NCBI GenBank assembly: GCA_950295325.1
Contig: OX485803.1
Location: forward strand, 68,649,554 to 68,713,553
DNA: 64,000 nt
DNA from: Polytrichum commune
Taxonomy: Eukaryota; Streptophyta; Polytrichopsida; Polytrichales; Polytrichaceae
Reading direction: 5' to 3'
Under the pieces are notes generated by a model. The model did no database searches. It was not told the DNA's origin and saw only the letters and a program-made list of their open reading frames with translations. A program made the translations under genes and the position numbers. Of the stretch, positions 1 to 64,000 are shown piece by piece. Numbering within the stretch: position 1 is the first letter of the stretch; every line of letters starts with the position of its first letter.

Positions 1-1344
1 CCCTCGAATTGTCAGCAAATGTAAGTATGACTTCATAAAGGTTTGACATATTTCTTTGGCACTTCATAGTCATGGTATTATGTTCTCTAGCTTGAGCAAA
101 TATGTTTCATCTTCTTTGGAGAACTTTATTAGTGTTTTTGTTGATGGTCTTGAAGGTTGATTTTGATGATCAGAGCTCCAGTTAGCAAGCCTGTATCTTA
201 GTATAGGGCACTCATTCACATCAAGGTTAGCTTTAAATTCAGAGACAACTTTCCTGGTCCTCCATGGTTGGGTTCCTTCGTTTTACAGAGGTTTCCAACT
301 TTTTACCTTTTGAATTGTTGCAGTCTTCAATACAGTATTGCAGTCATCCCTCTTTAATTTGATTGCACTGAGCTCTTCACACCATTCCTCAACAATTTGT
401 GCTCTGGAGAGATATAAAGTTTTTTCCAATATCAGGTTTGCAGTTCCTGAGTCAATTAGTTTGGTCTCTTTAGTGGCACATGCAGACTGGGCCAACTGCG
501 AATTGGATGTGCTAAACTGCAAGCAAGTTCCTTGGCCAAACGCTGCCATAGAAGCAAATTACCGTGTTGCTGACTGTGGGTGGGCTCCTCGCAAGCATGC
601 CTATGAGTGCTCTGTCCATCTTTTGACTGGGCGGACACATCAGGTAAATTGACATCTCAATCCCATAGTTTTCTGAAGCATAAAACACACACCCCTCAGA
701 TCTCTTTGTGTGCCTTCCCCATATCTCCTCTTGTGAACCTGTTCACAGTTTTAGGTTTTTTGAAAAGCACAAGACAATCCTATTTGGGCAACCTCCATCT
801 ATTTTAGGGGCACATTCAAAATCAGTGCAAACCTGCATCACTTCAATCATGATACCTAGAGTATGTTGTTGGATAGTGTTCATTTCCATCATGTTCATGC
901 TGAGAGAATGGAAGGATATTCTCAAGGGTGGAAGAAGTGCAATCTTTTTATGCTTGGAGACAGTTGATGTATCATTTTTCTTCAATTGATTTCATCATGT
1001 ACGTAATATTGTATGATCAATGACTTTTGTCCCACCTGCTAAGATTGGTGAATTGTTATGGTGCATATCTGCAGGTTCGCGTGCAGTTTGCTGCACTGGG
1101 TGCACCCTTAGTTGGGGACTCAGTTTACATGGCTGCTGCAATTGCACGAATGAATGATCCTCACATTGATCCCTTTTTAGAAGGAAGTATTGTTGAAGAG
1201 GATAAGGTAGACATGGTTAATGAGCAGTGGCGCGCACAACATGGCTTAGAACCAGAGTGTGCATTTGGCCTCCAAGCTTCAGTAGTTTCATGGGAGGGTG
1301 AGTCGCGAATTTTTAAAGCAGGCCGACCATGGTGGAGACAATGA
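1..1344 (+). CDS. PUS6: RNA pseudouridine synthase 6-like (RluA family), 3' part of gene
   Basis: Pseudouridine synthases of the RluA family convert uridine to pseudouridine in RNA; the plant PUS6 branch is predicted to act in the chloroplast. Three exons are visible: 1-20 (PRIVSK, donor GTAAGT at 21), 444-643 and 1075-1344 with stop TGA at 1342-1344. Phases agree: one base left at 20, two bases taken at 444, phase 0 at 643/1075. The second exon carries the stretch VLNCKQVPWPNAA and the conserved RluA motif LLTGRTHQ, continuing across the junction as VRVQFAALGAPLVGDSVYM. The last exon ends with a PUS6-typical tail, GLQASVVSWEG to PWWRQ. From memory, Arabidopsis PUS6 has matching blocks in the same order. 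The N-terminal half, including the catalytic aspartate motif, lies left of the window, so catalytic competence cannot be judged. Confidence 0.9.
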
Positions 1345-3650
1345 CGAGTTATCAATTTAAGCATCACCCAAAGAAGCACAGTTTGCATTTTTGTTTTCAT
1401 TTGTATTTTTATTTGAAACAACTGGTGATTTTATATTGATAAAGGATCTTGATACACCCCATCGAATGTCTCAGTGACTCCAAGCTGGGCTTAGGAGATA
1501 AGCCAGGAGAAGGCCTGGAGATAACCACTGGACCTTTTAGCATCCAGGGCAAGGCTTTCCAATTAGAGTAGACAAACCTATTTCCGTTAACTTAAGTAAC
1601 TTCGCATATGTATGGTACATGTGTGATGTTGGGGTGATTTTTCACAAGTCTGGAAAATCCCCTGAAGTCATGAAGTTCCACACATGTATCCCACAAGGTA
1701 TGATAGCTCCTCGTTGAGAAGAAGTCTATGGGCAATGAAAGCAACTTCTTGCTTTTGGTGAGGCCATGTTGCATGTGCTTTCTCGACCGTTGGATTTGAG
1801 CGATGTAACCCTCCTCCCCTGATCTCCTCCGTTCCTGCCACCACTCATCCACTGCGTTTTTTTTCTCTTTAGGCTTGCTCGTTAAGTACTCCATAACTAT
1901 TCATTTATTCCTACATTGTCAAACATAAAAGCATTGATATGGTCTCTTTCAATTGCTAGGGCCAAGTTCCATGGAGCGAACCATGCACCATGGTCCAAAG
2001 TACTTTTTGGCCCATGGGGTGAGAACGTGGTTGTTCGGGTTCATTAAAGGCTTAAATACTTGTCTTAAATACCACCCCCCCCCCCCGGCCTTGGATACAA
2101 AGGTCCCAAATTGTGAGGCCCTTTGACCATGTTGCCAACTTGGTCAAAGTTGCCTGTGAAATGAAGAGTTTTGATTGGAGAACAACTCAGAAGTCAAATG
2201 AAAAAGCAGTGAACTCCAAAGGCTTGTGAGGGCATGGATTGGGGGGTGTCCCACCACGGAGGGAAACATTTGTAGGCATAAGAAAAATGCATGCCACACC
2301 CTCCCATGGGATTGGAAGAAGAATATCACATCTTAAACTAATAAATTAAGTTAGTTTGGACTGTTCATAACATTATTTGTATCCATAACAATGTTCTATG
2401 GGACTGACAATATTTTATGGAATGTTTTTGAATATTTTCACATTCAATTTGAATATGGGGAATATTCCATGGAATACCGTCAGTCTCGCAAAACAATATT
2501 ATGAATCTGAATAATGTTGTGTTGTTTCTCATGATCACATTAAACAAAGTGGCATGGTACTATTACATTTTCCGCACTCAAACATTTAATTGGCTAGAGT
2601 TTTACTCCACTTGGGTAAAACTCGTCCATCATGATTGAAGGAAGACTTCTAAATCTATACTATATTCATCCCTACCGGTTTCCACTAAGCTAGTTCAAGA
2701 TATCCGGTGTTTCAATTGCCAAGGTCAATTTGACTAGGGAAACAATGAGATTCAAGCTACAATGATTATCCCAATTAGTGCATGTTACTATTTGGAATTA
2801 CACAATTCATGTTCTCCAACTTCTACTAATTAGATTTACACAACAATGCTTGTGTTGCATTAACAAATCAATGATAAGACATCTGCAAAAGCTTGAGCAA
2901 AAATCGGACCATACGATTTAGTTATGGTTATCGGAAGTGCATGTTTGTTGATTTCCTAATCGAATCCTCCTAATTGTGTTCATTATCAGGTGTAAGTAGT
3001 TATTAATATTTGAAGACACAGTCCAATCTCTCTTAAGGATGTGTCTTTATGATGTTTGCACTTTGAACCTCACTGAACCACATACCAATCAAATATAAGT
3101 TAGGGTCCGATTAAGATAACGAGCCACATAAGAGCCATCCACATAACTTAGCTTATAGTGCGAGTTTATTTAGTGCACTTTGAAAGTTATTGTTGAAAAG
3201 TTACTGCCACACCTCAGCCCTACTCTACCAATAAATAATCATGGTGGTATGGATGAATGATACTCATCCAGAGGATGAACGATTCTTTGAAGCCCGCTTG
3301 AAGCTTGCGCAACGCTTGCTCTGCATGTTTGATGCACATCGCATGCTCTTAAATCATATGAGGTATTCCGTCATCCCCTGATTGGATTTGTCAAGCAATT
3401 GTATCTTGATGACATTCTTCTGTGCTTCAGCTGCTGCTAGGCTGAATCCTGGGAGGTCATTTTGACTCCGAATCCGCGCCAGTCGGTGCTAAGAAGCAGG
3501 TGCATATTTATTTATTTATTTATCTCATTATACAGTTTTACACGATCCTCCGATGACTATGTCGTGCAATTATTCCTGATTCATTGAAGAAAACAAAAGA
3601 TCTTGAGTTATTGTGAAAGAATTATTGTTTGTTCTTGAATGGTTTTTGAA
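1345..3650. other. Intergenic stretch, no gene seen
   Basis: Holds the 3' untranslated region of the pseudouridine synthase gene and then AT-rich DNA. I see a run of 13 C at 2074-2086, a loose foldback at about 2398-2492 (GGGACTGACAATATT pairing with AATACCGTCAGTCTC), and a dispersed-repeat fragment at 2918-3150. A 46-codon open frame from 3241 has no recognisable features and is not called as a gene. Confidence 0.6.
2918..3150. repeat. Dispersed repeat fragment, pair of 32409-32584
   Basis: Starts with TTAGTTATGGTTATCGGAAG and runs through CCTAATTGTGTTCATT to ACATACCAATCAAATATA and GAGCCACATAAGAGCCATC. The same blocks occur in the same order at 32409-32584. The second half is the reverse complement of the head of the 12592-14130 repeat family (GGACACCTATATTTGAGTGG), so this looks like a related or rearranged member. 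Confidence 0.6.
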
Positions 3651-3660
3651 ATTAGGGTTT
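3651..3660 (+). promoter_or_regulatory. telo-box-like motif upstream of the unknown gene
   Basis: ATTAGGGTTT followed by CTGCAATTTCC. Telo-box motifs (AAACCCTAA or its reverse) sit near the transcription start of many plant housekeeping genes. It lies about 1 kb upstream of the first coding exon at 4669, which would require a 5' noncoding exon and a long leader intron. The assignment is inference. Confidence 0.25.
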
Positions 3661-4668
3661 CTGCAATTTCCATCGAGAGGGATGAAGTCTTATTTGGAAT
3701 GGAGTGAAGTTGAGCTACATTACAGTGGAGCTGCCTGTCGATATTAGAAGAATGTATATGTGTTTGAGATCAGCTCTGTTGATGACTTAGGCATTGCATT
3801 TGGATTTCTCCACTTCATCTTGCAAGTCTTTCCGCGACATGTTCCTTTACAATTGTAATGCTGGAAACGGTTCCTTCTACGAAATGGCTGCGAGTATGTT
3901 TCTACGGAATTGGTGGACTCTGCTAATGAACAAATTAATGCAGTGAAGCCGACATAGAGTAGGTGGATGTGGGAAGAGTCTGAGGGGTTTGGCGTTAGAC
4001 TGTAGTGCGTATGAAGGTCTAGGGTTACAAAATCATTTTTCTGGAGAGCAGAGTAACCACAATGGCATCGCCAGAAATTAAACCACAATGGCAACATCTC
4101 ATCATGTAGCTGGATTCTAGAATCCAAGACGTGGCTTCTAAATATGTGCAGATGGAAGCATGGAAACCGGCTAACAACTGAATCACACTCGGGTCTACAG
4201 ATTTGTTGTATAATATTTCAAAACAGAATAGAAATGATTTTTATGTGATAACATAAATCTTTCACTGCAGAAGTAAAGACAAGAAAAAGGTTTTGTGGGA
4301 ACACACTTTGTAGACTGAAGCATGAAGACTTCAATACATAATTTGCGAGCAGCCTGACGATTGTGCACCGTTTTAAGGAGACAGGGTTTTCAGAAGGAAG
4401 TGAATATAAAGAGTGATTCAGGTCATTGGACTTTACCTGGTAATGCTTCTGGTGGGCTTTTGTTAATATGAGCATTGTATGCCATTGTTATCCTTGTGCG
4501 TTTGGATGTGAGTCTATTTTCAACTGTTTGCATTCAACTAGTTTTCTTCCAGATGTAGACTTTCTTTTGAGAGATCTTGGACAACTTAATGTAGTATTTG
4601 TGTTTTACTCAATTGTTTATGTCATCATCGCCTATTGTTTTCAGGGACTGGTTAAAGTGCAAGCTTCC

Positions 4669-7600
4669 ATGCCACCTTACAGTGCTGCAGGGGCTGCACC
4701 AGCGGGCAGACCTGCGGTGCCAATGACTTCTCTATCCCAGCAAGCTTATGTCAGCCTCTGCTATGACTTCCCAGTGAGTATTGTTGGAACTTATCTATCT
4801 CTTATGCTCTGTTTGCAAGCAGGGAAGTGTATTTTTGCGTGGTGCAATTTCTTATATGGTTTTGTGTTTTGGACAGGTGGTAGACACACCAGCACTGGCT
4901 GCTCTTGCATCTGCTTACAGGTTTGTTGATATTTTGTTTCTCAAGCCCTTAATTGTCTGTAGACTTTAAGGTTTTGATGGCTTGGTCTTCTGAGGATACA
5001 TTAGATGTCAAGCCTTGGATTTGTGTCATAGCAGTATAACTGTTATCGAACTTGACTGAAGGATCTAGTCTTGGAACCCATCCATTATCTTATTAAGCTA
5101 TTACAAATAGGGAACTGGGAATATGTGCTCTCTAATTCTGATCCTTCTCAGATTTAAATTTTGTAATTCTTTGAGAGGTGAGATTAAGGCTTACAATTTA
5201 CACTGGCTTGTTGCAGCACAAGTGTGTCCAGGGTTGGCAGGCTTCAATTTCCTATCACCTCACGCTTCATTTCTGGTCTTCGGTAAGTCCTGACCTCTCT
5301 TGTTGTCTTTTTATGTTGTCTGAGTGTTGTGGTTCCTCAAATCTTTTGCAGTGATATGAAAGGGTTCCTGTTCCTCTCTTCCTCTGTTGATTCCTATGCA
5401 TTCTTGATTGGGTTAGGAGTCTGTGTGTCCATAGGTTGGGATCTTGTATCTTGCCCATTTTAAATCCAGAAGGTCAGATTACAATCTTGGGCAATGGTTT
5501 GGCTCATTTTGTTTGCCGCAACAATCAGGTACCTTGTGGAATCACATTTTGAAAAGAAGAGTTCTGCTGAAGCCCCTGCAAACCTTGATTTGCGGAGCAC
5601 TCACTTGGTGTCTATTTGTGGTAATTATTCTCTCTCATCCTGGTATCCCTGGACAAGCTAATGACACAGATTGAAAGAACTTGCTTATAGCTTTGTATTT
5701 GGCAGTCAACTTTCTATTGTTCATGAAAGGTATGTTGAGAGCTCGTAGATATATTCATTCAATTGGCTTTGCCTTTTGAAGCTAATTGCTACTGCTACTT
5801 AATCTTCTGACATTTTAAGTCACATCATCGAAGTATTTTGGTAAGTGTTATACATCACCAATTGGTGGAGTTTTAGGAGATGTTAACTCTTTGAGAGACC
5901 TTGGCCATACTGGTTATATTGAGTATGTATCCCTGGTGATAAAAAATATTTTAATATTTTAATACTGGATTGCATAGGTTTTAATTATGCTGTATGAGAA
6001 GGAGAAGAATACGAGAGGTAGTCAGAGAAATTTCTAAACATGTGGCGCTGTTTCTGACAGGTTATGTTTTTCTTAAGGCACCAGCCCGGAGACTGATTGT
6101 TGCCCTTCAGGACAATGGGAACTCCCTCAACCAATTACTTTCCTCCTTCACAGATTTACAGGAGGCAGAATTGGATGAATATTCTTGTTCTGTTGATGAT
6201 GTTTGTAGAGAGCCAGTTCTTGAGGAGATCATTGATGATCATGGAGTAGATGTTATGAAGGACCAAATGGCAGAAGAACTGGATGATGGTATGTTCAGTT
6301 ACCTTACTGTACATTGCAGGCTGCTAGCCTGTTTGTTGGTTTCTCTAAGGTAGCATGATATTTGCAGTCCCAACTATCAAAGTAGTGGTTGCTGGTTGGG
6401 TATAGGGGCTTCTTATCATGGACAGTTCTCCATTACTGGACACTTTGTGAAAAGAATGAAAAGTTCAATCAGCTCTCCTTGTTGTACTACATCTTCACTA
6501 CTATTTTCAATTGTGTAGTAGCTTTAGTTTGTAGTGTATACTGAAATTCTTAGTATTTGTATGTCATCAGAGATCATTTGTAGAGAGATACTGTTGGTAA
6601 ATTGACCTTCTCGTATGAATAAGTAAAGCATGAACTAAGTAGCTTCTTAGTGTGTAACAGTAGAGGTCTTACCTGCTCAGACTTGTTTGTGTTAGCCCTT
6701 CAAGTTATTGAGGAATCATCACCGCGCCTCTTGGCTGTAATCAACTATTTACATTTGTCTTGATGAATATTTACAAGGATATTGTTCTTGTCTTCTTTTT
6801 ACAATCAGATGATACTGATTGGGAGCCCATTGAAACACAAATTAGTGCAACACAGCCTGTTGCAAGAATAGCAAGTACATTGAGACAAGAATCTCATGTT
6901 CTTGAGTGGCCTGAGCTTGCGGCCAAAGTGACTGCACTGGGGACCATGGTGCCGTTTGAGGTAAAAGTTTTCCCTTGGTCTGGAAGTCTGCTATTCTGTG
7001 AAGCCTGTCCTGCTCTGCTGTGAAATGGTTTTGTTGTATCCTCCTTGACTATATGCTGACCAAATATTGCAATGTGTTGCCCATAATTGGACTAATTGAA
7101 CTTTTAGCTTGTACTGATTGTTTCTGACTGCTTCTTTTCATGTACTGTACAAATATAGCATCTCAAAAACTGTGGCTCTAGGAGGAAATCCATACCTTCA
7201 CATATTTATGCATTGTGCTCATGCATAGGTAACCAGCATTGGCGCTGTTTGGGATGATTTGCAACTCACAGAAGATCTGATCCAAGTAAGCTTGAAGATT
7301 GACATTTTAAAGTTTTCCCTTGGAGACCAAGGTTACATTCATGTAGATGGAGTATCAAGGGTCCTAAATGTTTTTGGGGAGAATTGTATGTCAATAATCA
7401 AGAGATTCAACAGTAGGAGGCCTCTCAAATATCTCTAAGAAGTTTATGTGCTTAAGTGTCACCATATGGATATGTTACAATGGTGGTCATTACAAAAAAT
7501 ATTTTTATTTGCACGTGTACAAAGTTGAGGACAATGAAGCAGCAAAGATGCTAATATTCTAATCTTGTTTAATATATTCACATGAATTGTAAATCCATGA

Positions 7601-10600
7601 GGTTTAGGCGATTGTTGATCACATCATAGTGCATGATTTGCAGGCACTCAAGGTCTTGAGAAGTTTGAATAAAGCCAAACATGTGGATGTGATGCCCTTA
7701 GCCAGGCTTTATGCTGGCCTGATGTGTGATCGGGTCACTGCGGATTCAAACTCCTCAACAAGGTATTTTTCTTCATCAGCATCTGGTTGCTAGGTTCTGT
7801 TTTTCTGTGGAACTAATTTGAAAGATTTGTAGTAAAGGTAATCTGAGAACAGGTACTTAATCTAGAAAGTGGCATCTGTATGCATTAGTGTCTAAAAATT
7901 AGTGGAAGAGTCTTCCTGAGATCTAGCCCTTCTTGTAATGTCCTATATGATGCTTACTGTTCACACCACTACAAAATAAAGATATGTTGATCTAAGGGAC
8001 TTGTGGAGAATATGTTTTAAAAGTGTACTCAATTTCTATGGAGTGGCTTCTCTGCTTTGCCATAGCCATCTGCAAGCCCGTGTTACCTTATAAAAGTAGA
8101 CTTCCTTGTCCAGGTGTAAATTATCAGTATGATACTTAGAAATTTTCAGTGACTTGCTTGCAGGTGGCAAGAGATTGGATGCTTGGTGACAACAATATTA
8201 GCCATGACTGATGCTGAAGGGACAATCACATCAAAAAGTGAGAATATGCCTTGGGAGGGCTTAGCTTTAAGGGTGTTGGGCACACTCAGCTCTAAGGTGA
8301 GAGGCCCTGGTAACCAAGAACGTGCACTATGGCAAGCACTTTCGTCCAGTTTACACTTTCTGGAGCAACAACTTGCTAGGCTTTCGGTGGGACTCTCAAT
8401 GGCAGGTATCTTGAAGTTTCACTCAAGCATCTCCTGTTTCAAGTTTCTTCTTTTAAGAGTATCTGCATGGAAAGGGCTACATGTTTATTTCAAGGAAGAT
8501 TATGCTTATTATCGATATAAATGAACTGATCATGTTCACGCAAGTCTGCCATAGGTATAAGAACCCTATTTTTAAAATTCCAATCACACTATTGAACCCT
8601 ATTCTGATGGCATTATGTCACAATATGTACAAGGCTTCAACGCTTACATTCTACTGGAATTCACTTCCACTTCTTTTCACACTTGCACCAATTCAGAAGG
8701 AAAATTTGCAGAATCATGTGTTGGGTCATCATTGTACATTGGCAATCAGTACTTTCCTTGAGATCTAGTAGTGATCCAATCTTGCATATCTGCTCATGAT
8801 TGAGGTGCTCTCTAAAAATCTGATAGATTGAAAGAAGGCCCTTCATTAAATGAAGAGATGTTCAAGTACTTGAAGGATTGAGTAATGTCATATTTGGCAC
8901 AAGATTTTTGTGACTATTAACTCCTATCTGAAATCAATGATACTTCAATTGTGATGTCAAAGATAATGCAACTGAACCTGGGAATTTTGTTTACCCCATG
9001 TTATTTAGATAACAAGTGTGAATATATGTGTAGTGCTGACTGAAGAGGTGGAGATGGTCTTCCAAAGCTTGTGTTTCTGGTTGAAGCATGCTCCTGGAAA
9101 TGCTTCGATTGGATCCTCTCTCATGCAGGTACTGTCAGTTGTCCTCTATTGGAGTTGAAAAATCATGAGAATGTGAAGTACCTGTTGTCAGCATAGAGGT
9201 GGTGGTTTAGTGGATGTTAAGTTCTGGGTGGTTTTGTTGTCACTTACGTTTCATGTCCTTCCTGATTCCTGAGTTCTCCAGGTTAGGTCAAGTGCTGTAC
9301 ATGTTTAGTAAGATCTTGGGAAGCTTGCATCCTCTTCAAAAGGAAGGCTTTATTCGGTTGGTTTTGAGGCTCTTCAAATTCACTGGAGGACTTTCTCTAT
9401 ATTTGACTCTAAATTTCAGTTTCGTATTGCAGACAGGTATACTTAGAACTGTGTTGCAAGCCTTCTTGAAAGCAGGGTCAGAACCTCAACTGGAAGCACT
9501 TCGTGAGTTCCTTTTGCTTGCAATGGTGAGTAACTTTGATTTTGTCTTGATTGTGAGGCTCCTAAAAGCAACCTGTTCAGCAACTACACTCACGCTCCCC
9601 TAATAATTGCACACCTTCAATTGCTGCATTAGGTTTATTGGTTGAAATGAAATCTAGTCGCAATAAGTGTTTCTCCAGAGTGCATATTGATGAGGCAAAC
9701 TATGTCCGAAAAGGTTGACTTTGGCGTCTATATCTATTTTGTTGAGGGGTTCTTGTCATCTGACTTCAATAGAATGTGTCCCTGTAGCTTTAATCACTTG
9801 TAATAATTATGCGACTTTAACCACTTTTGTTGCCTTGGTAGGCACGCTCAACTGAAGTAGCACAATATCTGCTTGAAGTACCTGCTTTTCAAGATGCAAT
9901 ATCGAACTCAAGATTCTTGAAAGAAGACACTTTGACTTGGCCACATGCCTTGGTCTGGCCATTGTTGTTGAGAGCAGGACAACAACAGAAGAAGTTGGCT
10001 ATTCCCTCTCACCTATGTCTAGCGGAGAACAAGCTCCACAATGAGTTGCGCCAAATTTCTATACAAGCTGGTGACCAGACCTTGCCAAGCAATCCATTGC
10101 TGCTCACGGTAAGATGTTTTGGCTTGTAAGTTTTAAGATTAATCTGTTTCTTTGAATAGTCATCACATCAACCATTATGCTGGTCACAACCTATCAATAC
10201 ATCACATCATGGTATTGGTCTTTGTTACTAATGTTCAATGGTTTGTTGGCTCTTGGTTGTTACATATGACTTTAATGACTTATTTGTTAAGAGTTTTACT
10301 CATTTCACATTGACGATGATCTTGGTGTTACAGAGATTATTACAAGTTCTTCAGCAATTAGTAGCCGCTTGCTCAGCGTCTTCAAATAGATTATGGCAAA
10401 CAGGTAGTTCCTTGGATAAGGGCCTCACAGAGTGCTATACAACCTTACGTGCTCTATTGATTTCTCTACGTGTTGAAAGTGAACAAGTTGAAGACAAGGA
10501 GAACAACAATGAAAGTGAAAGGAGGGCTGAGAAGAGCATGGAGTTACTATCGCGCATGTTGCCCATGTTGAAACAGTTGACAGCTACTACCAAAGGCGAT

Positions 10601-10621
10601 GGGAGCTCCAAAGCAGATTAG
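4669..10621 (+). CDS. Unidentified plant protein of about 668 residues, 14 coding exons
   Basis: I do not recognise the family. Exons that keep one open frame with GT-AG junctions: 4669-4773, 4877-4920, 5217-5282, 5529-5620, 5706-5729, 6085-6288, 6809-6960, 7229-7285, 7644-7762, 8164-8405, 9034-9128, about 9274-9525, 9842-10108, 10334-10621 (stop TAG). Codons split across introns rejoin correctly, which supports the chain, including the 24-base microexon 5706-5729. The start is the first Met (MPPYSAAGAAPAGRPAV); the exon itself opens at 4645 and is open upstream of that Met. The protein begins with an Ala/Pro-rich segment, then is mostly helical and leucine-rich (for example ALKVLRSLNKAKHVDVMPL), with an acidic stretch near residues 115-140 and a charged tail (EDKENNNESERRAEKSMELL). 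No signal peptide or membrane span is seen. The acceptor near 9274 is uncertain (9211 also fits), and 9360-9432 might be a small extra intron. A HEAT/ARM-like solenoid is possible but unproven. Confidence 0.8.
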
Positions 10622-11040
10622 ATGAGGGCAACTACATTGCATGGCTATTGGGTAGATGGTCATCATTGGAAAATGGCACCAAAAAAGAAGTGAAAAATGT
10701 GAAACATGCATGAAGTGAAAAAAATTGAAATGTGATTCGAACAAGGGCCATAGTTTGGCATAAATCCTTGATTGCAAGGGAATTATATTGACTTCATTTG
10801 GACGGTTTTCATATTGTTTGAACTATGAAAATCCATCTCACATATCTTATGAAAAGTCTTTCCTATAGAGAAATACATGTGGTTTTCCAAATAAGTTATG
10901 ATTTGGAACTAAAAATCCTATTGAATGCCTATCATCTAATTTAGTGCTTGTGTTGGTCCAAGTGTGAACTTCTTTTGCTTCTTCCCCATTAGCAAGGGAG
11001 GTTGCTTCTTCATGTCCTACACCTAATTGTACCTAATGTC
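10622..11040. other. Intergenic spacer between convergent genes
   Basis: This 419-base gap separates the stop of the unknown gene (plus strand) from the stop of the MADS-box gene (minus strand). It presumably holds both 3' untranslated regions. No conserved motif or repeat is seen. Confidence 0.5.
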
Positions 11041-12135
11041 TTATAATCTAGTGTCAACTTTATTGGGTAAAGACATGTTTGGTGCACCATCCTTTCCATT
11101 GCCAGTATATGATTGTGTTGCTTCTTGTTGGTGGTTACCTTGTTCTTCTGGGATAAATTCAAGTATATCTTTTAAATCTTGTTCTCCAAAAAGATCATTT
11201 TCTTGAGCTTGATCTGGATGTGATAGCAGTATCTCCTTGAGATAATCCTCCACGTCCAACATCTCTCTCTCTCTTTCCACAGTAGCCATCCAGAGTTCGA
11301 ATTCACTTGGTTGTTGCATCATACTTTGTTGTGGCATGTTGTAGGCCTCATGATGTCTCGTGTGCACTTGGTGTTGGGATTGTCGATATTCACCTTGATT
11401 CGCAACATATCCTAGTGGTCGCTGTGTTGCAACATCCCACTGTGGATCTTGTTGTTCATCCATTGTCAAAGGTGTTGCATCATTGACATATCTTGAAGTT
11501 CTCTGATTGTTGTGAGTCGCTTGAGGTGGTTCATAATTTTGTACAAAGTCTTCAGGATGGACTAGAAAATTACCTTCTACCTTCCCTATATTTATCGGTG
11601 TACTAGAAACCCCCACATTTTTCCACCTTTCATAAAACTCTAATATTGCTCGTTGATTACTCTGTAGTGTCTCCTTAAACTTGTTTAAGAGGTTACGCTC
11701 ACTCATGATTTGTAGCTCGTTGACCGTAAATTTCCGTAACCGTGGATCAATCCTTATGTGGTGAAGCTCCAAATTGTATTTGTATCGGTTAGCCTCGTGC
11801 TCAAGAGCCTCAACATGTGCCAACGCGTAGTAGAGGGCCACGAGCTTTGGGTCCGTATGTTGTCCTTGCTCTTGTTTCTTCAAGTATTTGTACAATACAT
11901 GCGCTTTCGTGTTGCTCGAAAACTCGCATAGTTTGCCTCGCGGTGTGAACATGATGAGTGTCACATCCGCCCCACACAACATCGCTAGTTCTCTTGCTTT
12001 CTTCAAAAGTCCTTCGCGACGGTTCATGAATGTCGCGTTCCTCTTCTTCTCCGTTGGTTGCCTTTCAATTACGATTCTCTTCCTCCCTTGTCGATTCTCT
12101 TGCCGATTAGTCGGCAAATTTTCGTTTGGTTCCAT
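11041..12135 (-). CDS. MADS-box transcription factor, intronless
   Basis: A single uninterrupted frame encodes about 364 residues from the Met at 12133-12135 to stop TAA at 11041-11043. The MADS domain lies at about residues 18-76: it opens GRKRIVIERQ, has the conserved core REGLLKKARELAMLCGADV and closes TLIMFTPRGKLCEFSS. MADS domains bind CArG boxes in DNA as dimers in the nucleus. The start is chosen because the MADS domain normally lies near the N terminus; in-frame Mets also exist at 12193-12195 and 12244-12246. After the domain come a charged helical stretch (KFTVNELQIMSERNLLNKF) that may be a weak K-like region, a Gln/His-rich middle and an acidic tail (EDYLKEILLSHPDQ and later DLKDILEFIPEEQ) that could be an activation segment. 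Lack of introns fits type I MADS genes or a retroposed copy; the coiled-coil-like part would be unusual for type I. Confidence 0.85.
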   Translation of the reverse strand: MEPNENLPTNRQENRQGRKRIVIERQPTEKKRNATFMNRREGLLKKARELAMLCGADVTLIMFTPRGKLCEFSSNTKAHVLYKYLKKQEQGQHTDPKLVALYYALAHVEALEHEANRYKYNLELHHIRIDPRLRKFTVNELQIMSERNLLNKFKETLQSNQRAILEFYERWKNVGVSSTPINIGKVEGNFLVHPEDFVQNYEPPQATHNNQRTSRYVNDATPLTMDEQQDPQWDVATQRPLGYVANQGEYRQSQHQVHTRHHEAYNMPQQSMMQQPSEFELWMATVEREREMLDVEDYLKEILLSHPDQAQENDLFGEQDLKDILEFIPEEQGNHQQEATQSYTGNGKDGAPNMSLPNKVDTRL

Positions 12136-12246
12136 CTTGGTAACGGGTATTTTTGATAACATAGTTGCAAATTTAGCATTGTAAAAAGACTCCATTGCAA
12201 AAATAAAGAATATAGTTTGGAGAAATGACCTATGGTGAAAGATCAT

Positions 12247-12591
12247 GATTCTTAGGTGTGGATTCTTAGATATAATTTTTTTTTCTATCTATGCAAAAGA
12301 TAAAAGTAAGTCTAAATCATGTTACTTAAAGTAAAATTCACTTGTATTTAACTCAAAAATAAAAGTGTGTTATGATTATCAACCCCCCTCCCCACACATC
12401 GAGGTACATGTAAAATAAGGCTTTTACTTTTATTAAAGACCAAGTAGGGTATTGGTATTTGAAGATACTTTTGTTTTTCATGTGATCATTTTGGGTCTAT
12501 ATACCATCTGAGACCCCTAAAAGCTAGGACCTTTATTTGTCACACTACTGTGACATTCATACCTAGGACCTCTATTTGTCAAACTACTTTA
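12247..12591. other. Upstream region of the MADS-box gene
   Basis: AT-rich DNA with no clear TATA box in the expected orientation. It contains a near-duplicated phrase ACCTAGGACCTCTATTTGTC / GCTAGGACCTTTATTTGTC at about 12523-12575. Nothing else recognisable. Confidence 0.4.
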
Positions 12592-12730
12592 AGGTAGATA
12601 ACCCTTATTCAATTACTTTTCTTAATTGGACACCTATATTTGAGTGGTGTGTGGTTATGTGGGACTCCAAGAATGGATGCCAAAAAGACATGGCTTTACA
12701 AGAAACTGGACTCGATGCCAAAATATGATA

Positions 12731-12768
12731 ACCATTCTAGGCTCAACACTCAGCACAATTGGGGGACC

Positions 12769-12799
<31 letters not shown>

Positions 12800-12852
12800 T
12801 AATAAGGTCACATAGGCCCCCCTAGTTGTGTGGAGTGTTGAGCCTAGAATGA
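12731..12852. repeat. Foldback with TTA microsatellite loop
   Basis: The arm 12731-12770 (CATTCTAGGCTCAACACTC then CACAATTGGGGGACCTAT) is nearly complementary to 12811-12852 (AGGCCCCCCTAG then GAGTGTTGAGCCTAGAATG). The loop is a TTA microsatellite at about 12771-12800. It lies inside the R1 copy; R1 copy 2 has only one arm at the matching place, so the inversion arose within this copy. Confidence 0.75.
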
Positions 12853-13018
12853 TCTATACAACATTAATGAGCTCAAGAATCTTCACTTTGATAATAAATA
12901 AAATATTCAAATGAGCTTCAAAAATTGTGAAGAAAATGGCTATAGCCTTGATTTGGAATTGCTAACCATCTCATGCTAATCGTGTGTTTCATATCCAAGG
13001 AGAAGTCGGCTTGGAACT

Positions 13019-14078
13019 GGTTTCCACCATGGACCATGAAGTCGGACCATGGAAGATGGAATTTTTCCATGGTCCAACTTTCATGGTCCGATTTCTTAAA
13101 AATTCAATTTACAAAGCCTTTGGGCCCCTCACTAGGTGTAGACCGAATGTGGACCAAGAGGAATGACCATGCACCAAAAAGTGGATGTGGTGATCTTTTC
13201 TGATATATGCCCAAAAAGGGCAGTTTTGAGAAAAAATTCAAGTTTGACCATTCTCTTGTCTTCTTTTGTCTTCATCTTCTTTCCCCCAAAAAAATTCCAT
13301 AAGAAAGTTACTATAACGTCATTTCTCTGTTGTGGACCCTTGCCTTTTTCTACTAGAGCACCTCTTTTGCCTCTCCTACCGCAAAACCCGTTGGACCATG
13401 TCAGTGGATAATGTAGGCCATAAAATATGTCTTCTGGGGGCCTTGAACTCCATGGCCACTCTGACATTTTTTTCCTTGGTGTAAACCAAAGTGGTCCCTG
13501 CTCAGGGAGTGCACTATTCATTAAAACCAAGCATCACGTGCGTGCATGCCCCTTATTAAAATACCCCTGTATACATTTTATTTTTGCTAAAATCAAGCAA
13601 TATACTTACAAATCTCATTGCTTCAAAATACATTTCCATACGTACACAAGGGTCCAAAAACAAATACAAAAATTGTATATAACATGTGTACAAATGTTTG
13701 GAAATGCAAAAATATGGCCCTATTATATGTATAATATCAAATCATAGATTTTTAGTTATAAAGTCGTTACTTAGTGGATGAAAAAACACATGATTCTTGG
13801 TCCAGGTCTGACTTGAACGCGTAAACGCGTAAATGCGTACTTTACATATATTTTTCTATAGCCTCATGTATATCTACTTCTTGCTTAATAGCAATATGTC
13901 TCTTGTACGTACATTTTGTACATGCTTGTTTTAAATAATACCCCTTTTGTGCACCCACGTGTATAAATACAGTACTTGAACAGTGCACACCCTGGGGGTC
14001 CCTGGATGAGTTCAACAACCAATCACAAATTCTACAGGAGCTTGGGACAACTTCATGGTCCATGGTGTAAACAACCCC
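13019..14078 (-). mobile_element. MITE family M1, copy A (reverse orientation, split by another MITE)
   Basis: Nonautonomous DNA element with terminal inverted repeats built on TTTACACCATGGACCATGAAG. Left end TTTCCACCATGGACCATGAAG, right end CTTCATGGTCCATGGTGTAAA. The interior matches copies B (17058-17626), C (23828-24394) and D (55014-55572) in reverse orientation, for example the block around 13380-13480. A second element occupies 13501-13996; without it copy A would be about 560 bp like its sisters. The left terminus is more diverged than the right, so its target duplication cannot be read with confidence. Confidence 0.85.
13501..13996. mobile_element. hAT-like MITE nested in M1 copy A
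   Basis: A 496-bp element with ends CTCAGGGAGTGCACTATTCA and (reverse complement of the right end) CCCAGGGTGTGCACTGTTCA, which agree at 17 of 20 positions. It is flanked by an 8-bp direct repeat GGTCCCTG at 13493-13500 and 13997-14004. The host M1 sequence resumes exactly across the insertion. CAGGG termini and an 8-bp target duplication are hallmarks of the hAT superfamily. The interior codes for nothing recognisable, so it is nonautonomous. Confidence 0.88.
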
Positions 14079-14130
14079 TTAGTTAGGAAAGTACTTACCA
14101 TTTAAGACCAATCTACCTTATCACAAAAAC

Positions 14131-15970
14131 TTGAGCTTGTTATTAAATCTTTATTTTTGGAAAACTTGCCACCTTTAGAACACTGGATTCAATCATATGC
14201 ATATTGTCTTCGCACTACCATTTTAACCCTCAAAAGATCAAGGGGCTCAATGTGCATATTTACGTTTTCTAGAAGCCTCATTAATCTGGGCTATAGAGAA
14301 ATATTGTGCCCCACACTAATAGGACTATTTAGTGTAGTTTTGACTGCATAAACCCATGGCATCTCCCAAAACGATATGTTGGTATGATTTCCAACATTGT
14401 ATTCTAACATCTCAAAGCACTTGCCTTGGCATCTATGATCATGCTCATCATTTGAGACTTCAATTTGATGCAAAGTCTTACCAATCAATCCTCGGTTGCA
14501 TTGGTCCTCTCCTTAACATCTATACGATTTAAAAAATAGGACTCAACAACTTACATGCATTGAGCATATAGATGTCACGTTACCTATCATTAGGGCAATC
14601 CACCGCAATTCCAACATTTATGGTCCAATTATCTAGGATTACCATCATGTAGATGATAGATTTTTCTTCCGTCTAATCTACAAAAGCATATTCAAAACAT
14701 CTAATGAGAAATGCCCGAAAATGGGCTTAGGGTTTGGTTATTCATCCAAATGCTCGCCCTCACCCCTCTTGGAAACGTTGACACAACAAGGTGATGCAAA
14801 TGTTGATGTTGCCTTCGATACGTGTAATATCATTATGGTGGTATTGGGAGCGAACTTGCTTGACTTTATCAAACATCAATCTACATGTGTAAAAAGGGCT
14901 TGAATGGCACTCATGTAAAGGCTCATGAACCCAAAGTAACGGCTCTTTTTGGACCTCATGGAAAAAGGAATGGGTTGGGCTACATTTTGGATTTAGCTTT
15001 GCGGTCTTGACACATGAACAAATAAGAGAAAATTTAGAGCTTTATTTTATTTTTGGGTTCAACCCATGATTTTTTAATTTTTGGGTTCAGGGCATTATAC
15101 ACACACACACACAAACAAACAAACAAACAAACAAACAAACAAGATAAGTGAGTTTAATATGGTTATCAATCTTAATCAGACACCTATCTTTGAGTGGTAT
15201 AGGGTGGGGTGAAGATCTGAGAACAGACACCTAACAAAATGTGTTCAAAAGAGATTGAACCTCAACTTGTTAACCATTTTAAGTTCAATAGTCGACATAT
15301 TTGGGGGTGGTGGGTGGGGACGCATGATGCAAATAACTTGCAAAGATGAACAATGAGACATTGTGTGAGACAAAGATGAAGATTTTATGTAAGACATGGC
15401 CCACGGGGCAATCGAGGCCTTCCCACAGGTAGATCACTTAGTGCATTTTAAAAACAACGTGCGGCATAATATAGAGAGGATTAAAATCGTTTGAAATAAA
15501 AATTATAAAGGAATTCCAAATAATGAAGGGGCCATTAAATGTAGACAATCCCATTATAAGTAAGTTAGATGGACATAAAACGTGGGCCATTATTTTTTTG
15601 TACAATTAATATAGGGGCTGAAGATAAGGATCCTAGAAGGTATGTTTAGTATGGTATGTAAATGGGTTTAGGACTCATGGGGATGGATGATAATTGGGAT
15701 TTCCGTCTGTCCAAAAATGGCTTAAAATGAATATAGAGTACAAAAAATTGCAGTGACTTGGACAATATAAGTAATGGAAGGGTGCAAACAAATGGGCCAT
15801 TTTTTAAATTTAAGTAATTATAGGGAGGCTTTAATTCAACCCTTGAAGGTAAATAACCCCAAAACAGAAAAAAACCCCAGCTACACGTGGGGCACAAAAA
15901 TGCCTTAGAGTGATCTACCCGTGGGCCTTCCATCGATGAGTGGCCAAGATCACCCCTCCCATGACCACCA
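14131..15970. other. Gene-less stretch with R1 fragment and microsatellite
   Basis: No coding region is supported. It holds a CA then CAAA microsatellite at about 15100-15142 and a partial R1 copy at about 15150-15310 (AGACACCTATCTTTGAGTGG, then AACCATTTTAAGTTCAATAG). The rest is AT-rich unique-looking DNA. Confidence 0.5.
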
Positions 15971-15974
15971 AATA

Positions 15975-16135
15975 ATATTACGTTTATGGTATTTAGTGTC
16001 ACGTACACTTAATACACTTAAGAATAATAGAGCTTGTAACTGAACTACACCGTTTATGGCATTTAGTGTCACATACACTATTTGCGAAGGGCCTAAACTG
16101 GATGCCTAGAGGTCTCAAAGTGTCACATCCGCTAA
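15975..16135. repeat. Repeat family R3 fragment (TTTAGTGTCAC motif)
   Basis: TTTATGGTATTTAGTGTCAC at about 15983 recurs with one change at about 16050. The following block (CACTATTTGCGAAGGGCC to TGTCACATCCGCTAA) matches, in reverse, the end of the element at 27828-28165. Scattered TTTAGTGTAGCAC-like pieces continue to about 16740, but I cannot bound them. Confidence 0.5.
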
Positions 16136-17057
16136 AATTGCCGAAATGATACTATTTGTCAACGTAAGTCAACATTGAAGGTCATTTACACTATGACTTT
16201 TAGTGTAGCACATTAGGATACTTGAGATGATAGTTTTATGTTTCCGCATGCTAGGGGAAGATATTATTGCACGTATTGGTGGTAAGTGTCATGTGTTTAC
16301 ATCTTAGTATCCAAGAGAAAGATATACTTGAACACACTAATGCCAAGTGTCAGTTGTGTACACTTTAGTCAACTTCGTTGATTATCCCGATGAGTCCGTG
16401 GTGCTATTTGGAGTCACGTAGCGCTATAGCCATTTAATGAGAATCTAATGTTGTACGAAGCAAGGTCATTTATGTTCTATAATATCCAAACAACCTATTG
16501 AACTTTCATTAGTAAAAATTGAACTCATCAGTAAGACATTATTGCACCGCGTAACTCCAAATAGCAGCATGCACTCAATGGGATATTCATTGCTATAGAA
16601 CATTGTGTAATGTAGACATACACCTCATAACAATACAATATTGAACATACTGGAACCAAAATATTTGTAAACAAACTTGAACGCCAAGTGTCATCAGGTG
16701 ACACTGATGTGAAATTGTTGATCATTAGTGTAAGTTATAACCTAGCATATGCCTCATAATAAAGTAAGTGACACTATTACGCATGGGACACGAAATACAT
16801 ACCATGAACGGTGCACCTCCACCACCCATGATTTGGAGCATGATCATCTTCTTCTTAAGGTACATGAACAATGAAGAGGCCTTGTGTTTGTGGCAAAAAT
16901 CATGTTTGCGAATAATCCTTACTAAAGGAGTTCCCGAGCGGCTGTGAAAACATGTGGTGGTGACATAGGCTGATGGGGGCACGTGCATCACCGTGAGATC
17001 GTAAACCCGATAATGAATAGAATAATATAATAGGGTTTTGGAATAACCGACACTCAT

Positions 17058-17626
17058 GGGTTGTTTACACCATGGATCGTGAAGTCGTCCCAAGGCCCTG
17101 TAAAATCTGTGATTGGCTATTGAACTCGTCCTGGGACCACTTCGGTTTACACCAAGGAAAAAATGTCAGAGTGACCATGGAATTCGAGGTCCCCAAAAGA
17201 CATATTTTAAGGCCTACATTATCCACTGACATGGTCCAACGGGTTTTGCGGTGGGAGAGGCAAAAGAGGTGCTCTAGTAGAAAAAGGCAGAGAAATGATG
17301 TTAGAATAAATTTTTGATGAATTTTTTTTTGGGGACGAAAAGATGAAGATAGGAGAAGGCAAGAAGATGGTCAAACTTGATTTTTTTCTTCTCAAAACTG
17401 CCTTTTTTTTTTGGCATATACTTCAAAAAAAATTAGCTCATTCACTTTTTGATGCTTGGTCATTCCTTTTGGTCCACATTCAGTTTACACCTAGTAAGGG
17501 GCCCAAAGGCTTCGTAAATTGATTTTTTTTTAGAAATCGGACCATGGATGTTGAACCATGAGTCATACCATGGAAAAAGGCTATCTTCCATGGTCCGACT
17601 TCGTGGTCCATGGTGTAAATTGGCCC
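17058..17626 (+). mobile_element. MITE family M1, copy B
   Basis: A 569-bp element with terminal inverted repeats: GTTTACACCATGGATCGTG at the left and TCGTGGTCCATGGTGTAAA at the right. It carries a subterminal palindrome around CCATGG near the right end (about 17540-17600). It matches copies A, C and D along its length. Flanking triplets CAT and TTG do not give a clean target duplication. No coding capacity. Confidence 0.85.
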
Positions 17627-17652
17627 TTGTATGTGCAATTCGGTTGCCTTTG

Positions 17653-18280
17653 TGAATAGGTTGCTTCTTTATCCATGCAAATTACCTTGGGTCAAAATCA
17701 AAACACAAAAAATTATAAGTTTTTCTATCCATCCAAACAACAACCATAGTACATAAAAAAATTCTTGTATTTTGTTACTTTGGTAAAATTATTCAAAATA
17801 GTGTGGAATTTCAACATAATAGCATGGGGCAACCTAATTGCACATATCGGTGTACATTGATGAGTGTCATTGGGTTGACCCACACTAGTTTATTGACATT
17901 CCATAGTATTTCAAATATTTATTACCACATAACGAAACACATGATAGGATTTTTCATACTGCGGTGGCTAGATGGATGAATTAACAAAGTAGTAAGTATT
18001 TGTAATCATGTTTTGATCCAAGGTAATTTGCATGGGTATAGAGGCATCAACTTCATTACACATATAAGTGTACAATGATATGTGCACGGCGCATTTAGGT
18101 TAACCCATACTAATTTATTGACATTCCACACTATTTAGAATGTTTTTTTACCACATTTTCATAACACATGGCGTTTGTTTTACTATGGTTGCTATACGAA
18201 TGAATAAACAAAGATATAGGTCTTTGTGATTTAGTTTTGACCCAAGGTAATATGCATGGATAAAGAGTTAGCCTATTCAA
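17653..18280. mobile_element. Foldback element with roughly 45-bp inverted ends
   Basis: The left end GAATAGGTTGCTTCTTTATC plus ATGCAAATTACCTTGGGTC pairs with the right end (reverse complement TTGAATAGGCTAACTC plus TTTATCCATGCATATTACC). Inside, the block from about 17860 to 18045 is repeated directly at about 18090-18265 (TTTATTGACATTCCA; TTTTGA[TC]CCAAGGTAAT). It begins just beyond the end of M1 copy B. No coding capacity seen. Confidence 0.7.
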
Positions 18281-18439
18281 GAGGTCAATCTAATTGCATT
18301 TCAATGTAACTAGTAATTGCCACTACTAACATGATGTCGTAACGTATTTTAACACGATATTGTACGATCGTCCATGATTTGTTCCAAGATCTATGCACAA
18401 ACATTTTTGGCCATTGGATCAGCTCGGCAAACATCTTAT

Positions 18440-18880
18440 CTAGTTAGGAATTGCGAATCACAAAGATTATCATTTTAGGTTTTAGGAACAAAGTTGAGAT
18501 GCGTAAGTTGTTAGGGGTCAAAGTAAAGGGTTCTTGAGTATCTTTCAACGATCACATAAGCCCCTCCCAATTGTTAGGGTTTGGATCAATAACATAACCC
18601 AAGTACCAAAACATGTTCCAAAATGAGCGCATTGCCTACATTCTAAGGTATGTGGCCCTATTGCGACACTTCCAACTCCACAAGCATCTATGTCTGTTGG
18701 ATTGGCTTGGGAATTGTTTTTCACTTAGTAATTGCAAATCACAAAGATGGTCATCTAGTTTTAGGGATGGGAGTATGCAAAAGTCATAAAAGGTCAAAGT
18801 GAAGGTTCATTCTCTCTCATTAAATGATCGCATTGACTATCCCAATCGTGTTATGTATTGAGCCTAGGACAATGTTTAGA
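18440..18880. repeat. Direct duplication, two units about 285 bp apart
   Basis: The unit near 18440-18600 (ATTGCGAATCACAAAGAT, later GGGGTCAAAGTAAAGG and CCCAATTGTTAGGGTTTGG) returns near 18725-18880 (ATTGCAAATCACAAAGAT, AGGTCAAAGTGAAGG, CCCAATCGTGTTATG). The ends of both units resemble part of the R1 family in reverse. Confidence 0.55.
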
Positions 18881-20332
18881 TTTTGAGCATGTAGTCCAAT
18901 CTCATTGTTGAGCATATAATCCTCCTAAACTATGATGTATGAAGAAAATAAGAAAGTAATTATAATATTTCTAATATGTCCGCCACCACTATAGATATTT
19001 TAGTTGCATTGACCCCTAGTTTGGTTTCAGAGTCCTTGATCAAATTTTAGTATAGTGGGACCCAATTGAAATGATTAAACAATAAAAATTTGCAAGGGAC
19101 AAGATTTACCATAACCCCCTGGTAGGTGTTGTGAACCAAAATCCTACAAGTTGTTTGTCAAGTGTTGTCTACATGTAAAAATCAAATGTAAATGTAAGAC
19201 ATATTGTAGAGGTACTTAAAAGTTACTTCAAGAACAAGGAAGGAAGACTTGGCTCAAAGGATCATGGACTCGTCTTTAACTTATGCCATTTACAAATTTA
19301 ATGGCAAGCTTAAAAGGATTTCATTGACAACATTTGTTATGGTCCAATACTGTCATGGGGAGGTCATTAGCTATATACTTTTGCAAATTGTGTGTGGTTG
19401 GGGGCTATTTAAAGGTGGCATATTTATCTAGAATTTCAGAATTATTTTCACCCTATTATTAGATTAAATGGTACTTTGAGGTATTTTCAAGACCCTTTAA
19501 ATAGAATTTGCACCACGATCTTATTTTCTAAACTCTATCTTATATGTAAAGTATACCATTTATAAAAATTTGGAATATTGACATAAAGTGATGTTAATAT
19601 GTAACAAAATGACAACAATGCATTGATGGAACTTTCAAATAATAACAATTATGCTCAATGCCTAAAGTGTTGCAATTTTGGTTACATTTGAAAACATGAA
19701 CAAAGGAAAGAATTAGATGGTTCTCACATTAAAGTAATATGTTAAAAAAAAACCAAATGAACCTACAAGATTAGTCAAATATCCAACATTATTGTATGCA
19801 AAGAATCAAATGCCCAACATGATTGTCTACAAGGGGTATGTGTTCAAGCTTGATCAATAATGCAATGCAATTATTACAACTATGATTTTCCCACAAAGTT
19901 CATCTAAGCTCTTAGCATCTATGGGATCAAGCATATAAATCTTCCTCATTGGATCATACTTCATTGTCATATTTTACATGATTGAATTTGCATCTACTTA
20001 CTTATAATCTCTTTGGTCATAGTGGAATTTGAGGTGCCTTGGAGCAGGGGAAAAACAACATGTCATGATTTCAAAGGGGCATGACAACTCCCTTTTTAAA
20101 TGTAGTTTCTTGTCTTTTTTTTGGAGGTCAACGGGTTGCCTGCACAATTCCCATTTCGTGCCAAATTTTCTTTGCATTATTAAAACCCACCCACTCCACT
20201 ATGTTACCAATAACAATTCTTTGGGAAATTGTTGTTGGCATGTTAATTTTGAGTAGTTTCCCTTTGATGTGTTTCTTGGCAGCTTTAACCGTTGAAGAAA
20301 TTCTAATTGAATTTTTGAAGAGAACAAAAGAC
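18881..20332. other. Gene-less stretch
   Basis: AT-rich DNA. I see no supported gene, no inverted-repeat element and no long microsatellite. Confidence 0.45.
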
Positions 20333-20710
20333 TCACATATAAGATTTCAAACCAACCAACATAAAAGTGGGCGAGGAGGAGGGCCTAATCACCATTATTG
20401 AAGTAGATTGAATGTTTATCTCGTGTAAGCATGTGCTTGGGTGGGCATTAAGTTGAGAAACCAAAGTGGCCTTGAAGATTTGATGTTTGTCATACTCCAC
20501 CGTCGACACAACTTTCACAGTTGCTATATTGGATTCTCCAAACATCTCCTCACAATCCAACATATTTGAAATCAACTGATGTGTTTCATCTTCGATAATG
20601 GGTGGAGGAAACACAATCTCCTCCATGATTTCGTCCTCCAAAACACCCTCAGAGTTTCTATTACCTTCCTCCATTTTAGCCCTCAAAACTTCAACATCGC
20701 CATCATCCAC
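20333..20710 (-). pseudogene. Broken fragment of an unidentified repeated plant protein family (N-terminal part)
   Basis: A 125-residue open frame contains VEYDKHQIFKATLVSQLN, which resembles a segment (FKATLVSQLNGNP) that I recall from repeated proteins of unknown function in non-flowering plants. It is preceded by an acidic stretch (EEIVFPPPIIEDETHQLIS). The copy looks short and broken. The region at 25490-25756 resembles the C-terminal part of the same recalled family. I cannot name the family; it may be carried by a mobile element. Confidence 0.4.
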
Positions 20711-20937
20711 CTCTGTAGGCTTATTGCTTGGTTTTTACGCTAGATGAGTTGGATTAACCTTTTCTACGATTCACAAAGTGTGGAACCATGTTTGCATGAA
20801 GAGGGCTACAACTTGTGCCTCAAATTTTTTTTATCCTTGTGTAAAACTTGTGGATTTGCTTGCAAGATCCAAAGCCGAGTCACATGAAACCCTGCAATAA
20901 TCCAAAACATATCCTCCAATAATGCTAACCTTCCTCA

Positions 20938-21428
20938 AGAATACACACAAGACTCAAGGCCCATGACCATTGCACTTCAAGCACTCTTATTGGTGAGAGG
21001 CGGGGTTGGCCTATGTTCACTTCACACTACGCTTCAAGGACCAATGGAGTAAGCGAATGCAAGATAAATTTAAAGTCTACATGGATCCCTACATGGTCTC
21101 AAATGGATTATGTTTCATGGTCACTTGGATTATTTGCAAAAACCACCTCTTGGAGGTAGGCCTAATACAAAACCAAAGACCATGGCACTCTAAAATCTAA
21201 CAACCCTTGATTTATTATACTTCATCATGTGTGGATACCTAACATGAATAGAAATTCCTTGAAATAGCATTTGGTTGAAGGCCTAGTTGCATGAAATTTC
21301 ACACTACATTTGAGGGCATGTGACCATAGTACATGATTTTGGAAGTGTCTTGGGATGGCCTTTACTCATAAATTTTGGGCTCTCACAATTTCATGGTCAT
21401 GGCTCTTAGCTCTTGTGTGAAGTGGCCC
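20938..21428. mobile_element. MITE family M6, copy 1
   Basis: Right end GCTCTTGTGTGAAGTGGCCC; left end ACACACAAGACTCAAGGCCC, diverged at its outermost bases. The interior blocks CATGACCATTGCACTTCAAG, TTCACACTACGCTTCAAGG and ACCACCTCTTGGAGGTAGGC recur at 34546-35463. Noncoding. Confidence 0.7.
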
Positions 21429-21828
21429 TAAACCAAGATATCCAATGCAAACTTATGAATTAAATTATTTTTAGTCAATAGAGGCAGTTTCTCATCCACT
21501 CCAAATACATCCATTAAACCTCACATAAATTCTTCGTTCGTCCAAATGTTACATACTCTACTTTTTCGATGAAAATTAAATACCACCAATACTTTTCACA
21601 TACCCTAATTTAGATATAATATTGTATGGGTCATTCTATCCAAGCTATAGTAATTCCGAAATTAGTATAAATCTTTGCTCTATTAATTTAAAATTACCCT
21701 ATAATTTTTCTCACGTGGTTTAATAAAATTTTGACAGTGACCTCCCCATGAATACTGTTTGTACAGGTCATGAATCTTTACAATTTATTTTATCGTTCAG
21801 TGGCAAAGAAATTTTGACACTAGATCAT

Positions 21829-21993
21829 TAAGATAGACAACCCCTTTTGGTTACATTTCTTAATGAGACATGTATGTTTGAGTAATATGTGGCACCAAGA
21901 ACGGATACCACAAATACATGTGTTTGAAAGAGATTGGATACATGAGCTCAATCATATTATAATCATTCTAGGTTCAATAGTCAAGATAGGTTC

Positions 21994-22054
<61 letters not shown>

Positions 22055-22252
22055 GCTAAATGAGCATGTAATGAGTACAAGAATCTTGACATTGAACATG
22101 ACATTCATATGAGTTCAAAAAATTATAAGGAATTTAGTGGCTACAACCTTGGTTTGAGTTTACTAACCATCTTATACTAATCGTGTGTTCCATATCCTAG
22201 GAGAAGTGGCTAATTGGAAAGAATAACCCTTTAAAACCCATCTACCTTACAA
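21829..22252 (+). repeat. Repeat family R1, copy 2
   Basis: Left end TTAAGATAGACAACCCC, right end TTTAAAACCCATCTACCTTA, imperfect inverted repeats as in copy 1. It contains a TG microsatellite followed by AG repeats at about 22005-22054. It keeps the stretch CATATCCTAGGAGAAGTGGC that is cut by an insertion in copy 1. Confidence 0.7.
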
Positions 22253-23144
22253 AACTCTTGGTTTTGGATCCATGATCCCTCCATTTTCTTGTAGTCAATA
22301 GGTAGGTCAAATTTCCATGAATAAGAAAATGGATCCTAGATTCAATGAACAGTAATTCATGTGTCAATGCCCAACATAGTATGAAATTAGGGATGTGTTT
22401 CGACCCAGGGGGGGTCGGCTCTTCATTGGAAACCTAAATGACGTGCATGGGTCATTATGAAATTAAACCCTCTATATACAAAAAAAATTTAGAGAAAAAG
22501 AAAGAAAGTGTATACTTACTAGTAGTAGGAGCCTAGAAAATGGACTCATGTACTTATAGTAAGATTTTCAATTTTATGTGATAAATGCTTCCACTACATG
22601 TACAATATATAAATAATGAATTAAATAGGCTTGTATTAATATAAAATTCACTCTCAGTTTCCAATGAGAAAGTCATTGATCATTTTTTTGATTCATAACA
22701 TGTAACTCAACAAGTACATGAAATAAAGAAAGACAAGAGCACAATGAAATAGCCACAATTTGGAGAGTAGAGTTCAAGGGAGCCCATGAGCATTCCAACA
22801 ACAATTTGTAAACATGTAGAACCCAAATGCAAACCCTAACAAGAGAGGTAGTAACTAAGGACTATTACCATATTACCACAATGGATGAAAACATGATTTG
22901 AATGACACTATCACATCTATTGTCACTTTCTTCTCGAAGCCTCATGACCCCCCTTTTGTACATCTACCTTTACTACATAACTCTCAATAACCCTTTTAAA
23001 TCATGCACACATAAGAGATAATTAACACCCTCCTCAATGTATTGTATACTATGTATGCTTACGCCTCTAATAACACCCCTTCTTACACTCACGTTAGTTT
23101 GTACATGTTTGAAGAGTCACCCCTTGGAGTTTGACCAAGTGATT
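22253..23144. other. Gene-less stretch
   Basis: AT-rich sequence without a supported gene or repeat. A short run of G at about 22410-22415 is the only local oddity. Confidence 0.4.
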
Positions 23145-23460
23145 ACTACTGTAATAAATATCATATTTAGTGTCATATTGTGTTTTATGTCATTGTGACC
23201 AATTATTGAGACAAATTTTAGTATATTACACATCCCAAAATTTGTGTAATGAAATAGTGTCCTAAATGATTGAAACTTGGATGAAAAATCACTTAGTATT
23301 TGCAACATTGTAAATCTATAATGCCCAAATTTTGTTTACAAGGAATGACAAATATTGTTAGGTTTACATTTAGTGTTGGTGACACTACATGGGCGGTTTA
23401 TGATCAGTATTGAGCAAGACAAATAGAATTGGTGACGCTAAATGCAGTATTTAGGGTAGT
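23145..23460. repeat. Repeat family R3, copy near 23.3 kb
   Basis: Bounded by TAAATATCATATTTAGTGTC at the left and GACGCTAAATGCAGTATTTA at the right, which are inverted relative to each other. The interior (GATGAAAAATCACTTAG, AAGGAATGACAAATA, ACATTTAGTGTTGGTGACA, GAGCAAGACAA) matches 54335-54715 in order. Confidence 0.65.
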
Positions 23461-23827
23461 TCTCCACATAGTCAAATGTTCTTTGGATATAAAGTAAGCA
23501 TTGGTAGATGCACGATCTCAACTTGAAACTTGGAAGTCTGAGTCTTTTTATAGAACCGGGCTATTATAGAAATGTGAGAGGTATATATATTGAAGGGGGT
23601 GCGAATTGTGACTCATACAAGACGAATAATACTTATCTAACTTTCTAAGTACTATTTTAAGACAAGAATAAAAACAAATCTCAAATTCGCTTGTCATGAG
23701 GATCAATCAACTACCATAGTGTGAATGGAATATTTCATCACAATATGGTAGTCTTTCTCCTTAAGGTAGAAAAACTGAAAATGGTATATGTGAGTTTCTT
23801 CCTATTTTCTAAGTTTCTTCTCAATGA

Positions 23828-24394
23828 GGGCTTGTTTACACCATGGATCGTGAAGTTGTCCCAAGGCCTTGTAAAATGTCCGATTGGTTGTTAAACTCGT
23901 CATGGGACCACTTTGGTTACACCAAGGGAAAAATGTCAGAATGACTGTGGAGTTGGAGGACCCCTAAGGAAATATTTTAAGGCCTACATTATCCACTGAC
24001 GTGGTCCAACGGGTTTTGTGGTGAAAGAGGCAAAAGAGGTGCTCTAGTAGAAAAAGCCAGGGCCCATGGCAGAGAAATGATGTTATAATAAACTTTTAAT
24101 GAAATGTTTTTTGGGGAAAAGAAGATGAAGACAAGAAAATGGTCAAACTTGATTTTATTTTATTTTCTCAAAACTTCCTTATTTCAGCATATACTTTGAA
24201 AAGCAACAGATTAATTTTTGGTGCATGGTCATTGCTCTTGGTCCACATTCAGTTTACACCTAGTGAGGGGCCCAAAGGCTTTGTGAATTGATTTTCTTAA
24301 GAAAACGGACTATGGAAGTTGGACCATCAAGTCGGACCATGGAAAAGGCCATCTTCCATGGTCCAATTTCATGGTCTGTGGTGTAAATTGGCCC
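23828..24394 (+). mobile_element. MITE family M1, copy C
   Basis: A 567-bp copy with left end GGGCTTGTTTACACCATGG and right end GTGGTGTAAATTGGCCC. The interior is collinear with copies B and D, including the AAGAGGTGCTCTAGTAGAAA block. Flanks TGA and TAA suggest a degraded 3-bp target duplication. Confidence 0.85.
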
Positions 24395-25489
24395 TAAAGT
24401 AGAAAAACCAAAAATGGTGAATGATCAATACTGGTGCACTAGAGTAGGGGTAGAATGATTCTTGTGTGGACCCAAAATGGCTACTTGTAAAAGTGGTGGC
24501 CCAAAAAGGATTCAATGATAGGTGGGATGTAGTGATTGGCCTGATAGATGATGTTTCACACCACTTGCAGTTACTTTTGGGTGCCATTAAGTTCATCGTT
24601 TGTGTGCACACATGCACACTAAGATATTTTAATGCTTAAATTAGGGAGATTCTACTACTCGAGAAAGGGGTTTGACTTACTTGCCTCTTTGGGAAAATGT
24701 AACTAATAATTTACATGCAATAAAATTATGAAACAACTTACATTCATTCCCTCCACTCTGTTTGGCCGAATAGTATGTGTTTCGGGAATAAGTATCACAA
24801 GCATTTATTGGGATAATCAACATGGATTGTATAGTGTATACTATTTCAGGGTTTTTATGTTGGATTAATGAGAGATTCTTGTATGTAGTCATTCCCTCTC
24901 AACATCAATGGGGATATCTAGTCCAAATCTAACCTTGGGGGTGCACTACACTAACCATGTACGACTATATGTGAGCGCACAAATGGGGTATTAATTTGAA
25001 CCTTGTTGTACTACGTATACATATGTTGCACATATTATACTTGTAGTTCTGTACATGTATGGAAGATTTTTAACAAATATACAACATTTGCATTTTATAT
25101 GGTTTAGTCAATAGACTTTATAGCATACATTTTTTATTTATAATTATTGGATGAAACTAGGATGTATAATGATGAACATGAAAGTGTTGATCCCCTCTCA
25201 ATCTAATGCAAAGTTCGTTGTGGTTCATGTAGAGGTAGGGGATTTTTTAAAATTCATAACCACTCTTGTTAGTCAATCGATTGACCATCCAACTTTATCT
25301 AAAGATTGACTTGGATTAATGTTGGCATATTTTATTTGAAGCCTGAATTCCTTCCCACTACAAACTATGATACTATGTGAAATTTTGGTTATGATTGAGG
25401 TGTGTGTTATCGAAAACACATGAAGCTAAGATTGTAAAAAAGGAGGTGGACCAAAAATATGACCTCCATTTAAGGTTTGGTTTGTTGGG
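24395..25489. other. Gene-less stretch
   Basis: No supported gene or bounded repeat. The sequence is AT-rich. Confidence 0.4.
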
Positions 25490-25756
25490 ATGGTTTGTAA
25501 GATGCGTAGAAAGTTTAGTAATAGTTGGGTGGAGTATAGGGATACAATTTGGCTTGCATCAAACATGGAGATTGGCTTTTGTTGGTATCAAAAAGGAACC
25601 AACAACAAGTGGACATATGATCCTACTAATCATTTGATGGTAGGCTTAGAAACAATAATTGCATTGAATCCTATGCCATATATTGCATACTTAGATACTT
25701 CAGAGTTACATCCGGGGGATGAAAAAGTCTTCAATGATTTTATTGATGAAAGCTAG
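25490..25756 (+). pseudogene. Broken fragment of an unidentified repeated plant protein family (C-terminal part)
   Basis: The frame ending with TAG at 25754-25756 reads IGFCWYQKGTNNKWTYDPT, then GLETIIALNPMPYIAYLD and GDEKVFNDFIDES. Its layout (basic RR stretch, aromatic WY motif, K-W-T-Y-D motif, acidic end) resembles the C-terminal part of the same recalled family as the fragment at 20333-20710, here on the opposite strand. It is truncated and broken. No function can be assigned. Confidence 0.4.
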
Positions 25757-25835
25757 GGTTTTGCATTATATGCATGACAAGAGGGTTGATTGTTATTTAA
25801 AATTATGTCATTGACTATATATGAATGTAAATATG

Positions 25836-25871
<36 letters not shown>

Positions 25872-25872
25872 A
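25836..25872. repeat. CTAT tetranucleotide microsatellite
   Basis: About eight tandem CTAT units. Confidence 0.9.
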
Positions 25873-27827
25873 TTATCACTTCTTTTTTGTATCATTGAAA
25901 TTGTATGTGTATTGCTTCTTATTTACCCAAAAAAAGGTTGTATATAGAGGTTTTTCCTAGAGTATATTGTGAACGCATGTGATTCTTGGTTTTAATGAGA
26001 TGTGCGACCCCCAAGAATCTAACATTTTGTGTGGAAGTACATAGATCGTTAGCTTGTATAATGTCAACACACCTAATTTAACCAACAAAATAAATAGTGA
26101 ACATGCATTATTAGAATTGCCAAATTTGTATAGTTCCTCCTCTCCAAGCTCAAGAGGATTCCCAATGCATAAAATAATGAATTGTTTGAACACCATATGA
26201 AAAACTTATAAAGATTTAAAGATTCATTTGGAGATCATGACCTTAAACCAACATTGATATCAAATGTTTAGACAAGTGGTGCACGTTCTCATAATCAATA
26301 CCTATACACCTTTTGTAGATGATTTCCAAGTGTGGATTCGAGTACACGTATCTTAAGTCATCAATTGAGAAATGAAGAGCGATAAGAATGAGATGCGTAC
26401 ACATGACATCACACTTGTGGCATGGTGGTTCGTTGAAATCAAAAGGCCCATTTGGCCCAATCTTTCGTCCAATAGGAGTAACATTTCACCACACTTTCCA
26501 CATCCCTTTAGGGTAACTTTCAAGCGTTTGCGAATGCAAGCAACCAAGGAGCCTCATCTCAATACGAGGCAAGCCCCATGCAAAGCCGTAAGGTGTGTAA
26601 GTAACTTGGTGTACGGCATGTATGTGGCTCCAAGGCACGTTGTTCCTTCCAAGCAATTGGGGCTTACAAGTGCAAGCCTCGGAGAGGCCTCCGAAGGTTC
26701 CACACTCAAGGACCTTTGTACCAAAAGTAAAGCTATGCGGAAGTAATGTAAACAAATGTGTGACAAAGTTGGCCAAAAGCAAGCGAGTGGCCATAGCGAG
26801 GCTCTTTAATTGTGAGTGCATGATCCACTTTTGAAGCAAACCAACAAGTACCCACCTAGCCTTCCGTGGTGGTTAGGCTTTGTTTCAAAGAAACTTCCTC
26901 ACCTTCTAGATGGAACCTTAATCGGGAAATAGGGAATAATTACCTAGTAGGTCCCTCAATTTCATGTGCGGGGTGTTGCAAACAGTCTTCATGAGAACTT
27001 TGGGTATATTTTTCAACTCATGTACTCATAATTGGAGTACATGATTGTTATTATTAAATAAAAATGTGGCTCCCACCACCTCCCTCAAAATAACCACGCA
27101 CTATACCATCTAAAATTGAAGCTTACGACTTGATTGAGCTCACGTTTTGATAGGATTGTGACCCACCATTGCACTCCATCGGAAGAGAGAGAGAGGTTGA
27201 AATGCCAGTCGCTGGTGAATATGTTTGAAGATGTCTGATGGTATGTAACACTGACCATCCTCATAATAAGTTTTTGAGAAGGCATTCACATGAACACATC
27301 ACCAACATGTTTGAACAATGCTACATCCCTTTAATGCCCGTACATGTACGCATGTAACAAATCCACCTGATAGCCATCAAATACCTCAACCTACTTATGG
27401 TCAACAAACAAAAACTGGAAAACCACCAACAACTAGTATTCCCCACCTAAACACACACCAAAACCACCACATACAAACAACAAAACCTCAAGAGTGATTC
27501 CTACAACATGATGCTTTTACCCACTCAATTAGCTCAAATAAAGGGAAAGACGAGCTCTAGGAGCTACTCTTGAGAATCGAACCCAACACATGTTGCAACA
27601 AGTCAAGACACCTAGTCCTTGAGATACGTGCAACAAAACATTGATAAACAAAAATGCATATTCCCTAAATGGGTCTACAATGTCCCCCTGTCACTTGTTA
27701 TTAATAAGGTCACCTCCCACATGAGGCAATGGCACTTGTCCCATACCCTTGTTTAGTAAACACATTCCACGTTCACATATGTGCTCGTGGCTATGATCAA
27801 GGTGAAGTGTCCGTCATTCATGCCAAC
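25873..27827. other. Gene-less stretch
   Basis: Open frames on both strands around 26372-26839 overlap each other and show no family features, so none is called. A tRNA-B-box-like string (GGGTTCGATTCTC on the minus strand, about 27571-27583) may be a remnant of a tRNA-derived element, but no cloverleaf can be drawn. Confidence 0.4.
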
Positions 27828-28165
27828 TTTATGGTTTATGATATCTAGTGTCACATGATTAATAGTGTTGTTTACCTTAATTTAAAGCTTATTTTAGGTT
27901 ATACATATGGCCAACAAGGTAGATCACTAGTATAAGCTCATGATACTTGTCATTTGTGTGCTCATAATTTTTTCCATGTCACACAAAAACCACTGAACAT
28001 CCAAATGTCGTACACTAAATGTCATACTTATGCAAATAATTATACATTTCAAAAAGATACCTATCTTGACAATTAGTGGATGTGACACTACTCGACCTCT
28101 GGGCATCTCATTCATGCCCTTTGCAAATAATGTGTGTGACACTAAATACCATAATCGGTGTAATG
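27828..28165 (-). repeat. Repeat family R3, copy with inverted ends
   Basis: The left end TTTATGATATCTAGTGTCAC pairs with the right end GTGACACTAAATACCATAAT. Read in reverse, the first 100 bases match 16045-16135 (TTTGCAAAGGGC, ATGCCCAGAGGTC, GTGTCACATCC). Confidence 0.6.
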
Positions 28166-28512
28166 ATCAATGTTTGTTGTTCACAAAAGTCTAGATATGC
28201 TTGAAAAAGAATTCAAATGTCAAATAGAGGGCGAAACAAAATTAAAAAAAGTCAAGTTTGACAAGGAGTTTTATTTTTGTATAGCTTGCCTCTCACATGT
28301 TAGGACTTAAAACTAAAAAAATACAAGGTCAAGGATTTCCCCCCCAATTTTTAGCCTCATTGATTGTTGATCATGAGTTTGGTTGTTTTGTCTTGGGATT
28401 GTGTAAATTGAGAATAAGAATTTGTTGGGAGTCCCAAGGGAGCCAAGAGGTTGGTGGGCTTGACCTACCTATATCCGGAGTTGTTTGTAGGAAACACAAA
28501 GTTTCTAGCTAA

Positions 28513-28906
28513 GAGCATCCTCAGTCGGTCTAGGTAAAGCTCATTGCAAACCAAGACCTATCTTGCTTAAAATTGCTCAAAATTTAGAGGGAGTGCACCA
28601 AATCTTGCTTAAAATGGACAGATCCTCCCACACTCCCTCTAAATGTCAAAAATTTGGAGGGAGTGTGGGAGGATCTTTCCATTTTAAAGCAAGATTTGGT
28701 GCACTCCCTCTAAATTTTGAAAATGTGGTGTTTTCAATGAGGGATTTCACCTACGTCAAATTTTTACGATTCTTTTTTCTTGAGAAATATCTCACGTTTA
28801 TTTAGGTGTGCTTCTAATGATGGTAATTTCAGTTTCTAATTTTAGGTCAGTCAAAAGATAGGTTTTGGTTTGCAGTGAGCTTTACCTAGACCGACTGAGG
28901 ATGCTC
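28513..28906. mobile_element. Tourist-like MITE, almost wholly palindromic
   Basis: A 394-bp element flanked by TAA at 28510-28512 and 28907-28909. Terminal inverted repeats of about 50 bp begin GAGCATCCTCAGTCGGTC. A second, inner palindrome of about 65 bp per arm (28580-28644 against about 28645-28715; AGGGAGTGCACCAAATCTTG and its complement) shows only a few mismatches. The whole element could fold into one long hairpin. The TAA duplication and GAGCATC ends fit PIF/Harbinger (Tourist) MITEs. Confidence 0.88.
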
Positions 28907-29194
28907 TAACACACCAAAGATACGATGCAACTCTAAACAGTCGATGATTCCAATGTCCTCCTACATATAACTTCAATACACCCATATGAAATTACGTGAT
29001 GCTCTAAATTTTCACTGAGATTACCAACTTAGCATGAATAAGCCAAATGCACAATAAAGCCTACAAGAGCGATTCAAAGAACTTGGTGTAAAAACAATCT
29101 TGGAGGTTAGTATTATTGTATTGTGTAACAGTAAAAAACTGACCCACCTTAGGGCATGTTTACACCGAAAGCATTAGGCCAACTAGCTTAAATC

Positions 29195-30062
29195 CAAAAG
29201 AGTCCCTCACCGGTGTCAAACTTGGGCCTTCATTAGTTTGGGTGTTGGGGGTTGAAATTTTTGCTTCACAGATGAACATTGAACATGTATTAGCTTTTGG
29301 AGGTATAAGATATACATGGATGAAATAAACTCCTGTGATATAAATACTTAGGGTATTTTTAGGTTATACTTATGTAACCCCAAATGTCATACTAAATTTA
29401 TTTCTACAAAACTGGGTGGAAGAATACTATCCCATAATTTGTGTGCCTATTTCGTAAGCCAATACTATCATAACTAGGTGGAAGAATACCATCCCATAAT
29501 CCGTGTATCTATATTGTAAGCCAAAACTATCATTGGATACTCTACTGTATATTCAGGTGATGTTGTATGGGCTATGTTGAATGCCCATACAACATACCTT
29601 CAGTATGACCCGAGTACGATTTTCTCAAAATGTTCTTCTTGTATATCAACATTTTTTGAAGTAAAGAAAAAAGTGTGATTCAATATTCAACATTTGTAGA
29701 ATGTGCTAAGATTCTATCACCATGATTGACTTGAATCCAAAGGAGTGACCCCTCACCGGACAAACTTTGGACTTCATTAATTTTGGCGGTGGGGATTGAC
29801 ATTGTTGCTTCTTGGATGAACATGGTATTGACTTTTGGAGGTATAAGGTATACTTGGATGACATAAGCTCCTCTCATATAGATCCTTAGGACATCTACAT
29901 GGTACACTTACCTACCCCCAAATTCATAATACTCAATTTAAATCTACAAAATTTTGTGGAAGAATATTATCCCATAATATGTGTATTTTGTAAACCAAAA
30001 CTATGATTAGACGCTCTTTAGCACACTCATATGGTGTTGTATGAGCTATGTTGAATGCCCTC
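29195..30062. repeat. Direct duplication, units about 540 bp apart
   Basis: Unit 1 (29195-29595) and unit 2 (29735-30062) share in order CCTCACCGG, TTTTGGAGGTATAAG, GTGGAAGAATA, ATCCCATAAT and GCTATGTTGAATGCCC. Within unit 1 the phrase GGTGGAAGAATAC is itself doubled. A perfect 12-bp stem (ATGTTGTATGGG / CCCATACAACAT) closes unit 1 at 29560-29595. Unit 2 ends at a run of C at about 30063-30072. Confidence 0.65.
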
Positions 30063-32408
30063 CCCCCCCCCCCACCTCCTATTATACAGTCTAAGACTTT
30101 GGCAAGTCACATACATGTCATTTTTTGCAACCTATATGTAAATATTACATACTACTGTTGTATATGGGAAAGGATATTCATTATTTGGTTTTGCTTGCAT
30201 CAATATTATGAATGAAAAGATATACTTCAAGTTCTAAATGAATGATATTTATAATAATAGTAAAACATTTACATTTAAGAAAGGCTAATTAGGGTGGAAT
30301 TTGTGGGCTCCTTGGAAAATAATAAAATTTCCTTTGACATGCTTTTAAAAAATGTAGGTTTAAATGTAAATGCAAAATCTGCGAATGTAGGCCCCTTCAT
30401 GGCTCATGCTCTTGCCATTTGCAACCTTTTATGGTCACTCTTCTTGATTGGACACATTATGTTGTTGAGTGGCATTTGGCAAGGCCTTACAGTTCTAGTT
30501 AAGAACGGACACCAATAAGACACATGTTACAATGGGAATGGACAATATGCTCAAAAACATATACACACCATTCTAAGTTCAATAATTTACACATTAATTG
30601 GGAGGGTCTTATGTGATCATGTAAAGAGAACGAAAACGGGCATTTAAGTATGAGTGGACGAACCACTTGTCCAAAAATAATTAGGGATGTGCACTTGCAG
30701 GGCCGAAAACATCAAACGGCAACATTAAAAGAAACAATCACAACTTCAAATGCTTGTATTCCATGTTCACCAACCACCATGTTTGTGTAGTTTTGCGATC
30801 TAGTGTATATCATATTCATATTGGCGGTCGGAATTATCTGAAATTCATGCATAAATTCAAATATACTTAAATCCCTTTTACAATCTTGACCTTGATTTCT
30901 TATAACTTTTGCATCTCAACTCCAATTTGAAATCATTCATACATTTCAAATGAATTTGAATCATTTTTGCAATTTAATTATCACTTTGAAAGTCAAAATA
31001 ATATTGTTTCAAATTGCAAATGGAGTCCGTGACGCAGCCCCTAGCCATCACATCACGTCACAGCGGGACGTGATGCCCCTTGGAGTGGCAATTGTTTTTT
31101 TACTACAACAATGTTTTGAAGATATCCTTTAATTTTTTTGGTCGTCTGTTCTTATCAGCTCCTACTAGAACTCAACTTCAAAAAAATATAATTAAAAAAT
31201 GCAAGAAAATTTCCAAAAGTATTTGGATTGTTAGATGGGTGTGAGCATAGTAGGATGGACAACTCCTGATCCCTACCTAAGTGTTAAGCAAAAGTGATTC
31301 AAAATTTTACACTAACTCTGAAATTTATGAAGAAGAAAAAATAATGGATAGCTTAAAAACATATCAATCTACTAAGCCAAGCAATTTATGATGACAAAAA
31401 TAGTTCCAAGAAAAGTCTACATATTCATAAGACGGTGCAAGTGGTGTGCAAGTAGGTGATATTGAACAAGTAACTGTCAAAATTTGTTTAAAATGCAATA
31501 CAATACAACTTCATCAAATTGATGGTTTTCTACAATGTCTTGTGATGATGCCCTTAAGTAGATAATGAGTTTAATGAACATGAAAAAAAGTCCAACTTTA
31601 AAATATTTCACGTCATGAAATGTACATCCAAAACCAAACTCACCCATTTGCTTTTGAGCATCACTTTTAATCATAAGTTTTGAAGATCTCAATTTGATAT
31701 TCTACACTTGAGTATTTGACACAACAGTAGAGGTCATCAAGAAAAATAAATCCAATTTAAACAACACTTTGTTGCTACTTTTAGGACTTTGACCCAAAAA
31801 AAAAATGGTTCTGGTATACTGGAGCACTTTTTTGGTCCACTTTATCATGCTTGCACCCATATCTAAGTGGATGTTGGCAATCAACCGCTAGACCAGAGAA
31901 GAAAATTCCAAAAATTCCAAAAGACTTCATGAAGCGTTAGATGTTGTTGTAGCCAACAAGATCTAATGATCCGAATAAACTGGAATCTTTTATTAAAATC
32001 TTCTTTTGCAATCGATTGCTATGTTGACTATCATTTTGTAGTCAACCAATGAGTCAACTACAAAGTATTAGTCAACTCAACAACCAACTAGCTTGTTGAC
32101 CAAGGGGTTGACCTTGGCAGTGTAACCCTGAGTAAATTGTCGGACCTAGTCCCACTCATGTGACGTTTTGGGTGAAATCCCTGAGTGCATAAGAAATCTC
32201 TTGATTTGATCCAACAAAATAAAGCTTATGTTTGAGAGTTTGAAGTGCCCACAAAAAAGCCACAAGTCTTAAAGTAGGTAGGCCTTGAATGAATAGCTTT
32301 CACTTTACTTGCCTGCTTCTCCTAAAATGCAAAACACACATATATTGCGAGATAATGATTTGCCAAAGACATAATGTGTGACAATTGAAAATCGAACCTT
32401 CCCTGATG
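30063..32408. other. Gene-less stretch with R1 fragment
   Basis: Holds a partial R1 copy at about 30440-30640 (TTGATTGGACAC, CATTCTAAGTTCAATAA). Around 32020-32100 a cluster of GTCAAC / GTTGAC motifs can form short hairpins (TTTGTAGT / ACTACAAA). No gene seen. Confidence 0.45.
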
Positions 32409-32584
32409 TAGTTATGGTTATCCGAAGTGGATGTTTGTTGATACATAGGTCCTCCCAATTGTGTTCATTGTTTAAAATGTGTCTTAGATATAATGTTTGC
32501 TCTTTCATTTGCACTGACCCACATACCAATCAAACATAGGGGTCCAATTAAGAAAATGAGCCACTTAAGACCCATCTACCTTAC
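32409..32584. repeat. Dispersed repeat fragment, pair of 2918-3150
   Basis: GTAGTTATGGTTATCCGAAG through CTCCCAATTGTGTTCATT to ACATACCAATCAAACATAG and the R1-type end AAGACCCATCTACCTTAC. Confidence 0.6.
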
Positions 32585-34545
32585 ACATATTTTGGCATCT
32601 GTTCTTACATCCACACTCTAACCAAAATCCACTCAAATTTAGTTGCCCAATACCCTATTAAAAAAATGACCATGAAAGGCTCACTTGTACCTTAATGTAC
32701 GAAATCTTAAGAAAAATATCGCATCTCTTGGTGCATGAAGAACTTTGTAAGTTTTGTTGTTACTAAGTTAAAGGGTGCTTGAACCGACACTTTAGGCTAT
32801 TGCGCATACATATGGCTACATGGTTGATATAAAAAATGTATATTCATATTAGCTTTTGAATATTTGAGGAATATTCAAAGTCAAAACCACTAGCTTCCTT
32901 AAACCAATATATAGGCCCCGTGTATGACGATCTTGGATATGATGAGGATCCCCACCTTCATTGCCTAGAACCAACACAACATAGTTGGGTGCTAGATCCA
33001 AGCTAGATCAAAGACCAAATAGTAACAGTGCGCAAAGCCACATGGCCACCTCCATGATCCCACTTAGTTCGTTTGCAAAACCATCACCTTGCATCCTGGG
33101 TACCAACCCCCTTTGTGGTTTGTGGGCCTAACTATGTGACTTTGTGAATAGAATGGCTATAAACCCCCCCCCCCCTGCGGTGTATAGAATGGCTAGAACA
33201 TGCATTGACAAGCCACCCCAAACCCACCTTGAACCAACCCCAAATAGAGTGGAGCCCGTTACCTACCCTACATGAAGGTAGTGGAGGTTGTTATGAGGTG
33301 GTGCCACTAATGGCACCTAAAAGCGTCACTCCGTGGGCCCATACACTCCTACACCATGGGGAACACTTGAAGGTAGCAGAGTGTTGGTGTTTGGGAGGCG
33401 TTTATAGGTGTTGGTTTTGGATGGGGTGTTGGTTTTAGCACCCTCTACCTTAGTACCCACTGGTTTATTTAGGTGGTAAACTTTTGCCCAAAAAGGCGGT
33501 TCCATGTGGTACAAGGTAATACATGAAGGGAAAGTACCCAGTTTTGTATTCCACCCATACGCTAAGGTTGAGACATCTTTAACCAATAATATAAGAGAGT
33601 TTTCATTTGTTTAGAGTAATAGCAGGGAATTACTTTTTCTTGCAAAGAGAAGCAAATTCGAAGGAGAATGTAATTATTAAAAAAAAGTTTCATGAATACA
33701 AAATTGCTACAAAATTTCCAAGCGTAAATTTTAGGGTTACAGATAGTCAATCCATGGATTAACCCACAACCGCTCATCTAAATGCTATTTCTTGGCCAGA
33801 ACGATTGTCAAAACTCTTACGAAGACAATCAATCACAAACCACCGCCGCGTACTCTACACTTTAACTTTGTTCGCTTTTAAAATATAGATCTCATCCAAT
33901 GCATGTCGACATTACACGACCCTAGTGAGCGGTTAAATGGACCTGATCGATCCACTGCAGATGCTTTGATCTGAAACTGTGACTGCAGCTTTCCCGAAAG
34001 ACTTGAAGCTCTTTCTCGGCACCTGACAGGACACCGCTCTTTCTCGGCAACTGACAAGATACTGCTCTTTGTTGAAACATTTTCCACGTACTTTTCCAAA
34101 CTATTTTCGGTGGACAACTCCTGTATCACTGTGACTCACACAGCGATTTATAGAAATAGAAACAAACCCCAAAAAAAAAACAACACCAACTCTGGCGGTC
34201 TCCCTCCAGAAAGCTGCCAAGAAAAGGGTCATCAATCGGTCAAACTTTGGAGGAAGAGTCTGCCCGACCAGCAACCACAGGGGACGCAACACACAAGCAA
34301 GTGCAAAAATACCACCCATTACACACGCCAAATGAGAAGAAATTTTTGTTCCCCCTTTGGCAATTAGCAAGAGCATCATCCTCACGGGCAGACCAATTAT
34401 TCCAAGTCTCGGAGTTTCTATGTGACCGTGATGTCAAACAAGGCGGCTTGTGTACGGCCCCACAAAGTTGGAGTCCTACCTTCACGAAGGACTCGCTGAT
34501 TTGATTATTAATTAAGATCTGATGATTTGAGGCGACTCGATTTGC
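32585..34545. other. Gene-less stretch
   Basis: No family match in any frame. A C-run lies at about 33166-33175. Open frames of about 60-117 codons on both strands at 33205-34593 overlap and look fortuitous. Confidence 0.4.
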
Positions 34546-35463
34546 GAGCCACTTCACACACGAGACTGAGAGCCCGTGACCATTGCACTTCAAGCAGCCT
34601 CATTGGTGGAAACGGTGGAGCCGGTCCAAGTTCGCTTCACACTCCGCTTGAGGGACCTACGGAGTATGTGAATGCAAGATGGGTGTAAAGTCTACATGGC
34701 ATCGAATGGATCACGTTTTACGGCTGGATCACGTTTTACGGTCATTTGGATTATTTTTAAAAACCACCTCTTGGAGGTAGGCTTAACGTAAAACCGGGAG
34801 ACTATGGCATTCCAAATGTTCATAACCGTTGATTTATTTTGTTTAATCATGTGTGAGGACCTGCAATAGACATTCGTTGAAATAGAATTTGGTTGAGGGT
34901 CCGGTCACATATGGCTTTACACTATGCTTGAGGGTTTGTGACCACACTACATGATTTAGGAGGTGTGTTGGGACGCCCTTTGGACACTTTTCTTTTGGGC
35001 TATCACAATTTCATGGTCACGGCGCTCTTGGCTTGTGTGCGAAGTGGCCCTAGAAGCCCGACACCATTGCACTTCAAGCACTCTCATTGGTGGAAAAAGG
35101 CAGAGCCAATCCACGTTCGCTTCACACTACGCTTGAGGGACCAACATAGTAAGTGAACGCAAGATGGATGTAAAGTCTACTTGGATTCCTACGTGGCATC
35201 AAATGGATTATGTTTCATGGTCACTTAGACTAATTCATGAATACGTTTCATCAAATGGCCGCATGTTTAATGAATAGAAATTTGTTTATATAAGCATTTG
35301 GTTGAGGGACCGCCACATATGACTTCACATGGCACTTGAGGGCCTGTGACCACACTAACTTAGTACATGATTTTGGGATGATTTTGGGACGGCCTTTGGA
35401 CACTTTCTTTTGGGCTCTCACAATTTCATGGTCACGGCTCTTGGCTCGTGTGTGAACTGGCCC
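34546..35463. mobile_element. MITE family M6, two copies head-to-tail
   Basis: The left end GAGCCACTTCACACACGAG and right end CTCGTGTGTGAACTGGCCC are inverted repeats. Unit 1 (34546-35050) ends with its own GAAGTGGCCC terminus. Unit 2 (35051-35463) follows at once but lacks the left terminus, starting at GAAGCCCGACACCATTGC. Both match the copy at 20938-21428. The arrangement suggests insertion of one copy into another, or unequal recombination. Confidence 0.75.
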
Positions 35464-36593
35464 GGAGACTCACAGTGGTTTCGTCATGAATATTTAGTAT
35501 ATGATATTCTGGAAGTTTGCAGGAGTAGGTTCATCGTGTACCATTGTTGGATCACTGCTACCAAGTTAGCCATGAGTAGCGGCTAAATTAAATTGCTGGG
35601 CTTGCTGCGAAATTCACTTGCAGTACTACTACTGTATTGGGCGTGTCGGGAGGTGCGTGTCCATTTCGCAGAGAGATTATCTAGGGTTATGTATCCGTGT
35701 CTAACTTGGTAGCCAGGGATGTGTAGCCACTTTTAAGAGCTTCGAAGCAGTCGTAGTACTCGACTGGTGCAAGCGTCGATCCCTGAGTGCCGTGTGTGTT
35801 CTTTGGGAGTTCAGAGCGCTAGAAGTAGTAGTAGTAGTGGTTGTTCATTCGTCACCTTGGAAAAAACTTCTCACGTGAATTTTTTAGTAGCTTCGCCATA
35901 AAGCATTGCAGATTGACATGCTGTTCAGGTTTTGTGGACCTTGGACCTTGCAATTAGCAGTTCCAATTCACGCAACATTCTAGCCGGCCTGGATCATCTC
36001 GAGTCCTTCGACCATCCTAGCCATCACGGTCCTTCTTAAGCTTTACAGAGTTCGCTATTACCGCCATCGGGGGGTTTAATATTACTTCATTCCTAGATAT
36101 CATCAATGCTCTCGCAGGAATCAAACCTGGCAAACATTTTTTATCAAATATTTGAGATCCAAGACCATATTTCTGTGGTCCCGAAGCAGTAACTACAACT
36201 GGGAGAACTGTACCAGGAAACCCAGCCACAAAAATTGCGTCAAATCGGGTGTCTTGTTTAATCCCCACTTGGTTGAGATAACTACTAGATATCATCAACA
36301 ACGCTAGATTGATGCAAGAATCAGAGGATCCGATTCTCTTTTTATCGAACCTTTGAGATCCCACTCAAGACCCATCCTCAGTTCACACATCAGAAACGTT
36401 TTTGTCCCATTTTTCTGTAGACCCAACCCAAAAGTGAGAACCGAAAATCGAACCACCTTCAACATCCCACATCACATTTCTGCAGCCCCGAATCGAAGCA
36501 GTCACACTTCTAAGTCCTGCTAGGACCGAAGCACAAGATCCAGATCCAACAGAAAAAGGTTGGGAGCAAATTAATTTAGTGGGAGATTGCAAC
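35464..36593. other. Upstream region of the C2-domain gene
   Basis: Probably holds the promoter and 5' untranslated region. A diverged direct repeat spaced 192 bp (CTAGATATCATCAA at 36093 and 36285; TTTGAGATCC ends) covers about 36093-36375. A short AGT-rich tract lies at about 35825-35840. No TATA box is convincing. Confidence 0.4.
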
Positions 36594-38692
36594 ATGAAGG
36601 AGGCAAGGAAGTTGGACGTGGTGCTCCACGGCGCACAGAACTTGAAAAAGGTGAACACTAGCCGCATGGCAGCTTACGCGGTTGCTTGGATCGACCCCAG
36701 CGTTCGGGTGCCATCTCCTATGGACAAGAGCAACGGCGTCAATCCTGTCTGGAACTCCACGCTCACAATCGTCCTCAACGACCGGGCTCTAGGACAGGGG
36801 ATGTATCTGAACCTGGAGTTGCTGGGCCACGGTTTGGTGTCCACCAAGCCCATTGGGTTTGTGAGTGTAAACGTGAGCGACTTGCTACAGGAGGGCTCCA
36901 AGGGTGAAGCTGTCCAAGCCAAGTTTCATGACCATCCGGTACTGTACTTCAATCATCTCCCCTACCTCACAGCTTTCTGAATTAATTTCTGTGTGTAACA
37001 GTGCAATTTGATCTTTAGAGTCATGGTGGTTATTCAAATTCATCCCTTGTTTTCCATATCTCTCCGGTGCTACTACAATCTAGAGTCACAATTTTCCTAC
37101 CTTAGTCGATCAGGGTTCCCATTTTGTTGGGAAAGTTGCAGAGAGTTGTGCAAATTGATCCCAGTTCTTCTGTCCAAGGTGCTTCGGTTTCTCATTTTTG
37201 GGGTTAAGTTGCTTACAGAATCGTGGGGGTTATGAAGATTGATCGCTTTTTCTCTTGTATCCAAGTCGCTCAAGTTTCTCATACTTTTGCTCAGGTTGTA
37301 TGGAGAGACATAGCGATTAAAGACTTACAAAACTGAACCATCGCTATAGTTGTTACGCTTAAGACCGTTTCCTTCCATCTGTTTTCCAAGCCGAATTGAA
37401 TAGGGGCATTGCTACCTATAAACAGAGGAACCAACCTTCGGACCAAACTTCCCGAGGTTAGGTGCATGTTTTACCTCGGCCCACCGAAACCCGGTATCGA
37501 GCAAGTCATGATTTCTTCGTGAGAATACTGGACCTTGACGGATCGATGAAGTCATGATTTCTTCGTGATGATACTGAACCTTGAAGGATCGATCACAAGA
37601 ACTTAGTGATTTCCATGTAGCAGCTCTACGCCTTCATGAATTGAACAGTTATGTGTTCATCACACCGAAGCTGTGCATGAGCAAGACCATGAACTAAGGT
37701 TGCAGCCTAGATCAAGAATCATTCATCTCAACTTTTCACTTTTATCCTGAATATGTATTGATTTTGCATTTAATACCTTGTGATAAAAGCCTTTTGTGGG
37801 TGACATGAATATAGAAAATAGCATCATCTTAATTGAAGGGCCGAGGCATTTTTACCCAAAACCAACACTATATACCAAAGTCGTATAACAATACACAGTG
37901 TTGGTTTCAAGTTCGTTTTGGGTATGCCTTCCTTATTCCCCACTGGGTTAGAATTTCAGATCTCGCCTCTGGGTAGGTCTGAACATTTCCAGTTCATTCA
38001 GGGCAATTTTATGTACCTCGATAAAAACAGGATACATACAGTGATGTATCCATTCAACTGAAAACAGAGCGTTGTGCAAAAAGAAATCATCCTATTTCAA
38101 TTTTTGCATCAGTCTGAAGGGAACACTGTGAATTGCAATGCCTAATCCTCAATCAGGGCATGGCACCTTCAGTTCGTGAAGTCATTCTGCAGATTTATGG
38201 CCTGAGAAAAAGTCAGGGGATTGACATCAGTGCTATCAAATTGTTGTATAATTTCAGGTAATGAGGCGGTCTGGAAGGCAACAAGGAACCATCAGCTTCG
38301 AGCTACATTTGCAAGAATCTCCCACGCTCTTGGCCATCCAAGAGATGATTCCCAAAACTTCACCCACGCCAATTATTAGGGCATCATCAACATCCCCAGC
38401 ACAGATAGAGGAATATGATCAGCATCAACAAGAACAACCAGCAAGATTCCAACCCCAAAACAACTATGGATATAGTCAAGAGAAGACGACTCAACAAAGT
38501 ATAGCTGGAGACAAATTCTCCCGCAATGATGTGGTGGCACCGCAAAACCGTAGGTCCACGTTAGCAAATGGCTTGTATCCAGCGACTTCACCGAAGAACA
38601 GAGTGTACGCCGCGCAGCCGGCGCATGATCTCCGACAAGAGGAAACCTCTCTGCTTGATTCTTACTTCGAGATCGCCCATAAGAGTTTGTAG
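36594..38692 (+). CDS. C2-domain protein, SRC2-like
   Basis: Two exons, 36594-36938 and 38258-38692 (stop TAG), joined in phase 0 (CCG|GTACTG donor, TTTCAG acceptor), give 259 residues. The N-terminal C2 domain covers about residues 1-135: LDVVLHGAQNLKKVN opens it, AYAVAWIDPS forms the second strand, NPVWNSTLTIVL is the typical NPxWN element, and KPIGFVSVNVSDLL precedes the final strand. The junction gives FHDHPVMRRSGRQQGTISFEL, matching the plant SRC2 style VRRPSGxxQGT. The C-terminal 120 residues are Gln/Pro/Ser-rich and disordered-looking. SRC2-type C2 proteins bind membranes, often with calcium, and act in stress signalling; few of the acidic loop residues needed for calcium binding are obvious here. 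The ATG at 36594 is chosen because nothing C2-like precedes it. Confidence 0.85.
37503..37592. repeat. 46-bp tandem duplication in the intron of the C2 gene
   Basis: AAGTCATGATTTCTTCGTGA is repeated at 37503 and 37549, each followed by an ATACTG..ACCTTGA..GGATCGAT block. Confidence 0.8.
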
Positions 38693-41187
38693 ATAGACGA
38701 GTTTTGTACACAATGTGCATAAAATCATCACCATATTATTTTCCAAATAATACACATGAAAGACTGTCCCACGAAATTCTGATACTTTCTGTTGTTTTAG
38801 CTTTTCCCCTGTTTGCTCTTTTCACTCCAGATTTTTGCATCTTCCGTTACAACTTGGAATATTATCCAACTCATTTTAGCAATTGCGAAATGACAATGCT
38901 TGACCTGAGTTTCTTGTTGCATGATAGGCATTCTTGAATTCTTCTGCCTTTGGTTTGAAACTGTGCAGACATCAGTAGATGTGTTGGAATCTCGCTACTG
39001 ACTTGTTGGGAGGCATTCCCTCCATGGTCGCGAACTGCACCCTCAAGAATTTAGTCTGTTCCTTCCCGCAGATTGTGTCAAATGTCTCTACCATATTCCG
39101 AATTTCTGCAGACTTTGTGTATGTATGTACATCTTCCACGCAATGAGCACCTCAACAGTTTAAATGTAACACAAACCAGGTTGAGAAATTAGAGTTTCGT
39201 TCATATTGTGCATGGATACGGCTAGTCGTGTCAAGCCATCATTGAGAACTGTTTATATTTTTTCCATGGTTGGAATTTTGTTTTCAGTCAATGCAGGTGC
39301 GCCAACTACCGTCCGTCCCGGTGAATGGGCAGAGAATGCCTTCCTCACTTCATGCAACATGTACTCAGGAGCATCCGCCTAAGTGCCTGACTACATTTGA
39401 AAGCTACTTCTTTCACAGCTTTTGAGAACAAAGAAAGAATGTTTATCCTTTTTTCTTTAATTTCTTCTTGTTTCTGAAACACTAGACATTTGGTTGTTTG
39501 ATGCTAATTTTGAAAACACAACACTGGATAATAAATAAATTCTCCACTAAGTGTATGGTAGTGCTCGAGGTGCCGGGAAATGCACTATAAGCTTGTCCAG
39601 CTCGGCTAATCGGGAATTAATGGATTCTGCTCTTTGCTCTGATCAGTAATTAGGGCTCCAAATTCTATTGAGCGAAAGCCTCAAAAATCTGCTCTGTATA
39701 ATGTGATTAGCATGAGTATAATAATATCGAATTAGGGATAATGTCGGCTTTCATTCTGCCAGACTCGACTTCGGATCCAACTTTCGTAGAGGAATGAAGC
39801 TCTAGTCACTTGAATCATCCCCACGGCAGTGTCAGGGGGTGATGATTTATGATTTTTGGATTCCTCATCATACCTAGTTGCCTCCTATTCCTTTCATTTT
39901 CAAGCTCATATACTCTTACCGCCATGGCCGCCTACGGATATATGCCTTAAATCAATTTCCTGCAACTGTAGATTGTCACGTCCACCGCCAGAGAATCCAG
40001 AGGAAGAAACCTGGTTTGAGGTTACAAATTAAACACGTCTCCTCCCATGTCGATCTGAAAACAAGATTGCACGTCACCAATTGTCCTCACAGATCGGATT
40101 GCACCAAGTTTCTTCGCGCGTCCACACTTGTATAAATCATCAACTGCGCCATGCTAATGTAGCTGCGGAAGTTGAAGTAGCAGCCATCTCCATTCGTGCA
40201 ATCTGGTGCTATTTGGTGTTGATTGCTCGTGTATGCCACCTCAACGTATTTTTTGCCAGCTCAGAAGTGCCTGCGAACTCAGCAGAACGCAGAAAGTTAA
40301 AATATCTGGATTGTTCGTTTCTATTAGGAAGAGTTTTCGTGCCTTTCGCGTGATTAAAATTCCAGGTACTTGGTGTGTCTCTCACACTTGCTTACTCATT
40401 CGTTACAGCAAGAATTACAGCATTATCCTGTACTCAGTGCACATGATGTACTTTAGTTTGTTGATTGTTTCATCCAAATTATCTATGATTGTCTTCAGCA
40501 ATTGGTGTTGAAGTTTTCGCACAGTCCATCTCCAAGTATCTCAGCTTTAGTTTGTAGTTAGCTGTTGCAGCATCTGAAATTGATGAAATGAAAATTCCTT
40601 ATCCCGACACCCATGCACATCGATGGCAGATCGTGATCCATGCATACTGCACATAGAAGCATCAAGTTGATCCAGGAGGGGCAAAGTTGAGCACAGGAAC
40701 TTCCCTTAAAATACTCGATGTCTGAACTCCTGAGCTCATATATATTTTCCCCTGGATACGCCTTACCTTTACACTTCAATATAAGAACTCGCCTTAGCCT
40801 TAAAACTAATTTATACCACTCCCTGCAACTGTAGCGTTGGCCAACCCCGATCGACATCTTGGATCGGATGGACATCTTAGGGCACATGCACCGATCTCCG
40901 CTGATCCGCGTGAGCATCTTGATATTTAATTCATCACCACCACCACCAGATTGATGCTCATGCTCCCTATATATGAACGCCATAGCCAAGGTACACTTGA
41001 TGAATGATGAGATTCTACCGATGATTCGAGGCACGACAGCCTTCTGGTTGAATACTGCACTACATATGATAATTAGTGTCACTTCCTATTTGGATTTGCA
41101 GTGCTGTATCTGTAGTGTACTTAAATGTAAAAGTGACTGGTGATAAGCAGCCCTCGTGGTGGAGACTACAGGGTCGATTCTCCACGG
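38693..41187. other. Gene-less stretch
   Basis: Holds the 3' untranslated region of the C2 gene and unassigned DNA. Open frames at 39878-40135 (+) and 40558-41082 (-) show no recognisable domain; their status is unknown. Confidence 0.4.
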
Positions 41188-41195
41188 CTATAAAA
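41188..41195 (+). promoter_or_regulatory. TATA box upstream of the hairpin cluster
   Basis: TATAAAAA in the context CACGGCTATAAAAAGCTGC, a textbook plant TATA box. A start of transcription would be expected near 41220, about 315 bases before the first hairpin. No long open frame follows; the nearest is the 24-codon MSTTIMSLGKSMGNHF frame at 41291. The promoter call is inference from motif and position. Confidence 0.45.
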
Positions 41196-41535
41196 AGCTG
41201 CAGTCTCCGTAAGGCGGTAAATCACTTCCAATTCCTCTCTCATCATCCTGCAGCGAGCTTCCTTGACGTTCTACGATCATTAGGAACCACCATGAGTACT
41301 ACTATCATGTCGTTGGGGAAATCGATGGGCAACCACTTCTCGCCGTTCAGTCAGTTTAGTCGTTAATATCCTTGCTGTATGCGAGCACTGATTTTAAACC
41401 CCGACGAGATAGAGAGTGATACTTTGCAGACTAAGCTAGGTAGATGTCATATTGCATCGAGGGAGATCATCATATATCCAAGGGAGCAGCTAGCAGTGGA
41501 TGAGAGTCATCAATTATAAGCAGCCAGCTCAAAGC

Positions 41536-41667
41536 TTCATGGTTCAGTCGGCCTATTCGTAGCCAAATTCACCTAACATGTGTTCTCCTCATTCTTTTGA
41601 TCATGACAGGATTGGTGTCATTGTGTCAGTGAATTTGCTGCGAGTGAACTGAACGAACTATGAATCA
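41536..41667 (+). ncRNA. MIRNA-like hairpin 1 of 3
   Basis: The 5' arm 41536-41572 (TTCATGGTTCAGTCGGCC then TATTCGTAGCCAAATTCAC) pairs with the 3' arm 41629-41666 (GTGAATTTGCTGCGAG then TGAACTGAACGAACTATGAA). The stem is about 37 bp with several mismatches and G-U pairs. The loop of about 55 bases resembles that of hairpin 3 (TTGATCATGACAG against TTAATCATGACAG), so the two are tandem duplicates about 385 bp apart. The strand is inferred from the TATA box; the structure itself is strand-neutral. Confidence 0.5.
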
Positions 41668-41730
41668 GGAACCACCATTAGTGCTTGATAAGAGAGGTCA
41701 AGTTAGTGTTTTGCAGTTTCAACTACCTGT

Positions 41731-41842
41731 CACCGTTCAGTCAGTTTATTCGCCGCCAGGTTCACATTGATGGTCCTGCATGCTCTCTGTTTCAAGTGAC
41801 GTATCAATGAGAACCTTGGGGTGGATAAACTGAACGGACGCT
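41731..41842 (+). ncRNA. MIRNA-like hairpin 2 of 3
   Basis: The 5' arm 41731-41770 (CCGTTCAGTCAGTTTATTCG and on to AGGTTCACATTGA) pairs with the 3' arm 41805-41842 (TCAATGAGAACCTTGG then GGATAAACTGAACGG). There is a 4-base bulge (AGTC) in the 5' arm. It shares the GTTCAGTCAGTTTATTCG core with the other two hairpins, but the loop is shorter and different. Confidence 0.5.
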
Positions 41843-41920
41843 GATTCACTTCCCACGAGATGGCGCCGAGTCGACGAGGTGCACTCACGATGATACTTGG
41901 AGATTAGCCGGCCAGTTGAA

Positions 41921-42052
41921 ATTCATGGTTCGGTCAGTTTTATTCGCAGCCAGATTCACCTGCCATGCGCTTTCCTCTTTCTGTTAATCATGACAGAAAA
42001 GATGCGACTGTATCAGGGAATCTGACTGCGAATAAATTGAACGAATTATGAT
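41921..42052 (+). ncRNA. MIRNA-like hairpin 3 of 3
   Basis: This is the best-paired of the three. The 5' arm 41921-41960 (TTCATGGTTCGGTCAG then TTTTATTCGCAGCCAGATTC) pairs with the 3' arm 42015-42052 (GAATCTGACTGCGAATAAAT then TGAACGAATTATGA). By eye there are about 35 pairs with two mismatches, one single-base bulge and three G-U pairs. Stem length, near-perfect pairing and a loop of about 55 bases are within the range of plant MIRNA precursors. I do not recognise a known mature miRNA in either arm. Confidence 0.55.
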
Positions 42053-43951
42053 AAGTTCCAAGTCCAAATGGCTTTGGCGAGCTTTGTATACATGCTTCAG
42101 TCAAGCTCGCCCAAGGGATGTTAATAATCACCTTCAGGCAGCAGGCTCACACAGGAGGTTAGCGTTGAGAAGATCATGGAAGGTACAGAAGTGTTCTCAC
42201 CATTATTCTAGTACTCTTGTTATATATGATCCTCATAGTTCATGCAATTAGTTTTTGCGTGCTTGTTGTTGCGCAGGAGTTGTTGACCCATTTCGCACAG
42301 TACTGCGGGATCAGTCCTGAGGCTCGATCTTGTGCGGGTTCTTGGGATTTGCGATCGAAAATCCCATCCACATCGACGACCATGCATCACAACCTGCGCA
42401 CGCCCACTCATTCAGCATGTGCTTGACTTCGGATGGTAATGTTTGTTCCATCCAAGCAAGTCTCTGAGTTTTATCAGTGGTAGCCATCACAGAACTCACT
42501 GGTAGATATATTATAGGACCTAGCCTTACTGCTCCCTGACCTTTGATCGGGGAGAACCGGCAGTTACTCAGTTGAGTTTGAGAAATAGCCGGTTGAAGTT
42601 CAAGACTGCAGGAAAATTACCGATCATTTTAGAGGAATTTATAGAATATACCCCAATTTCATAAAGGAACACCGAAGGATGTCAACATGTAACCGGTTGG
42701 ACTTGCAAACTCTAGGATCTCAACCGATTATGCCCAAAAATCTCCCGGATCACTGTCCCTGACTGCAGGGAAGTGCTCTCTCAAATAAGGATCCTCTCCT
42801 TTGAGACAGCGCTTCGCAATCATGCATCAGGTCCTAGCCTTTAATAAGGACTAGACAGATTCTAAAGCGGTGAATGTATTTACCAGCCTTGTAATTTGTA
42901 ATCAAGTCTATTTGACACGGGTCTGACACATGAATATAATTCTCCTGGGGTGGCAACTCTCCCTTTTATAAAGTTGTTCCTCCATCACTTCTATTGGAAT
43001 AGTGACTTGTTCTTGCACAAAGAGGAGAAACATGCTTGAAAAGAGGAAATTGATAGGACTCCGTTGATAAGATCTATGTTTGAATTGGAAAAGGTTTGCA
43101 CTTGCTAGAGTCAATTTTAGAAGTGATTAAAAGCAATTCTCCTAAACTAGGAGTCCACCATCCAAATCCACTAGATGTTGAATCTCACTTCTAAGGAATT
43201 TAATTGGATTTCTTTAAAAAAAATACCCTTAAAAATGTTGTGCATGATGCAAAAACTAATTGCAAATAGTAGCCCCCAAAGTGCTAATAAATAAAAGTAA
43301 CGTCAAGGTTTAGTTTATACACCGACATGAATGGGAGCCCATTCTTCTATACCTTGGTGTCATGTTTAACCAAGCGTCATAGTAAGGGTACTTCCTCCCT
43401 CTCAAAAGGAGGGCTCCTTTAGTTTAATATGCGCAGGGCCTTACGTCTAGGGGGTAGGGGGGGGGGTGTTAAGGAGTTTGTTTGTTGTCTAGTTTCCTTT
43501 TATTTCATATTAGATAGATGAGGTATTTAATGATAATCTGGTATAATTGTTTCATGAGTGTTCTAACTTTGTTTTTGGGTATTTTGAGTCTTTTTAATTC
43601 TTTAATTGGTTGTTCATGGATAGCTCCTCTAACGATGGTTGTGATAGTGATGAGAGGGGCCCCCAAAGTGCTCTGGACTATCTGTTTTTGTGAGATATTG
43701 TTGTGACACGTTCTTGAATTCCAGCTCCTCACTACTTAGCAAACATAAGCAAATATTTGAACCCTAGCTTGTTTGTATCAAGGAATCCTCACTTGAAATT
43801 CCTACAAGTCTTTCAAAATTCACTACATATTGGAACAGAAATGAGGGAGACTTTTGCACACATCTTTGATGTCACTCCTGTTTCATTTGTCAAAAATAAA
43901 CTACAGTAGTAAATAAATAAATCTTCAACGTCACATGTAAGGCTCATGTAA
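42053..43951. other. Gene-less stretch
   Basis: No supported gene. A G-run lies at about 43450-43467. The sequence up to about 42250 could still belong to the transcript from the 41188 TATA box. Confidence 0.4.
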
Positions 43952-44919
43952 GGGCTGCTTTACACAAGGAGTCAAGGCCGTTTTGAAGCCAAATCCTTGT
44001 TGCCCATTGGTTGAATTTATGAAATCAGCCCGAAGGCCTTTACACAAGGAGTCAAGACCGAAAGTAGGAAATTTATTTTAATGTTTAAATGACAAGATCT
44101 AACACGGCCCCAACTCCAAGAATTGGGTCCGCCGAGAATGGAAGGCCAATTCGTTGCCTTGGGGCCGTTGTCAAATTTCATTAAAATATTATTTGTTATT
44201 AAAATATTATTTTGACAAGAGATCAACACCGGAGGATGGATTAGAAATCTGAACGGCTCTTCTTGGTCCACTCTTTCTTTATCTTCTTCTCTTCTCGTCA
44301 TTCTCTATCTCTCTCACTTCGCTCATAGCACATTCTTTGGCTTGTTTGATTGTTGTTCTCGTGTGCGATTGTTGTTGTTGTTGTTGTTGTTGTGTTTTTT
44401 TTTTTTTTTGCTTTAAGATGGAGGGTTCCTCATAAGTTCGTGGTTGGAATGAAGAGGAGTGTGAGGCAATGCACAGGTATTATAGTGCCGAAATACATGC
44501 ATTTCAGCCCTACAATCCTTCTTTTCAACAACATGTAGGAATGCCTCAATTTTTTCAGCCAAGTGTAGGAAATGTTATTCCACCCCCACAGCCATCAATT
44601 TCAGAGATGGTGTTGACATGCCGTATGGCCATGAATAATACAATACGCACAAGTACCTTGTGCCTATGCTCATCCATGTTGAAAATAACAAGAAGAGCAA
44701 ATGACAAAGAAGAAAGAGGGAGATGGGCTAAAATTTTCAAGGCTTTATACAACAGCCTTGACTCTTTGGCCCCAAGGCCTTTACACACAAGAGTCTTGGC
44801 CCCGGTTATACTCTTATTAAAATGACCACTTGAGGCCGAACTTGGGGCCATTAGGGCTTAAATTTTGGTTGAAACGGCCCCAACTTTTGATGGCCTCGAC
44901 TCCTTGTGTAAAGCGGCCC
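43952..44919 (+). mobile_element. Deleted PIF/Harbinger-like DNA transposon
   Basis: A 968-bp element flanked by TAA at 43949-43951 and 44920-44922. Terminal inverted repeats are about 28 bp: GGGCTGCTTTACACAAGGAG at the left and CTCCTTGTGTAAAGCGGCCC at the right. The terminal motif returns subterminally at about 44035-44060 and, altered, at 44775-44800. The interior keeps a CT-rich leader, a GTT microsatellite with T-run (about 44363-44410) and an ATG at 44418. That frame meets a stop after five codons and then continues open from 44436 as RGWNEEECEAMHRYY and a Pro/Gln-rich segment to 44825. This looks like the remains of the second Harbinger ORF (the Myb/SANT-like protein: W, then acidic EEE, then a helix). 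No transposase is present, so it is nonautonomous. Confidence 0.8.
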
Positions 44920-44922
44920 TAA

Positions 44923-45860
44923 GGTAATCATGGTGTTATGTGCACGTGTATTGGATGCACGCAGAAACTTCTTTTGGATGAGAGCATGATGGGGAAACAT
45001 AGATAATTGGGCAAGCTTGGGGAAATCATAGCTCTTCTTGTATTTGTTCCTTTGGAGATGTTGGAGCTCTTGAGTATTTATTTCAATATAGTAGTACATG
45101 TATCAAGGAGGGGTGGTTCATGTGTCATCAAGAACCAATCAAATTGTTGTGATTTTGAGATGAATATTAGATCTCTTCACCACCTTCAATGTTACAAAGG
45201 CTCCTGTTTTGTAATGGGGTTATGGACAAGGTAACCTTCAAGGCCCGGGAGGCCCGAGAGGGAAGAGGTTAGAATTACAATTTTGTGATCACAAGATTAG
45301 AGACTCTTTGTATACTCGAATCATCATTAGGGTCAAGCCCAGTCTAATACCGCAGTGATATTAGGCCCTGATGGCCATCACACCATGTGGAGAAAGGAAA
45401 GCCCGAGTTTGGGCTGTCCTAGTAGAGCAAAATGAATAGCTAGAATCTCCTCACTGTGAGTCAACAAATGCACTGGATTCATGCGAAATTGTATCATCAG
45501 CAAAATAAAACCCAAAATGCAGACAAACCTAAGATCTCGTAATGGATTCAATTTTGTGGCAGGCCAAGTCACTGATAACCAATCCTTGCTTTTCATTGTA
45601 AAAATCATCCTGTAAGAAACTTACCACTTTGGTGGAAATCAAGCCAGGGAGCCTACACACCAACAGGCATGGTAAGCTATTTCCAGTTTCTACCAACTGT
45701 CAATAATCAGAAACCATAAGTACGTTTTGCCTATCAACGTTTCATATATGATCCTTAGTTTCAGACCCTCAACTTTACTGACAAGCTTCATTTTAATGGA
45801 GGGCAAAATCTTCTTGAAGGATCTTGGTGCTTAATGAGAAAATTTGAATTGGTGATATAT
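44923..45860. other. Spacer downstream of the ARMC6 gene
   Basis: Contains the 3' untranslated region of the ARMC6 homologue on the minus strand. No other gene or bounded repeat seen. Confidence 0.45.
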
Positions 45861-48800
45861 CTACTGGTAGTTATCCAGTCCGAGGTCACGAAGAGCAGCC
45901 GAACCAACATCTTTACAAGTCTCGTGAGTATCCTTGGCCTTCCGCAGCAACGGCTCCAGTCCTTTTTCAAGTATCAAAGGCCTGCACACAAAACAAAACA
46001 AAAACACGAGTAACTTCACTTTTCAAACTTTAGAATTTTTTTTTTTTTTTTTAAAAGTTCATCCTGGAAAATATGAACTAAAAATTCTGCAACTGCTAGG
46101 TCGTTATGCAGTAAGCCGTCAGGCACAACAGTGTAAAACCTCCTTTGCACAAGAGCTCAAATTGAGAGTTTCAACTTGCCATTTTCTGGAGTTTGATGCT
46201 TGGGAGTTGACAAGCTTCAATCCAAAGCTCAAACTATTGAGGTTGATGAATCTTCAAGTTCTCAATAGTTTGAGCAAAGCATAAAGTGGCCATGCTCCAA
46301 ATGAAATATCAAGCAGGGATTGATACTAGACAAAGGAGCATTCTCAGTGAATGAGCGTGTATAAGAGGCTCCCCGCCAACAAGAGGGCTCCTTTCTTTGA
46401 GCTCTCAACCTCTAGTGCAAATAAAGGGGGCCTAAATAATAACCTTGTAAATCTTGATTCTAGTCTAGCAAAATTGTAACCTTAGTGCTGCCTGCACAGT
46501 TACAGCTTCAAAACGAGGATACTAATTCATGCCATGAAACAACTCTAAAATGCTGAAGGTGCATCTAATATTTGTAAGTACCTGTTCTCGGGATTTCGGA
46601 CAGACAAGTTACGTATCATTTGGCAAGCTTGGCGTAGCATAGAGGCAGCACTTGGATGTTTTTCCATCTGCTCTACAGCCACATCTACAGAGCCAGCTTC
46701 AACTGCCTTGGTTGCGTTATTTGGTGATCTTAAAGTCAAAGTAGCTATGGCTGCAAATCCCTGCACACCCCAAAATTTTCAGTCAGATAAGGATCACAAT
46801 TTTGAATATTGAGATGTAAAGAAAAATTGAAATGCTTAATCACAAGCAAGGAAGAAAGATGAATCCGAAGCTGCCACCGGCATGAATTATAATGTTGATT
46901 CATCTTCAAGTTGGTCTGAGTCTGCATGTAATCCCGAAACGGACATCACAAGAATTAGAGGGCCCCAAACAAAGGTGAACACCTTGACCAGTTGTGGACA
47001 AGCTAGGTTACAACTATCTATCTCCCACAAGGACAAGCCCCTAGGTTCCCACATGACTATCTATCTCCCACAAGGACAAGCCCCTAGGTTCCCACATGGT
47101 TAGTTGAAAATACCCAGTTCACCCAAGTCACTCCACTATGATTGATTGGGTGGACCATAGGTGGTAGTTTGTACCAGAAATCAAGTGCTAGGAAGGTCAC
47201 CCATCCAAGTACAATTCCAGCCTTAGGTGGCTTAACCTCAGAGTTCGCATGGGATCCAGGTTAAGGCCTTGGGTTTAACCCAGTGTTGATCTGGTATATA
47301 GGTGAATGCATGTCGTCAAGAATCCACATTTATAATAGTATCAAATACCCTACCCATGGGTATAAAAATTGCAATACCAATCAAATATTGATAATTGTTG
47401 AGTATGTCAAGGTACACCCGCGTTATTATTTGGGTCAATATCATTCTAAACCATATTAATACTAGGACGATTTTACCTAAGTATGAAGGTTCTTGCATGT
47501 AATATCTACCCAAATGGTATCAAAAACAAAAATACCATCAAATATGCATACCCTACAGCTAGAGAAAAATGTGAAATCCTCATTATACATACCTGAATGG
47601 TATATGAAATAAGATGATACCAGTCCAACACTGGTTTAAGCCATCTTACATCACAAGTATTTCAAGTCTGTTGCACGAACACATAATCCTAAGATATCAA
47701 AAGACACTACTATCAGAAAAATGTGTGGGCAAAGAGATCACCTCTTGGAGAACTGATGGTTCCTCGGAATAAGTGTTCATGAGATTAATAATCTTGGTTA
47801 GTCCACCACTTTTCACGATTGCATCCTTGTTTGCATCACTGCCTGCCAACTGCAATTACACCTACCATATATAAGACACAACACAGGCATGATCGAGAAC
47901 ATCAATACACCTGATTCTAAAAACAGGAGGACCAATCTGGTAAGTGCAGTAATAAACTTGGGCAAGGATATACGGTTGAGTTATGATTAATTTGATCTTG
48001 ACATTAGCTTTCCTAATATTTCTGGAGAGTAGTTCAAAGTGAAAGCCCATTGAACAAAAGGGCAAAAAATTTGCTTGACAGATAAACGACTTATATATAT
48101 GAATTAAGGAAACCATTTTACATGTACTAATGCAGATATTACCACTTACCTTCCCACATTTTGAAGCTAAAACCTGTCCCAAATGATAGAAACCATCCAA
48201 GAAATCAATTGCTCAGAGCCATATGGAAAAAGAGAAACAATAGTACCTGAGAAAGTAGTGCACATGCACTTTTGGCGACAACTTTGTTTGGATATGTTGT
48301 AGTGTAATCCAAAAATTGCAGCACCATATTCAGACCACCTTCGTCTGCTATGGTCCTGCAGATCTCATCCTGGAACGAAGAAAAAAAAGGATCAATTCCT
48401 CCTTATCATTGTAACAAACAAGTGTTAGGGTTTAGAAGGCTAATCAATTGATATCCATAGATTAGTTAGTACGTGGTGAACATCAAAAAAAAAACACACC
48501 AACACTAGCAGATACGTCCATGAAACCTTCTAATCATGGACTTGCATTTCATTGCTGTGATATATCATCTTTGCCCTAAAAACAAGAGGATGATGAATAG
48601 CATTATGAACTACAAATAAGTTGAGCTGAATGGCAATCCAATGGTTCAGCCCCTTACATTCACAGCAAGGCTCTTCAGCGTGATACAGATAGTTGGCAAA
48701 ATTGGTGTTGACTTCGCTTTCTGAGGCAAGATTGCAAGAATTGCATCAACTGCACCTGCTTTAGCTATCTTCATTGCATTTCTATATGCCTGTGTGAAAA

Positions 48801-51800
48801 AAAGAACTTTGTTAGAGAAACCCTAGTTTTTGGATGTGGTCGTCTGAATGTGGTGCTTCAATTTTTGCCCCAACATTGTCCTAATTTCATTCTTCCACCA
48901 GAAAAGAGAGCCATCTCCCACACTAGGGGTTTAGACCTCATCACAAATTCCCATACCATGGTGTAGAATGGATTTACTATTGTTAAACTTGAACCTTGTG
49001 GTGTACAATGTAATTATCTTACAATGTATGTACTACTCTTATGTAACAATTTACTTTGTGTTAAGATAATGTGGCACATAAATAAAATAAGAAAAACGTA
49101 CAATTACTACAACATTAGTTGGGGACATATGGTATTACCGTAGAGGGCTCTCTATTCCAATACAAGAAAATATTTTATCCTAAAAATTTCCCACATATCA
49201 TGCTCACATTCACCACGACCCACTTGTATCCCGCAAGAAAACTACATTCTGGTACATGTAAAGATGAAATAGGGAGCCCTCTACTGTATTTTCGACACTT
49301 CATTGATTTACATGAAATCTTTGCCTCTTGAAGTTTGTGATGTTACATATATGCCACATCTTGAGCACACGAATAGAACTGAAAAATGGTGCATCGAAAT
49401 AGAAAAGTGCAAAAACAAAATGACCTTAGAGGCTGCCGGCCGGTCATCATCAGCCACTATCAATGACCGAATCGCATCACAAGCTGCTTGGAGTGCTGCA
49501 CCATCTGATACCATCTCCTCTGCGTGGTTTTTCAAGTACCTGACAAGAGCTTCATCAGCTCCCAAATCCATGAATGTTTCTTTCAACACTTCATTTTTTG
49601 TGGCTGCCAACGCTAAAACAGTTGCTGCTGTGCAAGAAATTTCCCTATTCATAGCCTCATAGAGGTCCTGCAAACCCATCATCATCTTGTCAACACCAGT
49701 TTGAAAATCTCATGCTTGACCTAATTTTAGGCCAGGCCAATTCGTTACTGCTCCATATATATAAGTAGTGCCAAAGAATTTCATCGTCTGTTCAACATGT
49801 TGCTAATGTTTACTGCCAGAGCTTAGGATGGTTTTACACGACAGTCCAACACCAAAGAAACTCCACAATTGAGCGATCCTATTGGTCAAGAGCAAAATTT
49901 TGATCCCAAGGCATTTACAGGAGCTTACTGAAGTGACACTCATGTGGCATCACTTTCCCACCAAATCTTGGTGGTACCACTCAAGAAAATACTTTAGGAA
50001 CCAATTTTCAGGCTTGGGTCCAATCTCGAGTCCAAAAGTAAGGTTCTTTGAGGGGTGTTTTGGACCCCAAGTTTCTTGGACCTGGACCCCATTGTAAACC
50101 TACCCTTAGAAGCCATAAGAAACCCATCATTTGCATGAAATCTTCACAATATGACCCTCAGTGCACATAAATGAACCACTACGGGTATCCAGGACAGTCA
50201 TATTGGCAAAATTCGAAGCTTCCACTCCATGTTAATTGCATCGTGTTAACTCTTTAAGTAAATCATTAAGGACCAGGGGTGTCTTTAAATGAAATACGTG
50301 ACATCCCCAACAGATAGTGAAATAATATCTCATTTGAATCCATATTTAGCACAACCTCTTAAGGAGGAGAACCAAAAGTGAAGCCATATGTGACAACCAT
50401 GAATAGATATATGTGGTATGTATTTTGAGTCTAGGTCATTTATATGAGTTCAAATCCTCCTATGATTCCATGTACATATATGTATGCTCCAATTGGAATA
50501 ACGCATGTGATAAATGGGATTTAGATAGGTAATTTTTGACAATTTTAGCTAGCACATCAAGAGGTAAGGTTTAACCCCTTCGTATAGCACCTTGAGGCTT
50601 ATAATGGGCCCCTCAGACCTTTAAGGACGATGGAGTAACTACAAATTAGTGCTTGAACAAAAAGGAAATAATTTGCACCCACCTCATTCTCTACCGCTAA
50701 AGCATCCATAACAATTTGGGGTCCATCAGCTTTGTGAAACCTCTCTTTGCCTTGGTCGTCTGCAGGGGAATCCTAGGAACAATGCCATCTCAAATTCAGG
50801 ACAGAAAAATTGGAGCAACCCACAGTTTTCAAAGCAGAAATGTGTAGGAAATTTGAAACGGTGCAAAAGTCCCCATGCTTGTGACCAACGTGTAATCAAC
50901 AACATAGGAAGAAGGTCAAAGGAAAAAAAAGGGGAACATTGGAATTACCTTGAAGAAGAGCATGTAGGATTCTTAGGGCACTGCTGCCCCATGACAATCT
51001 ATATGTTTTAAGGGCCTGATAGGCATCTAAACTGACTTCCACACCTCCATTCTTCACAGCAATTTGAGCATTGTCTGATTCTTTTTTGACACATAACTCT
51101 GAGAAATGTTCCAGTGCATCAACAGCTGCCTCAAAAAGAGCTTCAACTCTGGCCGGCTCTGCAGGCATTAAGGAATTAGCCCAGATAATCAAAAACTGCC
51201 ATCTTGTGATAAAGAATGCACACAAACTGCCCCCATGCATCTTGACTCAAGAACTCCCTAATATTCATTGTCCGGTTTGGTTAGGTAACTTGGTAGAGTA
51301 ATGAAAGGTCCAAACCTGTTTGCTTCATTTCCCAGTCAATAAACTTTCCATCTTCAAGTCGTAATTGGGATAGAGACTTTTCAAGTTCTTTCACAGCTTC
51401 AACTGTAGGATGGACATAATCATCCTTCCCGATATTGCTGCCGTCAGTTACAATACCTGGCATTTACAGGTGCAACATCCAACAGTTGAGAAAACACATT
51501 AAAGCAACCACAGGGTATTACAACACCTAAAATAAGAATTTGGTTTTGCCATGTAAGATACATACAAGAGCGGGAAACAGGAATCAAATTTTTAAATATA
51601 AGTGAAATCAAAATGAAAGGAATACAGTGGTAGAGAGGAGGCCATCACTCAAGCCCACCTGCTGAAACACTTTCACTACTACTAGCCAAAGGAGGCTTTA
51701 CATTCTCAATGTCCTTAATGAGATCGTTAGTTTCCAAAATCTTGGAATTAACATCTTGGTCATGAGTTGTATTATTTGTTTCAACTGGCATAGCAGTAGT

Positions 51801-53347
51801 TTCATTTGCTGGGAGGTTACTAAAACTCAAATCACTTTCAATCGGCACGACACTCAATCCATCTGTGTCGCAATCAACAACGATACTGTCCATTCTTTCC
51901 TTCACGTAAGTTTTTGAGGCTTCATATACAAAAGCAACAAACAAAAATAATCACGTAAGTAGAGTCATAGGCATGAGTAGCAAGAACAGTATGATAAACT
52001 AATGCTTCACATTTGATGCATTAGCTGCAAATCAAAGCATTGCCCTATCTGAGTAGGAATATTTTTGCCTCAATGTTAATCATATTGTTCTACCATACCA
52101 ATCATACATTTGTAACTGAAGCTTTTGCAATATCCAATTGCCAGCAGTCCACTGTCCAAATGGCCCTAATTCGGATTTGATGTTCTAGTCCACTAAAGAA
52201 ATTACTCCCGCAGACACAACCTCCTCTCACCTAACCCTAGAGTTGCTCATTGTAACATCCAATAAGAGGAATATATATTTTCTTTCAATCACATCACAAG
52301 CCCAATATATCTCACACAAGACAATACTTTGCCCAATTTTGTAATTCATGAAGATAAGAGAACAAACACCCTGCGAATTATCTGCACCTCGGTATACCAG
52401 AGTGCAATTTTTGGCTGTTTCGCATCCTTCACACAAAATGATTGCTGTCAGTGGCATGACAAGGTAGACACCAAATTCTGTGTACCACCCAATCGCCAAC
52501 AAACTCTACACTGCCCATTCCGTGGTGTTCCTAATGAAATTTCAACAACAAAACCATGAATCCTGGACAACATATCTACCACCCTGTTATTGATTGTGGT
52601 CCAACAACTGACGACCCGGTTAGGAAAAAAAAATCCCCTTTCACCCATTTACCCAGCTTCCTCTGTAGGCATCTCTCTACCATGTAGACAAAAATCCACT
52701 GGCATTCATTCATCATACCCAAATATCACAAAGGAGCATTAATAGCTCACAAAGCGCGGCAGCTCCGAACTGAAATTCCTGACAGTAACCCCTGAACTCT
52801 TTTCGCCTGTACAGAATAATTGTGCATTCTCTTTTTGGATTTAAGATTTGTGTCCAGGTGTCAAGAAGAATAACCTCGGAAGAAAAAAGCTACCAATATC
52901 TACCAAAACTTCACATCCGTAGAATTTCAAAATACCTTAATTATGAGAGGCTCAAATGGGCCTCTACAAGCGTTTAGGGGTTAACCTCCACAAAAATCAC
53001 TAACCCTTACTCACTCACTCCCCGCCAGACACAGATGCCTAAACCTATCATCAAGGAAACATATGATGGTGTTTTTAACTCTGCCATTTTCCAAGATTGC
53101 TCAACCATCATCACCACGCTCAAAATCTCCATAAAAATAAACACAATGCACAAAGAAGGCACGCATCCATCCATCCATCCATCCAACCATCCTGACCTGA
53201 GAGATTGGCACCCTGCATCTGGAAGGTTTTGATGGCGTCCTCCACAGCCTCTGCCAAACTCATGTCAAAATCTTCCATGTTTTCCTTCACTGCCCCATCG
53301 AAGCCGTCTTGCGAGATTACCACCTTTGGCTTCATCACAGGGGCCAT
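45861..53347 (-). CDS. ARMC6: Armadillo repeat protein, ARMC6 homologue
   Basis: Eleven exons on the minus strand, in transcript order: 53347-53197, 51919-51659, 51456-51316, 51158-50949, 50759-50683, 49667-49425, 48789-48658, 48369-48247, 47849-47742, 46760-46582, 45981-45861 (stop TAG). All phases rejoin, giving 581 residues. Start ATG at 53345-53347 (MAPVMKPKVVISQDGFD). The N-terminal VISQDGFDGAVKENMEDFDM is the family signature. Then follow armadillo repeats: IAVKNGGVEVSLDAYQAL, DEICRTIADEGGLNMVL, LAGSDANKDAIVKSGGL, LRSPNNATKAVEAGSVDVAV, RQACQMIRNLSVRNPENR. It ends CKDVGSAALRDLGLDNYQ, as remembered for plant ARMC6. Family length is usually about 460-500; the excess comes from exon 2 (51659-51919), an 87-residue Ser/Thr/Asn-rich acidic insert absent from the Arabidopsis protein as I recall it. 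The molecular role of ARMC6 is poorly known; armadillo solenoids bind partner proteins. Introns hold several MITEs. Confidence 0.93.
47013..47098. repeat. Perfect 43-bp tandem duplication in an ARMC6 intron
   Basis: Two identical units beginning ACTATCTATCTCCCACAAGG lie side by side (47013-47055 and 47056-47098). The absence of any difference indicates a recent duplication. Confidence 0.9.
49135..49288. mobile_element. Small MITE-like element in an ARMC6 intron
   Basis: The ends TACCGTAGAGGGCTCTC and (reverse complement of the right end) TACAGTAGAGGGCTCCC agree over 19 of 21 bases. About 154 bp in all. No clear target duplication, no coding capacity. Confidence 0.6.
49826..50105 (+). mobile_element. 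MITE family M4, copy 1 (in an ARMC6 intron)
   Basis: A 280-bp element flanked by TTA at 49823-49825 and 50106-50108. Left end GGATGGTTTTACACGACAG; right end (reverse complement) GGGTAGGTTTACAATGGGG. The interior block CCAAAGAAACTCCACAA followed by CTATTGGT matches copy 2 at 56022-56316. The TWA duplication fits PIF/Harbinger. Confidence 0.85.
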
Positions 53348-53516
53348 GGTACATGCCTCTTCTGAACTCCCCAAGTAACCCCTTCTGAATCGCTCCGACT
53401 CAACCTTCGATTCGAACTTGTATTCCAGTTTGCTATGTTAAACCCCTCCTTTCCTTCAAGTTCGCCTCCTCGCACCACCAACTGTACCTGCCTGCCAAGG
53501 CCTCAAGGAAGGGCCT

Positions 53517-53826
53517 CTGGTATCTAGAAATCGTGTAGATATTAGACCCCCCCCCCCAGGTCTAGCAACAGGCAGAAGACACCTTCTCAAAGCAAGGACC
53601 GCTGGTATCTATAATGGTGTAGATATTGGACCTCCCAGGTCTAGCAGCAGGCAGAAAGACACCTTCCCAAGGAAGGACCACTGATATCTAGGATTTGTGT
53701 AGATATTGGACCTCCCAGGTCTAGCAGCAGGCAGAAAGACACCTTCCCAAGGAAGGACCACTGATATCTAGGATAGGTGTAGATATTGGACCTCCCAGGT
53801 CTAGTAGCAGGCAGAAGACACCGACA
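53517..53826. repeat. Minisatellite, about four units of 80-85 bp, upstream of ARMC6
   Basis: The unit starts TATCTAG (53521, 53606, 53685, 53765) and contains GTGTAGATATTGGACCTCC then GGTCTAGCAGCAGGCAGAA. The two middle units are nearly identical. A degenerate further copy is at about 53915-53965 (ACCTCCCAGGTCTGGCAGC). The first unit is expanded by a C-run (about 53549-53559). It begins about 170 bases upstream of the ARMC6 start codon, in the promoter or 5' untranslated region. Confidence 0.9.
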
Positions 53827-54334
53827 GAGAAGGACAATTGCTCTAGATCTATGTATTTCGTATATTAATCAATCGCTCTCTGGGTTGGGAGAGGAGACAG
53901 ATTCTTCAACTGCAGTAGATTTATTACCTCCCAGGTCTGGCAGCAGGGTAAAGAAACAGGGAGTGACCGTGGTCTGGATCTATGCATCCCCTGAATAATT
54001 TAAACACTTTGATGGTTAGGGAAAGGGATAGCATCTATGAACATAGTAGATAGTGGACATTTGAGGTTTGGCAACATGAAAACGACAATGAGAAGGCATG
54101 GACACATGGTCCAAAAATGGGTTGCTTCAGTTGTAGGTAGCCGCTTGGGAGGCGTCACAAGCTCACAAAGCTCAGAATCAAAATACAAAACAAACCCTCA
54201 AGCTAGCAACAATGGAGAGAGAGAGAGAGAGAGAGAGATTTTCCATGTAAGCCACCATCTACCAAATTCTAGTGTGAATAAAGACAAACATGTCCAAATA
54301 TAGAGAAATTTTGATGGGATATGGTTCATATGTG
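53827..54334. other. Spacer beyond the minisatellite
   Basis: Holds the degenerate minisatellite unit and a GA microsatellite at about 54213-54238. No gene seen. Confidence 0.45.
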
Positions 54335-54715
54335 CCACCTACACTAAATATGAGATTTAGTATCATATGGTATTTAATGTCACTGTGCTAACTTTTTGGA
54401 TGACACTCTCTTATGAATAAGTGAACAAATATTGTCATGAATGATGGATGAATTCATCCATTGGCCAAAACCCTACCTTCTCTTGTCTGGAACTTATGAT
54501 GAAATATTATCATGGATGATTCAAATTTGGATGAAAAATCACTTGCTAAGTGATAGTAATTGCAACACTGTAAATCTATTATCTCCCCAAAAAATTACAA
54601 GGAATGACAAATAATGTTGGGTTAACATTTAGTGTTGGTGACAATATATCGCAGTTTACAATTAGTATCGAGCAAGACAATTGGAATTGGTGACACTAAA
54701 TATCATATTTATTTT
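54335..54715. repeat. Repeat family R3, copy near 54.5 kb
   Basis: Left boundary CACTAAATATGAGATTTAG, right boundary GACACTAAATATCATATTTA. The interior is collinear with 23145-23460 (GATGAAAAATCACTTGC, AAGGAATGACAAATAATG, CATTTAGTGTTGGTGACA). Confidence 0.65.
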
Positions 54716-55013
54716 AGTTACTCTCATCTTCTTAAATCCGGGCCCCTTTACCAACCTCCTCCTCCTCTAGGTTAAAAAATCCCCATCCTTCTAAAACCGG
54801 TCTTCAATCCTTAGGTGACTGGCACTTGTAGGCTAAAGATTCTTTAACAAACGTATGAAAGTCTAGCAACCCGTATCTACATCCCTCCACATTCTAGCGG
54901 ACCACTAGAATGTGGTTGGATGGCGGCTTGTGGTTCACTACATTTGAACACCTCTAACCCATCATATTTCTAGAACCTAGTGGGTGAGCGGCCTACATGC
55001 AAACTCACCTTAA

Positions 55014-55572
55014 GGGTTTGTCTACACCATGGACCATGAAGTTGTCCCAAGGCCCTATAAAATTTGTGATTGGTTGTTGAACTCGTCCCAGGACCACTTT
55101 GGTTTACACCAAGGAAAAAATGTCAGAGTGACCATGGAGTTTGAGGTTCTCAAAAGACATATTTTAAGGCCTACATTATCCATTGACATGGTCCAATGGT
55201 TTTAGCAATGGGAGAGGCAAAAGGGGTGCTTTGGTACAAAAAGGCAAGGGCCCATGGCAAAGAAATATTGTTATAATAAATTCTCAATGTAATTTTTTTG
55301 GGGGGAAGAGAAGATGAAGAGAAGAGAAGACAAAAGAATGATCAAAGTTGAAATTTTTTTAAATTGTGTTTTTTGGACATATATTAACAAAATTAGCACA
55401 TTCACTTCTTGGTGCATGGTCATTCTCCTTGGTCCACATTTGGTTTTCACCCCCTGAGGGGCCCAAAGGCTTTGTTAATTGATTTTTTGAGAAATCGGAC
55501 CATGGAAGTTGGACCATGAAAAAAATCCATCTTCCATGGTATGACTTCATGGTCCATGGTGTAAACTAGCCC
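55014..55572 (+). mobile_element. MITE family M1, copy D
   Basis: A 559-bp copy whose ends GGGTTTGTCTACACCATGG and CCATGGTGTAAACTAGCCC are flanked by a clean TAA duplication (55011-55013 and 55573-55575). This copy fixes the boundaries of family M1 and places it with PIF/Harbinger-type MITEs. Confidence 0.88.
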
Positions 55573-55575
55573 TAA

Positions 55576-56021
55576 GTGCGGCATGAACCACTACACCTTA
55601 GAGCCATGAGGGAGGAGACCCCCTTGGCATGCAATTTTGGTAATCAATAGATTCATTGAAATTGCGGTGCTTTCCACCACTAAAGATTTTTAATTGTTTT
55701 TGTGTGGGTTGTATACATTTGTGGCACTAGCATACAAAATAGGGTTTGGCAAACCTCCGCATGGGCATTTGCCTTTATTATTATTTTTATGGGATTTCAC
55801 TAATGAACTAAGGGGTCGATCTCGGGGTTGGAGTTAGGGTTTGGTGGATTGTTGGATGCAAAGAGTGACTTAGGAGACAATTGAAAGCTGGTCAAAACGA
55901 CGTTGGGAAACATAGTAGAATAGAATGGCATGACAAATGTGAGTACCACATTGGACATACATTATTGTGTAGTTTGGTCAAATACATATAGACAAACATT
56001 ATTCATGGAGGCCTATCCTAA
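55576..56021. other. Short spacer between two MITEs
   Basis: No gene or repeat seen. Confidence 0.4.
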
Positions 56022-56316
56022 GGATGAACCATTTACACTAAGGTCCAAGACCAAAGAAACTCCACAATATTCTTATTGGTTGGGATCAAAAATTTGAATT
56101 CAAGGACTTTACACTAGGACCCATGTCCAAGACATGCAAAAATGAAGACACACTGATGCGGTATGACTTTTCTTCTAAATCTCAAGAATCCGTATGACAC
56201 TCGAGAAAATACTTCTTCACATCAAACCCTAAGTTTAATCGTGAGTCCGAAAGTAAGGTCCATTCGTGTTTTGCACCCGAAGTTTTATGAACCCGCACCC
56301 TTATGTAAATCCACCC
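56022..56316 (+). mobile_element. MITE family M4, copy 2
   Basis: A 295-bp element flanked by TAA at 56019-56021 and 56317-56319. Left end GGATGAACCATTTACAC; right end (reverse complement) GGGTGGATTTACATAAGGG. It shares CCAAAGAAACTCCACAAT and the following TATTGGT with copy 1. Confidence 0.85.
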
Positions 56317-56439
56317 TAATTAGGTACTCACAATGTCCCCCTCTTAGATGAAATAAATGCGGACTATCTTCTTCTTCGTCTTGTTGTCTTATGGTGCACA
56401 TTTGCATGAATGGGAATTGGCCCTTACCGCAGAAATTTG

Positions 56440-56485
56440 GTGGGCTAATCGAAAAAATAACCATTTAAGATCCATCTACCTTACT
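56440..56485. repeat. Solo R1-type end
   Basis: GGGCTAATCGAAAAAATAACC followed by ATTTAAGATCCATCTACCTTA is the right terminus of family R1 with little recognisable interior. Confidence 0.55.
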
Positions 56486-56766
56486 CCAAAGGAACAAGAG
56501 ATTTTTGGGTGCGCAACGCACAATCTTAACCTCTTGGTGTCGGCGTTGACAGAGCTGGAGAAGTGTAAGAGGTCATTGCCCATCGGTACGAAGATCCTCC
56601 GTGAGTCCAAGTTATCACTTCTGCATTCACAGCTGCGAGTAAGTTAAGTTGGCTGCATTGTTCCAAATCATAGTTTTTTGGTTGAAGGAAGTGGGAAAGT
56701 TAGAGAAAACTCGATGTTTGCAATGCGTTGGTAAAGTTGGAGGCGAAGCGGAGAAGAAGAGTTAGG

Positions 56767-59700
56767 ATGGGTCGGTTGCAGCTTATGCAGAGGAGTGTCT
56801 TGTACCTTCGAAGCGCACCGATCTTGTCTCACTTTGCACATGAGGTACATCTTGGAACTTCAACCTTTTTTTTTCTGCTCTGTGGAGTAGTATTTTCCCA
56901 TTTCAGTGAATGAATCTCGCGCTTTGCATAATAAACTAACGTAGAGTGTCAATATGTGGAAGCCTAGGAGTTTCTAAACCGGATCCCTACTGCAGCAAGC
57001 ATGTGGGAGCTGCAAAATTTGGTATAGCAGGGTTTAAGTGTTAGGGTTTAAGGTTTTAGACTATTTCAGTTTTTGAAGATTTCGTATATGATTTGTTGTC
57101 CATGTGAGTCAGATGATATTGCATCAGAAGGGAAGAATGCGGGTCTACTTCACATTATGAGTATTTGAATCTAGTGTGGCCAAATGTATTCAGAGCTAGT
57201 AGAGTTCTTGTTGGTAATGCAAGTCGAGTGAATTTATATTTCACAAGCCCGATACAGGAAGCACAAGTCAAGGTCGATTGGCAGTTCAATTGAATTCTTA
57301 GGTCCTCTAAATCCTTGGCACAAAAAGACTACCGCGGAGTGTCAATATGTGGAAGCCTTCGAGTTCCTAAACCCAAGCCCTAGTGCACCAAGAATGTGAG
57401 AAGTGCAGGATTTGTGGAGCAGGGGTTTGAGGGTTAGGGTTTGAGGGTTAGGATATGATCAACTGTCCATGTGAGTCGGATGATATCTCCTCAGAAGGTG
57501 AGAATACGGCAATCTACTTCATTAGATGAGTATTTGAATCGAGTATGGCCAATATATTCAGAGCTAGTAGAATTCTTTTTGGTAGTGGAAGTTCAAGGAA
57601 TTCATATTTCACAAGTACGATACAGGAAGCGCAAGTTGAGTTCCTTAATCAAAACTTTTGTGCAGCAAGGATGTGAGAAGTGAAAAGTTTGTGGAGCAGG
57701 GGTTTTAAGGGTTAGGGCCAATTTATTCAGAGCTAGTAGAGTTCTTGTTGGTACTGGAAGTTTTAGGAATACATAAATCACAAGTTATGATACAGGAAGG
57801 ACAATTCAAGGTCGATCAACATTTTAATTTATTTCCTAGGGATTTTAAATCCTTTATCTAGTCCCTCCTCAGACATAACCAGCTACGTGATGTGTCAATT
57901 GCATTGTCATCATTTGTAAGTTGGGATCATGCTCTCACAGTCTTGAAATCTGAATGTGTTCTACTGTTGTTGCAGGCAGGGCAACAAAGAAGCATACCAT
58001 GGCTGGGAGGTATTCGACACATTCGTCAACATAGAAAACATGAAGTTATTTTGACCACTGTAAGAAACTTCACCAGTTTGTTTTGTTTATGCTTTCCCTT
58101 TTAATGCATCTAGTGAACTTTCAACAGCGAAGACTTCTGCTTGTTTAGAAGTCACTGCTGGTGTTGATAGTGTAGTCTACTTGTTAGAGGGATATGAAAT
58201 AGTCAATAGCTGTAGTAATAAAGAGTTTAGTGGGATGACAAAGAATTATCTTCATAATCTTTTAGATTGTTTTGGATATATGTTGGTCTTTATTCTTCTG
58301 TATTTTGTTGTGGTTCCTCTCTGCAGCCTATTGAGAGACTCGGGCAGGCAGGACAGATTGTAAAAGTTGCACCTGGTTTTGCTCGTAATTGCTTGATGCC
58401 AAACAAGTTGGCTTTGCCGGCTATTGAGAAATTTGTACTTCTGGTGCAAAATCAACTCAAAGTAATTTCCCTTATCCATCTCAATTTTCCAGATTTGCAA
58501 ATTGTATGTACCTATCACTTTTAAAAAAAAATAAAAAAATTAAATGAATTGTTATTGACTACAGCACAGGCTCTGTAAACTCAAAGTGGGAACTGGGTTT
58601 ATGAAATTGCAACTTAGAATGAACAAATTTCATGAAGGGCTGTGCTACACTTTTACACGTCCATGTATGAATGCCTAGGTGGGCGATCTTTCTATTTGTA
58701 GATGTTGAGGGGTCATAATTTAGTTTCCTCTTATGTTAAACTTCCATACAAAGCACAAAATTGCAAAGCAATGCTTCTAAATGTCTGGTTATGAACATCT
58801 TTATATGAGGTGGCTGTTTTTGTTGCCCACAGCAAATAGGAACTGCCCATGTTGAAGAGGTTATTGAGACACCCAAAACTCAACAAGAATTAGAGGAAGA
58901 GAAGCTGAAAGCAATTGATGCTGTTCTTCGTCGCCTAGCCAAAGGGCGTGTGGTAATTCTCATATGACCATGTTTCCTCCACTGAATTGCTGATGTTCAC
59001 AAATTCTGTCCTTGAATGTGCAAATTAGACTTTAAAACATGTGTTTAGTTTTCCAAGTCTGTAGTTGTCAAAGTAGAGAATCTTTTTGAAGTAAGAGGCA
59101 AATTTTCATACTCAGGGTCATCTGGTCTTAGAAGAGAATGTTTGTGAGGTGGTTTATACCCCAACAATAGGCCAAGGAGCTTAATCCTTCGAAAGAGGTA
59201 ACGGCATGTGGCCAGTGCACTGAATGAAGAGCTCATTTTCTGTCAGCTAAGAACAATAGAGAAAAAGAGAGATTGAAAACATACTAATTTTCTTGCTCCT
59301 CCCTTTCACCTCACTTTGCACTGAGGTTATTCAATTGTCCGTTTTCCTTCTCAGCGGCGCTTAATACGTGTCTGAAATTAGAGCCCATTGCAAGGATATT
59401 TTTGAACATCATAGTCCATAGTCATTTGTAGGAATATGTGTTTCATGATTCCGCTTTTCCTGCTATCCTGCTTTGTATCTATGATCAGAAAATTTGGCCC
59501 AGTAAGTAGATAGGTCTTAAATGGTTACTTTTCTTGTTTGCTATTAATCACAACTCTGATTTGCGAACTCTAAATTCTGGGTGATCCGTGAATGTGGATG
59601 GAGAAGCTAGGTTTTATCACATAGAAATTTGGAGACCGCTCTGAATTGAAATGAATTTCCAACGGTGACAGCCAGGGAGCCATAGCTTGGCCACATAGCA

Positions 59701-60370
59701 CCCCCCCCCCCGTGCTCCCAAAAAAATAAAAATAAAATCAAGTTGACTATTGTGTCTAGAATGGTTAACAAATTTTGAGTACATAGTCCAATCTCTATTG
59801 AATACATGTCTTTTTTGTTGTCTGTTCTTAGAACCACACCTAACCACATCCCAATCAAGTATAGGTGTCCATTCAAGATATGTAACTGAATTAGGCCCCC
59901 TTACCTTAGAATAATTAGGCCTGTAAAACCTTTCTTGGCATGAAGTAAAATTGAGTGTTGGACATTGTATGCAGGTTTTAAGGCGTGATGTGGGTATGAA
60001 GACTACTCTTCTGAAGCTTGTCACAGAGTCTGATGTTCTGTATGAGGTATAATGCTGGCATACCTTTGTGGTGCTGATTGTGGCTACATGGATCTTGCAT
60101 GTGAAATTTTTTATACATGTTAGTTGCTTGATCCTGTCCATTTAAACTCTTACCTTGTTGGATGGTAAGATACTGATGGTGTGCTTACTTGAGGTATGTG
60201 CTTAGGTCCAGAGACAGCTAGGAGTGGAGTTGCAGGGAGAGAACTTGGTGATGGAGAGCGCCTTCTCTCAACTTGGAGATTTTGATGTGCTATTGCGTTT
60301 ACCTGAAGGCTTGAAACTACCTGGTGACAAGGCAAAATTATTTCTTAAACTTTGTATTCGAAGAAAATAA
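56767..60370 (+). CDS. Organellar (probably mitochondrial) ribosomal protein bL9
   Basis: Six exons: 56767-56844, 57976-58059, 58327-58461, 58833-58952, 59975-60046, 60206-60370 (stop TAA). All junctions are phase 0, giving 217 residues. bL9 binds the large-subunit rRNA near the L1 stalk and helps keep the reading frame. The first 26 residues (MGRLQLMQRSVLYLRSAPIL) are basic, hydrophobic and free of acidic residues until the end, as in mitochondrial presequences. Then come HEVILTTPIERLGQAGQIVK and VAPGFARNCLMPNKLALP, the hallmark N-domain of bL9 (family motif GxxVxVxxGYARNxLxPxxxA). A long charged linker helix (QQELEEEKLKAIDAVLRRLA) and a shorter C-domain (QRQLGVELQGENLVMESAF) follow. The length and order fit the plant mitochondrial bL9 as remembered. 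The plastid form is a weaker alternative. In-frame non-ATG codons precede the chosen start. Confidence 0.9.
56941..57860. repeat. Tandem repeat of about 393 bp in intron 1 of the bL9 gene
   Basis: Unit 1 from 56941 and unit 2 from 57334 both begin GGAGTGTCAATATGTGGAAG (unit 1: TAGAGTG). They share TGTCCATGTGAGTC, TTCAGAGCTAGTAGA and ATACAGGAAGC in order. A third, internally deleted unit runs from about 57659 to 57860. All three carry GGGTTTAAG/GGGTTTGAG and GTTAGGGTTT strings that look like plant telomere repeat or telo-box. Confidence 0.85.
59735..59890 (-). repeat. R1 fragment in intron 5 of the bL9 gene
   Basis: Read in reverse: GGACACCTATACTTGATTGG, then AGACATGTATTCAATAGAG and CCATTCTAGACACAATAG, the same order as in the R1 head. 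It is followed at 59701-59711 by a run of C. Confidence 0.65.
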
Positions 60371-63300
60371 GAGTGGTATGTATATGTGAAGTCTATTAAT
60401 TCTTGCCATCCAGACTTCATGATGTTGAATCCCTTTACTAACAACCATTTTATCATTCCTCGATTACTTTCCACTATAGTAACTCAGTGTATCGTCAAAT
60501 ACCTTGTGGTGAAGCATCACAAGGTACCATTGCAGTGTTCCAGGTGAGAGCATTTTAAATTTCATCACCTAATCTTTTCATGTAGAAATTTTTTCCTGTT
60601 TATTTCCAATGTACAGAAAATTACTTCATGGAGAAATTAATCAACTACTGGCTGTTCAAGAAATGATTGGAGTTAAATTTGTTCAGAAACTTTAGAATGT
60701 GGGTAGTTTTGTTTGGTTCTGAACCTGCCAAATTTTGTGCATTTCACCTCATTTGAGTGGTTTTTCTCTGAAGTGACTCGTACCCGTCTATCGACTTCAC
60801 TTATAGGATTGTTTGGTTAGATTAGAGTTGTGCATGGTCTGTTTGGATATCTGAGTGCAGTGCAAATGATGGTATACACTTGATCTCTGAGAAATCAGGT
60901 AAGTTGCAATGACGAAATATTGGTAGCTGATGCACTGCACTCTTATTCCTGAGTTGTCCTAGTATTTGTTTTTTTGCTTGATGCAGCAGCATTGCCTTCT
61001 GCTCATTTCCAGTTTTAAGCTCTTTAATCTCCACCTTTGGTATCAAAATAGGTAGATTTTATATTCAGGGGCCCTGAATTAGTTTTTCATTTTGGTTTTG
61101 GATTGGTATTGAAAGGAGGAGCAGGAAGTCCAAAGTTTGGTGTCACACTGCAAATCAATCCTAATCCCAATGCTCAGTATTTCTTTGCAATGAATCTGAT
61201 AAATAATTTGTGCAAATCCTGTATAAAGTGCACACACCTTGTTTTTGGGGAATATGATATTGTTCAGATTGGAGAACAGTTTTTTGCATAGTGTAAAGGA
61301 GAGAAAGGTCATCAAATAACCTGTCAAATTGAAGTCGATGTAAGTTGTTAGTGCCTCCACTTTTTTCATTTCATGACTTTTTTGGGTCTTTTGTAATGAT
61401 GCTAACTTATGATCAGTGAGCATGACGTAGAGATGAACACAAATTGTGGCTAGGTTTAGAGATAGATAAAGGCAAAGGTGCAAGGTTGCAAGAGGACTTG
61501 ATCAGAAAGGTGATGGTGCATACAACACTGGATGCATGGCAAGACTTGCTTTAAAGGTTCATTTATCTTCAATTTAATTATAATTTGCAACCCTTCATAC
61601 ATGGTTTCCCAATGTCTGAAAACATCTCTTGCATTGTACTCTCAAGCCTATTCCAAACCTTTTATTTCTAAGACTACCACTTCTACAACTCTGAACCATT
61701 TAAACATCACTTTTTTTTATTGGTTCAAAGCAATTATTCTCATGCCTACTTTCAAGCCTTTTACAAACCCTTTCTCTACCTTCTTCCTATGCTTTGATGC
61801 AATATACATACATATATATATATATATACACATACACACACAAAGAGTACAAGGTTCTGAAAAGGTGGGAAAAACAGTGTCCTGCTCAAGGTTACATCCA
61901 TATCTTTGGAACCTCAAAAATCTTGGATTTTGACAAGAGTTTGATGCCTATGCTGGGTGTCAAGGTACAACTGATCAAATGCATGGGGGGGGGGGGGGGG
62001 GGTTGGTTGTCAATTGCACACTGGAGATGAGATGCAAGTTGTGCATTGGTACTCCAAATTTTCCGTTGGTCACAAATCTTCCAAATACGACTGAAAGCAA
62101 TACCATGTGGGGGTTCACACCAACCTGCTCGTTTTTTGAGCCAGTAGTGATTTATTTGGATGAGACAATGGCAGGCATGAATCATATGGAGGCTTATTAT
62201 CTATCTGGGTCATGGCAACCAGAGGCGTTTGATTGCAATTCTTGAGTAATTGACCAAATTTTTTCCACCAAAACTCTTAATCACCAAGTAATGACGGATG
62301 TTTGACAAGATTTCTTCTATTGAATGTCAGTAGGCAGAACATGAAGTAGAAACATGCACGGTGGTGGTGGCTATGAATATTTGAGAAATTTTAGTGTCAG
62401 CGGTGCTTTTGTCATCGTCAATAAAAAAATTCCTTCAAACCTCAGAAATTATTAGATTGGGAGTTGAAAGGCAATTAACCCCTAAGCATCTATGAGGCCT
62501 CATCTGGGGCTCTACATGTACGAAAATGTGTATTTAAGCTACAAATTTTCATTTTAACCCACTTCACTCTAACCTTCCTAATATCAAGCATGTGGGAATC
62601 AAAGTGGATTTTTAACATATATGTGTATGGCCTTATCAACTAGAATGAGTCAATTGGGCCATTATGAGACAATCCTTTTGTCACAATTGATGAGATCTTC
62701 CATATTATAATTGATTATTTGCATGGTTTTATAAACATGTGTGGGTGTATTGGAATGGTTGAGTTGTATTTTAAGAACCGTCAACGGGTATTCTCTTGTA
62801 CCAACTAGCAATCATTACGTTTCCATCACATTCCCTACATTAAATTGAGCAGACCAATTGCCTCATTTTAGTTGATAAGGCCTGTGATAATTGAGAATTA
62901 TTGTATTGTATGACATAATGGAATAACATAAATTCAGCATTATAGTAATGACAATAATCATAATGATGGCAATGTTATGTGTGCAAGTGTGTGGTTAAAA
63001 ATCTTTGGTGACTTACTTTAATGTCAAAACCCATGATATAAGGGAGGGTAATATGACAACAACGCGGGAGATTTAAAATGAGAACATCTGTTCCCTAGAG
63101 GTTTTGAGATGTAAGAGAAGGAGTGACATTAAAGAAGATGGTATTATGGAGGTTAGGGTGTATCTTCAAAATTGACCCTATCTAAAATTGAAATCAAAAT
63201 CTTCTTGTAGCACACTTTAAATCGATTGAATACCTTAGAAACATAAAGCCTGGATACCCTTGGATGCAAATACATATTTAAATGCTTACATGTGTTGCAT

Positions 63301-64000
63301 GTAAATGTCAATATCAATGTCAATGTCACACGTGAGTGTATGTTGATTTTCTTCTTGACATCAGATTATAATGTATAAATATGAAACTTAAATCTGAAAA
63401 CCTAAAAAATATGAATTTAAAAATTGGTGACGCTTGCAGTAAATAGCCCTACATTTACCACTTGATCCTTCGAGGATAACAGTTATACCACCGGCCCGGT
63501 ACTAATGTACATCACCTCTGTCCAAATATCTAAAATAGTAGTAGATGTACCATTTCCAATGTGCTACCATCTACCATTATCCTAGATACTGCACGATGGT
63601 CCTGAAGTTCATCACCATCGTTGATGTTATTGTCATTCGGTGTCCACAAAGACCGACGATATATAAATCAAAAGTCTCATGCACTTCCAAACCCAGAATT
63701 ATTCACAATCCCAGCTGAAGCTGCACAATTCAAACAGCAATATAATTTTACGTGAAGGAGAATCCGGTCTAGTGAATGCTCAGTGATGGATTGAGACTGC
63801 TCTTCTCATGCATTTCAAGCTCATGCATTTTGAGTGAGCCTCGTGTATACAGGCGCATCGTAAGAATTTACAGATAATTTTTGTGCACAAGAAATGGTAG
63901 ACAAGAAGATGCCCCGATTTGCTAATCATCCGTCGAGTGACGCGTTGCTAATGCGACCCGGCTCATCTCCACTAACAACAACATCTCGACTTCACGAATG
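60371..64000. other. Gene-less right end of the window
   Basis: Holds the 3' untranslated region of the bL9 gene and AT-rich DNA. Local features: an inverted repeat TACCTTGTG / CACAAGGTA at about 60508-60534, a TA/CA microsatellite at about 61807-61840, and a run of 18 G at 61985-62002. No coding family is recognised in any frame. Confidence 0.45.

What the first reader, a model, noticed from the sequence alone, without database searches (positions are those of the whole stretch)
41188..42052. Tandem cluster of three related MIRNA-like hairpins behind a TATA box
Three inverted repeats (41536-41667, 41731-41842, 41921-42052) share the core GTTCAGTCAGTTTATTCG in the 5' arm and a complementary TAAACTGAACG-type core in the 3' arm. 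The third pairs over about 35 bases with two mismatches and one bulge. Hairpins 1 and 3 are homologous through loop and flanks, so the cluster grew by tandem duplication while the stem was kept. No protein-coding frame of note exists here, and a clean TATA box precedes it at 41188. I recognise no known mature plant miRNA, so this may be a lineage-specific polycistronic MIRNA or phased-siRNA locus. Arms and motif are seen; transcription and processing are inferred.
Basis: partly seen in the sequence, partly recalled or inferred. Interest (0 to 1): 0.75.

Follow-up and report, generated by a model that had tools for sequence, protein, structure and literature searches.

The report
MicroRNA gene cluster targeting F-box gene
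In what is probably a moss genome, three tandem RNA hairpins look like a young microRNA gene cluster that arose from, and probably silences, an F-box gene on the same chromosome; it is a new case of a known kind of regulator, and its expression is still unproven.

Summary
The hairpins are real. H1, H2 and H3 fold far better than shuffles (z -3.4, -7.2, -8.0). They lie in a 385-390-nt tandem duplication that also holds a decayed fourth hairpin, H0. No further copies of the array, H2 or H3 were found in the 408-Mb genome, so this is not a foldback-transposon family.

A second cluster at C1:10.296-10.327 Mb holds six related hairpins. For 9 of 9 hairpins the reverse-complemented 5' arm best matches one 37-nt stretch of an F-box/kelch gene at C1:42.60 Mb. 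Candidate 21-mers of 6 of 9 score 3 or less against that mRNA; 0 of 540 shuffles do. A second F-box gene carries a weaker site at a non-homologous position. In five aligned hairpins 8 of 31 pairs show compensatory change.

Best reading: a MIRNA family probably born by inverted duplication of an F-box gene, now in two clusters, repressing that gene from the 5' arm. An exact miR536 copy points to a bryophyte. No small-RNA data were available, so transcription, processing and cleavage are inferred. New member of a known kind.

The parts
41014..41030 (+). Upstream motif TCTACCGATGATTC(GAG), shared with two loci of cluster 2
   Evidence: 14-nt exact with L057:7889-7902 (E 0.034) and 16 of 17 with L057:5087-5103 (E 0.013); not found upstream of L014 or L056
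41188..41196 (+). TATA box CTATAAAAA, probable core promoter
   Evidence: Sequence; TATA-like boxes at L057:5219 and L057:8016 in similar order after the shared motif. Function inferred
41217..41234 (+). Probable transcription-start region
   Evidence: 15 of 18 identical to L057:5253-5270, E 0.24; 29 nt after the TATA box. Inferred
41279..41663 (+). Repeat unit 1 (H0 + H1)
   Evidence: Repeats D1, D4, D6 at spacings 385-390; alignment A1
41332..41420 (+). H0, decayed hairpin
   Evidence: 28 of 33 columns of the 5' arm kept, 16 of 60 of the rest; z -1.84
41536..41667 (+). H1, MIRNA-like hairpin
   Evidence: z -3.42; candidate guide 41554-41574, star 41629-41648; scores 4 on L026 and 6 on L023
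41664..42055 (+). Repeat unit 2 (H2 + H3)
41729..41845 (+). H2, MIRNA-like hairpin
   Evidence: z -7.15; candidate guide 41747-41767, star 41809-41829; scores 4.5 on L023
41922..42052 (+). H3, MIRNA-like hairpin, the best preserved of the window
   Evidence: z -7.96; candidate guide 41941-41961 TATTCGCAGCCAGATTCACCT, star 42017-42036; scores 3 on L023 and 4 on L026

Best explanation
A polycistronic MIRNA locus of a young, lineage-restricted family. SHOWN: the hairpins, their tandem duplication, related hairpins in a second cluster on the same chromosome, pairing kept through sequence change, and likeness of the 5' arms, in antisense, to one 37-nt stretch of an F-box/kelch gene. INFERRED: transcription from the TATA box at 41188; dicing of each stem to a guide of about 21 nt from the 5' arm (TATTCGCAGCCAGATTCACCT in H3); loading into Argonaute; cleavage or repression of the F-box mRNA L023 (C1:42.60 Mb) and perhaps of a second F-box mRNA, L026 (C1:67.7 Mb). 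The family most likely began as an inverted duplication of a piece of the F-box gene, so that one arm is antisense to its parent; it then split into two overlapping registers (alpha and beta) and multiplied by local duplication.
For: Folds: H1-H3 z -3.4, -7.2, -8.0; L010 -7.6, L014 -5.9, L057a -6.6, L057b -7.3, L056 -8.9, L060 -7.3. Duplexes of H1-H3, L010 and L014 have few unpaired guide bases. 8 of 31 pairs with compensatory change in five hairpins; 0 of 500 shuffles reach any of the five measures. Between the two units the stems are kept while the spacer has diverged (31 of 38 and 31 of 42 against 46 of 111). No further copies. In 9 of 9 hairpins the reverse-complemented 5' arm best matches the same F-box stretch, above the best of 15 shuffles each. 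Target scores 3 or less for 6 of 9 candidates on L023, none of 540 shuffles, and no score under 6 on the antisense strands for the nine candidates. The L026 site turned up independently in the genome pattern search (L015). TATA and upstream motif recur.
Against: No small-RNA, transcript or degradome data. L023 was found through H3 and L060 through L023, so part of the likeness is selected for; guide registers were chosen by me. H1 and L057b score only 6 on L023, H2 4.5. Only L023 and L026 of 30 F-box loci have a site under 6 for most candidates (L048 4.5 for L057b). Likeness to the F-box gene does not extend past the 37-nt stretch, so the inverted-duplication origin is not proven. The + strand folds better in H1-H3 and L057a but worse in L010 and L056, and the model scores L056 and L057b higher on the minus strand. 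The L026 site may lie outside the exon. Promoter matches to the window have modest E-values (0.013-0.66) and none upstream of L014 or L056.
Confidence: 0.76

Rival explanations
1. An inverted-repeat locus that gives heterogeneous siRNAs rather than precise miRNAs (a proto-MIRNA): young inverted duplications of the F-box gene are diced at many places and silence it in bulk.
For: L056 and L060 are long, nearly perfect foldbacks (36-nt arms 89% and 50-nt arms 82% complementary); both strands of several hairpins fold well.
Against: H1-H3 have MIRNA-like mismatched stems, arm-specific conservation of the target-facing 5' arm and compensatory changes, which fit selection for one processed duplex.
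Confidence: 0.12
2. A MIRNA relic: the cluster once made miRNAs but is now silent and decaying.
For: H0 has decayed; the candidate guides of H1 and H2 have drifted from the L023 site (6 and 4.5).
Against: H3 folds at z -8 and scores 3; stems kept better than spacer; promoter-like elements remain.
Confidence: 0.05
3. Genuine MIRNA cluster, but the F-box link is not its function: the working guide is another register or the 3' arm, with other targets.
For: The lower-stem box GTTCRGTCAGTTT is kept even in H0 and in both clusters although it does not face the F-box site; the whole transcriptome could not be scanned for targets.
Against: 9 of 9 hairpins match the same F-box stretch with the 5' arm; scores beat 540 shuffles; the lower-stem 21-mer has no more genome matches than its control.
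Confidence: 0.06
4. A foldback-transposon (MITE) family.
For: Inverted repeats of 100-150 nt; a dispersed repeat lies just downstream (42541-42755).
Against: Only the window itself is found with the array, H2 or H3; relatives are confined, as far as found, to one other cluster.
Confidence: 0.01

Closest known systems
Woodland-strawberry MIRNA clusters that regulate F-box genes (Xia et al. 2015; seen only as described in the review PMC6139297, passages; the paper is not held)
   Same: Two clusters of recently evolved miRNA genes aimed at F-box genes
   Different: Seed plant; the review says one of those miRNAs triggers phased siRNAs, which could not be tested here; sequences were not compared
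Arabidopsis MIRNA genes born by inverted duplication of protein-coding genes (PMC1790633, abstract and passages)
   Same: Foldback arms like a protein-coding gene family; some such miRNAs regulate the family they came from
   Different: There nearly all non-conserved families are single genes; here nine hairpins in two clusters, in an early land plant; likeness to the parent limited to 37 nt
miR536 of Physcomitrella and other early land plants (PMC1838911, PMC4957126, PMC9291395, passages)
   Same: Early-land-plant miRNA reported to cleave F-box genes; an exact copy is in this genome
   Different: Different sequence; the exact copy lies 3' of its probable partner arm (L053, 552 nt between), whereas the guide here is on the 5' arm
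Cloned Physcomitrella small RNA 3-91, predicted target a kelch F-box protein (table of PMC1838911)
   Same: Moss small RNA with a predicted kelch/F-box target
   Different: Sequence GCUGUGUUCUUGUACCUGGG does not resemble these guides by eye; not aligned by a call

Membership tests
Plant MIRNA gene | Stem-loop whose guide/star duplex has few mismatches and bulges (about 5 or fewer; criterion recalled) | tested here: met
   Unpaired guide bases 1, 2, 3, 2 in H1, H2, H3, L010 and 1 in L014 for the registers used; L057a, L057b, L056 and L060 not computed
Plant MIRNA gene | Folding clearly better than shuffled sequence | tested here: met
   0 of 200 shuffles for all nine hairpins; H0 fails (12 of 200)
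Plant MIRNA gene | Precise accumulation of guide and star small RNAs | not testable with these tools
   No small-RNA reads on hand
Plant MIRNA gene | Near-perfect target in an mRNA | tested here: met
   By prediction only: 6 of 9 candidates score 3 or less on L023, 0 of 540 shuffles
MIRNA born by inverted duplication of its target gene | Both arms resemble the gene beyond the guide | tested here: inconclusive
   5' arms 9 of 9 match L023:1948-1984; 3' arms of 5 of 9 also there, of H1, H2, L010, L014 elsewhere; no likeness past that stretch
miR536 | Mature sequence UUCGUGCCAAGCUGUGUGCAAC | tested here: not met
   The genome's three matches (up to 3 mismatches) are L053-L055, none in the window or cluster 2
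Any Rfam miRNA family | Reaches the family's gathering score | tested here: not met
   Only snoR101 in the window; MIR172 19.9 of 70 bits, mir-618 21.6 of 96
Foldback transposon (MITE) | Many dispersed copies | tested here: not met
Phased-siRNA (PHAS/TAS) locus | 21-nt phased small RNAs from a cut transcript | not testable with these tools
   No small-RNA reads

The most novel reading that the evidence does not exclude
Two MIRNA classes of common descent, alpha (window cluster and part of cluster 2) and beta (cluster 2), have diverged to guides offset by about 10 nt on one F-box/kelch mRNA, giving overlapping dual repression, while a second F-box paralog gained a site independently at a non-homologous position. 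It would be a bryophyte MIRNA-F-box arms race seen in one genome from birth (near-perfect beta foldbacks) through maturity (H3) to decay (H0).
Probability: 0.35. Interest if true: 0.6.

Novelty: new member of a known kind. Interest (0 to 1): 0.47.

Why it matters
The well-described young MIRNA families that target their gene of origin are, to my knowledge, mostly from flowering plants (general knowledge; passages). A case in an early land plant, with hairpins of apparently different ages, near-perfect to decayed, and the presumed parent gene on the same chromosome, would let birth, spread and loss of MIRNA genes be followed in one genome. It also suggests small-RNA control within an expanded F-box family (73 matches to the target protein).

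Tried and rejected
Core motif CGTTCAGTCAGTTTATTCGCC as the guide: 4 genome matches, two of them the window itself, against 5 for the control; rejected as the target-facing part.

Leucine-rich-repeat origin (arm read as VNLAANKLTER): an idea only, replaced by the F-box match, where the stretch reads VNLTANT.

MIR172 and mir-618 likeness in Rfam: far below gathering scores. miR536 membership: not met. In L053 the 146-nt local folds were no better than shuffles, so its precursor rests on the distant arm alone.

Mature strings in print: 12 strings in two searches, 0 papers; main texts of the held library only, no supplements. Topic searches for such a cluster in bryophytes (listings, of which 9 of 9, 3 of 3, 15 of 291 and 15 of 30 were shown) named none that I could recognise as this one.

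Other pattern hits: L015 (kept as the L026 site), L016 (tandem array), L017-L022 were read. The model found nothing at E up to 1 in L016, L017, L018, L020, L021, L022, L006, L007, L011, L053, L058 and L059; L019, L054 and L055 were not given to it. Weak model hits not counted: window 47426-47517 minus, E 0.049; L056:3313-3418, E 0.53. Nine of 23 places (control 5) are one repeat, ATTCGTAGCCAGGATCAC; loci of that call could not be cut out, so its remaining new places were not inspected.

Species: not identified; paper searches did not settle it. PDB search with the F-box protein: nothing.

Full report
NAMES. L023 and L011 cut out the same F-box gene. L010 and L014 are L057:8064-8182 and L057:2663-2781. 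L057a is L057:5270-5374, L057b is L057:5454-5542, L056 is L056:6628-6720, L060 is L060:249-349.

OBSERVATION. H1, H2 and H3 fold at -45.1, -56.4 and -60.9 kcal/mol (z -3.42, -7.15, -7.96; 0 of 200 shuffles each). They are part of a 385-390-nt tandem duplication: unit 1 holds a decayed hairpin H0 plus H1, unit 2 holds H2 plus H3. Aligned, the units agree at 28 of 33 columns in the H0/H2 5' arm, 16 of 60 in the rest of H0, 46 of 111 in the spacer, and 31 of 38, 38 of 54 and 31 of 42 in the 5' arm, loop and 3' arm of H1/H3. The + strand folds better than the antisense in all three (-45.1/-32.8, -56.4/-42.4, -60.9/-57.0). That preference is not general in the family: L057a agrees (-54.3/-48.8), L010 (-59.4/-63.9) and L056 (-53.0/-57.2) go the other way, and L014, L057b and L060 were folded on the + strand only.

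COPY NUMBER. DNA searches of the whole genome with the array, H3 and H2 return only the window; one search also lists H3's own reverse complement. The tool skips very common words.

RELATIVES. A 22-nt pattern from the H3 5' arm with up to 3 mismatches gave 5 places (control 0): H3, H2, the H3 3' arm in antisense, L010 and L011. A degenerate version gave 14 places (control 3) and added L014, L015 and others. L010 (z -7.6) and L014 (z -5.9) are hairpins 5.4 kb apart at C1:10.30 Mb. A covariance model of H1-H3, L010 and L014 (R1) found three more hairpins in the 29.8 kb fetched there: L057a (plus strand, E 1.7e-6, z -6.6), L056 (minus strand E 4.3e-6, plus strand 6.4e-5; z -8.9 on plus) and L057b (minus strand E 0.016, plus strand 0.045; z -7.3 on plus); folds. 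A pattern taken from the F-box stretch gave 4 places (control 0): the F-box gene, the two arms of L056, and L060 at C1:10,326,548-10,326,648 (z -7.3), whose surroundings are 81% identical to those of L056. Cluster 2 thus has at least six hairpins over 30.2 kb, C1:10,296,427-10,326,648; C1:10,319,600-10,326,299 was not fetched. In five aligned hairpins 8 of 31 pairs show a compensatory change and none of 500 shuffles reaches the observed value on any of five measures; the structure came from the same alignment, and shuffles do not keep relatedness.

TARGET GENE. L023 (C1:42,604,426-42,605,598, + strand) lies in an open frame of 471 aa. Its 391-aa query has 73 matches in the genome. Of six family frames scanned, the F-box domain reaches Pfam's cut-off in L026, L030 and L034 but not in L023 (14.3 of 20.5 bits), L024 or L029; Kelch_6 reaches it in L023 (26.0 of 25.3). 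For 9 of 9 hairpins the best ungapped match of the reverse-complemented 5' arm to the 1,413-nt frame lies within L023:1948-1984, above the best of its own 15 shuffles; the margin is least for H1 (13 against 11). The 3' arms of H1, H2, L010 and L014 match best elsewhere (scores 9, 9, 12, 9), the other five in the same stretch. So the antisense 5' arm is the arm that keeps its likeness to the F-box gene, which is why I take it as the guide. Partly circular: L023 was found through H3 and L060 through L023; L010 and L014 came from H3 alone, and L056, L057a and L057b from the hairpin model alone.

TARGET SCORES (sense strands of 30 F-box loci, 117,543 nt). On L023: L057a 2, L060 2, H3 3, L010 3, L014 3, L056 3, H2 4.5, H1 6, L057b 6. 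On L026: H1, H3, L010 and L014 4, H2 5.5, L057a 6. L057b scores 4.5 on L048. In the lists shown no other of the 30 loci scores under 7. The antisense strands give 6 or more for these nine. Of 540 shuffled 21-mers (half mononucleotide, half dinucleotide shuffles) none scores 3 or less, one scores 4 and five score 5 or less. Registers were chosen by me after looking at all U-starting 21-mers of five 5' arms. The L026 site was also found independently by the genome pattern (L015). It lies upstream of the F-box domain, at a place not homologous to the L023 site; no Met precedes it in that frame, so whether it is exonic is unknown.

PROMOTER. TCTACCGATGATTC lies upstream of the window cluster (41014) and of L057a and L010 (L057:5087, 7889). 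TATA-like boxes follow at 41188, 5219 and 8016, and 41217-41234 matches L057:5253-5270 at 15 of 18. E-values of the window matches are 0.013-0.66; the two cluster-2 loci match each other at 1.8e-9; nothing matched the window upstream of L014 or L056, and L057b and L060 were not tested.

ORGANISM. An exact 22-nt ppt-miR536 (sequence read in PMC1838911) is at C5:24,482,980 (3 matches, control 2), with a complementary arm 552 nt upstream. Passages of PMC4957126 and PMC9291395 place miR536 in bryophytes and Selaginella. Seven contigs hold at least 380 of the 408 Mb (my sum of contig lengths and hit positions). A moss is likely; the three moss assemblies have 11 pseudomolecules, so it is none of those; Polytrichaceae with seven chromosomes is recalled, not tested.

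VERDICT. Shown: hairpins, duplication, relatives, kept pairing, antisense likeness to the F-box gene. Inferred: transcription, dicing, Argonaute loading, repression. Inverted duplication of the F-box gene is the simplest origin, but no likeness beyond the 37-nt stretch was detected, so it is not proven. I rate it a new member of a known kind: a young clustered MIRNA family. Searches for the mature strings found no paper, within the limits of the held library.

Noticed in passing
L054:1501-1522 (C6:13711886-13711907): A miR536-like site with 2 mismatches lies antisense in a 968-aa open frame with sub-threshold TIR (23.1 of 28 bits) and AAA/NTPase (25.4 of 32.6 bits) matches: a possible miR536 target that is not an F-box gene.
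   Followed up: partly
L053:925-1522 (C5:24482980 region): Exact miR536 whose partner arm (19 nt, 89% complementary) is 552 nt upstream, so the precursor would have a very long or spliced loop; the local 146-nt folds are no better than shuffles.
   Followed up: partly
41344-41361 and the same box in H2, H3, L010, L057a and the start of L060: The lower-stem box GTTCRGTCAGTTT is kept in the decayed H0 and, with changes, in both clusters although it does not face the F-box site; unexplained, perhaps a second small-RNA register.
   Followed up: partly
L060:41-75: What looks like a further decayed alpha hairpin start (GTCGTTCGGTCAGTTCTCGCAG) just upstream of the L060 hairpin.
   Followed up: no
L016:1498-2080 (C4:32047080 region): Tandem array of about 183-bp units carrying four variants of ATGTGAATT(T)GGCTGCGAATC, like the alpha target site; transposon-like surroundings; perhaps chance, perhaps a decoy.
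   Followed up: partly
window 42541-42755: Repeat just downstream of the cluster, 87.6% identical to L059:2580-2805, some kilobases from the F-box gene L026.
   Followed up: no
window 28577-28720: Nested inverted repeats, 38-nt arms 97% and 36-nt arms 94% complementary.
   Followed up: no
window 60871-60934: C/D-box snoRNA snoR101, 45.3 bits over a cut-off of 40.
   Followed up: no
window 11044-12288 minus: Single open frame of 415 aa with a MADS (SRF-TF) domain, 64.1 bits.
   Followed up: no
window 47426-47517 minus: Weak hit of the hairpin model, E 0.049.
   Followed up: no
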